A stretch of 64,000 nt of DNA from Rhodoligotrophos sp. CJ14. GTDB lineage: Bacteria > Pseudomonadota > Alphaproteobacteria > Rhizobiales > Im1. The position numbers were made by a program, and so were the translations under genes. Below, one piece after another: positions 1 to 64,000 of this stretch. The notes beneath the pieces were generated by a model, which worked only from the letters and a program-made list of their open reading frames with translations, was not told the DNA's origin and did not search any database. The stretch is taken from contig NZ_CP133319.1 in assembly GCF_038811545.1 (NCBI RefSeq), positions 1,889,516-1,953,515 on the forward strand. The letters run 5' to 3'. Position 1 is the stretch's first letter. Each line of letters begins with the position of its first letter.

Positions 1-1
1 G

Positions 2-790
2 GCCGATATTGGCCAGATCGATCGGAGCCGATTTACACCACTGACCGGTCCGATTTTCATCGATGGAGCTGAACCCGGCGATGCGATCAAGGTGACCTTT
101 CTCGGGTTTTCAGCCTCTGGATGGGGTTGGAGTCTGATTACTCAGAGATATGGTATCCTCGCAGATCAGTTTCCCGAACCGTTCCTGAAGATCTGGAGCT
201 ATGACCCATCCCTTAAGACGCCCATTGATTATGCCGGGAAGGCACGAATACCTCCGAGACCCTTTCCCGGTATTATTGGCCTGGCACGAAATACCGACGA
301 AACACTGCCTTCGTTACCGCCCTACCCCACAGGTGGAAATCTCGACATCAAGGATTTGACCGAGGGGACCGAGCTTTATCTTCCCGTCGAGGTGCATGGC
401 GGCCTGCTCTCGCTCGGGGATACGCATGTGGCGCAAGGTCATGGAGAGCTCGCGGGCACGGCGCTTGAGAGCCCAATCGACGTCGCGGTGAGGGTTGATC
501 TCGTAAAGGACGCGCGTCTTGCCGGTCCGTGCTTCTCAATGCGAGGCCCGCTGAACCCGCACATGCGCGAAGGTGGCTATCACGCCACCTGTGGAATTTC
601 GAGCGACCTCACAGATGCCGCTCGTTCAGCAACCGCGCAGATGATCGACTTGCTCGGCAAGCTTCACGGGCTTTCCGCCATAGATGCATATCTGCTCTGC
701 AGCCTTTGCGGCGATCTCATCATAAACGAGATGGTGAACAAGCCTATGCACGTGGTCTCGCTTTACTTTCCAAGGACGGTGCTGGAGTGA
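2..790 (+). CDS. Acetamidase/formamidase family protein, 5'-truncated
   Basis: The frame is already open at the left edge, so the N-terminal part of the protein lies outside the window. The first visible residues read LTGPIFIDGAEPGDAIKV, which matches the 'LTGPi-v-GAePGD' segment of the FmdA/AmdA family; enzymes of this family hydrolyse formamide or short aliphatic amides to the acid and ammonia. Further family marks are the GGLLSLGDTHVAQGHGEL segment, where this family has its conserved Gly-Asp-Xaa-His-Ala-like stretch, and ETRI-type C-terminal helices. The stop codon at 788-790 lies inside the convergent TetR gene. The GTG at 92 is an internal valine, not a start. Substrate is unknown. Confidence 0.85.
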   Translation, partial: ADIGQIDRSRFTPLTGPIFIDGAEPGDAIKVTFLGFSASGWGWSLITQRYGILADQFPEPFLKIWSYDPSLKTPIDYAGKARIPPRPFPGIIGLARNTDETLPSLPPYPTGGNLDIKDLTEGTELYLPVEVHGGLLSLGDTHVAQGHGELAGTALESPIDVAVRVDLVKDARLAGPCFSMRGPLNPHMREGGYHATCGISSDLTDAARSATAQMIDLLGKLHGLSAIDAYLLCSLCGDLIINEMVNKPMHVVSLYFPRTVLE

Positions 791-1434
791 GCCTTGCGCT
801 TGCTCGGCTTGGACGAGGCAGCAATACCTTGGAAGAAAAGTCCGATTTCACTCCGGATCTGCGTCTCGAGCTGGCTGACGGTCTTTTTCTCGTCCATTAC
901 ATACATTCGAAAGCAGTTCCGCCCGATCCCGTAAATGACGCTCGCCGCGGTCTTGCAGTCGAGATCCTCCCGAACGTCGCCGCGAGACTTCAACGTCTCC
1001 AATACTTGACGCAGCCAGTCCACCCGTAGGTTCTGCAAAGAGATGTATTCGGACCGATGCTCGCCCTGCGCCCGTAGCGCAGCGGCGGATATCTCACGCC
1101 ATACGCGTTTCTGGCTGATATCATACCCCTCACGAAGTGCCGTGAGCTCGACCAGAACGATGGCCTCCACAGGGTTGCTTGGCAACTTGTTCATAAGCGC
1201 CTCTATACGAGGCTCGATCATGAGCTCGTCCGCTTCGAAAAGCGCGAACAACAGCTCGCTTTTTGAGTTGAAATAACTGTAGACAGTCGGCACGGAGACC
1301 ATGGCCTTGTCTGCGATCTGCTCCATGGTCGTCTCGTCAAATCCCGCTTCCGTGAACAGCTCACCAGCGGCCATTAAAATCTGCTGCCGCCTATGTTCAC
1401 GCTGCCGGTCTCTCAGGCTACCGTCCAATTTCAC
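763..1434 (-). CDS. TetR/AcrR family transcriptional regulator
   Basis: The protein has about 223 residues. An N-terminal helix-turn-helix domain carries the TetR signature: ILMAAGELFTEAGFDETTM, then IADKAMVSVPTVYSYFNSK. The C-terminal part is a variable ligand-binding domain. The longest frame begins with a TTG at 1461, but a GTG at 1434 has a GGAG six bases upstream (1441-1444) and leaves the normal short N-terminus, so I prefer it. The gene is co-directional with and downstream of the aldehyde dehydrogenase gene (145-base gap) and its last 28 bases overlap the end of the convergent amidase gene. It probably represses its neighbours in response to a pathway metabolite; that is inference from position only. 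Confidence 0.9.
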   Translation of the reverse strand: MKLDGSLRDRQREHRRQQILMAAGELFTEAGFDETTMEQIADKAMVSVPTVYSYFNSKSELLFALFEADELMIEPRIEALMNKLPSNPVEAIVLVELTALREGYDISQKRVWREISAAALRAQGEHRSEYISLQNLRVDWLRQVLETLKSRGDVREDLDCKTAASVIYGIGRNCFRMYVMDEKKTVSQLETQIRSEIGLFFQGIAASSKPSKRKAHSSTVLGK

Positions 1435-1606
1435 GAAGTGCTCCAAAGAACATCTGATCAAGGATGCTGCGGGAATGATATGAAAAGGCCAGCTTGATTG
1501 ATAGTTGCTAAAGACCCGGACATTTCACCGCATCAGCCCGAGGCACATGCCCTCTGCCCGCTAAGCACTCTGGTGTGAGGCGTCAGGCGAGCCTGTGATC
1601 CGCGCT

Positions 1607-3067
1607 CTAATGGGTGTCGTAATGGGTTATGTATTTTGAGACGAGATACGCATCGAGAGCTTCCGCCCCACCCTCGTTTCCATGGCCTGAGTCCCGAATG
1701 CCGCCGAATGGGACCTCCGGCAATCCAAGCCCGTGGTGATTGATCGAGATCATGCCGGCCTCGAGCCGCCGCCCCAAATCAGCAGCCTTCCGGGGCGAAC
1801 GAGTATAGACATAGGAAGCCAACCCGTAGGGAAGCCGGTTTGCTTCGGCGACCATCGCATCCTCGTCATCACATGAATTGATGAGCGCGACCGGCCCAAA
1901 AGGCTCTTCATTCATTGCGCGAGCACCCAGCGGAACATCCGTCAGCACCGTAGGCTCGAAGAAAAATCCCCTATTCCCGATGCGCTTGCCGCCTGCCGCC
2001 ACCTTGGCTCCCTGCGCGACAGCATCCGCGACCAGCATTTCCATTGCGGCCAGCCGTCTCTCATGGGCAACGGGCCCCATCTGTGTTTCGGGATCGAGAC
2101 CATTGCCGACCCTGATGGCCTTTGCCCCTTCCACGAAGGCCTCCAGAAAGGGCGCTCTGATCTTGTCATGGACGATGAAACGGGTGGGCGCGGTACAGAT
2201 CTGTCCGGCATTGCGATATTTTGCGCCACAAAGGATCGTGGCTGCCCGTTCCACATCCGCGTCGGAAAGAATTAGCACTGGCCCGTGCCCCCCAAGCTCC
2301 ATCGTCACCGGCTTCATCTGGCTGCCGGCCAGCGACGCCAGCTGCTTTCCGACCGCGGTCGAGCCCGTGAATGAGACCTTGCGAACGACGGGGTGCTTGA
2401 TGAGGTAATCCGAGATTTGGCTCGGGTTCCCATAAACGAGATTTATGACACCCTCTGGCAGACCGGCATCGGTGAATGCTGCAACCAGAGCTGCACAGCT
2501 GGCAGGAGTATCCTCCGGCCCCTTCAGTATGATTGTGCAACCGGCTGCAACTGCTGCCGATATCTTGCGCACCGCCTGATTCACCGGAAAATTCCACGGA
2601 GTGAACGCAGCCACTGGGCCAATCGGGTCCCGGATGACGCGCTGCTCGACATTGGCAATTCGCGCTGGAATGAGCCGGTTGGAAATCCGGCGCCCCTCCT
2701 CCGCAAACCACTCGATGAGGTCGGCACCATTCGCGACTTCCGCCTGCGCTTGTGCGACAGGTTTGCCCTGCTCTAGCGTCATGATCAGGCCGATCTCGCG
2801 TGCCCTGGCAGCGAGCAGCCGGGCAGCGCCCTTCATGATCTGATACCTCTCATGAGGGGCCGTCTGCCGCCAGACCTGAAAGGCCTTCTCCGTCGAGAGA
2901 ACAGCTTGCTCCAGGTCGGAAAGGGTCGCGATCGGAACACGGCCGATTTCCTCCTCGGTCGCAGGATTGATGACCGGGGCGCTGGCGCCGTCTGACGCCT
3001 GGCGCCACTGACCAGCGATCAAGAGATCGACCCGCGGATAGGCGATCTGTTCATTGTGGTTTGTCAT
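1607..3067 (-). CDS. NAD(P)-dependent aldehyde dehydrogenase (succinate-semialdehyde dehydrogenase-like)
   Basis: The 486-residue length is normal for the soluble aldehyde dehydrogenase superfamily, which oxidises aldehydes to acids with NAD(P). The catalytic cysteine is C291 in GQICTAPTR, the general base is E257 in MELGGHGP and the oxyanion asparagine is N159 in FTPWNFP. The usual KPAEETP cofactor loop reads KGPEDTP. The sequence resembles GabD-type semialdehyde dehydrogenases, but the substrate is not fixed by these motifs. The ATG at 3065-3067 is preceded by AGGGGA. It diverges from a gamma-glutamyltransferase-family gene with 173 bases between them. A gamma-glutamyl hydrolase beside an aldehyde dehydrogenase is reminiscent of the gamma-glutamylated putrescine (Puu) pathway; this is inference. 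Confidence 0.9.
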   Translation of the reverse strand: MTNHNEQIAYPRVDLLIAGQWRQASDGASAPVINPATEEEIGRVPIATLSDLEQAVLSTEKAFQVWRQTAPHERYQIMKGAARLLAARAREIGLIMTLEQGKPVAQAQAEVANGADLIEWFAEEGRRISNRLIPARIANVEQRVIRDPIGPVAAFTPWNFPVNQAVRKISAAVAAGCTIILKGPEDTPASCAALVAAFTDAGLPEGVINLVYGNPSQISDYLIKHPVVRKVSFTGSTAVGKQLASLAGSQMKPVTMELGGHGPVLILSDADVERAATILCGAKYRNAGQICTAPTRFIVHDKIRAPFLEAFVEGAKAIRVGNGLDPETQMGPVAHERRLAAMEMLVADAVAQGAKVAAGGKRIGNRGFFFEPTVLTDVPLGARAMNEEPFGPVALINSCDDEDAMVAEANRLPYGLASYVYTRSPRKAADLGRRLEAGMISINHHGLGLPEVPFGGIRDSGHGNEGGAEALDAYLVSKYITHYDTH

Positions 3068-3240
3068 GCGGTTCCCCTGCAGCGAGGAAAGGCTGGGCTT
3101 CGGGAGCCAGCCATGGCTTTATCGCACTTAAAATATTTATTGCAAGAATATGTTTGTCGAGCTTAAGTATCTCCTCTTGCCGCATTCTCGGCTGAACTTA
3201 GCCTCCAGCAAGTAAGGCCACCAATCTGGGGGGAAAATCC
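3068..3240. promoter_or_regulatory. Divergent promoter region, aldehyde dehydrogenase / GGT-family gene
   Basis: This AT-richer stretch separates two divergent genes. It holds an imperfect inverted repeat, ATATT at 3133-3137 and AATAT at 3147-3151, and a wider ACTTAA / TTAAGT pair around 3126-3168. These could be sites for the nearby TetR regulator, but neither is a strong palindrome. A good ribosome binding site (GGGGGGA) lies just before the ATG at 3241. No convincing -35/-10 pair was recognised. Confidence 0.35.
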
Positions 3241-4929
3241 ATGCGCCCGACCCTGTACGGAAACCGCCACGCAATTTCAGCGGGGCACTATCTGGCCGCC
3301 GCTGCCGGTTTTGCCATCCTCGAGGCGGGCGGAAACGCCATTGATGCAGGATGCTGCGCCGGTATGGCCCTCGCCGTGCTGCATCCCGATGAAGTCAATT
3401 TCGCCGGTGTCGCCCCCATAATGATCCGCAGTGGTTCCGGCAGAATTGTTACCATCGCCGGACTTGGCCACTGGCCGAAATCGCTGCCCGCCGACATCTT
3501 CATGCGAGAGCATGGTGGCAACTTGCCTTACGGCGTTCGCCGCACGGTGGTCCCCGCAGCCCCCGATGCGTGGATCACCGCACTCCGGGACTTCGGCACA
3601 ATGACATTTGGCGACGTCGCCGCTGCGGCGATTGAATTCGCGCGGGACGGCTTTTCCGTCTTCCCCTTCTTGGCCGAAGAGTTCGAAAAGCACGCGGAGG
3701 ATTACGCGCGCTGGCCGGAAAACGCCAAGATCTTCCTGCCGAATGGCAGAGCCCCGCGGTTGGGAGAGCGGTTTGTTCAAAGCGATCTTGCTCACACGAT
3801 CCAATACATGGTGGACGAGGAGCAATCGGCGGCGAAACGCGGCCGGGTCGCCGGCCTGGAAGCCGCCCGTGCCGCGTTCTATGTCGGAGACATTGCTGAA
3901 AGAATCGTAGCCCACCAGCAAAGCGAAGGTGGGTTTCTTTCGCGCGACGACCTTGCGCATTTCCGTAGCCGCTACGAGCCACCGGTGAGGGCGCGTTGGC
4001 GCAATATGGAGGTGATCACCTGCGGGCCATGGTGCCAGGGCCCCACCCTGATCCAGTCACTGCTCATGATGGAGAAGGCTGGGCTTGGAGATCTGTCGCA
4101 TAACGGAGCGGATTATCTCCACCTGCTTGTGGAGGTGGTCAAATGTGTTTTCTCCGATCGAGAGCATCATTACCGCGACCCGCAATTCGCTGAGGTCCCT
4201 CTGCAGCGACTGCATAGCGATGAACATCTTGCTGCCCGCTTGAAGCAGATCGACCCGCGCCAGGCCATGCCGGACATGCCACCTCCCCTGTTCGGCAACT
4301 CCCTTACTACGCCGGACCCAAGCGATGGCCTGCCCGTGAGAGATCCTGACACCTCCTATCTCTGCGTCGTCGACAAATGGGGGAATGCCTTTTCGGCAAC
4401 GCCCTCTGACGCATCATGGCGCTCACCGGTTGTGCCGGGTCTCGGTATCGTCCCCTCGGCGCGCGGTACGCAATCCAGGCCCGACCCGCGCCATCCCTCG
4501 GGCGTTGGCCCGGGGCGGCGGCCGCGCCTGACGCCCAACCCAGCGATCGCGGTGCGCGATGATGGTGCCGTAATACCCTTCGGCGGCCCCGGAGGTGATG
4601 CACAGGTGCAGTCAATGCTGCAGGTCTTCCTAAACATTTTCCATTTCGGCATGGACGTTCAGGAAGCGATCGACGCTCCGCGAATCCGGTCCTACAGCTT
4701 TCCCTCCTCGTTCTCGCCTTACAATCATTTCCCTGGCCTGGTCGGCTGCGAGAGCCGGATACCCGAAGCAGTGCTTGCGGAGCTTGCGGCCCGTGGTCAT
4801 CGGATCGAGAAATACGGCGACTACACTCGTATAATGGCCTCCATTGAGCTGATTCTGGCGGAGCCTTTCCCCGGATTTCTGCGTGCAGGCGCAGATCCAC
4901 GGCAGCCGGCCTACGCAATGACGCGCTAA
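3241..4929 (+). CDS. Gamma-glutamyltransferase / Ntn-hydrolase family protein
   Basis: At 562 residues this has the length of a GGT-family proenzyme. These proteins cleave themselves before a threonine that becomes the N-terminal nucleophile of the small subunit; they act on gamma-glutamyl amides or, in relatives such as oxamate amidohydrolase, on other amides. The family start (AGHYLAAAAGFAILEAGGNAIDA) is present, and the predicted nucleophile is T371 in PDTSYLCVVDKWGNAFSATPS. The small subunit keeps RPRLTPNPA and PFGGPGGDAQ. No signal peptide is seen, so the enzyme is probably cytoplasmic, unlike the periplasmic GGT of E. coli. It may process gamma-glutamylated amines together with the divergent aldehyde dehydrogenase. 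Confidence 0.87.
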   Translation: MRPTLYGNRHAISAGHYLAAAAGFAILEAGGNAIDAGCCAGMALAVLHPDEVNFAGVAPIMIRSGSGRIVTIAGLGHWPKSLPADIFMREHGGNLPYGVRRTVVPAAPDAWITALRDFGTMTFGDVAAAAIEFARDGFSVFPFLAEEFEKHAEDYARWPENAKIFLPNGRAPRLGERFVQSDLAHTIQYMVDEEQSAAKRGRVAGLEAARAAFYVGDIAERIVAHQQSEGGFLSRDDLAHFRSRYEPPVRARWRNMEVITCGPWCQGPTLIQSLLMMEKAGLGDLSHNGADYLHLLVEVVKCVFSDREHHYRDPQFAEVPLQRLHSDEHLAARLKQIDPRQAMPDMPPPLFGNSLTTPDPSDGLPVRDPDTSYLCVVDKWGNAFSATPSDASWRSPVVPGLGIVPSARGTQSRPDPRHPSGVGPGRRPRLTPNPAIAVRDDGAVIPFGGPGGDAQVQSMLQVFLNIFHFGMDVQEAIDAPRIRSYSFPSSFSPYNHFPGLVGCESRIPEAVLAELAARGHRIEKYGDYTRIMASIELILAEPFPGFLRAGADPRQPAYAMTR

Positions 4930-4974
4930 GCGCGCCGCCCCGGTTGGACCGCACGATGCTCGTCGTCACCCATG

Positions 4975-5068
4975 TCGAGCGGAGCGTGTGCCGGTTCGCC
5001 TGAAGAAACCAGGGCCACACAAAAACGTAGAGCGGTTTCGCGATTCGAATGAAATCGAAACGCTCTAG
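4975..5068 (+). repeat. Rhizobial-type intergenic repeat element, copy 1
   Basis: This stretch has the layout of a common intergenic repeat of Hyphomicrobiales: a TCGAGCGGAG start, a GGTTCGCCTGAAGAAA core, and a terminal inverted repeat (TAGAGCGGTTTCG at 5028-5040 pairing with CGAAACGCTCTA at 5056-5067). A second, more decayed copy lies at 42430-42529 and shares GTTCGC-TGAAGAAA. The rest of the 4930-5224 gap shows no gene. The terminal hairpin might stop transcription from the upstream gene, but it has no T-tract. Confidence 0.6.
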
Positions 5069-5224
5069 CCAGCCTGCGATCGCCGTGATTATGTCTGACG
5101 AAGCGTCTCGATTTGGGGGAGCTCACACTGCCCGATCCTGTTCGGCCGCGGGCGACAGCGGGACCAGCGTGTAACGACAACATCAGTGCCTATCCCATGG
5201 CTTAAGCGGAGGCGGAGAAAGTAT

Positions 5225-6007
5225 ATGACCGCGCGACAAGCTGCGATCGTCACCGGCGCTGCCGGCGGCATCGGCCTCGCGACCGTGGCGAGGCTCCTGG
5301 CAAAGGATTTTCATGTCTTGCTGCTCGATCACGACGAGCGCGCAGTCGGCAGCGCTCTCGAGCACTTTGCGGCGGATCGCGACCGCCTTGTTCCCTATAT
5401 CGGCAATGTGGTCGATGAGGCCGACATCGCCCGCGCCACTGACACGGCATTGAAGGCGTTCGGCCGCATCGACGCGCTTGTGAATATTGCAGGCGGAGCG
5501 GGCCCCAAAAAAGTGGCGGACATCGAGGAGATCGAGACCTCGGTCTGGGATCATGTGGTCGATCTCAACATCAAGAGCACCTTTTTATTCTGCCGAGCCG
5601 TGGTGCCTGTGATGCGCAAGCAGCATTATGGCCGGATCGTCAACCTTTCCTCGGTCATCGCTTTCGGCGAAAAGGGCCCGCCGACCACCGTCGCCGGCCG
5701 CCTGCCTTATGCAACAGCAAAAGCAGCGATCATCGGGTTCACCGCGCAGCTTGCCAAGGATCTTGCCGCCCATGGCATTACCGTGAATGCACTTTGCCCC
5801 GGCCTGATCCTAGGCAAGCAGGGCTCGCGCATCCGCGACCGGTTCGATGCACTCCCGGAGGCGGAACGTGCGCGAATGCTGGCCGGCTATCCTATCGGCC
5901 GGCCGGGAGATCCCGACGAGGTGGCCTCCATGATCGCCTATCTCCTATCCAGTGACGCAAGCTATGTCACCGGCACCGCAATCCCAGTCGATGGCGGCTA
6001 CCTCTGA
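5225..6007 (+). CDS. SDR family NAD(P)-dependent oxidoreductase
   Basis: This is a classical short-chain dehydrogenase of 260 residues. The cofactor loop is TGAAGGIG at residues 10-17, the structural NIAG motif is at 87-90, N115 is conserved, and the active site has a serine at 142/143 with Y162 and K166 (YATAK). The C-terminus has the usual VTGTAIPVDGG. The frame extends upstream to 5186, but the ATG at 5225 is preceded by a purine-rich GGAGGCGGAGAAA and gives a normal N-terminus. It precedes an IclR regulator and the Liv transporter operon, so it probably belongs to the same catabolic island. The substrate is unknown. Confidence 0.9.
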   Translation: MTARQAAIVTGAAGGIGLATVARLLAKDFHVLLLDHDERAVGSALEHFAADRDRLVPYIGNVVDEADIARATDTALKAFGRIDALVNIAGGAGPKKVADIEEIETSVWDHVVDLNIKSTFLFCRAVVPVMRKQHYGRIVNLSSVIAFGEKGPPTTVAGRLPYATAKAAIIGFTAQLAKDLAAHGITVNALCPGLILGKQGSRIRDRFDALPEAERARMLAGYPIGRPGDPDEVASMIAYLLSSDASYVTGTAIPVDGGYL

Positions 6008-6096
6008 TCGAACGGCATCCCGCAGTTTTCGGAGAGCACAGTCAGACCTTCGAGAGTGGCCCCGTGTGAGTGGAAGCTCCGGAGAAGAGGGTAGAA

Positions 6097-6870
6097 TTGA
6101 GTACTGACGAGCCGAAGCGCAAAGACCAGGGCCCCTATGTCGAGGCGCTCGTTCGTGGCCTGCGCGTGCTTGAGGTCTTTTCAGCATCACCAAAGCCCAT
6201 GTCTCTCTCCGAGATCGCGCAAGCCGCCGGCTTCGACAAGAGCGCCGCGCAACGCTTGACACGCACGCTCGTTGGCCTCGGCTATCTCGAGAAGACCACG
6301 GGCGGTGTGGTTCCCGGCCGCCGGATATTGGAGCGCTCATTTGACTATCTTCGCGCAACGCCCCTCGTCACCCGCGCCATTCCAATTCTTGCCGATCTCA
6401 GAAGAACCGTGAATGAGCGCGTCGATCTCAGCCTCTTCGACGATACTTCGATGATCTATATCGTCCGGATGCAGAGCAAGCGCGACACCCTGCATGCCCA
6501 CCTCATCGGGGCGAGAGTGCCCACCTTTTGCACCTCCGGCGGCCGCGCAGTCCTCAGCCACTTGCCGGAAGAACAGGTGCTCGACATCATCAATCGCTCC
6601 GATCGCCGCAAGCTCACGCCGCGCACCACAACGGAAGTAAAGGACATTCTCCAGCGCATAGCCGAGGTCCGGGAAACCGGCTATTCGCTGGCGCTCGAGG
6701 AAGTCGTCATTGGCGAGGTCGCGCTGGGTGCCGCCGTACTAGACGAGAACGGCCGGCCGATCGCCGCCCTGCACGTGGTGGGCTCGCTGAGCGAATGGGC
6801 ACCTCAGGATTTCGTTCAGCGCGTCGGTCCTCTCGTCACCGCGGCGGCCAACGGCCTTCGCGCGCCTTGA
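6097..6870 (+). CDS. IclR family transcriptional regulator
   Basis: The protein has 257 residues from the TTG at 6097, which has AGAGGG six bases upstream; a GTG at 6070 would add nine residues but has a poorer ribosome binding site. The N-terminal winged helix-turn-helix (ALVRGLRVLEVF, then MSLSEIAQAAGFDKSAAQRL) is followed by an IclR effector domain with the C-terminal LEEVVIGEVALGAAVLDENG motif. IclR proteins commonly control the degradation operon beside them. Here the Liv/OYE/M20 operon follows in the same direction, and an inverted repeat at 6949-6976 is a candidate binding site. Confidence 0.92.
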   Translation: MSTDEPKRKDQGPYVEALVRGLRVLEVFSASPKPMSLSEIAQAAGFDKSAAQRLTRTLVGLGYLEKTTGGVVPGRRILERSFDYLRATPLVTRAIPILADLRRTVNERVDLSLFDDTSMIYIVRMQSKRDTLHAHLIGARVPTFCTSGGRAVLSHLPEEQVLDIINRSDRRKLTPRTTTEVKDILQRIAEVRETGYSLALEEVVIGEVALGAAVLDENGRPIAALHVVGSLSEWAPQDFVQRVGPLVTAAANGLRAP

Positions 6871-6902
6871 GAGACATCCACTGATCTCGCGCGGCCCTCT
6901 GC

Positions 6903-6932
6903 TTGACATGCGCGAAGCCGCAGTCCTAAACT
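6903..6932 (+). promoter_or_regulatory. Candidate sigma-70-type promoter of the Liv/OYE operon
   Basis: A perfect TTGACA at 6903-6908 is followed, after 18 bases, by TAAACT at 6927-6932. It lies between the IclR gene and livH, facing the operon, and a candidate operator lies just downstream. The -10 hexamer is only a fair match. Confidence 0.45.
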
Positions 6933-6948
6933 CATAAATGTGGGTCGG

Positions 6949-6976
6949 CCGTATCTCCTAGAGATGCGATATACGG
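6949..6976. promoter_or_regulatory. Nested inverted repeat, candidate IclR operator
   Basis: CCGTAT at 6949-6954 pairs with ATACGG at 6971-6976, and inside it ATCTC (6953-6957) pairs with GAGAT (6961-6965). The element sits just downstream of the candidate -10, a position where a repressor would block transcription. Assignment to the adjacent IclR protein is inference. Confidence 0.4.
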
Positions 6977-7093
6977 TCGAAGGGGAAAATTGAGCACCGC
7001 GACAGAGACGACGCGTCCTCGTGGAATCGCTGAATCGGCGAGCCCTGGGCGGATCCAGTCTTTGGCCGCCGCGTTCCGCTCACGAGGGCCACG

Positions 7094-7972
7094 ATGGAAG
7101 AGCTCGGAATCATTCTCGTGAGAGGGCTGGGTCTCGGCGCCGTCTACGCCTTGATCGCCATGAGCCTGAATGCCATCCATCGCGCATCCGGCATCTTCAA
7201 CTTTGCCCAAGGCACCTTGTTCGTGGTGGCCGGCATCCTGGCGGCGCTCACCATGCCGGCCTCGCCCAACCCCTATCTCTGGCTGGCGGTGCTGCCGCTC
7301 GCGGCGATCACTCTGGCGGTTGCCATGGCGGCACAAGGCTATCTGACCTTGCTGCCCCTGCGCTCATCGGTCGAACAACACTCCTGGCTGGTCTCGACAC
7401 TGGCCGTTTCCGTCTTGATTGGCGCGGTCATTCTGCTGATACAGGGCAATAACCAGGTTCTCACCACCAGCCAGTTCCCAAGCTTTCCCGTCTTCGGCAC
7501 CAGGACACCGGCCCCTTACATTCTTGCGATCATTGCCGCCCTGTTCTGGTACGGCGCTTTGCGCTGGTTTCACACCAAGACCCTGACCGGCCTGTCCATC
7601 AGCGCCATCGCCCAGGACCTGGATGCGGCCAGAGCCGCGGGTCTTCGGGTTCGGCGGCTGCAGGTGATGGCCTTCGGTTTGAGCGGCCTCATTATCGGCT
7701 CGGCAGGCTTCATCTCAGCACCAATCATCGCGCTCGCCAATGACAGTGGCTTACCTTACGTCACCAATGGCTTCGTCGCTGCAGTCGTCGGCGGCATCGG
7801 GAGCGATACGGGCGCGCTGATCGGCGGTGCTCTGGTCGGTGTGATCTCCATGTATGCCGCCTTCGAATATGGCGGCGAGTTCCAGAACGTGGTGACGCTC
7901 GGAGTTCTTATCCTCGTCTTGATGATCCGCCCGGAAGGGCTGTTCGGCACCCCCGCAGCGCGGAAGGTCTGA
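7094..7972 (+). CDS. Branched-chain-type ABC transporter permease, LivH family
   Basis: This 292-residue protein is a hydrophobic, multi-helix inner-membrane permease of the HAAT (LivH) family. It has the family N-terminus (GLGLGAVYALIAMSLNAIHRA, FNFAQGTLFVVAG) and the C-terminal AAVVGGIGSDTGALIGG loop. It forms half of the membrane channel, with the permease part of the downstream LivM-LivG fusion as its partner. The start ATG at 7094 has only a weak GAGGG-like site. The stop is one base before the next start, so translation is probably coupled. The transported compound is not necessarily an amino acid, since such systems often import aromatic acids, amides or urea derivatives. Confidence 0.93.
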   Translation: MEELGIILVRGLGLGAVYALIAMSLNAIHRASGIFNFAQGTLFVVAGILAALTMPASPNPYLWLAVLPLAAITLAVAMAAQGYLTLLPLRSSVEQHSWLVSTLAVSVLIGAVILLIQGNNQVLTTSQFPSFPVFGTRTPAPYILAIIAALFWYGALRWFHTKTLTGLSISAIAQDLDAARAAGLRVRRLQVMAFGLSGLIIGSAGFISAPIIALANDSGLPYVTNGFVAAVVGGIGSDTGALIGGALVGVISMYAAFEYGGEFQNVVTLGVLILVLMIRPEGLFGTPAARKV

Positions 7973-7973
7973 C

Positions 7974-9800
7974 ATGGCTGAGACCTCTCCCCTCATCGAT
8001 GATCGCGACCAGCCTCGGCCGCATCAATCGCTGCTCGGTAGGCTGTTTCAGGGAACTGCCGGCCGGTCCAATCTCCAGGTCGCCATCGGCGTTGTGCTCA
8101 TCATATTGAGCACCGTTCTGCCCGCCGCCACTGGCCATCCCTATTGGGCCCACAACTTTCTCATCGTCAATCTGTTCGTCACCGTTGCTGTTCTCCAGAA
8201 CCTGCTGCTGTCCGATGCGGGCCAGCTTTCCTTCGGCCAGGGCGCCATCTTCGGCATCGGCGCCTACATGACCGGGATCATCTCGGGCCTGTGGGGATAT
8301 AGCTACCCCGTCGGCTTCCTGGGCGGTGTCACCGCGGCCATGGTGCTCGGACTGCTATTCGCGGCACCGGCCCTGCGCGTCCAGAGCTTCTATCTGGGGT
8401 TCGTGACCTTAAGCGCCGCCATCGTCTTTCCGGAAATGCTGGTGGCCTTTTCCGATGTCACCAATGGCATCAACGGCATCGCGCGTGCCGTACCCGCCCT
8501 GACCGCACCCGTCCTCGGCGGCTTGAGCTGGATCTCCTTCATCATCATGGGGCTGGCTTGCGCGAGCCTGATCGGCCATTTGTGGTTCCGCCGCACCGCG
8601 CTCGGCCGGCGCATGCGGGTTGCCGCCCAAAGCCCCGAGGCTGCCGTGACCATGGGCTGGAGCCCCGGCATTCTGCGCTTCATCGCCTTCACCATAGCAG
8701 CGCTCGGCACAGGTATTGCCGGCGCGCTTTACTTGCCCGTTATCGGCTTCGTCAGCCCCTATGCGTTCCGGGTTGAACTTTCGATTTTCTTCTTCTTCGC
8801 CGTTATTGTCGGCGGCTCGGGCAAGCTCATCGGCCCGGTCATCGGCGTCTGGGTGCTCTACCTCCTGCCCAACGTGATCCTGGCAGATTTGGCCGTCTAC
8901 CGGCTGATGGCCTATGGCATCATCGCGCTCGTCATCATGCTGGCCTTCCCCGACGGAATCGTTGGGACCATCGAGAATGCCATAAAGCGCTATCGCTCGC
9001 GGCGGAGCAGCGGCGAGATCGAATTCGACCACGTGCTGAACCGCAGCGTGCCCGCCGTCCTGCACCCGCAGGCATCCTCCGGCGTAAAGGTCGAGAATGC
9101 CCGCAAGGCCTATGGCAAGATGGTCGCCCTCAATGATGTGAATGTCACCGTTGCACCGCGCACGATCCACGCCATCGTCGGCCCGAACGGATCCGGCAAG
9201 ACCACCCTGCTGAACATGATCTCCGGTCTTGCGCGGCTTGATGCCGGTCGCGTCATCATCGATGGCGTCGAGACCACCAACAAGCCCGGCTACAGCACCG
9301 CCCGGCTCGGCCTTGGCCGGACTTTTCAAACCCCGCGTGTTTTCGACGAGATGTCGATCTGGGACAATGTCTTGATCGGCAATGACGCCAAGACGTCCTC
9401 AGGTCCATCTTGGCTGCTCGAGGCCCTGAATGCCCACCGGGCCGAATGGGCATCCGAAACCGCCGATGTGCTCCCACACGCCCAGCGGCGCCTGCTGGAA
9501 ATTCTCCGCGTGCTGGCCATGGATTCCAAGATCGTGCTGCTGGACGAGCCCGCCGCGGGGCTTTCCTCCGTCGAACGGCGCAAGCTTGCCGCGCTTTTGC
9601 GCCTCGTTCGCGACAAGCTGGGCAAGACGGTCGTGCTGATTGAGCATGACCTGCACCTGGTCTGGGACGTGGCCGACCACATCACCGTCCTCGATGCGGG
9701 CGATGTCGTTGCCGACGGAGCACCGCGCGCCATCCTGAACGATCCTCGCGTCAGGGCACTGTTCGGCGCATCGACGCCAAGGATGAGTGCCAATGCTTGA
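7974..9800 (+). CDS. Fused LivM permease - LivG ATPase, branched-chain-type ABC transporter
   Basis: The 608-residue protein joins two subunits that are usually separate. Residues of about 1-345 are a LivM-type membrane permease (LLLSDAGQLSFGQGAIFGIGAYM, then VGGSGKLIGPVIG). After a short hydrophilic linker, residues of about 368-608 are a LivG-type ATPase with Walker A GPNGSGKTT near residue 403, a Q-loop in LGRTFQTPRVFDEM, a LivG-like signature LPHAQRRLLEIL and Walker B IVLLDEP. The frame runs through without interruption, so it is a true fusion in this sequence. livF overlaps its end by eight bases. Such LivMG fusions occur elsewhere but are less common than separate genes. Confidence 0.93.
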   Translation: MAETSPLIDDRDQPRPHQSLLGRLFQGTAGRSNLQVAIGVVLIILSTVLPAATGHPYWAHNFLIVNLFVTVAVLQNLLLSDAGQLSFGQGAIFGIGAYMTGIISGLWGYSYPVGFLGGVTAAMVLGLLFAAPALRVQSFYLGFVTLSAAIVFPEMLVAFSDVTNGINGIARAVPALTAPVLGGLSWISFIIMGLACASLIGHLWFRRTALGRRMRVAAQSPEAAVTMGWSPGILRFIAFTIAALGTGIAGALYLPVIGFVSPYAFRVELSIFFFFAVIVGGSGKLIGPVIGVWVLYLLPNVILADLAVYRLMAYGIIALVIMLAFPDGIVGTIENAIKRYRSRRSSGEIEFDHVLNRSVPAVLHPQASSGVKVENARKAYGKMVALNDVNVTVAPRTIHAIVGPNGSGKTTLLNMISGLARLDAGRVIIDGVETTNKPGYSTARLGLGRTFQTPRVFDEMSIWDNVLIGNDAKTSSGPSWLLEALNAHRAEWASETADVLPHAQRRLLEILRVLAMDSKIVLLDEPAAGLSSVERRKLAALLRLVRDKLGKTVVLIEHDLHLVWDVADHITVLDAGDVVADGAPRAILNDPRVRALFGASTPRMSANA

Positions 9801-10512
9801 GATCAGGGAGCTCAGATCCGGCTACGGGCGCGTGCCGGTCCTGCACGGGGTGGATCTCAGCCTCAAGCCCGGCGAGATCCTGCTGGTGCTCGGCGCGAAC
9901 GGTGCGGGCAAGTCGACGCTGCTGCGCACTATCGCGGGCTTCATCAAGCCGACCTCCGGCTCGGTCCTGTTCGAGAACAGCGATATTGCCGGCCGGCCGC
10001 CCGAAGAATTGGCGCGGGCCGGATTGCGGCTGGTTCTCGATGGCCATCGCGTCTTCCCGAACATCTCCGTGGCCGACAACATCCGCCTCGGCGCGGTAAT
10101 GCATGGTGCCAAGCGCTCTTTCGAGGAGCTCGCCGGCCCGGCCTTTGAGATGTTCCCGATTCTGCGGGAGAAGCTGCACCAGCCCGCACGCGAGCTCAGC
10201 GGCGGCCAGCAGCAGATGGTGGCGCTCGCTCAGGCCTTTGCCGCCAAGCCCAAGGTGCTGCTCTGCGACGAGCCCTCTCTCGGCCTAGCCCAGGCTCTGC
10301 TGCCGCAGATTCTCGATTTTCTTCGTGAATGGGCCCGTTCGGGAACCGGCATCATCATCGTCGAGCAGCAGATTGGCGTCGCCTTGCACGTGGCCGACCG
10401 GGCCATGGTCATCGAACGCGGAGAAGTGAAACTGTCCGGCACCGCCGATGAGCTTCGCACCAATCCCCGCGTGCAGGACATCTATATGGGCCTTTCCGCC
10501 GATGCCGAGTGA
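9793..10512 (+). CDS. Branched-chain-type ABC transporter ATP-binding protein, LivF family
   Basis: About 239 residues from the ATG at 9793; a GTG at 9787 would add two. The ATPase has Walker A GANGAGKST, the LivF-type signature ELSGGQQQMVALAQAF and Walker B VLLCDEPSLGLAQ. The ATG overlaps the stop of the LivM-LivG fusion, so the two are likely translated together. It should pair with the fused LivG domain to power uptake through LivH/LivM with the periplasmic binding protein encoded at 13893-15119. Confidence 0.93.
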   Translation: MLEIRELRSGYGRVPVLHGVDLSLKPGEILLVLGANGAGKSTLLRTIAGFIKPTSGSVLFENSDIAGRPPEELARAGLRLVLDGHRVFPNISVADNIRLGAVMHGAKRSFEELAGPAFEMFPILREKLHQPARELSGGQQQMVALAQAFAAKPKVLLCDEPSLGLAQALLPQILDFLREWARSGTGIIIVEQQIGVALHVADRAMVIERGEVKLSGTADELRTNPRVQDIYMGLSADAE

Positions 10513-11653
10513 TGTCCAACACGGCTCGGCGCTGTTTGCGCCAATCCGCTTGAGGGATACGGCCTTCAAGAACCGCATCGTCATCTCGCCGATGCAACAA
10601 TACGCGGCCGGGCGAGACGGCAATCCCGGCACTTGGCATTGCGAACATCTCGGTCGGCTGGCGGCAGGCGGCGCGGGCCTGGTCTTCGCCGAAGTCAGCG
10701 CCGTCAGCCCCGAGGGACGCAACACCCATTTCGACACCGGGCTCTGGTCGGAGTCCCACATTGCAGCCTGGGCGCCAATTGTCGAAGAGATCGCACGTCA
10801 CGGGGCGGTGCCTGGAATTCAGATTGGCCATTGCGGCCGCAAGGCTTCGATCCAATGCCCTTGGGACGGATTTGGCCCCTTAGGACCATCGGATGCCGCC
10901 CGCGGGGAACCGCCTTGGCCCGTTATCGGCCCATCACCGATAGCCTCCAATCCGGGTTGGCCGGTGCCGGCCGAGCTTTCGGTTGCGCAAATTACCACCC
11001 TCGTCGGGCAATTCGCTGACGCCGCGAGGAGGGCCGCTGCAGCGGGATTCCGTGCGCTGAATGTTCACGGCGCCCATGGCTATCTCATCCACAGTTTTCT
11101 GTCGCCTTTGAGCAATCACCGCGCGGACAGCTATGGTGGAAACATTGTGGGCCGCATGAAATTCGCCCTTGAGGTCGCCGAAGCCGTGCGCGCGAGCTGG
11201 CCGGATCCGCTCCCGATCTTCTTCCGCGTGTCGGCCATCGATGGTCTGCCCGGCGGCTGGGAGATAGACGATTCTATCGAGCTCGCGCGCGCCCTTAAGC
11301 GGCGGGGCATCGATGTCATCGATTGTTCCTCCGGGGGGCTCACCACGCGCTCGACCACTGCCGCTGTGCCGAGACCGGAGGGATATCAGGTGCCCCTGGC
11401 CTCGGCTATTCGTGACGGCGCGCAGATCAAGACCATGGCCGTCGGCCTCATCCGCAATCCGCAATTCGCGGAAGCGGTCGTCGCCGACCAACGCGCCGAT
11501 TTCGTAGCAATCGGGCGTGAGAGCCTGAGTGATGCGTTCTGGCCGGCGCGCGCCGCCGTGGAACTCTTGGGAGAGGAAAAGGGCTACGCGCTGTGGCCTC
11601 GGCGCTACGGCTGGTGGCTGGAGCGCAGGGCTCAGCAGCTTCGGCTCGCATGA
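10502..11653 (+). CDS. NADH:flavin oxidoreductase, Old Yellow Enzyme family
   Basis: The protein has 383 residues from the ATG at 10502, which overlaps the end of livF; an upstream GTG in frame at 10448 lies inside livF and is less likely. It is a TIM-barrel FMN flavoprotein of the YqjM/OYE type. Family motifs include LFAPIRLRDTAFKNRIVISPM at the N-terminus, HGAHGYLIHSFLSPLSNHR with the flavin/substrate-binding histidine and the RADSYGG loop. Such enzymes use NAD(P)H to reduce activated C=C bonds, and relatives also demethylate amines or reduce nitro groups. Its place between transporter genes and an amidohydrolase points to a catabolic role on the imported compound. Confidence 0.92.
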   Translation: MPSDVQHGSALFAPIRLRDTAFKNRIVISPMQQYAAGRDGNPGTWHCEHLGRLAAGGAGLVFAEVSAVSPEGRNTHFDTGLWSESHIAAWAPIVEEIARHGAVPGIQIGHCGRKASIQCPWDGFGPLGPSDAARGEPPWPVIGPSPIASNPGWPVPAELSVAQITTLVGQFADAARRAAAAGFRALNVHGAHGYLIHSFLSPLSNHRADSYGGNIVGRMKFALEVAEAVRASWPDPLPIFFRVSAIDGLPGGWEIDDSIELARALKRRGIDVIDCSSGGLTTRSTTAAVPRPEGYQVPLASAIRDGAQIKTMAVGLIRNPQFAEAVVADQRADFVAIGRESLSDAFWPARAAVELLGEEKGYALWPRRYGWWLERRAQQLRLA

Positions 11654-11688
11654 AGCGGGGCGCAGCCTGCGGTCTTGGGCCCGATGCA

Positions 11689-12828
11689 ATGGGGACGATG
11701 ATGGACTTCAGAGCTCTGCAGTTTGACACCGAAGCGATGCTGACTGGGCTGCGGCCTTGGGTCGAGTGTGAAAGCCCGACCTGGGACGCCACCGCCGTGA
11801 ACCGGATGATGGACCTGGCGTCCAAGGATATGGCAGATGCCGGCGCCCGCATCACGCGTGTGCCCGGCCGGCTTGGCTTCGGAGATTGCGTGCGCGCCCA
11901 GTTCCCGCATAGCCGATCCGCACCGGGTATACTGATCCTCGGCCATCTCGATACCGTTCACCCCGTGGGAACCCTGGCGAAATGCCCATGGCGTCGAGAA
12001 GGCGAGAAATGCTACGGCCCTGGCATTCTGGATATGAAGGGCGGCAATTACATCGCCCTTGAAGCCATCCGCCAGCTTCAGCGCGCCGGCTTCGAAACGC
12101 CCCTGCCCGTGACAGTTCTCCTCACGAGCGATGAGGAGGTCGGCAGCCCGAGCACGCGCGAGCTGATCGAGCAGGAAGCGCGCCAGCACGCATTCGTGCT
12201 TGTGCCCGAGCCCGGAATGCCGGATGGCGGTGTCGTATCCGGCCGCTATGCGATCGCCCGCTATAATCTCAGCGCGGTTGGCATGCCGAGCCATGCCGGC
12301 GCCCGGCTTTCGGAGGGCCGCTCCGCCATTCGCGAGATGGCAAGGCAGATCCTCGCCATCGAGGAAATGACCACGGAGGATTGCACCTTCAGCGTCGGTG
12401 TCGTGCATGGCGGCGAATGGGTGAATTGTGTGCCCTCGGTCTGCACGGGCGAGGTACTCAGCATGGCCAAGCGCCAGGAGCATCTCGATCAGGGTGTCTC
12501 CCGAATGCTGGCGCTGTCGGGCACCCGTGCCGGTGTCGAGTTCACCGTGACCCGCGGTGTGACGCGTCCCGTATGGGAGCTGTCCGAAAGCAGCATGGGC
12601 CTGCTTGAGAGCGCCCGCAAGGTCGCCCGCCAGCTTGGTCTTGATCTGCCCGATCACAGCATGGGCGGCGGATCGGACGGGAATTTCACCGGGGCCATGG
12701 GCATTCCCACCCTCGATGGCCTGGGCTGCCTCGGTGATGGCTATCATACCCTGCAGGAATTCATCTCCGTCCGGAGCCTCGCCGAACGGGCCAAGCTCTT
12801 TGCAGGCCTCCTCTTGGAGCTGAAGTAA
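11689..12828 (+). CDS. M20 family metallopeptidase (glutamate carboxypeptidase / CPG2-like)
   Basis: About 379 residues with the co-catalytic zinc motifs of M20 enzymes: ILGHLDTVHPVG (His/Asp), GPGILDMKGG (bridging Asp), TSDEEVGSPST (catalytic Glu pair), PEPG, and a late metal histidine in GDGYHTLQEF. The closest resemblance is to carboxypeptidase G2-type hydrolases, which cleave C-terminal glutamate or related amide bonds. The start is uncertain: ATGs occur at 11650 (overlapping the OYE stop as ATGA), 11689, 11698 and 11701; family proteins begin shortly before the ALQFDTEAMLTGLRPWVECESPT segment, so 11689 or later fits best. It probably hydrolyses an amide in the imported substrate. Confidence 0.9.
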   Translation: MGTMMDFRALQFDTEAMLTGLRPWVECESPTWDATAVNRMMDLASKDMADAGARITRVPGRLGFGDCVRAQFPHSRSAPGILILGHLDTVHPVGTLAKCPWRREGEKCYGPGILDMKGGNYIALEAIRQLQRAGFETPLPVTVLLTSDEEVGSPSTRELIEQEARQHAFVLVPEPGMPDGGVVSGRYAIARYNLSAVGMPSHAGARLSEGRSAIREMARQILAIEEMTTEDCTFSVGVVHGGEWVNCVPSVCTGEVLSMAKRQEHLDQGVSRMLALSGTRAGVEFTVTRGVTRPVWELSESSMGLLESARKVARQLGLDLPDHSMGGGSDGNFTGAMGIPTLDGLGCLGDGYHTLQEFISVRSLAERAKLFAGLLLELK

Positions 12829-12829
12829 A

Positions 12830-13399
12830 GTGGACGATCAGCACCCCATCTTCGAACTCCGGAAATACCGCGTGGCCGATGGGCGGATGCAGGACGAGAT
12901 CGAGCGCGCATTGAGCTGCATTCGCCCACAAGAACAAGGCGGCCTTGCTCTGTTCGCACGCCACGCTATCCCCGCCCCTCTGGGCATGTGGCGCGCGATC
13001 ACTGGCCCGAGCCTGCCTTGCGTTCTGTTCCTCTACCAGTGGCCCAGCGTGGCCGCCCGGGCGAGCGCCTTCGAAAGCTTTTATGCCGACGCGGAATGGC
13101 AGCGCGAAAGGGCGCGCACCAATGGCGGACAGGAGATCGTCGATCGCATGGACGATCTCCTCTATATCGGCGCCTCGCCGAAGCCCATGCCCGCTGATCG
13201 GATCTACGAATTCGAGCTCTCTCCATCGGATCGAGCGTCCGATGATCTGGTAGCATTCCTCAAGCCGCTCTGTGGCAACGATCCGCGGCACCTCGCCATC
13301 CGCGCCTATGCCTCCCTCTCAGATGCGTTGAACCGAAACACGGAAAGCCCCGCGCCCCGCCTCCTTTGCGCACCCATTGCCACGGGGGCCTCCTCATGA
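12830..13399 (+). CDS. NIPSNAP-like dimeric alpha/beta-barrel protein
   Basis: A 189-residue protein starting at a GTG one base after the M20 stop. Residues of about 8-115 look like a NIPSNAP domain: FELRKYRVADGRM at the start, then VLFLYQWPSVAARASAFESF and a DAEWQRERA end. A second, incomplete domain starts at IYEFELSPSDRAS and runs out at the stop codon. The end overlaps the next gene as ATGA, and that gene begins with what looks like the missing second half, so the two may be one split gene. Function is unknown; the fold is shared by cofactor-free oxygenases, isomerases and EthD-type accessory proteins. Confidence 0.7.
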   Translation: MDDQHPIFELRKYRVADGRMQDEIERALSCIRPQEQGGLALFARHAIPAPLGMWRAITGPSLPCVLFLYQWPSVAARASAFESFYADAEWQRERARTNGGQEIVDRMDDLLYIGASPKPMPADRIYEFELSPSDRASDDLVAFLKPLCGNDPRHLAIRAYASLSDALNRNTESPAPRLLCAPIATGASS

Positions 13400-13878
13400 G
13401 ACCTGTCTACCGCATCGGTCTTCGCCACAAGAGGGTGATCTGCATCGAGCACTGGCCGAGTTGGGAGGCCTTTGATGCACTCCGCCCCGAGCCGCGCACC
13501 TTCCCCTCCGATCTTGCCTATTCGGACGGCGAAGTCCGCCTGCACGATCTCTCCGGCACCTGCTTCGAGCTGCAGCGCCTGCGCGTCAACAATGGGGGGC
13601 TCGCCGCCGCCAAGCAGCTCCTGGCGGAAGATGTTGCAATGTGGCGGGCGGCCGGTGCTCAGGTCATCGGCCGGTTCGAGGTGGTGCATGGCCATGATCT
13701 GCCCGCTCTCTTGCTCCTCTTGAACTGGGAGAGCGCCGAGCGGGCGGCTGAGGCCGGGCGCGAGATCGAATCCAGTACTGCACTCAATGAAAAGCGCCAG
13801 CAGGACCGCCTCGCCTCCGGCCGGGCGGCCATTCGGGCAAGCAGCCGCGTCCTCGGCTGCACCCTATGTCTGGAATAA
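13396..13878 (+). CDS. Dimeric alpha/beta-barrel (NIPSNAP-like) protein
   Basis: This protein has 160 residues from the ATG at 13396, whose ATGA overlaps the stop of the previous gene; a start at 13366 in the same frame is less likely. Its first 30 residues (RVICIEHWPSWEAFDALRP) resemble only the C-terminal half of a barrel domain. Residues of about 45-160 form a complete one (CFELQRLRVNNGG, then AGAQVIGRFEVV and LLLLLNWESAERAAE). The GAQVIGRF/LLLLLNW pattern is also visible in the protein at 15198-15842, so these are probably paralogous domains. Function unknown. Confidence 0.65.
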   Translation: MRPVYRIGLRHKRVICIEHWPSWEAFDALRPEPRTFPSDLAYSDGEVRLHDLSGTCFELQRLRVNNGGLAAAKQLLAEDVAMWRAAGAQVIGRFEVVHGHDLPALLLLLNWESAERAAEAGREIESSTALNEKRQQDRLASGRAAIRASSRVLGCTLCLE

Positions 13879-13892
13879 GGAGGGAGTGGTCA

Positions 13893-15119
13893 ATGAACAG
13901 GAACAGATTAAGAACATCAAGGCGTGGGTTGACGGCTGCCGCCCTCGCGACGGCCTTATTGGGCTGGCCATTGTCGGCCGGAACCGTGGGCGCGCAGGAA
14001 GGGCCGGTCAAAATCGGGTTGTTTCTCGAACTGACCGGCGGCTCGGCCTCGACCACATCCGAGGCCAGCCAGCTCGGGGTGGAGCTCGCTGTCTCTGAGA
14101 TCAACGCGGCGGGCGGCATCGGCGGACGCCAGCTTCAGCTCGTGGTGGCGGACACGCAAACCGATGCGACCGTGGGCGTCGGCGAGATGAAGCGTCTCGT
14201 CCTTCAGGAAGGGGTGCAATTCGTCTTCGGTCCGGTGATCAGCCAGGTGTTCATGGCAGCCGCGCCGGTGGTCAACGAGGCCAAGATCTCGTCCATCGGC
14301 TCGACCGGCTCTCTGGCGATCACCCCGGCCTTCGCCCCTTATTACTTCAGCACGCTCATCAATGCTGAAGTGCAGGCCAAGAAGATGGTGAGCGAGGCGA
14401 TTGACGTCCGCAAAGCCAAGAAAGTGGCCATCCTGTCCGACACCGGCGCGCAGGCGAAGGATTTCGTTGCGGCGGTGAAGAAGGAGCTGGAAGCTCGTGG
14501 CGTGGAGCTGACCGGCACTCAGGAATATCAGTACCGCGCGACCGACATGACCCCGCAATGGCTCGCGCTCAAGCGGGGAGATCCTGATGAGCTGCTGTTC
14601 TTTACCTCCAGCGGCGAGGATGGCGGCCATGCGCTCAAGAGCTTGAGCGAGCTCGGCTGGGATATCCACGTGACCGGCAACTGGAGCATTGGCGCTTTTG
14701 CCGAGATCGTCGAGCAGATCGCGGGCAAGGAAGCATTCCAGAACGTGACCGGTGCCAATTATCGCGGCTTCACCTTCTGCAAGGGCGGTGAGCAGCCCAC
14801 GAAATATCTCGAGCTGGTGGAAAAGACCAAGAAATTCGCACCCGACCGTGCCGCCCGGGCCGCAATGACCTTCGTCGCGCTGTTTTACGATGCAACCTAT
14901 CTCATGAAGGCGGCCGTGGAGGGCTCTGGCGGCAAATGGGAAGGCCCTGGCATTGCAGAGTGGATCGAGAAGAATGCCAGCAGCGTCAATGGAGTGGCGG
15001 GCAAGTACACGCCGACCTCGAGCTCGCATTTCCTCTATGATGCGGACGCGGTGGTGACGGTCAATCCTGCCGAACGCGGCGAGGCGAACATCCAGGAACG
15101 GGCCGACTGCGCGAAGTGA
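13893..15119 (+). CDS. Branched-chain-type ABC transporter substrate-binding protein, LivK family
   Basis: 408 residues from the ATG at 13893, chosen because AGGAGGG lies directly upstream. An N-terminal signal peptide (basic MNRNRLRTSRRG, hydrophobic core, cleavage near VGAQE) sends it to the periplasm. The mature part starts PVKIGLFLELTGG and has the type I periplasmic-binding layout with VELAVSEINAAGGIGGRQLQ. It should deliver the substrate to the LivH/LivMG/LivF transporter encoded just upstream. A cysteine near the end (ERADCAK) and one in FTFCKGGEQ could form a disulfide. The ligand cannot be told from the sequence. Confidence 0.92.
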   Translation: MNRNRLRTSRRGLTAAALATALLGWPLSAGTVGAQEGPVKIGLFLELTGGSASTTSEASQLGVELAVSEINAAGGIGGRQLQLVVADTQTDATVGVGEMKRLVLQEGVQFVFGPVISQVFMAAAPVVNEAKISSIGSTGSLAITPAFAPYYFSTLINAEVQAKKMVSEAIDVRKAKKVAILSDTGAQAKDFVAAVKKELEARGVELTGTQEYQYRATDMTPQWLALKRGDPDELLFFTSSGEDGGHALKSLSELGWDIHVTGNWSIGAFAEIVEQIAGKEAFQNVTGANYRGFTFCKGGEQPTKYLELVEKTKKFAPDRAARAAMTFVALFYDATYLMKAAVEGSGGKWEGPGIAEWIEKNASSVNGVAGKYTPTSSSHFLYDADAVVTVNPAERGEANIQERADCAK

Positions 15120-15135
15120 TGCAGCTCGCCAACCA

Positions 15136-15166
15136 GGGCGCAGCGGCGCGTCTTCGGGCTGCGTCC
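15136..15166 (+). terminator. Hairpin after the substrate-binding-protein gene
   Basis: GGGCGCAGC at 15136-15144 can pair, with one mismatch, with GCTGCGTCC at 15158-15166 across a 13-base loop. There is no T-tract, so it may be an attenuator or mRNA-stabilising structure that keeps binding-protein message in excess rather than a full terminator. Confidence 0.35.
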
Positions 15167-15197
15167 TGCTCCCAACAGGATTGAAAGAGGCAACCCG

Positions 15198-15842
15198 GTG
15201 CCGTCACTTCTCTACACAGCGGAACTCGCTCTCAACGAGGAAGACATTCAACCCTTCCTCGACTGGTATGCCTATCGTCATGCGCCGGATCTTTACCCCA
15301 TCGGCTTTCAGTCCTGCGCCTGCTACCGGGCAACCATCGGCGACATGACCTTCTTCGACATCTATGAGATCCCCGCTTGGGAGATCTTCATGAAACCCGC
15401 ATACGGGCTCATGGCCGAGCGCGACGTTTACGCCGCCGACATCCTCTCGAAGCGGCTGAACAAGGCGCACACCCTCTATGAGCACGAACAGCTCCATCCG
15501 GCATCCCCCGAACGAGCCCTCCCGCTGGATGCCGACTGGATCTCCATCCTGCGCTTCAATGCCAGCGCGGAGCGCGATGCGCTGGAGACCGTCATTCACC
15601 AGGAAGCGGCCCGCTTGGCCAACGCGGGAGCAAAGCTTATTCGCTTTGCCCGGCGCACCAAGGATCATCCGACCTATACGACTCACCGTCCGCATTTCAT
15701 GCTGCTGGCCGAATGGCCGCAAAAGCCGCCATCGGAAGCAGAGCTCTTCAAGCCGGTCGAGCAACAGTTGAGCGGGCGCATTTCGGACCTGACGCCCTTT
15801 TTGGGCTACCGCGTCTATCCCTGGCCCGATCGCCCGATCTAA
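15198..15842 (+). CDS. Two-domain dimeric alpha/beta-barrel (EthD-like) protein, function unknown
   Basis: A 214-residue protein from a GTG preceded by GAAAGAGG. The first half (DIQPFLDWYAYRHAPDL, FYRATIGDMTFFDIYEIPAWE-like segment) has the 'W-d-eH-pdl' look of EthD/DUF4286-type barrels; the second half (DWISILRFNASAERDAL, then GAKLIRFARR and HFMLLAEWPQ) repeats the pattern seen in the gene at 13396. No catalytic residue can be named. It is the third protein of this fold in the island, between the binding-protein gene and an SDR gene, which suggests a role on the pathway substrate or as an accessory protein. Confidence 0.6.
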   Translation: MPSLLYTAELALNEEDIQPFLDWYAYRHAPDLYPIGFQSCACYRATIGDMTFFDIYEIPAWEIFMKPAYGLMAERDVYAADILSKRLNKAHTLYEHEQLHPASPERALPLDADWISILRFNASAERDALETVIHQEAARLANAGAKLIRFARRTKDHPTYTTHRPHFMLLAEWPQKPPSEAELFKPVEQQLSGRISDLTPFLGYRVYPWPDRPI

Positions 15843-15898
15843 ATTGCCTGAAGAGGCGGCCCGCGCCGCAGATATCCCGCGAACAAGGAGAAATGACG

Positions 15899-16651
15899 AT
15901 GAGACTTGCAGGCCGGCGTGTCGTGGTGACCGGAGCGGGTTCGGGCATCGGACTTGCGGCAGCACTCGTGCTGGCCAGGGAAGGAGCCCGCGTCGGACTG
16001 ATCGACTACGACCCCGTAAAGCTTGGGGAAGCGATGGCAAAGCTGGGCTCCGGTGGTTTTGGTGCCGCCGCCGATGTGAGCAATTCGGCTGAAGTCGAGG
16101 CTGCCATAGCAGCAATAGCGGAAGAGCTCGGTGGGCTTGACGGTGTGGTCAATTCGGCCGGTATTGACCTCCTCAGACCTTTCGCCGAGACCGGACCTGA
16201 TGACTGGAACCGCGTCATGGCGGTCAATGTCAATGGCCCCTATCACGTCTGCAGGGCGGCGCTTCCCCATCTGAAGCGCGCGGGCTTCGGCACGGTCGTC
16301 AATATCTCCTCGGCGGCGGGGTTGCGGCCGCTTGAGCACCGCACCGCCTACTGCGCCTCGAAAGCTGCCCTTGTGATGTTTACGAAGACCCTGGCGGCTG
16401 ACCTGGCACCTGATGAGATCCGGGCCAATGTCATCTGTCCCGGCATCGTCGACACTCCCCTGTTCCTGGCGTCCTACCAGAACGCGCCGGACCCAGACGC
16501 CGAGCTCAGACGGATTCAGGATCGCTATCTCATCAAGAGGGCGGCTCAGCCGGAAGAGATCGCGGAGGCGGTTCTGTTCCTCACCAGCCGCGAGTCCTCC
16601 TACATCACCGGCTCGGCGCTTGCGGTCGATGGCGGCCGTTCGTTTCACTAA
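15899..16651 (+). CDS. SDR family NAD(P)-dependent oxidoreductase
   Basis: A 250-residue classical short-chain dehydrogenase from the ATG at 15899, which is correctly spaced from AAGGAG (15885-15890); the ATG at 15893 is too close. It has the cofactor loop TGAGSGIG (11-18), N110, S138 in NISSAAG, and Y151/K155 in YCASK. The end reads ITGSALAVDGG. It closes the enzyme run of the catabolic island, and with the SDR at 5225 gives the island two alcohol/ketone dehydrogenases. Substrate unknown. Confidence 0.92.
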   Translation: MRLAGRRVVVTGAGSGIGLAAALVLAREGARVGLIDYDPVKLGEAMAKLGSGGFGAAADVSNSAEVEAAIAAIAEELGGLDGVVNSAGIDLLRPFAETGPDDWNRVMAVNVNGPYHVCRAALPHLKRAGFGTVVNISSAAGLRPLEHRTAYCASKAALVMFTKTLAADLAPDEIRANVICPGIVDTPLFLASYQNAPDPDAELRRIQDRYLIKRAAQPEEIAEAVLFLTSRESSYITGSALAVDGGRSFH

Positions 16652-16711
16652 GAACACGACGAAGATGCCAGAAGCTATGACTTGCCCGCCGATCAGTCCG
16701 GGGCTCGCACC

Positions 16712-17956
16712 TTGAGCAGCACCAAGCAGGAGACGGTGGCCGTCTCTCAAAGCCCTGTTGTGACGGCCATCTCGGCCACCACCATCGTCCAGGTGCTGAG
16801 CTCCTTGATCGCGCTCGGAGTGCCGGTTCTTGCGCCGGCGATCGCCGCTGATCTTGGCATGGATCCCAAACTCATCGGCTATTATCCGGGCATCCTCTAT
16901 TCCGCGGCTTTGGCGATCTGCATTATTGGCGATCCGCTTCTCTCGCTGGTGCGGCCGATGCTTCGCAGCCTCGTCTGCGTTCTGATCAGCATCGTCGGCC
17001 TCGCCCTCCTGCTTGGCGCGAGCCTGCCATTCTTCATACTGGGTGCCCTGATGATCGGCCTCGGCTATGGGCCGATCGTCCCCTCCACCTCTCAGATCCT
17101 CTCCGCCCGCACACCGGGCAAGCATGCCAACCTGATCTTCTCGCTCAAGCAATCGGGAGCACCGCTTGGCGGCATTCTCGCGGGCATCATCATGCCCTTT
17201 CTGGTCGGATATGCCGGTGGATGGAAGGGTGCGATCGAAGTCGTGGCTGTTGGCGGTGTGCTCGTGTTGCTGGCACTCAGCCCCTTGACCCCGCGGCTCG
17301 ACAAGGGGGTGACGCCACTGCGATCGGCAGGGATGCTCGCCCCCATCAAGGCAGTGCTGGCCGTGCCGTCGCTCAGGCAGTTGGTGATCATGTCCTCCTC
17401 TTACGGCGGCATGCAGCTCTGCCTCGGCGCCTTCCTGACGGTCTACCTGGTCCACGTGCTCAACCTCGATTTCGGATTGGCCGGTCTGGTCTTCGGCGTC
17501 AGCCAGGCCGCTGGCATGATCGGCCGCCTCGTCTGGGGTTATGTGGCCGACCGCTTCTTTACGCCGAAGACGCTGATGGCTTTCCTGGGCTTCGCCATGG
17601 CAGCATCCGCATTCCTGGTCGCCGCCTTCTCGGCCGAGTGGCCGTTCTGGGCAATCTTGGTGGTTTCAGCCGCTTATGGGGGCACGGCCATGGGATGGAA
17701 CGGCGTACTCCTCGCCGAGGTCGCGCGCATTGCCCCGCCGGGCGAGACTGGCCGGGTAACGAGCGGCGTCATGAGCGCCAACTATGCCGGCGTGATCGTC
17801 GGGCCGCTACTATTCACGGCCATCGCCTATGTGATGAGCACCCAGCGCGCCGGCTTTATCCTGATTGGCATCATAACAGCCCTCAGCGCCTGCACATCCT
17901 TCCGCGTGCGAACCAGCCGCGACGAGGCTGAAATACAGGGCTCCACCAAATTCTAG
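16712..17956 (+). CDS. MFS transporter
   Basis: A member of the major facilitator superfamily with about twelve hydrophobic segments, roughly 400 residues. It has an MFS-like motif after helix 2 and the DRF-FTPKT loop (VADRFFTPKTLMAFLG) in the middle region. The start is uncertain: TTG at 16712 has GGGG eight bases upstream, TTG at 16682 and GTG at 16736 are alternatives; all lie before the first helix (VTAISATTIVQVLSSLI). It probably exports or imports a pathway compound for the island that ends here. Direction and substrate cannot be told. Confidence 0.85.
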   Translation: MSSTKQETVAVSQSPVVTAISATTIVQVLSSLIALGVPVLAPAIAADLGMDPKLIGYYPGILYSAALAICIIGDPLLSLVRPMLRSLVCVLISIVGLALLLGASLPFFILGALMIGLGYGPIVPSTSQILSARTPGKHANLIFSLKQSGAPLGGILAGIIMPFLVGYAGGWKGAIEVVAVGGVLVLLALSPLTPRLDKGVTPLRSAGMLAPIKAVLAVPSLRQLVIMSSSYGGMQLCLGAFLTVYLVHVLNLDFGLAGLVFGVSQAAGMIGRLVWGYVADRFFTPKTLMAFLGFAMAASAFLVAAFSAEWPFWAILVVSAAYGGTAMGWNGVLLAEVARIAPPGETGRVTSGVMSANYAGVIVGPLLFTAIAYVMSTQRAGFILIGIITALSACTSFRVRTSRDEAEIQGSTKF

Positions 17957-17975
17957 CAGGCCTCTCGCCCACGCT

Positions 17976-19097
17976 TCACTCTCCGCCCACCACCTTCCCC
18001 GCGATAACGAACGGACTGGAGATGGTTGCTCCGAGAGCCCGCAGCACGAAGGCACCCGCCTGGCGAACCTCGCCCCCCGGTCCTCGCCCGTCGGTCGCTT
18101 CGATCCTCGGGTGAAGGGCTGCGAGCGCGACGAACCGGTTATGCTTGAACCGGTCGGAGGTTTGCAGCTCCGAGATATCGATGATCCGGACCTTTGCCTC
18201 ACGCGCAGCGCTGGCAACCCGTGGATCATTCACGTCGAGCTTGCCGACCCGCTGCCGCTCGGTGGACAGAAGCTCCGAGACTGACAGAGCAACGTCATCG
18301 CGCGAAACGAGAATGGTCAAAGGCGGTGAGAGCGGGCCTATCACCTTGAGCTGCGCACGAAATACATCCACATCGATATCGGGGGCAGCCAGAATGACAT
18401 GGAGCCTGTCGACGACCTTGTTCTTTCCAGTAAGCCGGAGCTGACGCAGGGCCTCGGTCGTCAACCACGCGCCCATGCTGTGACCAATGATCGTGATTTC
18501 GCCTGTGGACGGCTTGGTCGCGAGCATGGTCAGCAGATCCACGAGTTGGTCACGCGAATAGGTAACAGCGTCCTTGTCCGCCACATAGCCGCTGACGCGC
18601 CCTTCCGATGGCCAGGCGAACAGAATCGGCACGCCCGCTGCCCCCGAATCCACGGTCATCTGCGCCATCCGGAACAGTGCTTCCTGGAAATTGGTGTTAT
18701 AGCCGTGAACAAAGACACCGATATCCGGAGGCACTCCATTCCGCTTTCGGGAAATTTCCCGCTCGAAACCGGGCCGGTCGAGCAGGTGCCGCTCGATGGT
18801 CACGAAATCCGTTGCTGCATTGCTTTTGCCATTCGGCCACTCGATATTGCCGGGCTTGTGTGCTCGCGGGATGGAGATTGTGAAACGCGCATAGCTCATT
18901 TGCGCGGCCCGGTTCGACGTGAACACGCCGCTTGCCGGGTTACCATCTCTCGTCGTCGCCACATAGATCGTGACGGTTTTCGCCCCTGGGGCAGATACCG
19001 GCATCGCCTGGAGCACTTCGGGGCCGGGCCTGCCGGCGCACCCGGCGAGAAAGCAGGCCGAAAACAGAAGCACCACGTAAAAGTTGATCTTGGTCAT
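17976..19097 (-). CDS. DUF900-type alpha/beta-hydrolase lipoprotein
   Basis: This 373-residue protein has a lipoprotein signal peptide with lipobox LAGC (C20), so it is expected to be lipid-anchored outside the cytoplasm. The hydrolase domain has the DUF900 pattern: TIYVATTRDGN at the start, VFVHGYNTNFQEALFRMAQ for the oxyanion region, and the nucleophile elbow GHSMG. Late acid and histidine residues are in the second half. The natural substrate of this family is unknown. The gene ends 20 bases from the convergent MFS gene and diverges from an AraC regulator. Confidence 0.85.
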   Translation of the reverse strand: MTKINFYVVLLFSACFLAGCAGRPGPEVLQAMPVSAPGAKTVTIYVATTRDGNPASGVFTSNRAAQMSYARFTISIPRAHKPGNIEWPNGKSNAATDFVTIERHLLDRPGFEREISRKRNGVPPDIGVFVHGYNTNFQEALFRMAQMTVDSGAAGVPILFAWPSEGRVSGYVADKDAVTYSRDQLVDLLTMLATKPSTGEITIIGHSMGAWLTTEALRQLRLTGKNKVVDRLHVILAAPDIDVDVFRAQLKVIGPLSPPLTILVSRDDVALSVSELLSTERQRVGKLDVNDPRVASAAREAKVRIIDISELQTSDRFKHNRFVALAALHPRIEATDGRGPGGEVRQAGAFVLRALGATISSPFVIAGKVVGGE

Positions 19098-19219
19098 GTG
19101 CGAAGGCCAATACCGTCACGGTTTTCGTGCCAAGGCCTGGGGCAGCCTGTGCTATGGAGGAGCGCAGAATCCTGCTCTGGTCTGGCAGGAGGGCGAGACA
19201 ACCAGCAGCGAACAGAACA

Positions 19220-19990
19220 ATGCAACAGACGATGGCCGAACTCCGGGTCTATGGCCCGGAGAGCAAGCGGCACCGGCACGAATTCCATCAAATGGTGCTC
19301 CCGAATCGCGGCGTGCTGGAACTGGAGGTGGAGCATCGCTCCGGTATCGTGGCCCCTGGGCAGGCGGCATTCATCCCCGCCGGCGAGAGCCATGCGTTCA
19401 GTGCACAGAACGATAATAGCTTCATCGTGACCGACCTGCCGGTCTCGGGCTGCAGTGTTCCCGATGCTGCATGGGATCGGTTCAGTCGCTCACCATTCTT
19501 CACCATCGGTCCGGCCACGCAGCTCCTGATCGATTTCCTTGGCCTGCAATTGCAACAAAGCGCGATCTCTCCCGAAGTCGTGGCGAACTGGAGCCATCTC
19601 TTCCTGCAATCGATCGATCAAGCAATCACGCCGATCGACTCCAGACAGCACAGGCTCGACCGGGCCATGGCATTCATGCGCGCCCGCCTCGCACACCCCA
19701 TCGGAATGGAGGATGTCGCCGCTGCCTGCGGTCTGAGTACGAATGCGCTCTACCGGCTGTTTAAGGCAAAAACGGGTCGAAGCCCCCAAGCTGCGCTGAA
19801 CCGTCTGCGCCTGGATCAGGCATGCCATCTGCTTGTCCACACGGACATCCCCATTGTCGAGATCGCCCTGAGAACGGGCCATGCCGATCAAAGCGCCCTG
19901 ACCCGTAAGCTCCGCCAGCAGGATGGGATCACCCCGGCAGCCCTGCGCCGCTTGGGACAAAGCGAGCGCCGAACCCGGAACGCTCGATAA
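19220..19990 (+). CDS. AraC family transcriptional regulator
   Basis: 256 residues from the ATG at 19220; the frame is open to 19127, but the upstream part has no family resemblance and would overlap the divergent gene's promoter. The N-terminus is a cupin-like sensor domain (HRHEFHQMVLPNRG, PGQAAFIPAGESHAFSA). The C-terminal pair of helix-turn-helix motifs carries the AraC signature (GMEDVAAACGLSTNALYRLFKAKTG-type, then LRTGHADQSALTRKLRQQ). It may regulate the EamA exporter 93 bases downstream, as AraC regulators of this cupin type often sit beside exporter genes; that is inference. Confidence 0.92.
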   Translation: MQQTMAELRVYGPESKRHRHEFHQMVLPNRGVLELEVEHRSGIVAPGQAAFIPAGESHAFSAQNDNSFIVTDLPVSGCSVPDAAWDRFSRSPFFTIGPATQLLIDFLGLQLQQSAISPEVVANWSHLFLQSIDQAITPIDSRQHRLDRAMAFMRARLAHPIGMEDVAAACGLSTNALYRLFKAKTGRSPQAALNRLRLDQACHLLVHTDIPIVEIALRTGHADQSALTRKLRQQDGITPAALRRLGQSERRTRNAR

Positions 19991-20083
19991 TGCCTAAACT
20001 CTGCACGATCCGAGCAAGCCTTCAGGGCTCGCATCGGCTAAACACGCACGCAGATAGGCGCGGGTAAACGGGTCTCATCGAAC

Positions 20084-20971
20084 ATGCAATCGCGCGAGCT
20101 CAAGGCAACGGCAATCGGCATTATCGCCATCCTGCTCTGGGCAAGCCTTGCCCTGCTCACCGTGAGCGCGGGCGATATTCCCCGTTTCGAGCTGCTGACT
20201 TTGACCTTCACGGTCGCCTTTGTCTCCGGCCTCGCAGCGCTCACCCTGCAGGGACGTCGCGGCCTGCACCAGCTCAAGCAGCCGCTGGCGCCATGGCTCA
20301 CCGCCTTCATCGGCATCTTCGCCTACCACGCCCTTTATTTCTTCGCCCTCTCGGCCGCACCGCCCGCCCAGGCGAGCCTGATTGCCTTTCTGTGGCCTCT
20401 CCTGATCGTGCTGCTCTCGTCTCTTGCCGCACGACAGCGGCTGCGCGTCGCGCATCTCGCCGGCGCCCTCCTCGGGCTTGCCGGAACCGCGACTTTGCTG
20501 CTCGACAAGGATACCGGCCCGATTGAGCTCGATGCGGCAGCCGGCTATGTGGCAGCCCTTGCCTGTGCCCTCGTATGGTCCAGCTATTCCGTCTACAACC
20601 GCCGCTTCGAAGCAACCCCGAGCGGCATGCTGGTCGGCGTATGCGGAGCGGTCGCGCTCGCAGGCGCGCTCTGTCACCTCCTCCTCGAGGAAACCATCGC
20701 ACCGGGCGCAACGCAATGGGCCACGATCATAGCCCTCGGCATTGGCCCCGCCGGCCTTGCCTTTCTTGCCTGGGACTATGGCACCAAGCACGGTAACCTG
20801 TCCCTGCTTGGCGCGCTGTCCTATATCGCGCCGCTGGTCTCGACCCTTCTTTTGATCGGCGCCGGCCGGGCACAGGCGACCTGGCCAGTTGCCATCGGCC
20901 TTGTGCTCATCATCGGCGGCGCGGTGATTGCGACCTTCCACGTAAAGCCTCGCGCGAGAACAGAGCCCTGA
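20084..20971 (+). CDS. EamA (DMT superfamily) transporter
   Basis: A 295-residue membrane protein with about ten hydrophobic helices arranged as two EamA repeats; the first starts at GIIAILLWASLALLTV and the second near AALACALVWSSYSVYNR. Members export amino acids or other small metabolites across the inner membrane. The start ATG fits the first helix. It follows an AraC regulator in the same direction. Substrate unknown. Confidence 0.9.
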   Translation: MQSRELKATAIGIIAILLWASLALLTVSAGDIPRFELLTLTFTVAFVSGLAALTLQGRRGLHQLKQPLAPWLTAFIGIFAYHALYFFALSAAPPAQASLIAFLWPLLIVLLSSLAARQRLRVAHLAGALLGLAGTATLLLDKDTGPIELDAAAGYVAALACALVWSSYSVYNRRFEATPSGMLVGVCGAVALAGALCHLLLEETIAPGATQWATIIALGIGPAGLAFLAWDYGTKHGNLSLLGALSYIAPLVSTLLLIGAGRAQATWPVAIGLVLIIGGAVIATFHVKPRARTEP

Positions 20972-21057
20972 CGATCCGGGATGGGAACCCCGCAAGCTGC
21001 GATGCATTGCCTTAGGGTTCACTCCTCAGCCGCGAAGCCTGGACGCAGGGATTGAGC

Positions 21058-21873
21058 ATGAGCGACACACCTCCGCCGCATGGAACGGCGTCTGCCGGCC
21101 TCAAGCTGCAAGATCGCATAGCCGTCATCACCGGCTCCGACTCCGGCATGGGTCAGGCTATGGCCGAAGCCTTCGCGGGACAGGGCGCCGATATCGTCGT
21201 CACCTTTCACACCGACCAGCAAGGGGCTGAGGAAACGGCGCGCCTTGTGGCCGCGGCTGGCCGGCGCGCAATTGTCCGCCAGCTCGACGTGCGCGATGAG
21301 CGCGCGGTCGCCAGACTGTTCGACGAGCTCGGGCCGGAGCTTGGCACCCCTCATATCCTCGTCAACAATGCCGGGGTCGGCTCGAGCGGAATGACCGTTG
21401 CTGAAACGCCGACCGAGGAATTCGACAAGGTCATCAAGACCGATCTCTACGGCCCCTTCTTCTGCTGCCGCGAGTTCATTCGGCACCGCGAGGCGGCGGG
21501 CGGCGGTGGTAAGATCATCAACATCACCTCCGTCCACGAAGCCATTCCAAGCGCGCAAAATGCCGCCTATGGCGCCGCAAAGGGAGGGCTGCTGACCTTC
21601 ACCCGCAGCCTTGCCCTTGAGCTCGCTCCATTGAAGATCAACGTGAACGCCATCGCGCCGGGCCTCATCCGCACGCCGATGACCATGAAGCGCACCGAAG
21701 ACCCGGAGAAACGGATAGAGGAAATGCCCCACATTCCCTGGCATCGCCCGGGTGAGCCTTGGGAGGTTGCGCGACTTGCGCTCTATCTCGCATCTCCCGA
21801 TGCGGACTACGTCACCGGCCAGAGCTTTACGATCGACGGCGGCCTGGAAATGAACTGGGGCCAGGGCGCGTGA
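21058..21873 (+). CDS. SDR family oxidoreductase (glucose/ribitol dehydrogenase-like)
   Basis: 271 residues from the ATG at 21058 (a TTG at 21052 would add two). The glycine motif is TGSDSGMG, NNAG is at 103-106, and the active site is S158 in NITSVHE with Y171 and K175 (YGAAK). A C-terminal VTGQSFTIDGG is present. It resembles glucose 1-dehydrogenase-like and YhdG-type stress SDRs. It is followed by a DUF2934 gene; both types are often found in stress-related gene groups, but no EcfG promoter match was found here. Confidence 0.9.
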   Translation: MSDTPPPHGTASAGLKLQDRIAVITGSDSGMGQAMAEAFAGQGADIVVTFHTDQQGAEETARLVAAAGRRAIVRQLDVRDERAVARLFDELGPELGTPHILVNNAGVGSSGMTVAETPTEEFDKVIKTDLYGPFFCCREFIRHREAAGGGGKIINITSVHEAIPSAQNAAYGAAKGGLLTFTRSLALELAPLKINVNAIAPGLIRTPMTMKRTEDPEKRIEEMPHIPWHRPGEPWEVARLALYLASPDADYVTGQSFTIDGGLEMNWGQGA

Positions 21874-21983
21874 TGCGGCCTTCATATGCCAGGCACTTGT
21901 GCAGGGAACGCCATGTGCAACCAATCCATTTATGGTCAGTCGAATACCCCACGGGCTGAGCCCAGGCGCTTGGGCTCTTTTCA

Positions 21984-22334
21984 ATGGAGACGATGATGGG
22001 CGATCGGGAGCAGCGGATTCGGGAGCGGGCGCATCAAATATGGGAGCAGGAAGGCCGCCCGGAGGGGCGCCATGACGAGCACTGGGAACGTGCCGCACGC
22101 GCAATCGACGAAGAGGATATGGGCCAGACGGCCGGCCGTAAGGAGGCCGATGGTAAAGCCGCACCGAAGAAGCGGACCTCGCGCAGCACCTCGAATGTGG
22201 GTCAGGCCTCGGGCCTGCAGCCGGGAGGCACGACCCCCGGGGGCAGCCCCGCTGCTGGAATGGGCAGCATGGGCCGCGGTGGCGGCAGCACGGCCAAGGC
22301 CTCGACCGGCTCGAGCAAGGGAGCACGCCGCTAG
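21984..22334 (+). CDS. DUF2934 domain protein
   Basis: A 116-residue hydrophilic protein. Residues of about 9-40 are a DUF2934 domain (RIRERAHQIWEQEGRPEGRH-type, then EHWERAARAI); the rest is a low-complexity basic tail rich in Gly, Ser, Thr and Lys. ATG at 21984 or 21996 could be the start. The domain has no known activity; such short proteins are common in Hyphomicrobiales and often stress-linked. Confidence 0.8.
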   Translation: METMMGDREQRIRERAHQIWEQEGRPEGRHDEHWERAARAIDEEDMGQTAGRKEADGKAAPKKRTSRSTSNVGQASGLQPGGTTPGGSPAAGMGSMGRGGGSTAKASTGSSKGARR

Positions 22335-22357
22335 AGCTGTAGCGCTATATTGATAGC

Positions 22358-23203
22358 TTATCCCTCGGCGAGTTGAGGCGCGAGCCTCCGGCGGGCGCGC
22401 TCGTTCCTCAACCTGAGCCACTCGACCAGCAACAGCAGGAACACCGCCAACAGCGTCAGGATCGTTGCGACCGCTGCAATGGTCGGGTTGAAGCTGTCAC
22501 GCAAACCGGAAAACATCTCACGTGGAATGGTGCGCTGGTGCGGGGCGCCCAGCAGCAGCACCACGACCACCTCATCGAGTGAGGTCGCAAACGCAAACAG
22601 CGCGCCCGAGATGACACCGGGCCTCACCAGCGGCAGCATGATCTTCCGGAAGACCACATGTGGCGCAGCCCCGAGGCTTGCCCCGGCACGCGCGAGATTA
22701 CGGTCGAATGATGCCAATGCCGCTCCCACGGTGACCACCACGAAAGGCGAGCCCAGCGCCGCATGGGCGAGGATGAGGCCGGTATAAGTCTGGGTGAGCC
22801 CGAGCGGGGCAAAGAAGAAATAGAGACCGACCGCCACGATGACGATCGGCACGATGAGCGGTGACAAAAGCAGCGCCGTGAGAAACCCCTTCCCCCGAAA
22901 ATCCGCCATCTGCAAGCCGATGGCCGCGAGCGTCCCCAGCACTGTTGCGATGATGGTGGCGGGTATACCGATCAGGAACGAGTTCTTGACCGCGATCTGC
23001 CACTTCTCGCTCGAAAACACCGCATCATACCAATGGGTAGTGAACCCGCGCAGCGGATAGGTGAGGAATTGTGAATCATTGAACGAGAGCGGCAGGATCG
23101 CAATAATCGGCGCGATCAGGAAGAACAGCACCGCGACGCCGAAGATGCGCAATGCCCAGCGCGCCACCACCTCGGTTCTGGTCAGGGCTGAATGCTGCAT
23201 CAC
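22358..23203 (-). CDS. ABC transporter permease, PotC-type (spermidine/putrescine family)
   Basis: A 281-residue inner-membrane permease with six predicted helices and the binding-protein-dependent transport signature around SLGAAPHVVFRKIMLPLVRPG (EAA loop that contacts the ATPase). The start is a GTG at 23203 directly after the previous stop, or an ATG three bases later. It is the last gene of a four-gene operon with an ATPase, a binding protein and a second permease. Polyamine-type systems in this group also carry opines, amino-acid derivatives and other cations. Confidence 0.92.
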   Translation of the reverse strand: MMQHSALTRTEVVARWALRIFGVAVLFFLIAPIIAILPLSFNDSQFLTYPLRGFTTHWYDAVFSSEKWQIAVKNSFLIGIPATIIATVLGTLAAIGLQMADFRGKGFLTALLLSPLIVPIVIVAVGLYFFFAPLGLTQTYTGLILAHAALGSPFVVVTVGAALASFDRNLARAGASLGAAPHVVFRKIMLPLVRPGVISGALFAFATSLDEVVVVLLLGAPHQRTIPREMFSGLRDSFNPTIAAVATILTLLAVFLLLLVEWLRLRNERARRRLAPQLAEG

Positions 23204-24433
23204 CTATCCCAGCTTGATCTGGCCCAGATTGGTGAGCCGCGCATAAACGAAATAGAGGATTGCCGTCGCCACCAGCAACAGCACACCCAACGCGGCTGCC
23301 AAGCCCCAATTGGCGCTGGATGTCGTGTAATAGGCGATGAAATAGGCGAGCATCTGGTCATTCGCGCCGCCCACCAGAGCGGGCGTCACGTAATAGCCCA
23401 GCGCCATGATGAACACGAGCAGCGTGCCGGCCGCAACCCCGGGGAAGGTCTGCGGCAGATAAACCTTGAAGAACGCCATCGCTGGATGCGCTCCGAGCGA
23501 CTGGGCCGCCTGCATATAGGTGGGCGGAATGGTCTTCATCGTGGCAATGATCGGCAGCACCATGAACGGCAATTGCACATGCACCATGGCGATGAGCACG
23601 CCGATCCGGTTGTAGATGAGCCGGACCGGCCCATCGGTGAGGCCCGAGGCCTGCAGGGCATCATTGACGATCCCCTGATCCTGTAACAGCACGATCCAGG
23701 CGGCGGACCGCACGAGCAAGGATGTCCAGAGCGGCAGCAGCACCAGGATCATGAGCAGATTGCCGGTGCGCTCGGATGCATTCGCCACGAAATAGGCCAG
23801 CGGAAAACCGAGCAGCAGGCACAGCAGCGTGACCGAGACCGACATGACCGCCGTCCGCTGCAATACGGCAAGATAGAGCGACTGGTCCGGCGGCCGGCGC
23901 GTAATATGATTGGACGCGTCCCGCTCGAGATCGAGCGCGGTCAGAAGGTAGAAATCGGTGAGCGGCCCGGCCGCATCCGCCAGCGCGATCCAGGTCTTCT
24001 GGTTGCCCCAAGCAGGATCGGCAGCGATCAGCGCATCGCGCCACGATGCCGGCTCCCCCTCTTCGCCGCGCAACGCCCGGCCGGTGCTCATCACCAGGCT
24101 GCGGCCGTCGGCCAGCGCATAATTGAGACGGCGCGCGGCCCCGGCGATGGTTCGCTCTTCTGCCGACTGCCTGATGTCCCGTCCCAATGCGGCGAACATC
24201 GCTTCATCCGGCGGGGAGGTCCGATCCCAGCTTCGCAGCACCGCCGACGCGTGAGGCCACGTATCGGTGAGATCGGTATCCACGACCGCCCGTCTCAGCA
24301 TGTCGGCGATCGGCACGATGAAAGAGAACATCAGAAAGAGAAACAGGGGCAGCACGAGAGCGAGCGCGGCCAGCCGCCTGCGCTGCCCGGCCCGCCTGAG
24401 GTCGCGCCGGAGCTTTATCGCCTCATCAACCAT
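23204..24433 (-). CDS. ABC transporter permease, PotB-type, with periplasmic insertion
   Basis: At 409 residues this is about 110 longer than E. coli PotB. Helix 1 (LAALALVLPLFLFLMFSFIV) is followed by a hydrophilic stretch at residues of about 48-170 that should lie in the periplasm before the remaining helices, then the EAA loop (AAQSLGAHPAMAFFKVYLPQ). Similar insertions are known in alphaproteobacterial PotB/PotH-like permeases. The stop touches the start of the PotC-type gene, so the two are translationally coupled. Confidence 0.92.
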   Translation of the reverse strand: MVDEAIKLRRDLRRAGQRRRLAALALVLPLFLFLMFSFIVPIADMLRRAVVDTDLTDTWPHASAVLRSWDRTSPPDEAMFAALGRDIRQSAEERTIAGAARRLNYALADGRSLVMSTGRALRGEEGEPASWRDALIAADPAWGNQKTWIALADAAGPLTDFYLLTALDLERDASNHITRRPPDQSLYLAVLQRTAVMSVSVTLLCLLLGFPLAYFVANASERTGNLLMILVLLPLWTSLLVRSAAWIVLLQDQGIVNDALQASGLTDGPVRLIYNRIGVLIAMVHVQLPFMVLPIIATMKTIPPTYMQAAQSLGAHPAMAFFKVYLPQTFPGVAAGTLLVFIMALGYYVTPALVGGANDQMLAYFIAYYTTSSANWGLAAALGVLLLVATAILYFVYARLTNLGQIKLG

Positions 24434-24473
24434 GCGTTGCTAATCTCAAGAACGAACGGACTCTCTGGAAGGC

Positions 24474-24497
24474 GCCGGCGCGCATGGACGCGCCGGC
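24474..24497 (-). terminator. Strong GC hairpin between binding-protein and permease genes
   Basis: GCCGGCGCG (24474-24482) and CGCGCCGGC (24489-24497) form a perfect nine-pair stem with a six-base loop. It lies eight bases after the stop of the binding-protein gene on the minus strand and has no T-tract. This position fits an attenuator or 3'-end stabiliser that gives more binding-protein message than permease message. Confidence 0.55.
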
Positions 24498-24504
24498 AAA
24501 CCGA

Positions 24505-25566
24505 TCAGCTGGATGCCCAGGTGTTGAAGCGCTCGTTCAACCGGTCGATATTCTCGATCCAGAACTCGTCCGAGATATGGAGCACATTGGCAAAGTTCTC
24601 GGGCGCCGTTGGCAAGTCGGGCAGCCGTTTTGGATCGATCAGCTTGTCCGCCCCCTTCGCCGTCACACCATAGGCGATATAGTTGGGCAGCTTGGCCTGG
24701 TTCTCGGGCTTGCCCACATAGGCCAGGAACTTCAGCGCCTCTTCCTTGTTCGGCGAGGTCTTGAGGATCACCCAGCTGTCGAGCGTGAACAATGCGCCAT
24801 TCCACTGGATGCCGAAATTGCGGCCATCCTCGCGATTGGCTGCATCGATACGGCCGTTATACGCGGAGGTCATCACCACCTCGCCCGAGGCCAAAAGCTG
24901 CGGCGGCTGCGCGCCCGCCTTCCACCAGATGATGTCCTTCTTGATCTCATCGAGCTTCTTGAACGCGCGATCGACGCCCTCTGGCGTGGAAAGCACCTTA
25001 TAGACATCGGCGAGCGGAACCCCGTCGGCGATCAGGGCAAGCTCTAGATTGACTTTCGGACCCTGCCGCAGTGCCCGCTTGCCCGGGAATTTCTTCGTGT
25101 CGAAGAAATCGGCCCAGCCCTTAGGCTCTTCCTTCAGCTTGCTTTTGTCATAGGCAAGCACATTGTCATAGACGATCGTGCCCACACCGCACTCGCTGAC
25201 CGCCGATTCGATATAGGCGTCCTTGCCACCGATCTGGTCCCAGTCCAGCGGCTCGAACATGCCCTCGTCGCATCCGATGGTAAGCTCTTCGCTTTCGACC
25301 TGCACCAGATCCCAGCCGGAATCGGTTCCCCCTTCGACCTTCGAGCGGAGCACGCCGATGCCGCCGTCCCAGCTCTCGTCGATGAGCTTGATGCCGCTCT
25401 CCTTGGCGAAGGGCTCGAAATAGATCTTCTTCTGCGCGTCCTGATAGGCACCGCCCCAAGACACGACGGTGAGCGGCCTTTCCTGTGCCTTGGCAGCCGA
25501 TACCGCCAGGCCCACAGCCATGAGCACGCCGAGTGCGACGCCGGTTCGTCCAATCTTTCGTTTCAT
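24505..25566 (-). CDS. ABC transporter substrate-binding protein, PotD/PotF type
   Basis: 353 residues from the ATG at 25564-25566, chosen for GGGAGG at 25573-25578; the frame runs 72 bases further upstream without a ribosome binding site. A signal peptide (MKRKIGRTGVALGVLMAVG, cleavage near AKAQE) directs it to the periplasm. The mature protein begins PLTVVSWGGAYQDAQKKIYF, typical of spermidine/putrescine-type binding proteins, and contains WWKAGAQPPQLLASGEV in the ligand region. A pair of cysteines (IGCDEG and SECGVG) could form a disulfide. The ligand may be a polyamine or another cation. Confidence 0.93.
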   Translation of the reverse strand: MKRKIGRTGVALGVLMAVGLAVSAAKAQERPLTVVSWGGAYQDAQKKIYFEPFAKESGIKLIDESWDGGIGVLRSKVEGGTDSGWDLVQVESEELTIGCDEGMFEPLDWDQIGGKDAYIESAVSECGVGTIVYDNVLAYDKSKLKEEPKGWADFFDTKKFPGKRALRQGPKVNLELALIADGVPLADVYKVLSTPEGVDRAFKKLDEIKKDIIWWKAGAQPPQLLASGEVVMTSAYNGRIDAANREDGRNFGIQWNGALFTLDSWVILKTSPNKEEALKFLAYVGKPENQAKLPNYIAYGVTAKGADKLIDPKRLPDLPTAPENFANVLHISDEFWIENIDRLNERFNTWASS

Positions 25567-25603
25567 TGACAACCTCCCAACTGTTCCCCGTTGATGATCG
25601 TTC

Positions 25604-25645
25604 TTGAGCATGATCCCGGAAACTGGACGCCGGTCCATGCATGAA
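25604..25645. repeat. Decayed GAGCATGATCCCGGAAA-type intergenic repeat
   Basis: The bases from TTGAGCATGATCCCGGAAAC onward match the start of another short palindromic repeat familiar from Hyphomicrobiales (AGCATGATCCCGGAAA-type). The second arm is only partly preserved (CGGTCCATGCATG). It lies in the 125-base gap before the binding-protein gene. Recognition is from memory, with only one copy in the window. Confidence 0.35.
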
Positions 25646-25691
25646 TCAGAGATGAGAGCAGGCGGCGAACTCGAACATCAGCCATCCCGCC

Positions 25692-26834
25692 CTAAGAAAC
25701 GGACAGGGCCCTCGCATCGGCGGCATCCCAGCCCAACGTGACCTTCATCCCCATTATGGTCCCTTCCGCCCGTTTCACCGGAGCCTTCACGACAAGGTCC
25801 TGTCCATTTCCGGCATCCAGCTGCAGCCTGACATGGTCGCCGTGATAGATGATCGCCGTGATCACCGCCTGCAGGTGATTATCCCGCCTCTCATCCCCCT
25901 CCAGCAAAGCCAAGGCCTCCGGACGGATCGAGATCAGCACCCGATCTCCTGGCTTCACCCCCGGTCCCGGATCGCATTTGATCCTGAGCCCGTTCTCCGT
26001 CAGCGCCACCGCATGCCCATCCTGCACGCTCTCCAGCGTGCCGTTGATCTTGTTATTCTCGCCGATGAACTGCGCAACGAAGGCGGACGCCGGCTTCTCA
26101 TAGATCTCTCGCGGGCTCGCGACCTGCTGTATCCGGCCCTCGTTGAACACGGCCACCCGGTCAGACATGGTCAGCGCCTCGCTCTGATCATGTGTGACAT
26201 AGACCACCGTCACCTTGAGCCGCTCATGCAGGCTCTTGATCTCATACTGCATATGCTCGCGCAGCTGCTTGTCGAGCGCACCGAGCGGCTCGTCCATCAA
26301 CACGAGCTTGGGCTCGAAGATCAGCGCACGGGCGAGCGCGATCCGCTGTTGCTGGCCTCCGGACAGCTGCTGCGGCATGCGCCGGCCGAGATCGGCCAGC
26401 CGCACCATATCGAGGGCCTTCGCCACTCTCTCGGTGCGCTCAGCCCGGCTCAAGCCGCGCACGCTCAAGGGAAAAGCGAGATTTTCCTCAACCGTCATAT
26501 GCGGGAACAGGGCATAGTTCTGAAACACCACCCCGATCCCGCGCTTGTAAGGCGGCACGCGGGTGATGTCCTGACCGGCGATTGAGATTGTCCCCCGTGT
26601 CGGCACCTCGAACCCGGCGAGCATCATCAAGGCCGTTGTCTTGCCCGACCCCGATGGCCCCAAAAGGGTCAGAAACTCGCCACGCTCCACGCCGAGGTTA
26701 AGGTTGCGGATGACAAGCGTGACCCCGTCATAGGTCTTGTCCACATTCACGAAGCGCACCAGAGGGTCGATACCCTGGTTTGTGCCGTGCTGGACGTCCG
26801 TCTCTGTTTGCCGAAGTGCTGCAGGCAAAGGCAA
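25692..26834 (-). CDS. ABC transporter ATP-binding protein, PotA type
   Basis: This 380-residue ATPase has Walker A GPSGSGKTT at residues 59-67, a Q-loop (GVVFQNYALFPHMTV), the signature LSGGQQQRIALARAL, Walker B VLMDEPLGALD and the H-loop VTHDQSEAL. A C-terminal TOBE domain (from about residue 290) is usual for the PotA/FbpC/MalK group and can serve regulation. It is the first gene of the operon encoding the binding protein and both permeases, and supplies ATP hydrolysis on the cytoplasmic face. A divergent gene pair starts 224 bases away. Confidence 0.93.
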   Translation of the reverse strand: MPLPAALRQTETDVQHGTNQGIDPLVRFVNVDKTYDGVTLVIRNLNLGVERGEFLTLLGPSGSGKTTALMMLAGFEVPTRGTISIAGQDITRVPPYKRGIGVVFQNYALFPHMTVEENLAFPLSVRGLSRAERTERVAKALDMVRLADLGRRMPQQLSGGQQQRIALARALIFEPKLVLMDEPLGALDKQLREHMQYEIKSLHERLKVTVVYVTHDQSEALTMSDRVAVFNEGRIQQVASPREIYEKPASAFVAQFIGENNKINGTLESVQDGHAVALTENGLRIKCDPGPGVKPGDRVLISIRPEALALLEGDERRDNHLQAVITAIIYHGDHVRLQLDAGNGQDLVVKAPVKRAEGTIMGMKVTLGWDAADARALSVS

Positions 26835-27000
26835 GGCTCCGATCAGGCATACACCTCAAGGGTTTCGGTCTGCACTACTCAATACCGATTTTGGCGAGCA
26901 ATCAACGAAATGAGTCACGCCCGCAAACGGCACAGGCATAAGGCCATTTGATCTCTGGCGATCGCTCCCCCGCTTCAGAAAAGCTGGTCTTTCCCTTAGA

Positions 27001-27014
27001 GAAAATCGATTTTC
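27001..27014. promoter_or_regulatory. Perfect palindrome GAAAATCGATTTTC in a divergent promoter region
   Basis: A 14-base perfect palindrome in the 26835-27058 gap between the PotA-type gene and the RibF-like gene, 45 bases before the latter. It could be an operator for either direction. No cognate regulator can be named. The rest of the gap shows no other clear element. Confidence 0.35.
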
Positions 27015-27058
27015 CTGCGGTTGTCCAGTCGGTCATGCTGGCCGTGGAGGCTTAGAAC

Positions 27059-27991
27059 GTGTCCTATCACGCCACAAACCGCGATTCTCTACGGCCCGAC
27101 GGGGATATTACGGGCCCGCCGGATCGGCTGCCGGATGCTGCATGTCCGAGCCTGGGACGCCCTGTGATCCTTAGTCATCCATCGGAGATCTCGCCGGATC
27201 TGCGCGGCAGCATCATGCTGCTTGGCAATTTTGATGGCTTTCATCGCGGCCATCAGCATTTGCTGGCCTTTGCCCAGGCCAAGGCCCGCGCCGAGGGGCG
27301 TCCGCTCGGTGCCATGTCCGCCGAGCCCCATCCCCGGCAATTCTTCGCCCCCGATGCCGCGCCATTCCGGCTGACCTGTCCGATCACCAAGCACCAGACC
27401 TTCCGCCGCTCCGGTTTTGATTTCGTCTTCAGCCCGACCTTCGATGCCGATTTCGCCTGCCAGGACCCCGAGGAGTTCGTGGCCGCCGTGCTGGTGAACG
27501 GCCTTGGCGTTTCGCGGGTGGTGACCGGGCGAAACTTCCGCTTCGGCGCGCGCCGGTCTGGCGATACGCGCCTGCTGCGTGAGTTGGGATTGCGCTATGG
27601 CTTCACCGTATCCGAGCTCGACGAGTTGCGAGTGAACGATCGCATTTGCGGCTCCAGCATCATCCGCCAGCATATCCAGGCGGGCGACATGGCGGCTGCC
27701 TCAGCATTGCTTGGCTATCCCTGGCATGTAGCGCTGCGCATTACGACAGCGAGCAACCCGGTTGAGATCGCCTGGCCAAAGCACGTGTTGCGGCCGCCGC
27801 CTGGCAGCTATGGCGTTGCGATACGGCCGAGCGGCGACACCCTGCAGCACAGCCCAGCGATCCTCTTTCTCTCCGAGGATAGCGTTGCCGACCGGCTGGA
27901 GCTTTCATCGGCTCAACAGATCATACATGATGCCGCGATCTCTGGTCTGATCCTGGCAGAATTCCTCCCCTGCCCTTCTCGAACGGTCTAA
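27059..27991 (+). CDS. FAD-synthetase-like (RibF N-terminal domain) protein without a clear riboflavin kinase motif
   Basis: A 310-residue protein. Residues of about 50-200 are a nucleotidyltransferase domain like that of RibF: LLGNFDGFHRGHQHLLAFA (HxGH-type motif reading FHRGH), AEPHPRQFFAP, VVTGRNFRFGARRSG and a SSIIRQHIQAGD motif near the end. In bifunctional RibF the next part is a riboflavin kinase barrel with a GFPTAN motif; here the matching region (LLGYPWHVALRITTA, PPPGSYGVAIRPSG) keeps a vague barrel pattern but no GFPTAN. It is therefore more likely a RibF paralogue than the housekeeping enzyme. It is two bases upstream of an ArgE-like gene. GTG start at 27059 is tentative. Confidence 0.75.
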   Translation: MSYHATNRDSLRPDGDITGPPDRLPDAACPSLGRPVILSHPSEISPDLRGSIMLLGNFDGFHRGHQHLLAFAQAKARAEGRPLGAMSAEPHPRQFFAPDAAPFRLTCPITKHQTFRRSGFDFVFSPTFDADFACQDPEEFVAAVLVNGLGVSRVVTGRNFRFGARRSGDTRLLRELGLRYGFTVSELDELRVNDRICGSSIIRQHIQAGDMAAASALLGYPWHVALRITTASNPVEIAWPKHVLRPPPGSYGVAIRPSGDTLQHSPAILFLSEDSVADRLELSSAQQIIHDAAISGLILAEFLPCPSRTV

Positions 27992-27999
27992 CCTTGCCC

Positions 28000-29157
28000 A
28001 TGACCCTCCAGCGCACCATAGACATTCTCGACCAGCTCATCGCCTTCCCCACAGTGAGCCGCGATTCAAATCTCGACCTCATTGCCTTCGTCAAAGACTT
28101 CCTCGCGCGGCTGGGCATCGAGGCGGCAATCATCCACGACGAAGCGGGCACCAAGGCCAATCTCTACGCGGTGCTCGGGCCCGCCGAGATTCCCGGCGTC
28201 ATGGTCTCCGGTCACACCGATGTGGTGCCGACCGAGGGACAGGCCTGGTCGACCGACCCCTTCCGCATGGCAAAGCGCGGCGACCTTCTCTATGGCCGCG
28301 GGACCGCCGACATGAAGGGCTTCATTGCCTGTGTGCTCGCGCTGGTCGAGGAAAACGCGACGCGCAGGCTCAACCGCCCCCTGCACTTGGCCTTCAGCTA
28401 TGACGAGGAGGTCGGCTGCATCGGCGTACGGCGGCTGATCGACCATATGGCGGCGAGCGCCACCACCCCGGCGCTCTGCATCGTCGGCGAACCCACCTCA
28501 ATGCGCACCGTGATCGCGCATAAGGGCAAGCTTGCCGGGCGGATCAGCTGCACCGGACACGAGTGTCATTCGAGCCACGCGCCCGACGGACTCAACGCCA
28601 TCCATCTCGCCACCGACATGGTCAGCCATCTCCGCAATCTGCAGGACGAGATCAGGGCGAACGGCCGGCACGATGATGATTTCGAGATCCCCTTCACCAC
28701 GGTCCATGTCGGCACCATCCACGGCGGCACGGCGCTCAACATCGTGCCGCGCGACTGTGTGCTCGATTTCGAGATCCGCAGTCTGCCGAGCGACAATCCC
28801 GAACCCCTGCTCGACAGGATCAGAGAGAATGCCGACCGCCTCGCGGCCACCGCACGCGCGCGCTTCCCGCAAGCCTCGGTCAGCGTGGACATCACCAATG
28901 AATATCCCTCGCTGAACACCGCGCCAGATGACCGGGCCGTCGAGACCGTCACCCGCCTAACGGGCGTGAACAGTCTCGGCAAGATTGCCTTCGGCACCGA
29001 GGGCGGCCTGTTCCGCCAGCGGCTTGGCATTCCGACCGTGGTCTGCGGCCCAGGCGATATCCGCCAGGCTCATAAGCCCGATGAATTTGTGGCAACCGAT
29101 CAGCTCGCGGCATGCAACACCATGCTGAGCCGGCTGATCGATCAGCTCGCGGTATGA
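28000..29157 (+). CDS. argE: Acetylornithine deacetylase (ArgE) / M20 family
   Basis: 385 residues from the ATG at 28000. The M20 zinc motifs are all present: SGHTDVVPTEGQ, GRGTADMKGF, SYDEEVGCIG with the catalytic Glu pair, GEPT and the late FGTEGGLF segment. Overall sequence and length fit alphaproteobacterial ArgE, which removes the acetyl group from N-acetylornithine. Because it sits with a RibF-like gene beside a polyamine-type ABC operon rather than in an arginine operon, it may deacetylate another N-acyl amino acid or polyamine. The symbol is therefore tentative. Confidence 0.85.
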   Translation: MTLQRTIDILDQLIAFPTVSRDSNLDLIAFVKDFLARLGIEAAIIHDEAGTKANLYAVLGPAEIPGVMVSGHTDVVPTEGQAWSTDPFRMAKRGDLLYGRGTADMKGFIACVLALVEENATRRLNRPLHLAFSYDEEVGCIGVRRLIDHMAASATTPALCIVGEPTSMRTVIAHKGKLAGRISCTGHECHSSHAPDGLNAIHLATDMVSHLRNLQDEIRANGRHDDDFEIPFTTVHVGTIHGGTALNIVPRDCVLDFEIRSLPSDNPEPLLDRIRENADRLAATARARFPQASVSVDITNEYPSLNTAPDDRAVETVTRLTGVNSLGKIAFGTEGGLFRQRLGIPTVVCGPGDIRQAHKPDEFVATDQLAACNTMLSRLIDQLAV

Positions 29158-29227
29158 TGGTTGGGCGCACATCCCTTAACTGGCGTGGCGCCCTGACTCG
29201 ACCTGAACATTCAGGACCCTGACTGGC

Positions 29228-30154
29228 CTAATCCCACGGCGCCATGCCGGGCAGATTGCCATCGGCGGTCAGCTTGCGGCAATGCTCCTCGAAAGCCTCC
29301 GTGGCGCGGGTAGGGCGCAGGCCTTTCAATGTGGCAATGCCCAGCACCATCGGCTTGTGATCGCCCTCGAGTCGCACATAGGCCAGCGGCTTGCCGTTCA
29401 CCGCCGCCTTGTTCATCGGCCGCGCGGTGAGTAGCGAAAACCCGAAGCCGCTCCCCACATAGCTGCGGACCGTATCTGGAAATTCCGAGCGCGCGACGAT
29501 ATTCGGCGTGATTCCCGCTCTCGCGAACAGCGACAGAAAATACTCCCGGCTCAACGGCAGATCGAGCAGGATGAACGGCTCGTCCGCCAGCCGCGACAAT
29601 GGCAGCGACTTGTGCTTCGCCAGCGGATGATCCGCCGCCAGGAGCACATAGGATGGCAGCTCGGCCAGCGGTTCGAAGGCAATATCATCCGTGACGTTCA
29701 GGGAATAGGTGATGGCGAGGTTGATCTCCGCCCGTCTCAGCTTGCTCAGCAGCGCCGCTTCATCCCCCTCCATCACCCGCAGCTTCACATCCGGATATTG
29801 CGCGAGGAATCCCTTGCACAGTTCCGGAATGATCAGCGGCGCATAGGTCTGGAACGTCCCGATATGAAGCGGCCCCGTGACCGTGGTTGCCACCTGGTCA
29901 GCAATGGCGTGAAGCTCCTCCGCCTGCTGCAGCAGAGCCTTGGCGGCCTGGAGAAATCGCTCGCCGGCCGGCGTGAGCGATAAGCCTTGCGCATGATGGC
30001 GCACGAAGAGCTGCAGCCCGAACTCTGCTTCCAGCTGGGAGATCGCCGCCGAGATCGAGGGCTGCGAGATATTCACCCGCTCAGAGGCAAGGGTCACGCT
30101 ACCGGTTTCCCCGGCCGCTACGAAATAGGCGAGCTGCCTGAGCGTGAACCGCAT
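29228..30154 (-). CDS. LysR family transcriptional regulator
   Basis: 308 residues from the ATG at 30152-30154 (MRFTLRQLAYFVAAGE); the open frame extends 30 bases further but the LysR N-terminus fits this start. The helix-turn-helix is SVTLASERVNISQPSISAAI. The effector domain begins GPLHIGTFQTYAPLIIP, like regulators of the OxyR/CysB-fold group. It converges with the argE-like gene; the 70-base gap holds a small CCTGA-ACAT-TCAGG hairpin (29202-29215). It lies 159 bases downstream of the DUF1028 gene in the same direction and could control either the flavin monooxygenase group or the polyamine-type operon. Confidence 0.92.
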   Translation of the reverse strand: MRFTLRQLAYFVAAGETGSVTLASERVNISQPSISAAISQLEAEFGLQLFVRHHAQGLSLTPAGERFLQAAKALLQQAEELHAIADQVATTVTGPLHIGTFQTYAPLIIPELCKGFLAQYPDVKLRVMEGDEAALLSKLRRAEINLAITYSLNVTDDIAFEPLAELPSYVLLAADHPLAKHKSLPLSRLADEPFILLDLPLSREYFLSLFARAGITPNIVARSEFPDTVRSYVGSGFGFSLLTARPMNKAAVNGKPLAYVRLEGDHKPMVLGIATLKGLRPTRATEAFEEHCRKLTADGNLPGMAPWD

Positions 30155-30313
30155 GACGAAATGACAGCTTTCCGACGTAATCACCCCAACGCCCAGGCGG
30201 AACAGAAGCCGAGGAGCTCGTGGCGGGCAACCGCCATGCCCAAGGCAGCAGACAGCGTCTGGGACGGCTGGATGATCCGTCCCATACTCGCTTGGGTCAA
30301 GCGGCTTTGCGTG

Positions 30314-30991
30314 TCAGAGGTCGCCGGGCACGCCGTAGGAGGGAGCCGTTGATGGATCGAGCGCCCGCGTGACATAATCTTCCATCTGTGGCTTCCACAC
30401 TTCCCACAGCCGGGCAAGCTCGCCGATCGGGTCGGTTTCATGCCAATCGACGCGCAGATCGGCGATCGGCCAGGCCACATTGCGCACCAGCAGCATGCCC
30501 ACGGAATGGACCGGCCCTTCCTCACCCCCAGCCTCGAGCGCGGCTTGCATCACCGCGATCAGCCGGTCACCCAGGGGGGCGTCGGGCATGGACTGAAACT
30601 TTGCCACCATACGCTCCGGCACAGCCTCGTTGGAAAGGAGGTTGCCCGCCGCCACCACATCCGGCGCAGTGACCGTACGATGCCGGCCAAGGGTCTTCGC
30701 ACCGGAGAATGCGGCCGTACTCCCATTCCGGTCCACAAGCGCGAGCTGGCGGTAGTCGATATGCTTGGCCTCACCGCGCAGGCGCTCCAGCGCTTCAGCC
30801 GCCGAAAGACCAGACGCCATGAGATCGAGCCCCCGTGACCCCAGCGTCGGATCGGTGATGTTCTGTGTGGCGACCACGCCGACCCCGGCCCGCGCATGTG
30901 CGCAGCGCGCCGCCACGCAAGGGCTCGAGGACGAGACGGCAATCCCGAACATGCCGGTTTTGGCGCAGCGCGCCGAGACGGAGAAGGTCAT
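30314..30991 (-). CDS. DUF1028 family protein (Ntn-hydrolase-like fold)
   Basis: A 225-residue protein that starts MTFSVSARCAKTGMFGIAVSSS and has VGVVATQNITDP and the later VVAAGNLLSN, all typical of DUF1028. The N-terminal Thr2/Ser4 and the fold suggest an Ntn hydrolase relative, but activity of this family is not established. DUF1028 genes often sit in amino-acid or N-heterocycle degradation clusters with RidA proteins, as here: a RidA gene lies 46 bases upstream and a flavin monooxygenase gene before that. Confidence 0.88.
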   Translation of the reverse strand: MTFSVSARCAKTGMFGIAVSSSSPCVAARCAHARAGVGVVATQNITDPTLGSRGLDLMASGLSAAEALERLRGEAKHIDYRQLALVDRNGSTAAFSGAKTLGRHRTVTAPDVVAAGNLLSNEAVPERMVAKFQSMPDAPLGDRLIAVMQAALEAGGEEGPVHSVGMLLVRNVAWPIADLRVDWHETDPIGELARLWEVWKPQMEDYVTRALDPSTAPSYGVPGDL

Positions 30992-31037
30992 GAGCTCACC
31001 CCCTTGATATCGTTCATTGACCGGAAGACTGCCGCGC

Positions 31038-31451
31038 TCAATCCGGGATGACGGCCGTCACCTCGATCTCGACCACCCATTCCGGCCGGGCCAGTGCTGG
31101 CACCACCAGTCCCGTCGAGCAGGGGAACACGCCCTTCAGCCATTTGCCCATCTCCTGATAGACCGCCTCGCGATAGCGAATATCGGTGAGATAGACCACG
31201 ATGCGGCAGATATGACCAAGCTCGCTGCCCGCCTCTTCCAGCAGCGTCTTGATATTTTCCATGGCCTTGGCCGTCTGCGCTGCCGGGTCGCCCACATGCA
31301 GGCTCTCGCGGGTTTCCAGATCCTGCGAGACTTGCCCGCGCAGGAACACCATGGTGCCGCGGGCAACCACTCCCTGCGACAGGTCATTGTTCAGCTTCTG
31401 CTCGGGATAGGTGTCCTTGGTATTGAACGGCCGGAGGCGCTTGTGGATCAT
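31038..31451 (-). CDS. RidA family protein (enamine/imine deaminase-like)
   Basis: The genuine protein is about 137 residues from the ATG at 31449-31451 (MIHKRLRPFNTKDTYPEQKLN); the longer frame to 31751 lies over the end of hpaB and is not protein-like. RidA features are GTMVFLRGQVSQDLETRES, a trimer-type DPAAQTAKAMENIKTLLEEAG and a CRIVVYLTDI strand, with a C-terminal EIEVTAVIP. RidA proteins hydrolyse reactive 2-aminoacrylate-type enamines and imines, and RutC of the pyrimidine Rut pathway belongs here. The arginine that binds the substrate carboxylate is usually in the CRIVVYL strand. Confidence 0.88.
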   Translation of the reverse strand: MIHKRLRPFNTKDTYPEQKLNNDLSQGVVARGTMVFLRGQVSQDLETRESLHVGDPAAQTAKAMENIKTLLEEAGSELGHICRIVVYLTDIRYREAVYQEMGKWLKGVFPCSTGLVVPALARPEWVVEIEVTAVIPD

Positions 31452-31483
31452 TGCGGGAAATCTCATGCATGAGGACGGAACAA

Positions 31484-31508
31484 CCGCGCCGACAGCAAAC
31501 CGGCGCGG
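31484..31508 (-). terminator. GC hairpin between hpaB-like and ridA-like genes
   Basis: CCGCGCCG (31484-31491) and CGGCGCGG (31501-31508) form a perfect eight-pair stem with a nine-base loop. Read on the minus strand it is followed by TTGTT. It lies about 15 bases after the stop of the monooxygenase gene, so it is a partial terminator or attenuator before ridA. Confidence 0.5.
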
Positions 31509-31522
31509 ATCGTTATGTGATC

Positions 31523-32989
31523 TTATTCTGCCGCGGCCTTGGGCGCTCCATAGACGCGGTCCGACAAGCCGGCAGCATCCTTCGTGAACCGCAGCGGCTC
31601 CTTCCAGTCGAAGTTCCGGTAGACCGCCGCGAGATGGGCGAACGGAGGCGACTGCGCGAACAGCTGGAACGTAAGCCTGTGCCCCGCATAGTCGGAATTG
31701 AGCAGATCGCGGGCGAAGGCGAGCAGCTTGCGCCTGTCTTCCGCGTGCCATTCCTCGTTGAGCGTATAATACTTATTGAGCCATTTGCCGGCTTCCGGGT
31801 CGCGGAAGCTTGCTGAATCCGGGGTAACGCAGATCTGACCGCCGCAGAGCTCGCGGGCAATATGCATCATGTGATGCAGCTGCGTGCAGGCGAACACCCG
31901 CCCGGTCATGAGCAGTGACTGGTTCGGCATCAGCAGCCCCGCTGGGCTGCGCTCGGCCGTGGCGATCGCGGCGGTGAGATGCGCATTTATGCCCTCGCGA
32001 TAGCAGGCGAGCTGCGCTAGCTTTTCCTGCACGGCCTGCTGCTTCTCGAGCCCGGTCTGCTTCACGTTCCACAGCGCAGCACCGATCATGAGATCGGCGA
32101 GCTTGAGGTTCCGCTGCACGAAGGCGAAGGCGGAATATCTGTGCAGGGTTGCGCGAATGAAGGCCGCGGCGCGCGTATGCTGATAGAACAGCACATTCTC
32201 CCAGGGGATCAGCACGTCATCATAGATGACCAGCGTATCGACCTCGTCGAACTTGTTGGCGAGCGGATAATCCTCCGCCGGCGCGCGGCCGGCAAAGCCG
32301 GTTCGGGCGATGAAGCGCAGATTGGGTGAGGAGAAATCGCAGATGAAGCCGACCGCATATTCGGAAAGCTTGTCGTCGCCCCAATTCGCAATGGTCGGCT
32401 TGGTGAATGCCTGATTGGCGTAAGCAGCAGCCGTCTCGTACTTGGCCCCGCGCACCACGATACCCGCGTCGGTCTCCTTGACCACATGCAGCAGCATGTC
32501 CGGGTCCTGCTCCTGCGGACGCTTGGAGCGATCGCCCTTGGGGTCGGTATTGGCTGAGACGTGGAACGGATCGTTCTTGATGACGAGATTGATATGGCGC
32601 TCGATATTCTCCGCAAAGCGCGGATCGACCTCGTTGAGCACGTCCTTGCCGTCGAACAGCGACCACATCTCGCCGACGGTCTCATCGCCAACACGCGTCA
32701 CAATACCCTTGATGTCATCGAGCACCGTGTCCGTCGCCCGCCGCTTGTCGTGCCAGTCCTGCTGCGTGTAGGGAAGCTTGAGGCCGATGGCGAACCGCTC
32801 GCCATCCTCCTCATAGGTCATGATGTCCCGCGTGCGCTCCTCATGCGCCATGTCATAGATGCGCGCTCTGATATCCACGAGCGGCTTGAACATGGGATGC
32901 GTGGTAACGTCCGTGACCCGCTCGCCATTGATCCATATGCGCCGACCGTCGCGGAGTGAATCGCGATATTGGTTTCCGGTCCTGATCAT
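31523..32989 (-). CDS. FADH2-dependent monooxygenase, 4-hydroxyphenylacetate 3-hydroxylase (HpaB) family
   Basis: A 488-residue protein of the HpaB/PvcC acyl-CoA-dehydrogenase-fold oxygenases, which use reduced flavin from a separate reductase to hydroxylate phenols or N-heterocycles. It starts with the family NQYRDSLRDGRRIWINGE and keeps HxxMFKPLVDIRARIYDMAH, a flavin-binding LVIYDDVLIPWENVLFY and the late ARELCGGQICVTPDSASF. The partner reductase gene is 36 bases upstream. With RidA and DUF1028 following, the substrate is more likely a nitrogen-containing ring than 4-hydroxyphenylacetate; that is inference. ATG at 32987-32989 follows AAGGA. Confidence 0.9.
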   Translation of the reverse strand: MIRTGNQYRDSLRDGRRIWINGERVTDVTTHPMFKPLVDIRARIYDMAHEERTRDIMTYEEDGERFAIGLKLPYTQQDWHDKRRATDTVLDDIKGIVTRVGDETVGEMWSLFDGKDVLNEVDPRFAENIERHINLVIKNDPFHVSANTDPKGDRSKRPQEQDPDMLLHVVKETDAGIVVRGAKYETAAAYANQAFTKPTIANWGDDKLSEYAVGFICDFSSPNLRFIARTGFAGRAPAEDYPLANKFDEVDTLVIYDDVLIPWENVLFYQHTRAAAFIRATLHRYSAFAFVQRNLKLADLMIGAALWNVKQTGLEKQQAVQEKLAQLACYREGINAHLTAAIATAERSPAGLLMPNQSLLMTGRVFACTQLHHMMHIARELCGGQICVTPDSASFRDPEAGKWLNKYYTLNEEWHAEDRRKLLAFARDLLNSDYAGHRLTFQLFAQSPPFAHLAAVYRNFDWKEPLRFTKDAAGLSDRVYGAPKAAAE

Positions 32990-33025
32990 TCCTTGCCTTT
33001 CCTGGAAACACGTCCAGCGGTGAAC

Positions 33026-33586
33026 TCAATCGCCCTTATCGAGGGCGGACGGGCTGCAATAGACCCTGCGGCAATGAGCAAGCGGCCTTCCCCCTCCGGC
33101 CGCCGTGCCCAGCACGCGGCCGATGAAGATCTTGTGGGTTCCGGCGTCATGCGCCGCCTCCAGCACGCAATCGAAGCTTGCGACCGCATCCGGCAGAATG
33201 GCCGAGCCGGTAGCGCCCGCCTGCCATTCGGCGCAGGCGAAGCTGAAAGGCTCGTGGATCTCCGAGCGCCCGGCGAACACATCCGAGATATGCGCCTGGT
33301 GATCGGCCAGGAGATTGACGCAGAACACCCCATTCGCGAGGATCGCTGCCGCCGCCGGACTGCGCCGGTTGACGCAGGACAGGATCATCGGTGGATCCGC
33401 CGAGACCGATGCCACCGCGCTCACCGTAACCCCGTAACGTCCGGCCGGACCGTTGGTGGTGACGATATTGACGCTCGTCACCGCACCGCTCATGGCATTC
33501 ACGAACGCTTCGCGATCTGCGGCCGGCAAGTTGCGCATTCCCTCGAGATGGCGTGGGGCCCCTTCTATGGTCGATGGCCTTATCAT
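33026..33586 (-). CDS. Flavin reductase domain protein, HpaC/RutF-like
   Basis: 186 residues from the ATG at 33584-33586, chosen because GGAGG (33596-33600) lies nine bases upstream; the GTG at 33595 abuts that site. The flavin reductase-like fold shows AMSGAVTSVNIVTTNGPAG near the start, GVTVSAVASVSADPPMILSCV, FCVNLLADHQ and DCVLEAAHDAGTHKIFIGRV. It should reduce FMN/FAD with NAD(P)H and pass the product to the HpaB-type oxygenase encoded directly downstream. The C-terminus (HCRRVYCSPS) replaces the usual L-Y-f-r-g-Y tail only partly. Confidence 0.88.
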   Translation of the reverse strand: MIRPSTIEGAPRHLEGMRNLPAADREAFVNAMSGAVTSVNIVTTNGPAGRYGVTVSAVASVSADPPMILSCVNRRSPAAAAILANGVFCVNLLADHQAHISDVFAGRSEIHEPFSFACAEWQAGATGSAILPDAVASFDCVLEAAHDAGTHKIFIGRVLGTAAGGGRPLAHCRRVYCSPSALDKGD

Positions 33587-33609
33587 GACCTTCACCCTCC
33601 AGAAGAATG

Positions 33610-33626
33610 CCGCGATCAGATCGCGG
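33610..33626. promoter_or_regulatory. Perfect palindrome CCGCGATC-A-GATCGCGG upstream of the flavin reductase gene
   Basis: A 17-base perfect inverted repeat with a single central base, 24 bases before the chosen start codon. It could be an operator for the flavin reductase/monooxygenase operon, or an RNA hairpin close to the ribosome binding site. No regulator can be assigned. Confidence 0.4.
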
Positions 33627-33716
33627 AGAGGAAGATTCTATGAACACCATTAGGCCCCAGAACGCCGTTTCAATAAAATACTTCCTACGAATTCAAGGCT
33701 TCGTCTTTTCCTATAC

Positions 33717-33740
33717 TGAGGCAGCGAACGCGCCGCCTCA
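33717..33740 (-). terminator. Hairpin after the second LivK-type gene
   Basis: TGAGGC-A-GCG (33717-33726) and CGC-C-GCCTCA (33731-33740) pair around an AACG loop with one mismatch. It lies 26 bases after the stop of the binding-protein gene on the minus strand and before the flavin reductase operon. No T-tract follows. Confidence 0.4.
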
Positions 33741-33765
33741 GCCATAGCGTTCCGCGCCCTATCGA

Positions 33766-34917
33766 TCACTTATGATCGGTCCAGGCGCCGTTCTTCACTT
33801 CCTTGATTTCGATCTCGACCGGGACCTTCGTCTGCCCCTGCTCATCGAAGGTGGTGACGCCGAGCACGCCGTCATAGCTGATGTTGCGGATTGCTTTGGC
33901 GAGCGCCGCCTTGTCCTCGATGCCATTGGTGCGGATCACCTCGAGCAGGATGTTCGTCGCCTCATAGGCATATTTCGTATAGGGGCTCGTCGGCTCGGCG
34001 AATTTCCGCGCCTCGTAATCCGCGTTCATCTTCTCGTACTTGGCGTTGCTCTGCGACTTGGGATAGCTCACCATCGTCCCGTCCGCCGCGGAGCCTGCGA
34101 TCTTGATGAACTCGGGGTCATAGAAGCCGGAAATGCCGATCATCGGCACGTTCAGCCCAAGCTCGACCATCTGCTTGCGCAGAATGCCGGCTTCCGTGAT
34201 GACACCGCCAAAATAGACCGCATCCGGAGAGAGCGACCTGACGCGGGTGAGTACGGCGCGAAAATCCGTGGTGCCGACCGGGAATGCTTCGCTCGCGACG
34301 ACCTCGCCGTCATTGTCCTTGAAGAACTGGCCGAACCACTGGGTGTTCGCCTTGCCATAGTCGCTCGTGTCGGAAACGATGGCGATTTTCTTGGCGCCCA
34401 GCGTCTTCGCCGCCCACTCCGCCAGCGGCTTGTTCTCGTTCACCAGCGTCGGCGTGACCCGCGTGACCACCGGCAGGTTCATCTCGGTGATCTTGGGACT
34501 GATCGCGCCCCAGATGATGAATGGCATCTGCGACCGGTTGAACACCGGGATCGTGGCGAGCGCCACCGGGCTGTTCCAATGGCCGGTTGCAGCGACGACA
34601 TCCTTGTCGTTGACGAGCTTCAGCGCAGCGCTGACGCCCGTCTGTGGATCCGAGGCATCGTCCAGCACGACACCCTCGACCTTATAGGGATATCCCGAGG
34701 CATTCGCCTGCTCGATCGCGAGGAGGAACCCATTGCGCGCGCCCAGGCCTTGGGGCGCATTCCCCCCGCTCAGCGGTCCGATAAAGCCGAGCTTGATCGT
34801 GTCCTGCGCAAACGCCGTCCCTGCCCCCGGCATGGCGGCAAACACCGCAGCCGCGGCCGCAATCGCCAGCGCCGAGCGCCGCGAGGCCCGAGCCGCCCGC
34901 GAAATATGCTGTTTCAT
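33766..34917 (-). CDS. Branched-chain-type ABC transporter substrate-binding protein, LivK family
   Basis: 383 residues from the ATG at 34915-34917 (a GTG at 34923 is the alternative). The signal peptide has a basic MKQHISRAARASRRSALA start, an alanine-rich core and cleavage near AFAQD. The mature part begins TIKLGFIGPLSGGNAPQG and contains LVNDKDVVAATGHWNSPVA, typical of HAAT binding proteins. It is transcribed away from the permease and ATPase genes at 35173-38759, with which it forms a complete transporter, and toward the monooxygenase operon, so uptake and attack on the same compound are likely linked. Confidence 0.93.
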   Translation of the reverse strand: MKQHISRAARASRRSALAIAAAAAVFAAMPGAGTAFAQDTIKLGFIGPLSGGNAPQGLGARNGFLLAIEQANASGYPYKVEGVVLDDASDPQTGVSAALKLVNDKDVVAATGHWNSPVALATIPVFNRSQMPFIIWGAISPKITEMNLPVVTRVTPTLVNENKPLAEWAAKTLGAKKIAIVSDTSDYGKANTQWFGQFFKDNDGEVVASEAFPVGTTDFRAVLTRVRSLSPDAVYFGGVITEAGILRKQMVELGLNVPMIGISGFYDPEFIKIAGSAADGTMVSYPKSQSNAKYEKMNADYEARKFAEPTSPYTKYAYEATNILLEVIRTNGIEDKAALAKAIRNISYDGVLGVTTFDEQGQTKVPVEIEIKEVKNGAWTDHK

Positions 34918-35038
34918 CTCCACACCCCATTCATGTCACTGTCGCCACGGACTTTTGGCCAGCCGGATCGCGAGACCGCAGCTGGCCCATTGTTTATTGC
35001 CATGGTTCGAAGAGGATGCATTGAGGCTAGAGGCCGTC

Positions 35039-35050
35039 AAATTCGAATTT
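35039..35050. promoter_or_regulatory. Perfect palindrome AAATTCGAATTT in the livK/livH divergent region
   Basis: A 12-base perfect palindrome in the 34918-35172 gap between the divergent binding-protein and permease genes. The surroundings are AT-rich compared with the coding DNA. A regulator of both directions could bind here; none can be named. Confidence 0.35.
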
Positions 35051-35172
35051 TCCGATTTAGCGCTGCGGAAATTCCTTCTCAGAACTCACGCGAAATCTCG
35101 CTACTTTGCTGATCGGGACGGCGGCTGCAGTATTCCCAATTAATGAAACCAGCCGGCCAGGAATTTGGGGTG

Positions 35173-36093
35173 ATGAGCAGTATCCTTGTACAGCAGTTGC
35201 TGAACTGGCTGACGCTCGGCTGCATTTATGCGCTGATAGCGGTGGGCTTCAGTCTGCTTTTCGGTGTCTTGAAGGTCATTCACTTCTCTCACGGGGATGT
35301 GGCGCTGATCGCGCCATTTTTTGCGCTCGCCATGGTGCAGGCGCTGATCAGTCAGGCAGCGGGGACGATTGATCCTGCAAGCCTCATCGCTGCCTGCATT
35401 GCCGCCATTCTGCTCACCGGTCTGCTCGGCGTGCTGTTGGATTGGCTGGTGATACGACGCTTCCGCTATGCTCCACCCATGATGGCGCTGGTCGCAACCG
35501 TGGCGCTGGGCACCGTGCTGCGCGAGGCCGTTCGCCATATCTTCCCGAACGGCTCCAATCCCCACGCCTTTCCGCAGCTCGCTACCAGCCGCATCTCCAT
35601 TCCCGGTCTTGGCGATGTGCCTTCCTTCACGATCGTGGTGATCCTTGCTTCTGTCGCCGCGGTCGCTCTGCTCTTCATCATCCTGCGCAAGACCGCGCTC
35701 GGCGTGCGCATTCGCGCCGTCTCCCAGGACTTGGAAGCCGCGCGGCTGATGGCCATCGACCCAAGCCGCATTTTCTGGGTGACCTTCTTCATTGCCTCGG
35801 CGATCGGTGCGATCGGCGGGCTCTTCTTTGCAAGCTATGCCGGCGTCGTGCGCTTTGATTTCGGTATCCAGGCAGGGCTCATCGGCTTTTCCGCCGCGGT
35901 CGTCGGCGGCTTGGGTAGCATGGTTGGCGCCATTATCGGCAGCCTGCTCATCGCCGGGTTGGACACCATCGTGCAGGCAACCGTGCCCGATGGCACATCC
36001 TACCGCCTCGTCTTCGCATTTCTGCTGGTGATCTTGGTGCTGGTGTTTAAACCCTCCGGGTTGCTCGGTCGCGTGGTGGTCGAGAAGGTCTGA
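35173..36093 (+). CDS. Branched-chain-type ABC transporter permease, LivH family
   Basis: 306 residues from the ATG at 35173; an ATG at 35143 would add ten residues ahead of the membrane start but has no better site. The sequence has the LivH marks GCIYALIAVGFSLLFGVLKVIHFSHGDV and AAVVGGLGSMVGAIIGS. It is the first gene of livHMGF in this second system. The stop shares one base with the start of livM. Confidence 0.94.
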   Translation: MSSILVQQLLNWLTLGCIYALIAVGFSLLFGVLKVIHFSHGDVALIAPFFALAMVQALISQAAGTIDPASLIAACIAAILLTGLLGVLLDWLVIRRFRYAPPMMALVATVALGTVLREAVRHIFPNGSNPHAFPQLATSRISIPGLGDVPSFTIVVILASVAAVALLFIILRKTALGVRIRAVSQDLEAARLMAIDPSRIFWVTFFIASAIGAIGGLFFASYAGVVRFDFGIQAGLIGFSAAVVGGLGSMVGAIIGSLLIAGLDTIVQATVPDGTSYRLVFAFLLVILVLVFKPSGLLGRVVVEKV

Positions 36094-37280
36094 TGTCCAT
36101 GGCCTCCAATACAGCCACATCCACCATTCGCCGGCCAGCGCTGCCCGACTTCTTGACCGTGGCCGGCCTGGAGCTTGGCGCGGCCGCCTTCCTGCGCCAG
36201 TTCCTGGTGGCGGAGGACTGGCCGATCATCGTCGGCATTCTCGCGGCCATGGGCGCAGCTTTTGTCCTGCTGCAGCTCAAGCCTCAGATCGAGGAGCGGA
36301 TCATCGAGAGCTTTGCGCGCTGCCGCACCTTCGCCCTCCTGCTGGGTGCGGTGATCGTGATCGGCGCGCCCTTCACCATGGCCGACAACAGCTATGCGCT
36401 TCATCTGCTGATCATCGCGCTGCTCTATGCCGTGCTGGCCCTCGCCCTCAACTTTCAGCTCGGCAGCGCCAATATCCCGAATTTCGCAACCGGCGCCTCC
36501 TATGGCATCGGCGCCTATGCCTCGGCTCTCGTGGCGATCCACTTCGATGTGAGCTTCTGGCTGGCTTTGCCCTTCGCTGCCGTGGTCGCGACCATTTTCG
36601 GCTTTCTCCTGGGTATCCCCTCCATGCGGACGCGAGAGAGCTATCTCGCGCTCGTCACCATCGCCTTTGGTGTGGTCATCCACCAATTGCTCAACAATTT
36701 CGAATGGACCGGCGGCCCGAACGGCCTCGTTGGCATTCCCGCGCCGAGCCTCTTTGGTCATTCCTTTGCCTCACCCATCGAGATCTTCGGGTTCTCGCTG
36801 CCCTCGCAGGTGAACTTCTATTATCTCTCCGCCCTGCTGGTGGTCATCGCGATCATCTCCGCCCGCCGCCTGCATGAGAGCCGCGTGGGCCTGGCCTGGA
36901 ACGCGCTGCGCAACGACGAGCTTGCCGCCCGTTGCCAGGGCATCAATGTCACCTGGTACAAGGTGCTGGCCTTTGCGGTCGATGCGTTCCTCGCAGCCTT
37001 CGCGGGCACGATCTACGCCTTCTATGTCAGCTTCATCTCGCCCGACAACTTCACCTTCCTTGTCTCCGTCACCATCATGACCATGGTGATCGTTGGCGGC
37101 ATGGACAATATCCTTGGCGTGATCGTGGGCGCCTTCCTGCTGACACTCTTGCCCGAAAAGCTGCGCGTCTTCTCCGATTATCGCATCCTCTTCTTCGGCA
37201 TTGTCGTCATCATCTTCCTCATCATCCGGCCGCAGGGCCTGTTCCCGCAGCGTCTGCGGCGCTATGGGGGTGAAGGATGA
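36093..37280 (+). CDS. Branched-chain-type ABC transporter permease, LivM family
   Basis: This 395-residue multi-helix permease begins with an extended N-terminal region and two extra hydrophobic segments before the LivM core ([25 protein letters not shown], then [23 protein letters not shown]). It pairs with LivH in the membrane. The ATG shares a base with the livH stop, and its own stop overlaps livG as ATGA, so the genes are translated as a unit. Confidence 0.93.
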
Positions 37281-38068
37281 GCGCCGATATCGTCCTGTCC
37301 GGCCAGGGCCTCACGGTTCGCTTCGGCGGCCTCGTTGCCCTCAACAATGTGGATTTCGAGGTCGCGCGCGGTGAGATCCTCGGCATCATCGGCCCCAATG
37401 GCGCAGGCAAATCCACCCTGTTCAATCTGATCACCGGCATTTACCAGCCGACCAGCGGCGCGGTGACACTTGAGGGCCGTGCGCTGAGCGGCGTGCCCAC
37501 GCACCGTATCGCCGCCATGGGCATTGCCCGCACCTTCCAGTCGAGCAGACTGTTCAGCGACCTCAGCGTGCTCGACAATGTCATCATCGGCATGCATACG
37601 CGCACCCGTTGCGGCGTCTTCGATGCCCTCTTGCGGCCGGGATATTCCAGGCGTGAGCTTGATGGCGCGGCCGAGCAGGCCTGCGACCTGCTGCGCGCGG
37701 TCTCCGCTGGCCTTTATGCCCAGCGCGAGCGGCCTGCCGCCGAGCTCGCCCAGGCGGACCGCCGGAGGCTCGAAATCGCGCGCGCCCTCGCATCCGCTCC
37801 GAAGGTGCTATTGCTGGATGAGCCTTCCTCCGGCATGGACGACCGCGACACCGACGCCCTGATGGCGGATATCAGGGCCATTGCGGCGCGACGGCCGGAG
37901 CTCGCCATCCTGATCATCGAGCACGACATGCGGCTCGTCGCCGAGCTGCCTCATCGGGTGATGGTCATCGACTACGGCCAGAAGATCGCCGATGGCCAAT
38001 TTGCCGAGATCCGCCTGATGCCCCGGGTGCAGGAAGCCTATCTCGGACGGAAGGCGAGCAATGCTTGA
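37277..38068 (+). CDS. Branched-chain-type ABC transporter ATP-binding protein, LivG family
   Basis: 263 residues with Walker [10 protein letters not shown], a Q-loop [16 protein letters not shown], the LivG-type signature region [16 protein letters not shown] (no classical LSGG, as is normal for this family) and Walker [14 protein letters not shown], followed by the H-loop LIIEHDM. Starts with ATGA overlap on livM and overlaps livF by eight bases. Confidence 0.94.
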
Positions 38069-38759
38069 GCTAAGCGGCGTCAGCACCAATTACGGCGTCG
38101 TCGCCATGCTGCGCGATGTGTCCCTCAAAGTGGCGCCGGGTGAGCTCGTATGCCTGCTGGGACCGAACGGTGCCGGCAAGACCACCACCTTCCGGGCGGT
38201 TTCGGGCCTCTTGCCGCTGGCCGAGGGTAAGATCGAGGTGCTTGGCGCCGATATCGCGAGCATGCGGACTGAAGCGCTGGCTGGCCGCGGCATCGGCTTT
38301 GTGCCCGAGGGGCGGCGCCTCTTTCCGGAGCTCACTGTCCACGAGAACATCAAGCTCGGCTTTGACGCATCCGGCAGCCGTGAGAATTTCGCCCAGCGCC
38401 TTGACGCAATGGCCGCGCTGTTCCCGCGCATTCGCGAACGCATCAACCAGCAAGCCGGCACGCTGTCCGGTGGCGAGCAGGCCATGGTCGCCCTCGCACG
38501 CGCACTCGTTGGGGCACCCAAGCTCGTCATCATGGATGAACCCTCCCTCGGCCTCTCGCCCAAGCTGATCGACGAATATTTCGAGATCGTCGCCGAGGTG
38601 AACCGGCAGGGCACCACCATTCTTCTGATCGAGCAGAATGCGGAAACCGCCCTGTCGATCGCCCATCGCGGCTATCTCTTGGTGAAAGGCCGCATCGCCG
38701 CCGCCGGCACCTCTCGAGAGCTGCTCGGCAACGATATCGTTCGCAAGCTCTATCTCTAG
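38061..38759 (+). CDS. Branched-chain-type ABC transporter ATP-binding protein, LivF family
   Basis: 232 residues with Walker A GPNGAGKTT, GIGFVPEGRRLFPELTVHEN before the helical domain, signature LSGGEQAMVALARAL and Walker B LVIMDEPSLGLSP. Last gene of the livHMGF run. The following 159 bases hold the promoter region of the manganese catalase gene, so the operon ends here by position. Confidence 0.94.
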   Translation: MLELSGVSTNYGVVAMLRDVSLKVAPGELVCLLGPNGAGKTTTFRAVSGLLPLAEGKIEVLGADIASMRTEALAGRGIGFVPEGRRLFPELTVHENIKLGFDASGSRENFAQRLDAMAALFPRIRERINQQAGTLSGGEQAMVALARALVGAPKLVIMDEPSLGLSPKLIDEYFEIVAEVNRQGTTILLIEQNAETALSIAHRGYLLVKGRIAAAGTSRELLGNDIVRKLYL

Positions 38760-38858
38760 CAGGCGAGCCTCACATATTCCCGATCCTGATCTGCCGGCCA
38801 CCGCCGCTCAGGTCCCATATTCCCTTGCGCCTGACCGCGTCTCCATGCCCGCAAATCC

Positions 38859-38883
38859 GGAACAATTCCCATCACGTGATGTT
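38859..38883 (+). promoter_or_regulatory. EcfG-type general-stress promoter of the manganese catalase gene
   Basis: GGAAC at 38859-38863, 17 bases, then GTT at 38881-38883: the pattern recognised by the EcfG (SigT/RpoE2-type) stress sigma factor of alphaproteobacteria. It lies 35 bases before the catalase start. Its spacer and -10 contain a 12-base palindrome CATCACGTGATG (38870-38881), which could also bind a regulator. A second GGAAC-N17-GTT site occurs before the DUF4142 gene. Confidence 0.6.
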
Positions 38884-38918
38884 GGCGGGGTTATGCTTCA
38901 TCGCGAAGGGAACCAACC

Positions 38919-39800
38919 ATGTTCTACACTGACGGAAAGCTGCAATATCCCGTACGGGTCGAAACGCCCAACCCGGTATTCGCCCGCGCGCTGCAACAGG
39001 CCATCGGCGGGGTCGAGGGCGAGATCCGGGTGGCCATGCAATATATGTTTCAAGCCTTTGGCTCGCGCGGTCCCACGAAATACCGCGACATGTTGCTGAA
39101 CACGGCAACCGAGGAGCTGGGCCATATCGAGATGCTGGCGACCGCGGTCGCGCTCAACCTCGAGGGCGCGCCTCTATCGCTGCAGGAGGATGTATCGAAA
39201 AACCCGGTGGCCGGCAGCGTGCTGAATGGCATCGACTTCCGCCAGTTGCTCTCGACCGGGCTTGCGGCACTGCCTTCTGACGCGAATGGTGTGCCCTTCG
39301 ACTGCTCCCACGTCTATGCCTCCGGCAATATCGCTGGCGACATGTACGCCAATGTCACCGCGGAAGCGACCGGCCGCACCCTCGCCGTTCGCCTTTACAA
39401 CATGACCGACGACCCTGGCATGAAGGACATGCTGTCCTTTCTGATCGCACGTGACACCATGCACCAGCAGCAATGGCTGGCGGTGATCGAAGAGCTCGGC
39501 GGCTCGGCCGCTCAGCTGCCCGTCCCCAACAGCTTTGACCAGAGCAAGGAGCAGTCGGATTTCTCCTATGTCTATCTCGGCCATATGGTGGATGGCTCGA
39601 TTCCGGAAGGCCGCTGGAGCAATGGCGAATCCATTGATGGCAAGGGCCAGTTCTCTGCCCGCGCCTCCGAGCCTCTGGGTGACAAGCCATCCCTCGCACC
39701 GGCCCGGCCTGATAGTGGTGCTCAGACGGATCAGACCTCAAAATCCGGAATGAGTGGTATGATCGGTCAGCTCGAGGGTGCCGTTGAGCGCAATCTCTGA
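38919..39800 (+). CDS. Manganese catalase
   Basis: A 293-residue non-haem catalase of the ferritin-like fold. The di-manganese ligands are expected in GGVEGEIRVAMQYMFQAF, the EELGHIEM helix, AEATGR and RDTMHQQQW, all visible in order. The C-terminal region (SYVYLGHMVDGSIPEGRW) is typical of the KatN type; the last 60 residues are a Ser/Gly/Asp-rich tail. The enzyme breaks down hydrogen peroxide in the cytoplasm. AAGGGA precedes the ATG, and an EcfG-type promoter lies upstream. A tiny membrane protein follows on the same strand. Confidence 0.95.
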   Translation: MFYTDGKLQYPVRVETPNPVFARALQQAIGGVEGEIRVAMQYMFQAFGSRGPTKYRDMLLNTATEELGHIEMLATAVALNLEGAPLSLQEDVSKNPVAGSVLNGIDFRQLLSTGLAALPSDANGVPFDCSHVYASGNIAGDMYANVTAEATGRTLAVRLYNMTDDPGMKDMLSFLIARDTMHQQQWLAVIEELGGSAAQLPVPNSFDQSKEQSDFSYVYLGHMVDGSIPEGRWSNGESIDGKGQFSARASEPLGDKPSLAPARPDSGAQTDQTSKSGMSGMIGQLEGAVERNL

Positions 39801-39872
39801 CCGAGCGTGAACTGGACGGCATCTTCCGCGCTGATAACCCCGCTGAATGGGAACGCTATTGGGAGGAAATGG

Positions 39873-40013
39873 ATGTCGGAAATTCATGGTGAGGATCAGC
39901 CTATTTCATCAGCGCAACGCGCCTTCTGGCTCGGCCTCGGCAGTGGCCTGATCGCGTTGATCGTGCTGGCCGTCATCTTCTTTATGACGCCGGTGCTGAC
40001 TCATACCACTTAG
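39873..40013 (+). CDS. Small single-pass membrane protein (46 residues)
   Basis: The ATG at 39873 has GGGAGG six bases upstream (39861-39866), a strong signal for such a short frame. The protein has a hydrophilic N-terminus (MSEIHGEDQPISSAQRA) and one hydrophobic helix of about 22 residues before a short TPVLTHTT tail. No family is recognised. It is co-directional with the manganese catalase and followed by a strong terminator, so it is probably part of the same stress transcript. A longer frame from 39807 has no ribosome binding site. Confidence 0.65.
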   Translation: MSEIHGEDQPISSAQRAFWLGLGSGLIALIVLAVIFFMTPVLTHTT

Positions 40014-40032
40014 ACGACTGCTCAAACGACTG

Positions 40033-40062
40033 CCCCAGCGGAGGTCATCCGCTGGGGTCTTT
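40033..40062. terminator. Rho-independent terminator between convergent genes
   Basis: CCCCAGCGGA (40033-40042) and TCCGCTGGGG (40048-40057) form a perfect ten-pair stem with a five-base GGTCA loop, followed by TCTTT on the plus strand. It sits in the 65-base gap between the small membrane protein and the convergent NADH dehydrogenase gene and may serve both directions. Confidence 0.85.
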
Positions 40063-40078
40063 CGGCCAGCCCTATCCG

Positions 40079-41383
40079 TTAGCCGCTCGCAGCCTTCGGC
40101 GATCGCCGGCTGACCTCTTTACCGCGCTCTGTCCGCATCATCTCCTCGTGAAGCGGACCACTGATCAGCCGCGCACCACGCGCGCCCGTGAAATAGCGCC
40201 AGAGCCACTGGATCGCCACCAGCATCCGATTCTGGAACCCTATGAGCAGATAGATGTGGATGATCGCCCAGAGCAGCCAGGCGAGCCGCCCCTTCATCCG
40301 CCGCTTGCCAAAGTCGAAAACGGCGGCATGCCGGCCGATCACGGCCGTATTGCCGCGATTATGGAAGCGGAAGGCTGGCATCGGTGCGCCGGATTCGATA
40401 TGCCGTCGGAGCGCTTTGCCCAGATACTCCCCTTGCTGCTTTGCCACTTGTGCAAGTCCCGGCAGTGGTTTGCCATCCTGCATGAACTGCGCGGTATCAC
40501 CGAGCACATAGACATTGTCGAGCCCGCGCACGGACAGATCCGCATTGACCGGAACATGTCCACTGCGGCCGGTGTCGAGCTTGAGCCACGCCGCTGCCGG
40601 TGAGGCTTGCACCCCCGCTGCCCATACCAATGTGCCGGCGGCGATGAATTGGTCTCCCACGAAGACTCCCTCTGCACGAACATCGGTGACCCGCTCATCG
40701 AGAAGCACTGTCACACCAAGCCGTGCGAGCTCCTGCATCGCATAGGCGGAGAGTTCTTCGGGAAAGCCGGCGAGAATGCGCGAACCCGCTTCGATGAGCA
40801 GAACGCGCGCTTTGGTCGGGTCGATCCGCCTGAATTCGCCCGCCAATGTCCACCGGCACAGCTCGGCGATGGCGCCGGCCATCTCGACCCCCGTAGGCCC
40901 GCCGCCCACGATGACCGATGTCATCAGCGCGTTGCAGCGGTCAGGATCATCCGTAAGCTCTGCCAGTTCGAAGGCCCGCAGCAATCGTCCCCTCAATGCG
41001 CGCGCATCTTCGATCGTCTTGAGGCCGGGCGCAAACTGTGCCCATTCGTCATGGCCGAAATAGCTATAGCCCGAGCCTGTCGCGATCACGAGAATGTCGT
41101 AAGGCTCTATGCCTCCCGATGATAGCCGCACCTGTTTCTCATCGAGATCGAGGCCCACCACCTCGTCCATCAGCACTCTGATATTGTTGTGGCGGCGCAC
41201 CAGCCACCGCACCGGTTGGGCAATATCGGCGGGCGAGAGAGCAGCGGTGGCGACCTGATAGAGGAGCGGCTGGAACAGATGGTGGTTCTGTTTGTCGATC
41301 AATGTCACCTCGGCAGAAGTGCCGCCAAGGCCATGGGCACAAGCAAGCCCGCCAAATCCAGCGCCGATGATCACCACCTGCAT
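40079..41383 (-). CDS. Type II NADH dehydrogenase (NAD(P)/FAD-dependent oxidoreductase)
   Basis: 434 residues from the ATG at 41381-41383, preceded by GGAG; a TTG two codons earlier is the alternative start. It has the FAD-binding VVIIGAGFGGLACAHGL, the NAD-binding SVIVGGGPTGVEMAGAIAE and the second FAD motif NVYVLGDTAQF. A C-terminal hydrophobic stretch (GRLAWLLWAIIHIYLLIGFQ) fits membrane attachment. NDH-2 passes electrons from NADH to quinone without pumping protons. It follows the DUF2243 gene in the same direction, and the neighbourhood is otherwise stress-related. Confidence 0.9.
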   Translation of the reverse strand: MQVVIIGAGFGGLACAHGLGGTSAEVTLIDKQNHHLFQPLLYQVATAALSPADIAQPVRWLVRRHNNIRVLMDEVVGLDLDEKQVRLSSGGIEPYDILVIATGSGYSYFGHDEWAQFAPGLKTIEDARALRGRLLRAFELAELTDDPDRCNALMTSVIVGGGPTGVEMAGAIAELCRWTLAGEFRRIDPTKARVLLIEAGSRILAGFPEELSAYAMQELARLGVTVLLDERVTDVRAEGVFVGDQFIAAGTLVWAAGVQASPAAAWLKLDTGRSGHVPVNADLSVRGLDNVYVLGDTAQFMQDGKPLPGLAQVAKQQGEYLGKALRRHIESGAPMPAFRFHNRGNTAVIGRHAAVFDFGKRRMKGRLAWLLWAIIHIYLLIGFQNRMLVAIQWLWRYFTGARGARLISGPLHEEMMRTERGKEVSRRSPKAASG

Positions 41384-41419
41384 GGACAAACTCCGAGCTA
41401 GAGGGACACGGCTGACCGC

Positions 41420-42178
41420 CTACAGCTTGCTCCAGGCAAGGCAGCCCACCCCGAGAAACGAATTGCTGACGAGAACAGCGCCCCTCCCGTACAACGAGTA
41501 TGGGCGCGGCTCCGCATCGTCCCATCGCACCGCCCAAATACCCTTGGTGGTCCAAAGAACTCGGCCTTGCGCCTCCGCAATCGCGGTGAGCGCGGCGGTT
41601 TCGCTCATGCTGCTTGGGAAGACGACGACAGCACTGCGGGCATCCTGCGGCCCGAGAGCCGCCCACCAGCCCGCCGCCGCCGCTACAGCCACAAGACAGC
41701 TCGCGGCAATCCCGGCGCCACGCCCGTCTTCATGAGCCCTGTTGCGCAAAACCCAGCCGAGCACCATCGGCACGAGCCCGAACACGATGACCCAGATGAG
41801 ATCCCAAAGAAGCGGATTGGGACTGTCGAGCTTGATTCGGTGGATGCCGAGAACCCAGTGGGAGAGAACGGCATCGATCACATGCCAAAGACCGAAGCCG
41901 ATGAGCGCACTGCCCACAAGAACAGCACTGCCGGGCATGTCACTCAGTTCACCTTGCCCTTTCAGCAGCAGCACGAGCCCGGCAAATGCGATCACGTACA
42001 TTAGCGCATGAAACAGCCCGTCATAGACGACCTGCGCGCGAAGATCGCCCGCACCCTCGACGAGGCTCAGCAAATGGTGCCACTGCAGGATCTGGTGCAG
42101 CAGGATGCCGTCGAAGAAACCACCGAGACCAAAGCCCAGGAGATAGGCCGCCCAGATGGAGCGGCGAAATCGCGACAT
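41420..42178 (-). CDS. DUF2243 membrane protein with C-terminal extension
   Basis: The first 150 or so residues are a DUF2243 protein with four hydrophobic helices and conserved histidines: GFFDGILLHQILQWHHL, YDGLFHALMYVIAFAGLVLL, GFGLWHVIDAVLSHWVLGIH. This family is found beside cytochrome oxidase genes, and the histidines could bind metal. Residues of about 170-252 form a further soluble or single-helix part (FPSSMSETAALTAIAEAQG) of unknown role, apparently an extension of the usual family. The function is unknown. Confidence 0.85.
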   Translation of the reverse strand: MSRFRRSIWAAYLLGFGLGGFFDGILLHQILQWHHLLSLVEGAGDLRAQVVYDGLFHALMYVIAFAGLVLLLKGQGELSDMPGSAVLVGSALIGFGLWHVIDAVLSHWVLGIHRIKLDSPNPLLWDLIWVIVFGLVPMVLGWVLRNRAHEDGRGAGIAASCLVAVAAAAGWWAALGPQDARSAVVVFPSSMSETAALTAIAEAQGRVLWTTKGIWAVRWDDAEPRPYSLYGRGAVLVSNSFLGVGCLAWSKL

Positions 42179-42213
42179 CGGCCAACACTCCGCTGCAGGG
42201 CCAGCAGCACAAT

Positions 42214-42360
42214 TCAGCCGGTAACCAGCCAGACGATTGTGCCGCCGACCAGGGCCAGTGCCCCGATGAACGAGACGAGCCTTATGGATCCGCTGATGGA
42301 ATCAGAACCGAACACTGCGGTTTCATAGTGATAGGGGGCGTGCAGCTCATTCATCGACAT
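42214..42360 (-). CDS. Small single-pass membrane protein (48 residues)
   Basis: The frame is open from 42453, but the part upstream of MSMNELHAPYHYET looks like read-through of a repeat region. The likely start is ATG at 42358-42360 (or 42354), with a weak CGGGAA site. The protein ends in one hydrophobic helix (VSFIGALALVGGTIVWLVT). No family recognised. It precedes the DUF2243 gene by 35 bases and is probably co-transcribed. Confidence 0.5.
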   Translation of the reverse strand: MSMNELHAPYHYETAVFGSDSISGSIRLVSFIGALALVGGTIVWLVTG

Positions 42361-42429
42361 TTCCCGGAGTAAAAGCCTGGGGCGACCATCGGTTCCACGC
42401 CATAGCGAATGGTCCTTTCCCGGATCGCG

Positions 42430-42529
42430 GAGCGTTTTGAGCGAAGTGGGCACCCGTTCGCGTGAAGAAAATGCGACGAGGCAAAGACTTAGACCCTTTT
42501 TCGTTTCCAGTAAAACCGAAACGAGCTAG
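42430..42529 (+). repeat. Rhizobial-type intergenic repeat element, copy 2
   Basis: Shares the T-GAGCG-AGTG...GTTCGCGTGAAGAAA core with the copy at 4975-5068. The terminal inverted repeat is shortened here to TCGTTTC (42501-42507) and GAAACGA (42518-42524). The closing CTAG of the element supplies the stop codon of the DUF4142 gene (TAG on the minus strand, 42526-42528). Confidence 0.55.
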
Positions 42530-43011
42530 CTGCCTTGCCAGCTCTGGGCCTGCTGCAGGTGCTCCTGGAGCTTGGGCAACATCGCCTTCGCGAATTCCGC
42601 GGCCGGGCCTTTGCCATTGGCCTGAGCGTCGAAGAGGTTGATGGCCTCCTGGTGGCCCTTGATCATCACATCCATGAAGGCCTTGTCGAAGCCTTCATCG
42701 ATCCGCTGCAGCTTGGCATACTCCGCTTGATCTTTGTCGCTCGGTGCAATGGGTGCGGCAACGTCCAGCTGTTGCGCCAGCGCTATGGCTTTCTCATTCG
42801 CGCGGGTGTGCTCAGCGACCATCTTCTCGGCATAGGCGCGCACGGCCTCCTCCTTGGCCTTGTCCAGACCCAGCTTGCCGATGGCGATTTCCGCGAGATT
42901 GATCTCCATGGCCCTGGTCATGAACGTGCGGTCGTCCATTTCCGCCCGGGCGGGCCCCGTAACGATCAGAAGTCCGAAGAACAAGCCGCCCAGCCATTTT
43001 GCTATCGCCAT
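42526..43011 (-). CDS. DUF4142 domain protein (ferritin-like, secreted)
   Basis: This 161-residue protein has a signal peptide (MAIAKWLGGLFFGLLIVTGPARA) and a four-helix DUF4142 domain: RTFMTRAMEINLAEIAIGKL, AYAEKMVAEHTRANEKA, DKAFMDVMIKGHQEAINLF, LPKLQEHLQQAQ. It is predicted to be periplasmic. The function of this family is unknown, though it is common in stress-related loci. An EcfG-type promoter lies 45-69 bases upstream. The last codon borders a repeat element that provides the stop. Confidence 0.88.
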   Translation of the reverse strand: MAIAKWLGGLFFGLLIVTGPARAEMDDRTFMTRAMEINLAEIAIGKLGLDKAKEEAVRAYAEKMVAEHTRANEKAIALAQQLDVAAPIAPSDKDQAEYAKLQRIDEGFDKAFMDVMIKGHQEAINLFDAQANGKGPAAEFAKAMLPKLQEHLQQAQSWQGS

Positions 43012-43055
43012 CCTCGCCTCCTGAATTGGCGTATCGCCCGCTCTACGGCAGGGCT

Positions 43056-43080
43056 AACCAAAGCGGGACGGCTCGGTTCC
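43056..43080 (-). promoter_or_regulatory. EcfG-type general-stress promoter of the DUF4142 gene
   Basis: On the minus strand GGAAC (43080-43076) is followed by 17 bases and GTT (43058-43056). Spacing and both boxes equal those before the manganese catalase gene. It would give a leader of roughly 35-40 bases before the ATG at 43011. Confidence 0.6.
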
Positions 43081-43126
43081 GCTTTGGTCTGGAGGCAGGC
43101 TGATTGGGAGGCTCGAAGCCCGTGTT

Positions 43127-44422
43127 TTAGCGGGTCGAAGCCTCGAGCACGTCGTCAAAGGTGCGCAGGCCCGTACGAGGCGCCGAGACCAGCACCGCCA
43201 TGTTGCCGGGCCGATGCTCGTTCTTCCACATGCGGGTATGCGCCTTGGGGATGTCGAGCCAGGAGAACACTTCCGACATGCAGGGATCGATCCGCCGGTT
43301 GATGACCAGCTGGTTCGCTTGGGCTGCCTGCTTGAGATGCGCGAAATGCGACCCCTGGATACGCTTCTGATGCATCCAGACATAGCGCGCATCGAAGGTG
43401 ATGTTGAACCCGGTGGTCCCGGCACAGAACACCACCATGCCGCCGCGCTTCACCACGAAGCAGGAGACCGGGAAGGTTGCCTCCCCCGGATGCTCGAAGA
43501 CGAAATCAACATTCACGCCCTTGCCGGTAATGTTCCAGATCGCCTTGCCGAACTCGCGCACATTCTTCAGCCAGTTGGCATAATCCTCCGTGCCGACCTG
43601 CGGCATCTGCCCCCAGCAATTGAAGTCCTTGCGGTTGATCACGCCGCGCGCGCCGAGCGACATCACATAGTCGCGCTTATCCTCTTCCGAGATCACCCCG
43701 ATGGCGGATGCCCCTGCTGTCGCGCACAGCTGCACCGCCATGGAGCCGAGCCCGCCGGAGGCACCCCACACCAGCACGTTATGCCCGGGCCTGAGAATAT
43801 GCGGGCGATGGCCGAACAGCATGCGATAGGCCGTGGCGAGCGTAAGCGTGTAGCAGGCGGATTCTTCCCAGGTGAGGTGCTGCGGCCGCGGCATCAATTG
43901 GCGCGACTGCACCCGGCAGAATTGAGCGAAGGAGCCATCCGGCGTCTCATAACCCCAGATGCGCTGGGATGCCGAGAACATCGGGTCGCCGCCATTGCAC
44001 TCCTCGTCATCGCCATCATCTTGATTGCAATGGATGATGACCTCGTCGCCGACCTTCCAGCGCTTCACCTTGGAGCCGACCGCCCAGACGATGCCGGACG
44101 CGTCCGACCCGGCGATGTGATAGGGCTGCTTATGAACGTCGAAAGTGGAAATGGGTTTGCCGAGCCCGGCCCAGATCCCGTTGTAATTGACGCCGGCGGC
44201 CATCACCAGCACCAGCACCTCGTCGCTGTCGATCTCCCAAGTGGGCACCACCTCCAACTGCATGGCCTCTTCGGGCGGCCCGTGCCGGTCGCGCCGGATC
44301 ACCCAGGCATGCATTTTCGAGGGCACATGGCCCAGCGGAGGAATTTCGCCGATATCGTAAAGGTCTTTCTTCGGTGCATTGATATTGGCGGCATTGGCGA
44401 CCACAGAGGCGACTGCGCTCAT
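43127..44422 (-). CDS. ccr: Crotonyl-CoA carboxylase/reductase
   Basis: A 431-residue member of the medium-chain dehydrogenase/reductase superfamily. Ccr reductively carboxylates crotonyl-CoA with NADPH and CO2 to ethylmalonyl-CoA, the key step of the ethylmalonyl-CoA pathway for acetyl-CoA assimilation. Features are LYDIGEIPPLGHVPSKMHAW at the start, MAAGVNYNGIWAGLG (with the CO2-binding asparagine region), the NADPH loop VWGASGGLGSMAVQLC and VDFVFEHPGEATFPVS. Length and sequence fit Ccr rather than ordinary quinone reductases. It diverges from ethylmalonyl-CoA mutase, the enzyme that acts later in the same pathway after an epimerase. Confidence 0.96.
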   Translation of the reverse strand: MSAVASVVANAANINAPKKDLYDIGEIPPLGHVPSKMHAWVIRRDRHGPPEEAMQLEVVPTWEIDSDEVLVLVMAAGVNYNGIWAGLGKPISTFDVHKQPYHIAGSDASGIVWAVGSKVKRWKVGDEVIIHCNQDDGDDEECNGGDPMFSASQRIWGYETPDGSFAQFCRVQSRQLMPRPQHLTWEESACYTLTLATAYRMLFGHRPHILRPGHNVLVWGASGGLGSMAVQLCATAGASAIGVISEEDKRDYVMSLGARGVINRKDFNCWGQMPQVGTEDYANWLKNVREFGKAIWNITGKGVNVDFVFEHPGEATFPVSCFVVKRGGMVVFCAGTTGFNITFDARYVWMHQKRIQGSHFAHLKQAAQANQLVINRRIDPCMSEVFSWLDIPKAHTRMWKNEHRPGNMAVLVSAPRTGLRTFDDVLEASTR

Positions 44423-44522
44423 GATCCAGCACTCCTCATGATTTCCACCCCTTGCCCGCTACCTGCTTCTGTTTTGGGCAATTGACACCATAGCAGGCAG
44501 CACAGAGCAAACCCAAGGGATA

Positions 44523-44611
44523 TTGCGTCGCAACATTTCGGGATGCAACAATAAAGGTAGTTTTCGTTTCAAAAGCATTAGGAACCAGTGCACTGGCCGG
44601 TTGCACCGCAA
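44523..44611. promoter_or_regulatory. Divergent ccr/ecm control region with repeated TTGC-N3-GCAA sites
   Basis: The 232-base gap holds TTGCGTCGCAA at 44523-44533 and TTGCACCGCAA at 44601-44611, two copies of TTGC-N3-GCAA with centres 78 bases apart. Between them is a perfect palindrome CCAGTGCACTGG (44585-44596). The repeats could be sites for a short-chain acyl-CoA-responsive regulator acting on both genes; the protein is not identified here. Confidence 0.45.
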
Positions 44612-44654
44612 AACAAGCCATGCTGTGATACAGGCCCAATCGGAGGAAACTGCC

Positions 44655-46658
44655 ATGTCCGACAGGTCTTCGTCCCCCCAGGAGCGAGATAAGCCGTGGA
44701 TTTTCAGGACCTATGCCGGCCATTCCTCGGCTGAGGCGTCCAATGCCCTCTACCGTAAGAACCTGGAAAAAGGACAGACCGGCCTGTCGATTGCCTTCGA
44801 TCTGCCGACCCAGACCGGCTATGACGCCGACCATGTTCTTGCTCGCGGGGAAGTCGGCAAGGTTGGCGTGCCCATCATGCATCTTGGCGATATGCGGCGC
44901 CTGCTCGACGGTATTCCGCTCGACAAGATGAACACCTCCATGACCATCAATGCCACGGCGCCTTGGCTTCTGGCGCTCTATGTGGCCTTGGCGGATGAGC
45001 AGGGTGTCAATCGCAAGACCCTCTCCGGCACCACCCAGAACGACATCGTCAAGGAATACCTGTCGCGCGGCACCTATGTCTTCCCGCCCGCGCCTTCCCT
45101 CAGGCTCACCAATGACGTGATCACCTGGGCCTATCGCGAGACCCCCAAGTGGAATCCGACCAATGTCTGCTCCTACCATTTGCAGGAGGCAGGCGCGACG
45201 CCTGTTCAGGAAGTGGCCTATGCCCTCGCAACCGCCCAGGAGATCCTGGACGGCGTCAAGGGCTCGGGCACGGTCAGCGAAACCGATTTCCCCCAGCTCG
45301 TCGGCCGCATCTCGTTCTTCGTCAATGCAGGCATTCGCTTCATCACCGAAATCTGCAAGCTGCGGGCCTTCGCCGAACTGTGGGACGAGATCTGCCTCAA
45401 CCGCTACGGCGTCACTGACGAGCGCTTCCGCCGTTTCCGCTACGGCGTGCAGGTGAATTCGCTGGGGCTGACGGAGCAGCAGCCGGAGAATAACGTCTAC
45501 CGTATTCTGCTGGAAATGCTGGCCGTCACCCTCTCCAAGAACGCCCGTGCCCGCGCGGTGCAATTGCCGGCCTGGAACGAGGCGCTCGGCCTGCCCCGGC
45601 CGTGGGACCAGCAATGGTCGCTGCGCATGCAGCAGGTTCTGGCCTTCGAGACCGACCTCCTCGAATTCGGCGACATATTCGATGGCTCGACCGAGATCGC
45701 CCGCAAGACGGACGAGATCAAGCAGGCTGTGCGGGAAGAGCTCGCCCGCGTCGAAGCCATGGGTGGCGCGATTGCCGCCATCGAAACCGGCTACATGAAG
45801 CAGGAGCTGGTGAAGTCCAACGCGAGCCGCTTGCAGACGATCGAGGCCGGCGAGCGGACCGTTGTCGGCGTCAATGCCTTCACCGCCAGCGAGCCATCGC
45901 CGCTATCTGCGAGCGACGGTAACATTCTGACGGTGCCGGAATCGATCGAACTGGAAGCCATAGATAGCCTGAAGGCGTGGCGCGCCAAACGCGATGAGCG
46001 CGCCGTCGCATCGGCCCTGGCAGAGTTGCGGGCAGCCGCCACGGAAGGCCGCGATATCATGGAGCCTTCGATTGCAGCCGCCAAAGCGGGCGTGACCACC
46101 GGTGAATGGGGCGAGACCCTGCGGAATGTCTTCGGTCAATATCGCGCCCCAACCGGCGTCACTGGTTTCAGCGTGATCATCCCAGCTCAAGAGCGGGACA
46201 TTGCCGCCATTCGCGAGAAAGTGGCGGAAGCATCCCGCCGGCTTGGCGAGCAGATGAAGTTGCTGGTCGGCAAGCCCGGGCTCGATGGCCATTCGAACGG
46301 TGCCGAGCAGGTTGCGGTGCGCGCCCGCGAATGCGGCATGGAGGTGATCTACGACGGGATTCGGCTGACCCCGGCCGAGATCGTCGACAGCGCCCAGTGC
46401 GAGCGGCCCCATGTCATCGGGCTCTCGATCCTGTCCGGCAGCCATGTGCCGCTCGTGCGCGACGTCATGAACCGGCTCCGCAATGCCGGTCTCGGCGACG
46501 TGCCGGTTGTGGTGGGCGGCATCATCCCCACCGAGGATGTCTATGTCCTCAAGCAATGCGGGGTCCGCAGCGTCTACACGCCCAAGGACTTCGCCCTCAA
46601 TGCCATCATGGACGAGATCGTCGAGCTGGTGCTGAGCCGGGAAACCGAGGCGGCCTGA
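44655..46658 (+). CDS. ecm: Ethylmalonyl-CoA mutase (B12-dependent)
   Basis: 667 residues from the ATG at 44655, chosen for GGAGGA at 44642-44647; the frame extends 132 bases upstream through the control region. The N-terminal part is a methylmalonyl-CoA mutase-type barrel (RTYAGHSSAEASNALYRKN, SIAFDLPTQTGYDADH, NVCSYHLQEAGA). The C-terminal part binds cobalamin, with GLDGHSNGAEQ as the DxHxxG base-off motif at residues of about 540 and VVGGIIPTEDV after it. Being a single chain of this size and next to ccr identifies it as the ethylmalonyl-CoA-specific mutase (MeaA/Ecm), which makes methylsuccinyl-CoA. Confidence 0.93.
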   Translation: MSDRSSSPQERDKPWIFRTYAGHSSAEASNALYRKNLEKGQTGLSIAFDLPTQTGYDADHVLARGEVGKVGVPIMHLGDMRRLLDGIPLDKMNTSMTINATAPWLLALYVALADEQGVNRKTLSGTTQNDIVKEYLSRGTYVFPPAPSLRLTNDVITWAYRETPKWNPTNVCSYHLQEAGATPVQEVAYALATAQEILDGVKGSGTVSETDFPQLVGRISFFVNAGIRFITEICKLRAFAELWDEICLNRYGVTDERFRRFRYGVQVNSLGLTEQQPENNVYRILLEMLAVTLSKNARARAVQLPAWNEALGLPRPWDQQWSLRMQQVLAFETDLLEFGDIFDGSTEIARKTDEIKQAVREELARVEAMGGAIAAIETGYMKQELVKSNASRLQTIEAGERTVVGVNAFTASEPSPLSASDGNILTVPESIELEAIDSLKAWRAKRDERAVASALAELRAAATEGRDIMEPSIAAAKAGVTTGEWGETLRNVFGQYRAPTGVTGFSVIIPAQERDIAAIREKVAEASRRLGEQMKLLVGKPGLDGHSNGAEQVAVRARECGMEVIYDGIRLTPAEIVDSAQCERPHVIGLSILSGSHVPLVRDVMNRLRNAGLGDVPVVVGGIIPTEDVYVLKQCGVRSVYTPKDFALNAIMDEIVELVLSRETEAA

Positions 46659-46669
46659 GATCAGGCCGC
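46650..46669 (+). terminator. Hairpin over the ecm stop codon
   Basis: GCGGCCTG (46650-46657) and CAGGCCGC (46662-46669) form a perfect eight-pair stem with an AGAT loop; the stop codon TGA (46656-46658) is inside it. TTC follows but no T-run. It may terminate ecm transcription in the 27-base gap before the convergent small gene. Confidence 0.5.
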
Positions 46670-46685
46670 TTCAGGATATGCCCGA

Positions 46686-46871
46686 TTACGCCTTCTTGAT
46701 CAGCCGTTCGATCGCGCGGCGGGCAGCTTCGTCGGCCTTGTGATTGGCACCGTCCACCACCCCCGCCGTGACCGGTGCCCCGGCTCCGGGCTTGTAGACG
46801 GCCCAATGCCAGCGATTCCGCCCACGACCACTGACGGTGTATTTGTAACCCTGATATTCGATCTCTGCCAT
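46686..46871 (-). CDS. Small conserved-looking protein, 61 residues, function unknown
   Basis: The protein begins MAEIEYQGYKYTVSGRGRNR and contains WHWAVYKPG and a basic, alanine-rich C-terminal helix (KADEAARRAIERLIKK). The aromatic-rich beta part and helix have normal protein composition, and an ATG with regular codon use supports a real gene. No family is recognised. It converges with ecm. Confidence 0.55.
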   Translation of the reverse strand: MAEIEYQGYKYTVSGRGRNRWHWAVYKPGAGAPVTAGVVDGANHKADEAARRAIERLIKKA

Positions 46872-46979
46872 GTTGGTCCTGGGCGATCCTGCTTGCGATG
46901 GTTGTGGCTTTACCCGATATGGGCGCGGGGCTTACTAACAGTAATTTCCCTTGGCGTTAAGTGAATCGGAGCATCCAAC

Positions 46980-47804
46980 ATAGCCCGCATTCTTTCCATA
47001 TCATCTCAGGTCGTCCGTGGGCATGTGGGCAATTCGGCGGCTGTTCCGGCACTGCGCGCGCTCGGTCATGAGGTCTGGCCGCTGCCGACCATCATTCTGT
47101 CCAATCATCCAGCCCATGGCGCAACCGCAGCGACTGCGATCAAGCCGGACGATCTCGACGCCATGCTCTCGAGGCTTGCCGAATTCGGCTGGCTTGACGA
47201 GCTTGATGCAGTTTTTGCCGGCTATTTCCGGGACCCGGGCCAGGTTGCGGTCACCGCTCGACACATCGAGAGCCTGAAGCGCAAGAAGCCCGCCCTCAAG
47301 ACCTTCATCGATCCCATTATCGGCGATGATCCTCGCGGCCTCTACGTGCCTTTGCCTGTGGCCGAGGCCATTCGCGACCGGCTGCTGCCGCTGGCCGATA
47401 TCATCGCGCCGAACCGGTTCGAGCTGTCCTGGCTGGCCGGAATGGAGGTTGAGAATCTTGCCCAGGCGCGCACGGCAGCTGCCCGCCTGCCGACACCGGA
47501 GATCATCGTCACCTCCTTCACACAGAGGGAAGGCGTGCTGTCCAACCTGCTGATCACTTCAGACAGGGTGCTGGCCGCCCATACTCGGCGCCGGCCGCAA
47601 GTGCCGCAGGGCACCGGTGATCTCCTGTCGAGCCTCACCCTTGGTCACTTGCTGAACGGATATAATGTAAGCGAAAGCCTCGGCCGGGCCGTCGCAGGTA
47701 TCGAGGTTGTACTCGACGCGACCGGCACCCGTGATGAACTGGCATTGACCGCGGCGCTTCCTCAGCTCGCCACCATATCCCCGGCAACCGTCGAGTCCGC
47801 CTGA
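46980..47804 (+). CDS. pdxY: Pyridoxal kinase, PdxY type, with apparent ATA start codon
   Basis: The PfkB-like kinase converts pyridoxal to pyridoxal 5'-phosphate. A longest-frame start at GTG 47025 would lose the conserved N-terminus: the codons before it read ARILSISSQVVRGH, matching the ILAIQSHVVYGHAGNSAA start of E. coli PdxY with its substrate-binding serine. No ATG, GTG or TTG exists between the in-frame stop at 46962 and 47025. The codon in the right place is ATA at 46980-46982, eight bases after GGAG (46968-46971). Other marks are PLPTIILSNHPAHGA, the DPIIGDDPRGLYV segment and VPQGTGDLLSSLTL with the catalytic Asp. So either a rare start codon is used or the start has been lost by mutation or base-call error. 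Confidence 0.85.
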   Translation: MARILSISSQVVRGHVGNSAAVPALRALGHEVWPLPTIILSNHPAHGATAATAIKPDDLDAMLSRLAEFGWLDELDAVFAGYFRDPGQVAVTARHIESLKRKKPALKTFIDPIIGDDPRGLYVPLPVAEAIRDRLLPLADIIAPNRFELSWLAGMEVENLAQARTAAARLPTPEIIVTSFTQREGVLSNLLITSDRVLAAHTRRRPQVPQGTGDLLSSLTLGHLLNGYNVSESLGRAVAGIEVVLDATGTRDELALTAALPQLATISPATVESA

Positions 47805-47824
47805 ACCGCAGGATAAGGCCGGGG

Positions 47825-50356
47825 TCATCCCACTCTGAGCGCCGCCACCGGCAACTGAGCGAGCAGCTTGCTCACCAGCAGCTCACCCGCGCCTTCGATG
47901 ATCCCTTGCGTGAAGAGATCATGCCAGCGCCCATCGCTGAGCCCGTCCGCCAGGGTGATCCGCGTATCCGCCCATAGCTCGGCCGGCAACACCGGCTCCA
48001 GGAGTTCGGACGCCAGAACCAGCGGGTGCCGGGCGATGACGACCAGCAGAGCGCGATCTTGGCTGACCCGCCCATAGGCGAGAACGTGCCGGGCATTGCT
48101 GCCCTCGACCTGCAAGGGAACATAGTCGCCGCTTGCAAACAGATCAGGATCCTGCGCACGCAAACCAAGCAGTCTTGCCACGATTGCTTGCTTCACCCGC
48201 CCCGAGCGCCAGTCCCTGATATCGATCGGCTCTTCATCGGCAAGTTCCGCCAGGGCCCGAGCGCGCGCCTCGAAGTCAACCGGCCGCCGGTTGTCGGGGT
48301 CGACCATGCTCTGATCCCACCACTCGGCCCCCTGATAGATATCGGGCACGCCCGGCGACGTGAGCTTGAGCACCACTTGGGCCAATCCATTGATGGCCCC
48401 TGCTGCTGCGATCCGATTGGCCATGGCCGCCATACCCGCGATGAAGGCACCCGAGCGCTCCGGATCGAGCGTCGCGTCGATAAAGGCGAACATCGCCTCC
48501 TCATGCGACTGGGTCGGGTCCGTCCATCGCGTATATTCCTTGGCCTCGCGCAATGCCTTGGACATGAACCCGCGCATACGCTCTCGCAACGAGGCTAGAT
48601 CGGGCGCCCCGGACACTGGCCATATGCCGAGCAGCATCTGGTAATAGAGCCAGATCTCCTTCGGGTGCGGCACCAGCCGCGAACCGAGTGGCCGCCGGAA
48701 CGGCGCAGTCAGCGACCACCAATGTTCAGCCTGCTTGGCGAACACCTCCGGGATATCCGCAAGCACCGCGATGCGCGCACGCGTATCCTCGCCTCGCTTG
48801 GTGTCATGCGAACTGGTGGTGAGCATGCAGAGCGGCCAGTGCTCGCCCCGTTCGCGATTGGCCTCGTGGAACAAGGCCGGCGTGACCGTTGGGCCTGCGG
48901 GCTCAGCGCCCACCTCGTTGAGGGCAATCAGCGGTACGAACCGGTAGAAAGCGGTATCTTCCAGCGATTTCGCGGTCAGGGGTCCGGAGACCTGCTGAAA
49001 AGCCATGGCGAAAGCGAATCCATCCTGTGTCTCGCCGCGCAGCAGCCGCATCACATAACGCAACTCCTCCAGGGATTCCGCCCCGATCTCGTCTTCTGCG
49101 GCAAGCTCGACCCGGCGCAGAACCTCCGCGTCTTCCTCGCTCAGCCCCTCCTCGTTGATATAGGTCCGATATTGCGGGAACGCGACCAGCACCTCGGTCA
49201 GCGCCCGCCGCAAGGCTGGCTCGGAGACATCGCGCATCGCGGGATCCTGCTGCGCGATCTCATAAGCTCGGTGCGCTAGGGTATTGAGCTCCGTTGCAAA
49301 ACTCAGCCCGAGAATGAACCGCTTTGACTGCTCCGCGATGGCACCGTAATTGCGCTTATCGCCCGTGAAGGCTCGATAGGCCTTGTCGAGCGCCGCATAG
49401 CCGTCCTGATGGACCTGAAGCGCGGTGACGAACCGGCCGAACTCATAGCCCGTGGTGCCCTCCACCGGCCAGTCGCTCCTCAGCTTCTCATCGCCCTCCA
49501 GGATCTTCTCGACCACGATGTAGAACGGGTCATCCCGCAACCCAGAGACCGCCGCACGCAGCCGCTTGAGATAGGTCGCGGGGTCGCGCAATCCATCGAT
49601 ATGATCAAGCCGCAGCCCGTCAATGTCGCCCGCCCGTACCAGGTCGAAGACCAGGCGGTGGGTTGCATCGAACACCTCCGGATCTTCCATGCGCAGCGCA
49701 ACGAGGTCGTTGATATCGAAGAAGCGGCGATAGTTGAGCGCGTCGGAAGCCATGCGCCAATGCGCCAACCGATAATGCTGCGCCTCGAGCAGCCTGTGCA
49801 AGGCTTCCGCTGTGTTCACCTGCCGTGGATCAAGGCTCCGCGACGTCTCCGCAGAAAGAGGAAAGCGCTTGTCATAATAGGCAATTTGCGCCTCGCCCGT
49901 CTCGTTGACGATCGAAAGCTGACCGTCAGCGAGCACCGTGCCATAGGCTTCGCCGAGCACCGGCAATAAGACCCGCCCTTCATACCGCGTCCAGTCAATG
50001 TCGAAGAAACGGGCATAGCGGCTGTCTTGTCCGTGCTTCAGAACGTCATACCACCAGCCATTCTCCGGTGATGCGGCCATATGGTTCGGCACGATATCGA
50101 GAATGAGCCCGAGACCTTCCGCCTTCAGCGCCGCACTGAGCGCCCTGAATCCGGCTTCTCCGCCCAAAGCCTCGTCGAACACATTGCAGTCGGTCACGTC
50201 ATAGCCGTGGGTCGAGCCCGACTGCGCAGCAAAGACCGGCGAGGCATAGACATGGCTCACCCCCAGCCGTCTCAGATAGGGCGCGATCTCTGCCGCGGAT
50301 TGGAAGGTGAAGCCATTCCTGAATTGCAGGCGATAGGTCGCGCGAACGCTGGTCAT
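47825..50356 (-). CDS. treY: Malto-oligosyltrehalose synthase
   Basis: An 843-residue GH13 protein. TreY turns the reducing end of a malto-oligosaccharide into a trehalose unit. The N-terminus TYRLQFRNGFTFQSAAEIAPYL-type start is diagnostic, followed by LILDIVPNHMA, the nucleophile aspartate in GLRLDHIDGL and the acid in YIVVEKILEGDE. The late VPDIYQGAEWWDQSMVDPDN is also typical. Start at 50356 overlaps the malQ stop by four bases. It is the last gene of the seven-gene run and works with TreZ. Confidence 0.96.
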   Translation of the reverse strand: MTSVRATYRLQFRNGFTFQSAAEIAPYLRRLGVSHVYASPVFAAQSGSTHGYDVTDCNVFDEALGGEAGFRALSAALKAEGLGLILDIVPNHMAASPENGWWYDVLKHGQDSRYARFFDIDWTRYEGRVLLPVLGEAYGTVLADGQLSIVNETGEAQIAYYDKRFPLSAETSRSLDPRQVNTAEALHRLLEAQHYRLAHWRMASDALNYRRFFDINDLVALRMEDPEVFDATHRLVFDLVRAGDIDGLRLDHIDGLRDPATYLKRLRAAVSGLRDDPFYIVVEKILEGDEKLRSDWPVEGTTGYEFGRFVTALQVHQDGYAALDKAYRAFTGDKRNYGAIAEQSKRFILGLSFATELNTLAHRAYEIAQQDPAMRDVSEPALRRALTEVLVAFPQYRTYINEEGLSEEDAEVLRRVELAAEDEIGAESLEELRYVMRLLRGETQDGFAFAMAFQQVSGPLTAKSLEDTAFYRFVPLIALNEVGAEPAGPTVTPALFHEANRERGEHWPLCMLTTSSHDTKRGEDTRARIAVLADIPEVFAKQAEHWWSLTAPFRRPLGSRLVPHPKEIWLYYQMLLGIWPVSGAPDLASLRERMRGFMSKALREAKEYTRWTDPTQSHEEAMFAFIDATLDPERSGAFIAGMAAMANRIAAAGAINGLAQVVLKLTSPGVPDIYQGAEWWDQSMVDPDNRRPVDFEARARALAELADEEPIDIRDWRSGRVKQAIVARLLGLRAQDPDLFASGDYVPLQVEGSNARHVLAYGRVSQDRALLVVIARHPLVLASELLEPVLPAELWADTRITLADGLSDGRWHDLFTQGIIEGAGELLVSKLLAQLPVAALRVG

Positions 50357-52197
50357 TGGCGTGGTCGCTCCGCACAGACGGCCCGGCAGGTCGTAACGAA
50401 ACGGTCATGGCTGGCGAGATCTTCAAGTAACACCGGCAGCTTCCGTCGCCAATTCGGGTGAGGATCGGTATTGCCGGGCAGATTGGCCTGCTCGATCTCC
50501 CCCAACGCATCTTCCATCTGAATGCCGAACAATCGGCTCGGCGTCATGGCAACGAAGACATGCAGCTTCGCCGCAAGCTCATCATCCAGGTCATCGGGCA
50601 GCCCATTGCCGGGCTCGACGAGGTCCGCATCGATCAACGCATCCCAGAGATGCTGCCGGTCCGCCCGCCGGGCCTCGAATTCCTCAGCCGCCTCATCCGC
50701 TTGCGTCAGGCCAAGCTCTCGCCGTACCTCGATATCATGGCCCCGCCACCAGCCGCGCATGGTCGGAAGGTCATGGGTCGAGAGGCAGGCCAGCGCATGC
50801 GCGGGATAGTCCTTGGGGCTGATGAAGCCGCCCCAGCGCAGCCGTTCGAACATCAGCACGCGATAGGCATGAACCTGTGCAGCCTCCAGCGTGCCGGTAA
50901 AGCCTTCAGGCACCGTGCCGAGCGCCTCCGCAATGACCACCGCCTTATGCGCATTGGACGCTTCCGCCACTGCCCTGATCATGTCGATGAAGGGATAATG
51001 CACATAGGCGCCCTCCGTGGGCATCATGCCCTTGGGCACCCAGAACAACCGGGTGAGCGCCATGGCATGATCAAGCCGAACGGCGCCGGCATGGCGCATA
51101 TTGGCCTTGAGCTCCTGCTTCAGCGGCTCGAACGCCCGCTCCTTCAGGGCAACAGGTGACAGCGGCGCGAGCCCCCAGTCCTGGCCGCGGGCATTCAGCA
51201 TGTCCGGCGGCGCGCCGATTGAGGCGCCTTCGATAACGAGAGTAGGATCAGCCCAGGTCTCGGCACTGTCGGCCGCAACCCCAACCGCCAGATCCACATA
51301 GAGACCGATGCGCATGCCTGACTTTTTCGCCGCGTCCTGCGCTCGTGCCAGCTGACTGTCCGCAAGCCATTGCAGCCAGGCGAAATAGCTGATGCGGTCT
51401 GCTTCCGCCGTAGCAAAGCGGCGGCTGCCCGGCGCATCCGGCGAACGAAAATCCTCGGGCCACTCCTGCCAGGAGACGGCCCGGCCTGCCTGCGCCTCGA
51501 AATGCTCCGCCAGTGCCTCGAACAGACAATGGGTCGCGAGCGCCGGCCCCCCCTCCTCGCGAAAAGCGCGGAATGCCTGCTGCCGATCGGCTGGCCCTTG
51601 GGTGAAGGCCCTGTACATGCGGCAGAGCGCATTCCATTTCACGGCGGCAACCTTGCGGTAATCCACGAACGGCTCGGCCCGTAGAAGATCCAGCGTTTCC
51701 GGCGAAACCGCGCCGATCTCGTGATATTCGGGCTCGAGATCCGGCGCGATATAAAGCGGGTTCAGAAACCGCTTGCTCGATGGCGCATAAGGGCTGCAGC
51801 GGGCGGGATCTGAGGGAAATAGCGCATGGAGCGGCGAAAGGCCCACGAAATCGCCCCCAAGCTCCGCCACCAGCTTGGCCAGCACAGTGAGATCACCGAA
51901 ATCGCCAATCCCCCAATTGCGCGAGGACCGCAACCCATAGAGCTGGCAGGTAATACCCCAAAGGCGAGTGTTCTCAAGAACCTCGGGCACATAGCAGGTT
52001 GGCACCTTATCCTCGGTGCTTGGCCGTCCCTGATCCTCAGGCGCCCTGCTCTCCCCCGCAAGCGCCTGCATGTCGACCCGCATCGCCTTGAGCAATGCGG
52101 CAACGCCGGCACGCGACACCTCGCGCCTTTCACCTTTCTCCGAGATATAGGTGAGCGCAATGCCATTGGCCTCTGCCAAGTGATCGATTTCGCTCAT
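50353..52197 (-). CDS. malQ: 4-alpha-glucanotransferase (amylomaltase)
   Basis: This 614-residue GH77 enzyme moves glucan segments between malto-oligosaccharides, which refills long chains for TreY and glycogen enzymes. It has LWGITCQLYGLRSSRNWGIG and GDFVGLSPLHALFPSDP near the start, the nucleophile in VRLDHAMALTRLFWVP, the acid in VIAEALGTVPEGF and LSTHDLPTMRGWW. Its ends overlap both neighbours by four bases (ATGA on either side), pointing to coupled translation with treZ and treY. Confidence 0.94.
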   Translation of the reverse strand: MSEIDHLAEANGIALTYISEKGERREVSRAGVAALLKAMRVDMQALAGESRAPEDQGRPSTEDKVPTCYVPEVLENTRLWGITCQLYGLRSSRNWGIGDFGDLTVLAKLVAELGGDFVGLSPLHALFPSDPARCSPYAPSSKRFLNPLYIAPDLEPEYHEIGAVSPETLDLLRAEPFVDYRKVAAVKWNALCRMYRAFTQGPADRQQAFRAFREEGGPALATHCLFEALAEHFEAQAGRAVSWQEWPEDFRSPDAPGSRRFATAEADRISYFAWLQWLADSQLARAQDAAKKSGMRIGLYVDLAVGVAADSAETWADPTLVIEGASIGAPPDMLNARGQDWGLAPLSPVALKERAFEPLKQELKANMRHAGAVRLDHAMALTRLFWVPKGMMPTEGAYVHYPFIDMIRAVAEASNAHKAVVIAEALGTVPEGFTGTLEAAQVHAYRVLMFERLRWGGFISPKDYPAHALACLSTHDLPTMRGWWRGHDIEVRRELGLTQADEAAEEFEARRADRQHLWDALIDADLVEPGNGLPDDLDDELAAKLHVFVAMTPSRLFGIQMEDALGEIEQANLPGNTDPHPNWRRKLPVLLEDLASHDRFVTTCRAVCAERPRQ

Positions 52198-54014
52198 CCC
52201 TCGTCATCTCCGGCAATGGCCCAAACGACGGACCATGGTGGCATCGTCCCACTGCTCTGGGCAGTGCTTGGAACCGCATGCAGAACAGATCCCGGAATGT
52301 CCAGCCATGGCCGCTCCTCACCGCTCAGATTGGCAATGGCCGCAAGCCGCCGGCCCGCGCCTTGCCATGAGACGCGCAAGACACCGTCCATGACATCGAA
52401 AGTTCCCCCATTGGGACCGATCTTCCTGGCAATTGGCACGATCCGCTCGGCCCGCACGCTTAAGAGCTCGCGCACGAATTGCAGCCGCCTCTCATGCGCG
52501 CCGCCATCCCCGGCCTTTGTCCAATCGAGTCTGCTATTCTCGAAAGTGGCGAGCGCATTCGGATCCGGGATCTGCTCGCGTGCTTCTTCGGATTGGAAAC
52601 GGGCAAACCGCGAGAATTCATTGCGCCGCCCTTCCCGCACCGCATCGGCGAGCTCATCGTGGAAATCGCAGAAGAAGCAGAACGGCCGGGTTTCCCCCCA
52701 CTCCTCGCCCATGAACAGAAGTGGCACCTGCGGCGCAAGCAAAAGCAGCGACAGCGCAGCCTCCACCGCTGCCGGCTCCGCGAGAGTTGTCAACCGGTCA
52801 CCAAAGGCGCGGTTGCCGATCTGATCATGGTTCTGGATGAAATCCACAAAGGCCGATGGCGGCAGATGCCCGCTGGGCTCGCCTCGGATCTTGCCCCCCC
52901 TGAAGCCGGACTTCTCGCCCTGATAGACGAAGCCCGACGAGAGAGCCTTACCGATCTTGCCCAGCCGGTCCTCGCTGTAATCCTCGTAATAACCGTCCGT
53001 TTCGCCCGTCAGCTGAGCATGAATGACATGGTGATAATCATCATTCCATTGCCCGTTATAGAGCCTGGGCTTGAGCGCCTCGTCTCGGGCAAGGAGCGAT
53101 GAAATATTGCGGTCATTCTCGAGCACCAGATGCACATGTCGGTCCGTGATCTGCCGCCGGATGTGAAGGGCCATCTCTTCCAGAAAATGGATATCGGACG
53201 GGTCCACGATCTGGTCCACCGCATCGAACCTGAGGCCGTCGAAGCGAAACTCCTCCAGCCAGTAGAGCGCATTGTGCATGAAGAAATCACGCACGGGACG
53301 CTGCGTATAATCTATCCCCGCGCCCCACGGCGTGTTGCGATCCTTGTCGAAGAACGCCTCGGCATAGTCATGCAGATAGTTTCCGAGCGGGCCGAAATGG
53401 TTATAGACCACATCCAGGAACACCATCAGCCCGCGCCCATGCGCCTCATCGATCAGACGCTTGAGATCATCCGGCGAGCCATAGGCCCTGTCCGGCGCGT
53501 AGGGCATGACACCATCATAACCCCAGCCGCGTGTCCCGCTGAAATCCGCAACCGGCATGAGCTCGATCGCGGTGAAGCCTTGCTCGACGAAATGATCAAG
53601 CCGCTGCCTCAGGCCCTCGAACGTGCCCTCGGGTGAGAACGTGCCCACGTGAAGCTCATAGAGCATCACCTCCTCCCATGGGCGCCCCGCCCATCCCGCA
53701 TTGCGCCAGCGATAGGCGCGCGGATCGACTACCAGGCTCGGACCATCCACATCCTCCCGCTGGCAGCGTGAGGCGGGATCCGGCACCTTGCGTCCATCGG
53801 CCATGCCGAAGAAATAGCCATCTCCGGCCTTGAAGCGGCGGGTCCGCAGGCTGAACCAGCCGCCGACCTCTTGCTGCATCTCTTCGCGATCGCCGCTCTC
53901 CGCATGGATCACCGACATGGCGGGCTGGCTTGGCGCCCAGATGCGGAACAGCACCGAGCCATCATCCTGCAATTGCGCGCCGAATGGGAATGAATAGGCG
54001 AATTGATCTGTCAT
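52194..54014 (-). CDS. treZ: Malto-oligosyltrehalose trehalohydrolase
   Basis: A 606-residue GH13 protein. TreZ cuts free trehalose from the product of TreY. It has the N-terminal beta domain (FPFGAQLQDDGSVLFRIWAP), ELHVGTFSPEGTF, the nucleophile in GLRFDAVDQI, LVLENDRN around the catalytic acid and LLFMGEEWGETRPFCFF. The C-terminal part is shorter than average but complete in frame. It starts 50 bases after the glgX stop. Confidence 0.95.
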   Translation of the reverse strand: MTDQFAYSFPFGAQLQDDGSVLFRIWAPSQPAMSVIHAESGDREEMQQEVGGWFSLRTRRFKAGDGYFFGMADGRKVPDPASRCQREDVDGPSLVVDPRAYRWRNAGWAGRPWEEVMLYELHVGTFSPEGTFEGLRQRLDHFVEQGFTAIELMPVADFSGTRGWGYDGVMPYAPDRAYGSPDDLKRLIDEAHGRGLMVFLDVVYNHFGPLGNYLHDYAEAFFDKDRNTPWGAGIDYTQRPVRDFFMHNALYWLEEFRFDGLRFDAVDQIVDPSDIHFLEEMALHIRRQITDRHVHLVLENDRNISSLLARDEALKPRLYNGQWNDDYHHVIHAQLTGETDGYYEDYSEDRLGKIGKALSSGFVYQGEKSGFRGGKIRGEPSGHLPPSAFVDFIQNHDQIGNRAFGDRLTTLAEPAAVEAALSLLLLAPQVPLLFMGEEWGETRPFCFFCDFHDELADAVREGRRNEFSRFARFQSEEAREQIPDPNALATFENSRLDWTKAGDGGAHERRLQFVRELLSVRAERIVPIARKIGPNGGTFDVMDGVLRVSWQGAGRRLAAIANLSGEERPWLDIPGSVLHAVPSTAQSSGTMPPWSVVWAIAGDDEG

Positions 54015-54064
54015 GGCCGTGAGAACGGCGGGGACCTCGGTTTCGATCCTTTCCCGCTAGGGCC

Positions 54065-56149
54065 TTATGCAGATTTTTCCCCAAGCAGCAGTGAGCGTGC
54101 GTCCAGCGTGATCGGCTCGCCAGCATTGAACCGGTGCGCTTTGATCTCTGCGGTGCTGACAAGGACTTGCCAGACGTCATCAGAGTTGCCGGGCAACCTG
54201 AATGTCACTGCATCCGTCCCCGCATTCAGCATCAGAGCGAGCGACGGTTCATTCTCGGCGCACAGCATCACGGTCATGCTGCGGTTTCCCGGATCATTCC
54301 AGTGATCGACCTGCATGACCTCGCCATCGGGCCTGAGCCAGGCCACATCGCGCAGGCCGTTGCTGAGCTGGGCCCCATGCTTGAACCCTGCGGAGCGAAG
54401 CTGTGGGTGGGCCCGCCGCAAGCCGGCAAGCTGCTCAACGAACGCAGTCAATGCGTGCGCTTCATCGCCAAGGCTTGGCCAGTCGATCCAGCTCGTCGCA
54501 TTATCCTGCACATAGGCATTGTTGTTGCCGCCCTGGCTGCGCCCGAGCTCATCGCCCATCAGCAGCATGGGCGTGCCCTGCGCGACCAGCAGGGTCGCCA
54601 GCATGTTCTTCATCTGGCGCAGGCGAAGGGCACGGATCTCCGGATCATCGGTCGGCCCTTCAACGCCGTAATGGGCGCTGTAATTCTGGTCGGTGCCGTC
54701 GCGATTGCCTTCCCCATTCGCCTCATTGTGCTTGCGCTCATAGGAGACGAGATCGGCCAGCGTAAAGCCATCATGGGCGGTTACGAAATTGACGCTCGTC
54801 CAGGCGGGGCGTGTGCAATTCCGCACGGGATCATGCTCGAAAAGATCGGCCGACCCGAGCAGCCGGCCGGCAAGCTCCGGCAAAATGCGCTCATCGCCCC
54901 GCCAGAACGCGCGCACTGTATCCCGAAACTTGTCGTTCCACTCGGCCCAGCCGTTTGGAAATGCGCCAACCTTATAGCCACCCGGCCCGACATCCCATGG
55001 CTCGGCAATGAGCTTGAGGCCCGACAGCACCGGATCATCCGCAATCGCGTCCAGAAACCCGCCGGGCGTGGCAAAGTGATCGCCATCGCGGATCAAGGTG
55101 GTGGCAAGATCGAAGCGGAAACCGTCGACCCCCATCACATCGGCCCAATAGCGCAGGCTGTCGATCACCAGCCCGCGCACACGGGGATGCTTCAGGTTGA
55201 AACTGTTGCCGGTGCCGGTGACATTTACGTAATAGCGCGGGTCATCCTCGCGCAGCCAGTAATAGCTGGCATTGTCGAGCCCGCGATAGGCGAGTGTCGG
55301 CCCGATCTCCTCGCTTTCCGCCGTGTGGTTATAGACCACATCGAGAATGACCTCGATGCCGGCCTCGTGCAGCCGCTCGACCATGGCCTTGAAGCCATAA
55401 GGGTTTGGAGCCGTGCCGAGATAGGGCACATGCGGTGCGAAGAAGCCCAGCGTGTTATAGCCCCAATAATTGTGCATGCCGCGCCGCGCGACCGGATGCT
55501 CATACACGAAGGCCTGGATCGGCAAAAGCTCGATCGCCGTGATTCCGATCCTCTGCAGATGCTCGATGATGGGCGGCGATGCCACTCCGGCAAAACTGCC
55601 CCGGGCATCGGCCGCGACCGCCGGATGGGTCTGCGTGAGCCCCACCACATGCGCCTCATAGATCACCGTGTCAATCCAGTCATGGCCCGGTCGCGCATGC
55701 GCAAGCCCGGAAAGGTCCGGCGCAACGACCATAGATTTCGGCACGAAAGGAGCGCTTTCGCGCGGATCGAACGAGAGATCTGCATCGCTGCGTCCCGCCT
55801 GGTATCCCAGGATCTCGTCGCACCAATGGAGCTTGCCCTTCAATGCCCGGGCATAGGGATCGATCAGCAGCTTGTTCGGGTTGAACCGATGGCCTTGACG
55901 CGGGGCATAGGGGCCGTGCACGCGATAGCCATAGATGAGACCGGCAGACGCGCCCTCGAGATAGCCATGCCAGATGTCCCCGGTGCGCTCGGGCAGCGTG
56001 ATCCGCTGTAGCTCCTGCTGGCCTGTTTCGTCGAACAGGCACAGCTCCACCCGTTCCGCATGCGCCGAGAACAGGGCGAAATTGACGCCGGTACCGTCAA
56101 ACGTGGCACCCAGCGGGCCCGGGGCGCCGGACGAGAGCCCATAATGCAT
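54065..56149 (-). CDS. glgX: Glycogen debranching enzyme
   Basis: A 694-residue GH13 isoamylase-type enzyme that hydrolyses alpha-1,6 branches of glycogen limit dextrins. A CBM48-type N-terminal domain (GAPGPLGATFDGTGVNFALFS) precedes the barrel. Catalytic elements are GVDGFRFDLATTL, LIAEPWDVGPGGY and FVTAHDGFTLADLVSYERKH, with GEGNRDGTDQNYS typical of GlgX. It releases linear chains that TreY and MalQ can use. The glgB stop is 10 bases upstream of its start. Confidence 0.96.
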   Translation of the reverse strand: MHYGLSSGAPGPLGATFDGTGVNFALFSAHAERVELCLFDETGQQELQRITLPERTGDIWHGYLEGASAGLIYGYRVHGPYAPRQGHRFNPNKLLIDPYARALKGKLHWCDEILGYQAGRSDADLSFDPRESAPFVPKSMVVAPDLSGLAHARPGHDWIDTVIYEAHVVGLTQTHPAVAADARGSFAGVASPPIIEHLQRIGITAIELLPIQAFVYEHPVARRGMHNYWGYNTLGFFAPHVPYLGTAPNPYGFKAMVERLHEAGIEVILDVVYNHTAESEEIGPTLAYRGLDNASYYWLREDDPRYYVNVTGTGNSFNLKHPRVRGLVIDSLRYWADVMGVDGFRFDLATTLIRDGDHFATPGGFLDAIADDPVLSGLKLIAEPWDVGPGGYKVGAFPNGWAEWNDKFRDTVRAFWRGDERILPELAGRLLGSADLFEHDPVRNCTRPAWTSVNFVTAHDGFTLADLVSYERKHNEANGEGNRDGTDQNYSAHYGVEGPTDDPEIRALRLRQMKNMLATLLVAQGTPMLLMGDELGRSQGGNNNAYVQDNATSWIDWPSLGDEAHALTAFVEQLAGLRRAHPQLRSAGFKHGAQLSNGLRDVAWLRPDGEVMQVDHWNDPGNRSMTVMLCAENEPSLALMLNAGTDAVTFRLPGNSDDVWQVLVSTAEIKAHRFNAGEPITLDARSLLLGEKSA

Positions 56150-56159
56150 GCGAAGGCGG

Positions 56160-58415
56160 CTATTCCAGCTCGAAGATCACGGTGGCAAGGGGCGGCAGGG
56201 TAAGACACAAAGAACAGGGCCGCCCGTGCCAGGATGCATCATCCGCCATCACGGCGCCAGCATTTCCAACCCCGCTCCCGCCATATTCACGGGCATCCGT
56301 GTTGATCCGCTCACGCCACAGACCGCCACACGGCACGCCGATGCGATAGTCCTGCCGGACCACGGGCGTGAAGTTGCAGACGACAAGACACGGCTTCGTC
56401 CCCTCCGCCCCCAACCGCAAATAGGCGATGATGCTGTTTTCCGCGTCCGAGGCATCGACCCATTGGAAGCCATGCGGGTCACAGTCCCGCTGGTGCAGGG
56501 CGGGAACTTGGCGATAGAGCCGGTTGAGGTCGCGCACCAGCCGCTGCACGCCTCGATGCTCGGGATTGTCTAGCAAATGCCAGTCGAGGCTGTGGTCGTG
56601 GCTCCATTCCCTCTCTTGAGCGAATTCGCCGCCCATGAACAGGAGCTTCTTGCCCGGATGCGTCCACATGAACCCGAAATAGGCGCGCAGATTGGCGAAC
56701 TTCTGCCAGCGGTCCCCCGGCATCTTGCCGAGCAGCGAGCCCTTGCCGTGCACCACCTCGTCATGAGACAGCGGCAGAATGAAATTCTCGGAGAAGGCGT
56801 AGAGCAGGCCGAAGGTGAGCTGGTTCTGGTGATACCGCCGATGGATCGGATCTTGGCTCATATAGGCCAGCGTGTCATGCATCCAGCCCATGTTCCACTT
56901 GTAGCCGAAGCCAAGGCCACCGGTATAGACGGGCCGCGACACGCCCGGCCAGGCAGTCGACTCCTCCGCGATCATGGCGATCCCGGGGTGGCGTTCATAC
57001 GCCACTTCGTTAAGCCTCTTTAGAAAGGCCACCGCTTCGAGATTCTCATTGCCGCCGAACACATTCGGCACCCACTCTCCGGGATTGCGACTGTAATCGA
57101 GATAGAGCATCGAAGCGACCGCATCCACGCGCAAGCCATCCACATGGAAGCGGTCGAGCCAATAGAGCGCGTTCGCCGTCAGGAAATTCGCGACCTCCCG
57201 CCGGCCATAATTGTAGATGAGCGTGTTCCAGTCGCGGTGGAAGCCCTGCCGCGGATCGTCATGCTCATAGAGGGCCGTGCCATCGAACCGGCCAAGCCCG
57301 TGAGCATCTGTGGGAAAATGCCCGGGCACCCAGTCGATCAGCACCCCGATCCCTGCTTCATGGGCCCGGTTCATGAACCGCCCGAAGGCCTCAGGGCTGC
57401 CGAACCGGCTGGTCGGAGCAAACAGGCCGATCGGCTGATAGCCCCAAGAGCCATCGAACGGAAACTCGGAAATCGGCAGGCACTCGATATGGGTGAAGCC
57501 CATATCGGCCACATAGGGGATCAGCCGGTCCGCGAGTTCGTCCCAATTGAGCATGCGCCAGCCATCCGCCCGCGCCCATGAGCCCAGATGGCACTCATAG
57601 ATGGAAATCGGCGCGTCCAGCGCCTGTGCCAGCACACGGCGTTGCAGCCAGTCCTCGTCATGCCACTCGACCCTGACATCGCCAACCACCTTCGAGGCGG
57701 TGTGCGGTGGATGCTCCGATGCAAATGCGACCGGATCCGCCTTGAGCGGCAGCCGCTCCCCATGAGCACCGATGATCTCGTACTTGTAGAGCGTCTCAGG
57801 CCCAAGCCCGGGAATGAAAATATCCCACACGCCGCAACCGAGATGCAGGCGCATGGGATGGCAGCGCCCATCCCAGTGATTGAACGCGCCAACCACGCTC
57901 ACGCGTCGGGCATTGGGCGCCCAGACGGCAAAGGAGATACCCTCGACACCCTCGACCGTCTTGCGATGCGCGCCCAAGGCCTCATAGAGCCGCAGATGCC
58001 TGCCCTCGCAGAGAAGATGAATGTCAAGCGGGCCGAGCGCTGTGGGAAAGCGATAGGGATCCTCCCGGATCTCTTCGGCAGCGGGCCAATAGATCTTCAG
58101 TCGATACGCAAACCGCTCCTGCCGGCCGGGGATCTCGCCCGCGAAGAACCCCGCCTCGTGCAGCTGATCAAGGTTTGCCACCGCCGCGCCCTGCTCATCG
58201 AGCACTTCCACCGCTCGCGCGGTGGGCAGAAAGGCGCGCACGCTGAGAGGCAGACCATCCTCGCCGCCATGCATGCCCAGGACGCCGAAGGGATCCCCAT
58301 GGCGCCCCTCGACAATGGCCTGGATCGCCCCCCGGCTTGGGCGCCAGTCGTTGCGATACCGTTCTGTGCTTTGAGGATCAGGCCTCACTGGCGTCCTTTG
58401 CGTCACTTGCTCCAT
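56160..58415 (-). CDS. glgB: 1,4-alpha-glucan branching enzyme
   Basis: A 751-residue GH13 enzyme that forms alpha-1,6 branches. Two N-terminal beta domains (the first around [19 protein letters not shown], then [20 protein letters not shown]) are followed by the catalytic barrel with [20 protein letters not shown], the nucleophile in [17 protein letters not shown], the acid in [13 protein letters not shown] and [13 protein letters not shown]. The ATG at 58415 lies inside the end of the treS-maltokinase gene (38-base overlap); a GTG at about 58389 would overlap by 12 bases. In the GlgE pathway it branches the maltose-phosphate-built chains. Confidence 0.96.
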
Positions 58416-61400
58416 CAGGCGCCTCGGGCGTGAGAATGCGCATGAGCCCCGTCAGCGGTATGTCGACCCATTTTGGCCGGTTCGACGCCTCATAGGCCAC
58501 CTCGTAGAGAGCCTTCTCCAAGAGGAAAAGCTCGAGCAGGCTGTTGAACGCCGCCTCGGGAAGTTCGAGTTCCCGCCTGTCCGGTGCTGCGCGTATGGTT
58601 TGCTTATACGCGTCGAGAAACGCCGCGCTGGTTTGCCGGTTCCATTGCCGCACCGCCGCCACCGCCGCCTCATCCGTGACCGGCTCGTCCTCCGCCCAGC
58701 GTATGGCCGTGAACGCCGCATATTCGAACGAGCGGATCATCCCGGCCACATCCTTGAGCGGCGATGTCTTCCGCCGCCTTTCATCCACCGGCCGGGCTGG
58801 CTCGCCCTCGAAATCGATGATGTAGAAGTCGTTCTGGGCGACCAGCACCTGGCCCAGGTGGAAGTCGCCATGCACACGCGTCTTGAAGCCAGCGATCGGA
58901 CGCGCCGCGAGCTCGTCGATCCGCCGCGAAATCAGCTCGCCCGACTGCAGCATCCGCTCGGCCGAGCCCCTGATCTTGGCAGGCAATCCTTCAGGCAAGG
59001 TGTTGATCGCCGAGACCGCACGCGCATGCTGATCGTGCACGGCCTGAACCCACTCAGCAAGATCGCTCTCCGCAATCGGTTCTGGCGTAAACGCCGGATC
59101 ATCCGTCGCAATTGCGAAGGCAAGGTGCAGATCGGCCGTTCGCCGCCCCAAGGTGCGCGCCCGGTCGAGGTAAGGCGCCAGCGCTTCCGTGATGCTCGCA
59201 TCCTCGACCGAGAGGTTCCGTGCCGCCAGGGTCATGGCTTCATCATCGATGAACCGCTTCAGCCATTCGACTGTCGCCTCCCAGCCGTCACCCTGGTTAC
59301 GGATGAAGCTATAGGCGGCACCCAGCACGGTCGGGCGGCCGTCGCTATCCACATGTTCGATGCTGCCGAGATAGGCTGGCGTATTGGCAAAGGCGGCGCG
59401 CTCGGTGAGGAACCGGCCCACCTCGATGTCCGGCTGCACCCCTTCCTGCAGCTTGCGATAGAGCTTGAGCATGACCTTGTTGTCGAGCAGCACGGAAGTG
59501 TTGCTCTGCTCTGCCCCCAACCGGCGGACTTCCGGCACCTCCGCCAGATCGAGGCCCCGAAGCTGTTCGGTCGCGGAGAAGACGATTTCGCCGTTCTCGC
59601 TCGCAATCCGGCGGCCCTCACGCATGGCGGCAACCACCATGCGGACGAAATCATCGCTTTGCGAGGAATCGAACAGCGCGCCGACCGACGGGCCTGAGCG
59701 TACTTTGGCGATAGTGTAGGACAGAAGTGGCGCGCCCGGCGAAATATGCTGCTCGCCCCAAGCGATGGTGATGGGCAGGAGATAGCGCTGTGGCGCGCCT
59801 CCCGGCGTTGGAACGACCGTGAGCTGGGTGAGCAGGTGCGGCTCTTCGGCTCCCTGCATGAGGGCCGTTGAGGCGATCGAGATCTCCGGCTCCGCCGAGC
59901 CCTTTTCCGCGAACCAGCGCTGGTTCGGCAGGAAGGCGGGCAGCGCCTTCTTCTCCAGGAGGATCCGCGCCTTGAACCCGGTAATGTCGGTTTCAAGATT
60001 GCGGATCACGATGGTGGTGAATTCCGGCACGGGCTCAGGCAACGGCGTATGCCATGCTGGCAGATCCGCCTCTTTCGCCAGGTGGAACCAATAGAACCCA
60101 TAGGCCGGGAGGGTGAGCAGATATGGCAGATCCCCGATTGGCGGGAAGGGTGAACGGCCTAGCATCTCGATGGGCACCGCTCCCTTGAATGCCGCCAGAT
60201 TGAGCTCCACAGCCTGCGCCGCGCGTGACAGGTTTACCACGCATAGGATCGTCTCCTCCTCGTATCGGCGCAGATAGGCGAGAACCTTGCGGTTGCGCGG
60301 GAACAGGAAGCTCATCGTTCCGCGTCCAAAGGCCGGGTGCTGCTTGCGCACCGAGATGATGCGCTTCATCCAGTTGAGCAGCGATGACCGGTTCGCCTGC
60401 TGGGCCTCCACGTTCACAACGGAGAAGCCATAAACCGGATCCATGATCGGCGGCAGATAAAGCCGCTGCGGATCCGCACGCGAGAAACCGCCATTGCGAT
60501 CGGACGACCATTGCATCGGCGTGCGAACCCCGTCGCGGTCGCCGAGGAAGAAATTGTCGCCCATGCCGAGCTCATCGCCGTAATAGATGACCGGCGTGCC
60601 AGGCATCGAGAAGAGCAGTGCGTTCATCAGCTCGATCTTGCGGCGATCATTGTCCATCAATGTCGCAAGCCGGCGCCGGATTCCCAGATTGATACGGCCA
60701 CGCCGCTCTTCCGCATAATAGTTCCAGAGATAGTCGCGCTCGCGATCCGTCACCATTTCGAGCGTGAGCTCATCATGGTTGCGCAGGAAGATCGCCCATT
60801 GCGCATTATCGGGAATGTCGGGTGTCTGATCGATGATGTCGGTGATCGGATGCCGATCTTCTTGCGCGAGCGCCATGTACATCCGCGGCATCAGCGGGAA
60901 GTGGAATGCCATATGGCACTCATCGCCATCCCCGAAATAGGGCCGCGTGTCTTCCGGCCACTGATTGGCCTCTGCCAGCAGCATGCGGCCGGGAAAATGC
61001 GCATCGACCTCCTTCCTGATCGCCTTCAGCACCTCATGCGTCTCAGGCAGGTTCTCGTTATTGGTACCCTCCCGCTCCCGAAGATAAGGCACCGCGTCGA
61101 GCCGCATGCCATCGACGCCCATTTCGAGCCAGAAATGCATCACCCGCACCACTTCCCTGAGCACGCGCGGGTTCTCGAAATTGAGATCCGGCTGATGTGA
61201 ATAGAAGCGGTGCCAGAAATAGGCCTGCGCCACCGGATCCCATGTCCAGTTGGAGGTCTCCGTATCCAGAAAGATGATGCGTGTGCCCTGGTACTTCTTG
61301 TCCGTATCGCTCCACACGTAGAAATCGCGCGCGATCGTGCCGGGCTTTGCGACGCGCGCCCGCTGGAACCAGGCATGCTGATCCGAGGTGTGATTGATCA

Positions 61401-61713
61401 CCAGCTCGGTGATCACGCGAATGCCGCGCCGATGCGCCTCCCGTACGAAGCGCCGGAAATCCTTCATCGTCCCATAGGCAGGATTCACCGCCTCGTAATC
61501 GGCAATGTCATAGCCATCATCGCGCAAAGGCGACGGATAGAACGGCAACAGCCAGATCGCGGTGACGCCGAGATCCTGAATATAGTCCAGCTTTTGGAGG
61601 AGGCCGGCAAAGTCCCCGATCCCGTCACCATTGGAATCAAAAAAGGCTTTGACGTGCAGCTGATAGATGATGACGTCCTTGTACCAAGTCGGATCACTCC
61701 AATCGACGGACAT
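58378..61713 (-). CDS. treS: Trehalose synthase - maltokinase fusion
   Basis: 1111 residues with two enzymes in one chain. Residues of about 1-560 are TreS (GH13), which interconverts trehalose and maltose: nucleophile D206 in [10 protein letters not shown], acid E248 in [11 protein letters not shown], and D314 in [11 protein letters not shown]. Residues of about 585-1111 are maltokinase (Pep2/Mak): [20 protein letters not shown] at the N-cap, and the kinase loop HGDFHLGQ near residue 948 with [11 protein letters not shown] after it. Maltose-1-phosphate made here is the donor for GlgE encoded directly upstream. TreS-Mak fusions are known in other bacteria. Confidence 0.96.
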
Positions 61714-61746
61714 TTGCTGAAGGCTCCGAAACGCGAAAGAATGAGA

Positions 61747-64000
61747 TCAAGCCAGGCCAGTGACAGAGGCCGGGGCTTGCCCGCCCGGCGGTATCAATCG
61801 CCAGATCTGGTAAGCCCGGATGGCGGGATCGAGGGTCATGGACTGGACCTTCCCCGTCCAGGTGAAGCGACCACCCGTGACAAGATCGACCACATCGATT
61901 GAGGCATCATCTGGCAGCCCGAATGCCCAGAGCGGGACTTCGAAAGCAGCGCTCTGCACATTGTGCGGATCCAGGTTCACCGCGATAAGGATGCAATTGT
62001 CCAGCTCCGCCGTGATTTTGTAATAGGCGATGATCTGGTCGTTCCAGCAATTGAGGAAGTGAAGATTGGCGAACGACCATAGCGCCGGGTTCTCGCGCCG
62101 GATGCGATTGATCAGCGCTACATCAGCACGAATATTGCCGGGCCGATCCCAATCCCAGGCGCGGATTTCGTATTTCTCGCTGTCGAGATATTCCTCGCGT
62201 CCAGGCAAGGCCGCAGCCTCGCATAGTTCGAAACCGTTATAAATGCCATAGACCGTGGACAGCGTGGCCGCGAGAACCAGGCGTGCCTGGAAGCCGGCCC
62301 GCCCGCTGGTCTGCAGGTAACGGGGATTGATATCGGGCGTATTGGTGAAGAAATTCGGCCGCATATAGTTCTGCGGACCGTCTGTCGTCAGCTCCGTTAG
62401 ATACTCGATGAGCTCGGCCTTCGTATCTCGCCAGGTGAAATAACTGTAGGACTGGGTAAAGCCGAGCTTCGCCAGCCGCTTCATCACCTTGGGCCGGGTA
62501 AAGGCCTCCGCCAGGAAGATCGTATCGGGATGCTGGTTTTGAACCTCCCGGATCAGCCATTCCCAGAATGGGAACGGCTTGGTATGCGGATTGTCCACCC
62601 GGAAGATCTTGACCCCGTGCTCCGCCCAGAACAGCACCACATCCCGCAACGCATGCCAGAGCGAGGGGAACGAGGATGGCCCGTAGAAATGGACATTGAC
62701 GATGTCCTCATATTTCTTCGGCGGGTTCTCTGCATATTTGATCGATCCATCCGGCCGCCAGTCGAACCATTCCGGATGCTCCCGGATCCAGGGATGATCC
62801 GGCGAGCACTGGATGGCGAAATCGAGCGCGATCTCAAGCCCGTGCGCCTTGGCTGCGGCAACCAGCCTTGCGAAATCCTCGAACGTGCCGAGCTCCGGAT
62901 GCAGGGCATCATGCCCTCCCTCCTCCGAGCCGATGGCATAGGGACTGCCGGGATCATCCGGGCCGGGCGTCAGCGTGTTATTGGGTCCCTTGCGGTTCTT
63001 CCGGCCGATCGGATGGATCGGAGGGAAATAGAGCACGTCGAACCCCATGTCCCGCACATAGGGCAACCGGGCGATCACGTCATCGAACGTGCCATGCCGA
63101 TTGGGATCGCCGGACTGTGAGCGGGGAAACATTTCATACCATGCGGCAACCGCCGCCGCCCGCCGCTCGACGATGACCTGCAGCGTGCGATGATAGGATG
63201 TGAGATTGACCCGTGGTGCCGCCCGGCGCATCAATGCCATCGTCTCGGGCGAGCGGAAGGCCTCGAGCTGCGCCTCGTCGGGCGTGATATCGAGCAGCTT
63301 TTGCAGCGCCGCCCGGTCGAGGCGCGTGGCCTGCTCCAGCGCCTCGGCGATGAGGCTGCGTCCCTCGATCAGCTCGAGCGAGACGTCGAGCCCGGCGCCG
63401 ATCTTCTTCTCGACCTCATATTGCCAATAGCCGAAACTGTCCTTCCAGCCCGAGATGGTACAGTCATACCGGCCGATCCGATCGAGAATGATGCGGGCAG
63501 TCCAGCGGTCATTGCCGATATGCTCAAGCGGCACCTCCCGCCAGGTCTGCTCTCCCGGTGCCCGATAGAACAGCGAGGCATCGATCTTGTCGTGCCCATC
63601 CGCGAAGATGTCCGCGGACACCTCGAGCACCTCGCCGACGATGCGCTTGGCCGGGAATCGCCCGCCGTCGATTTCCGGCTCGACCGCCTCGATTGCCACC
63701 TGCTGCGGAGCCAGGATGTCCAGCGGAATGGCATCGCGCAGCCGATCACCCGACATGCCGAGCCGCTTCCCGCGCAAGATACGCGTCTCATAAGCACCGA
63801 GCGGCCGCAGCGGGTCCGCTCCTGCATCGGCCGTGGCTCCTCCGCCGGTTATGACCTCCCCGGTGATTGCGGGCGTGATGTCTTCGAAGCTGCCAAAGAA
63901 CCCGCCCGTCGCCGCAAGCAGGCGCGCAAGGCTGGGCGGTTCTGCAAGATCGGGGGTCGGATTGACGAGAACCGCGACGGCGGATTGGGCATCCTGCTCC
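61747..64000 (-). CDS. glgE: Alpha-1,4-glucan:maltose-1-phosphate maltosyltransferase, 5'-truncated and N-terminally extended
   Basis: GlgE adds maltose from maltose-1-phosphate to the end of alpha-1,4-glucans. Counting from a TTG at 63777, the GH13 nucleophile is D395 (IFRVDNPHTK) and the acid E424 (FLAEAFTRP), and the DUF3416-like N-terminal domain begins VEPEIDGGRFPAKRIVGE. However, the frame stays open upstream from 63777 to the window edge, with protein-like sequence (for example VAVLVNPTPDLAEPPSLARL) and no stop. The TTG is therefore an internal codon, and the real protein has at least 74 further residues that ordinary GlgE proteins lack. The 3' end is complete, 33 bases before treS. 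Confidence 0.93.
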   Translation of the reverse strand, partial: EQDAQSAVAVLVNPTPDLAEPPSLARLLAATGGFFGSFEDITPAITGEVITGGGATADAGADPLRPLGAYETRILRGKRLGMSGDRLRDAIPLDILAPQQVAIEAVEPEIDGGRFPAKRIVGEVLEVSADIFADGHDKIDASLFYRAPGEQTWREVPLEHIGNDRWTARIILDRIGRYDCTISGWKDSFGYWQYEVEKKIGAGLDVSLELIEGRSLIAEALEQATRLDRAALQKLLDITPDEAQLEAFRSPETMALMRRAAPRVNLTSYHRTLQVIVERRAAAVAAWYEMFPRSQSGDPNRHGTFDDVIARLPYVRDMGFDVLYFPPIHPIGRKNRKGPNNTLTPGPDDPGSPYAIGSEEGGHDALHPELGTFEDFARLVAAAKAHGLEIALDFAIQCSPDHPWIREHPEWFDWRPDGSIKYAENPPKKYEDIVNVHFYGPSSFPSLWHALRDVVLFWAEHGVKIFRVDNPHTKPFPFWEWLIREVQNQHPDTIFLAEAFTRPKVMKRLAKLGFTQSYSYFTWRDTKAELIEYLTELTTDGPQNYMRPNFFTNTPDINPRYLQTSGRAGFQARLVLAATLSTVYGIYNGFELCEAAALPGREEYLDSEKYEIRAWDWDRPGNIRADVALINRIRRENPALWSFANLHFLNCWNDQIIAYYKITAELDNCILIAVNLDPHNVQSAAFEVPLWAFGLPDDASIDVVDLVTGGRFTWTGKVQSMTLDPAIRAYQIWRLIPPGGQAPASVTGLA

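Follow-up and report, generated by a model that had tools for sequence, protein, structure and literature searches.

What reads the genes at one end and the other of the interval 38859–43080, in a window (the whole stretch of DNA analyzed) of 64 kb? Here, identically spaced GGAAC-N17-GTT motifs stand before a manganese catalase gene and, on the opposite strand, before a DUF4142 gene. The first-pass annotation, which made the motif call by eye, read both as promoters of the sigma factor EcfG and the genes between them as a small stress island. We quantify that call here and ask how far each transcription unit might extend, and whether the genes share a history.

The two sites and the genes around them

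Both motifs lie at short distances from their start codons. On the plus strand, P1 (GGAACAATTCCCATCACGTGATGTT, 38859..38883) is 35 bp from the ATG at 38919 of the manganese catalase gene; on the minus strand, P2 (GGAACCGAGCCGTCCCGCTTTGGTT, 43080-43056) is 44 bp from the ATG at 43011 of the DUF4142 gene. The 293-aa catalase (38919..39800, plus strand) matches PF05067 with 264.4 bits against a cut-off of 27, and reaches 322.5 bits with the NCBIfam equivalog NF052557, under its cut-off of 350; we therefore treat it as a family member and do not claim the exact equivalog. The DUF4142 protein (42526..43011, minus strand; PF13628, 115 bits, cut-off 27) is likely exported—judging by eye from its N-terminal hydrophobic stretch—and its sole match in its own genome is itself (E <= 0.001). 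The genes described in between are indeed there: a 46-aa membrane open reading frame (ORF; 39873..40013, plus strand), followed on the minus strand by a type II NADH dehydrogenase (NDH-2; 40079..41383; Pyr_redox_2 and NDH2_C, both above cut-off), a DUF2243 membrane protein (41420..42178; 135 bits, cut-off 25), and a membrane ORF of ~48 aa (42214..42360).

The exact N17 motif occurs four times in the window, and a looser N15-19 pattern nine times against 4.3 expected, a number that 4/100 shuffles reach (weak alone). The base before GTT is T in P1 (TGTT) and G in P2 (GGTT), so that neither site carries the strict CGTT.

Evidence for EcfG-type promoters

Does the genome encode the machinery that would read such sites? 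In the general stress response (GSR) cascade, phosphorylated PhyR sequesters NepR, and EcfG is thereby freed under stress. All three are encoded here: nepR has an ECF sigma gene next to it and lies divergently to phyR; the sigma gene is called EcfG from this position, and no matching model shown bears that name. The nepR-phyR intergenic region contains one GGAAC-N16-CGTT and one GGAAC-N17-CGTT site.

Sphingomonas melonis Fr1 belongs to a different order from the present organism, and one of its gene labels, "Predicted outer membrane protein," is what we take to be the COG name of DUF4142 proteins. In the available passages of the Fr1 paper, the EcfG motif is GGAAC-N17-20-GTT; it is found before coding sequences genome-wide, concentrated <=100 bp upstream of EcfG-regulated genes, and a top EcfG-regulated gene is a "Predicted outer membrane protein" (#1281) with GGAAC...CGTT 27 bp upstream and a log2 ratio of -7.3 (PMC6599016). 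P1 and P2 fit the GGAAC -35 and GTT -10 of that motif at N17, whereas the catalases named in those passages are not described as manganese catalases (PMC6599016). The EcfG1 consensus of Rhizobium etli is GGAAC-N16-CGTT, which the two sites resemble in the GGAAC -35 and the 16-17 bp spacing, but not in their TGTT and GGTT (PMC3892343). In the literature searched, no paper combined EcfG, the general stress response, and manganese catalase, or DUF4142, the general stress response, and alphaproteobacteria, which is not a claim that either link is unpublished; DUF4142, manganese catalase, and DUF2243 go unmentioned among the literature matches listed.

How does the motif behave genome-wide? GGAAC-N17-GTT has 114 matches in the whole genome, compared with 60 at the wrong spacing N22, and it is enriched upstream of genes—the outcome the first-pass annotation had looked for in such a scan—with a same-strand gene beginning <=250 bp downstream of 43/114 matches and 6/60 control sites. 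Nor is coding DNA equally rich in the motif, the observation that was to count against the promoter reading: 56/114 motif sites are outside called genes vs. 14/60 control sites, on a split made with a simple in-house gene caller and a single wrong spacing (N22) as control. The upstream share is 53% for N16-CGTT (20/38; Fisher p 5e-6 against the 6/60 of the control) and 15/29 for N17-CGTT (p 3e-5). The N16-[AGT]GTT class, to which both P1 and P2 belong, is weaker at 30% (23/76; p 0.006), and remains above the control when both window sites are removed (21/74, p 0.009). At 25-50 bp before the start we found 21/114 motif sites and 1/60 control sites (0.73 expected at the density of the control sites, assuming 4500 genes); these 21 sites are strong EcfG candidates in this alphaproteobacterium. 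Other genomic sites precede genes for CsbD, Ku, GT20, DUF892, DJ-1/PfpI, DUF3096, DUF3309, and DUF202, gene kinds usual in stress regulons. Raw counts with the pattern read backwards as control were set aside: that pattern outnumbers the motif (212 vs. 114, and 80 vs. 38 for N16-CGTT), but it differs in sequence and so, in our view, serves poorly as a control; the N22 spacing and gene-relative position were used instead.

Looking beyond this genome, we found the motif <=150 bp upstream of 34/80 manganese catalase homologues, compared with 6 on the reverse strand and a shuffle mean of 0.24. The spacing is N17 in 32/80, any other value between 5 and 39 was seen no more than 3 times, and windows farther upstream contain the motif in 20/2595 cases. 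The base before GTT in these 34 sites is G in 18, T in 12, C in 3, and A in 1; a C at this position was therefore not taken as defining. Among DUF4142 homologues the motif is <=150 bp upstream in 21/34 (18/28 and 3/6 in two sets; for the set of 28, 4 on the reverse strand and a shuffle mean of 0.07). The examined stretch lacked it in 46/80 catalase and 13/34 DUF4142 homologues. We judge both sites likely genuine because the motif recurs before the same kinds of genes in many other bacteria; together with the genome-wide scan, this supports the earlier reading, and P1 and P2 are very probably promoters read by EcfG, the sigma factor of the general stress response in alphaproteobacteria.

Two other explanations of the sites fare poorly. 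GGAAC and GTT might stand 17 bp apart by chance, with both genes read by a housekeeping sigma factor: the remaining two exact matches in the window (24726, plus strand; 58643, minus strand) are within called coding sequence, and a tenth of the wrong-spacing control sites (the 6/60 above) also lie upstream of genes. This is very improbable given the recurrence upstream of homologues across tens of genomes, the excess of sites at 25-50 bp, and the conservation of P2 (with a spacer one base longer) in the congener G002 at 68% protein identity; moreover, a scan of 38740-43150 for consensus sigma-70 promoters, which can miss real ones, returned one site, inside DUF4142, with 1.2 expected. It is hardly more credible that P1 and P2 serve another ECF sigma factor reading a similar -35: GGAAC-like -35 elements are common to several ECF groups, but the motif with this spacing also lies between nepR and phyR here, and its presence before the catalase gene tracks a NepR match >40 bits (20/25 vs. 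1/16 genomes; the 40-bit line is self-chosen, 9/16 genomes under it still exceed the Pfam cut-off, and phylogeny confounds the relation between NepR strength and the presence of the motif).

Extent of the two units

How far would transcription from each promoter reach? The EcfG dependence, operon extent, and physiology that we infer run as follows. Under stress, phosphorylated PhyR would sequester NepR, and the freed EcfG would bring RNA polymerase to P1 and P2. P1 would drive the manganese catalase gene and perhaps also the small membrane ORF behind it. P2 would drive DUF4142 and, on the basis of gene order in the congener, probably the entire DUF4142-small membrane protein-DUF2243-NDH-2 run. 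The catalase product would clear hydrogen peroxide and the NDH-2 product would re-oxidise NADH without proton pumping; to our knowledge, neither DUF4142 nor DUF2243 has an established function, and this arrangement would tie them to the general stress response directly and by linkage, respectively. As two EcfG-type units, the locus is well supported and ordinary in kind.

Alternatively, P2 may serve DUF4142 only, with the small membrane ORF, DUF2243, and NDH-2 under a promoter of their own; this bears on how far the unit reaches and does not conflict with P1 and P2 as EcfG promoters. We give this a lesser, though real, chance. DUF4142 is followed by a gap of 165 bp before the small membrane ORF, and in it lies the core of a dispersed repeat (42439..42476), which could weaken read-through in this strain; the core has 92-97% matches at six further loci of the genome, but three of these loci coincide, leaving four distinct places. 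A terminator-like consensus match, one of 5 (2.8 expected), overlaps the stop codon of DUF4142. Furthermore, the motif is mostly missing directly upstream of NDH-2 (2/28) and DUF2243 (3/21) in the order; we thus rejected these two as general EcfG targets, and their EcfG control here would depend on read-through from P2. Against separate promoters, G002 has the same gene order behind its conserved P2, with a gap of 49 bp and P2 as the only motif match within the 12 kb examined, and in the genome G025 a run of ORF, DUF2243, small ORF, and NDH-2 also lies behind an EcfG-like site. Read-through from P2 into the whole run remains our preferred reading. A third promoter candidate before the small membrane ORF (GGAAC-N16-CTTT, minus strand, GGAAC at 42396-42392) was rejected for its poor -10 and lack of a G002 match. 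The repeat-bearing gap folds no better than shuffles (z 0.94).

History of the segment

Do the genes at this locus belong together? The manganese catalase and its promoter are missing at the corresponding place in G002, and this segment was therefore gained here or lost there. Both EcfG-type sites of the proposed stress island stand, but the "island" is made up of two units of different history: a gene run with a promoter shared with the congener and, beside it here, a catalase-bearing segment under a separate EcfG-type promoter. Both small membrane ORFs are kept in G002, the ~48-aa one at 57% and the 46-aa one, though the catalase is not there, at 61% over 36 aa.

In a minority of other genomes, a manganese catalase lies near NDH-2, DUF2243, or DUF4142. 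In Mesorhizobium sp. BR1-1-16 (locus L069), as here, it lies behind an EcfG-like site, with DUF4142 next on the same strand and DUF2243 opposite; however, the gene order is another, and there is no NDH-2 match in the 12.8 kb around the catalase. Locus L302 of genome G277 is identical to L069 over 3411 bases, so the two were counted as one instance. Tentatively, and with more doubt than confidence, manganese catalase, DUF4142, DUF2243, and NDH-2 may be a loose, repeatedly reassembled redox module of the GSR in alphaproteobacteria—genes traveling with or into EcfG promoters, neighbors in varying orders—with DUF4142 as a family at the core of the order's EcfG targets. If so, peroxide removal would be joined to NADH re-oxidation without proton pumping.

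Two further symmetries involve EcfG-type sites. A 9-bp inverted repeat (CCAAAGCGG/CCGCTTTGG) spans P2 at 43058-43087, and its folding is somewhat better than that of shuffled sequence (z -1.98); it could be the ccr terminator or an operator, and is not preserved in G002, whereas P2 is. In addition, the self-complementary form GGAAC-N17-GTTCC occurs as 11 pairs (22/114 matches) compared with 3 pairs (6/60) at the control spacing, which is not clearly in excess of expectation. For bidirectional EcfG promoters, neither promoter term appeared in EcfG papers among the literature matches listed; the available text of a paper on the ECF factor HrpL contains both "bidirectional promoter" and GGAAC (PMC5263251). 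Three of the self-complementary sites lie between divergent genes, at distances fitting on both sides.

Two facing EcfG-type sites and the sigma-factor system

What controls the small gene group around the manganese catalase gene of Rhodoligotrophos sp. CJ14? The first-pass annotation had proposed that two GGAAC-N17-GTT matches, of the type read by the alphaproteobacterial general stress sigma factor EcfG, frame a small stress island, and we recovered both exact matches with the gene content claimed between them. Site P1 (GGAACAATTCCCATCACGTGATGTT, 38859-38883, + strand) ends 35 bp before the ATG (38919) of a gene whose 293-aa product belongs to the manganese catalase family, and site P2 (GGAACCGAGCCGTCCCGCTTTGGTT, 43080-43056, - strand) ends 44 bp from the ATG (43011) of a DUF4142 gene. 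Between them lie a 46-aa membrane ORF on the + strand and NDH-2, DUF2243, and a second tiny membrane ORF (~48 aa), all on the - strand. Because P1 and P2 face each other, they head two converging units.

Two EcfG promoters are the simplest account of these sites, and the sigma factor for the motif is present in the genome. The single hit to the regulator NepR in the 4.81-Mb genome adjoins an ECF sigma gene, and phyR, for a further regulator, is divergent (domains of the three proteins checked). Two sites lie in the nepR-phyR gap, a GGAAC-N16-CGTT pointing towards phyR and a GGAAC-N17-CGTT pointing towards nepR, as expected of an autoregulated system. Both P1 and P2 probably depend on EcfG, and the genes presumably have a physiological role in the stress response. 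EcfG motifs in the literature include GGAAC-N17-20-GTT (PMC6599016) and GGAAC-N16-CGTT (PMC3892343); promoters of this kind are already known, and the set of targets seen here adds a new example.

A 31-codon frame with a CTG start (39797-39892, + strand; LTERELDGIFRADNPAEWERYWEEMDVGNSW) has a four-base overlap with the catalase stop; no convincing homologue of it turned up among the catalase loci. Across P2 (43058-43087) runs a perfect 9-bp inverted repeat, CCAAAGCGG...CCGCTTTGG, which is not kept in the congener G002. A dispersed repeat (42439-42476) recurs at 92-97% identity in four further separate places within the parts of the genome covered, including one near ecfG (L007, positions 41-78).

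Genome-wide distribution of the motif

Is the motif as frequent inside coding DNA as before genes, as the first-pass annotation had asked? GGAAC-N17-GTT occurs 114 times genome-wide versus 60 at one wrong spacing (N22); a backwards-pattern control (212 matches) was set aside, because its sequence differs from that of the motif. We took the surroundings of all listed sites (38 + 76 + 60 + 29, none omitted), predicted genes there by a simple codon-based method, and counted as upstream any site within 250 bp before a same-strand called gene. Upstream DNA was enriched: 20/38 N16-CGTT sites (Fisher P = 5e-6 versus control), 23/76 N16-[AGT]GTT sites (P = 0.006, or 0.009 without the two window sites), and 15/29 N17-CGTT sites (P = 3e-5) lay there, versus 6/60 N22 controls. 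Of the N17-GTT sites, 21/114 lie 25-50 bp ahead of a start, P1 and P2 among them, versus 1/60 controls; the control density, with the gene number assumed to be 4500, would give 0.73. The window's two other N17 matches, one of them its only CGTT match, fall in called coding DNA.

Besides three core proteins, 17 of the proteins encoded behind upstream sites were scanned for Pfam domains. Matches include CsbD, Ku, GT20, DUF892, DJ-1/PfpI, and BrkB, as well as alpha-amylase, DUF202, DUF3096, DUF3309, and DUF326; five of the 17 had no Pfam match. GGAAC-N17-GTTCC sites, which match the EcfG promoter pattern on both strands, occur on contig C1 at 148097-148123, 158208-158234, and 2825147-2825173 (L132, L134, and L020). 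Each is flanked by divergent called genes, at suitable distances on both sides (e.g., an alpha-amylase family and a sensory-rhodopsin-transducer family gene), and the three are possible candidates for two-way EcfG promoters.

Conservation of the two sites

Among the best 80 Mn-catalase loci of a larger scan, which may lack records close to the window's genome, 34 carry the motif no more than 150 bp upstream of the start. Controls gave 6 on the reverse strand, a mean of 0.24 in shuffles (maximum 2 in 300), 0 in a 150-bp stretch within the gene, and 20/2595 in windows further upstream. Spacing is sharp (N17 in 32/80, every other spacing from 5 to 39 in at most three), and because the base preceding GTT is mostly G or T (G 18, T 12, C 3, A 1), P1 with its non-C element is typical of Mn catalase genes. 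By group, the motif was found in 1/26 loci that we take, from genus names, to be Acetobacteraceae-type (among L059-L096) versus 33/54 others. NepR was scored in the genomes of 41 catalase loci: the motif preceded the catalase in 20/25 genomes with NepR above 40 bits (a line of our own choice) versus 1/16 otherwise, a comparison confounded by phylogeny and with 9 of those 16 still above Pfam's cut-off. The 15 Acetobacteraceae-type genomes searched had NepR at ≤31.2 bits or none.

P2 is kept in G002, where the spacer is one base longer, the site stands 31 bp upstream of DUF4142, and the flanks are similar. Among 34 DUF4142 loci of the order (own genome excluded; best-scoring matches plus those of an earlier search), the motif precedes the gene in 21, comprising 18/28 placed by tblastn (reverse strand 4, shuffles 0.07) and 3/6 that tblastn missed. 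It stands directly upstream of DUF2243 in 3/21 loci and of NDH-2 in 2/28 (29 taken, one cut at a contig end). Since both mostly lack their own motif, they are not general EcfG targets, and EcfG control here would come via read-through from P2; we infer co-transcription from P2 out to NDH-2.

History and recurrence of the gene group

Was the catalase gained here or lost in the congener? G002 has the same order as here (livG-livF-small ORF-NDH-2-DUF2243-small ORF-DUF4142-ccr) without the catalase. The flank alignment breaks off at 38755 and restarts at 39855, with 101 bp between in G002; thus, catalase and P1 were either gained here or lost there. Catalase homologues occur in 5/40 relatives searched (G002 at 46%, G001 at 35%, and three others), and the nearest named catalases among the best matches listed, 79-82% identical, come from genera such as Mangrovicella, Antarcticirhabdus, and Ancylobacter. 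Judged from sequence comparison, this distribution would favor gain here. G002's other catalase is also preceded by an EcfG-like site.

Near the catalase in the best 80 loci (tblastn E ≤ 0.001) we found NDH-2 in 9, DUF2243 in 9 (two short), and DUF4142 in 5, as raw counts; the motif lay within 450 bp upstream of these neighbors in 5/9, 4/9, and 3/5, respectively. In Mesorhizobium sp. BR1-1-16 (L069, identical to L302), Mn catalase and then DUF4142 stand behind an EcfG-like site on one strand, and DUF2243 lies on the other; in G025 (L340), such a site precedes a run of an ORF, DUF2243, a small ORF, and NDH-2. These genes thus group together elsewhere too, in a minority of loci and in varying orders. 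Similar-looking ~100-aa proteins with PLGTDDEAAG are encoded at L029:1161-1460 (-), in this genome behind an EcfG-like site and without a Pfam match, and at L302:2524-2844 (-), adjoining DUF2243, DUF4142, and Mn catalase; they are perhaps a stress-protein family without a name.
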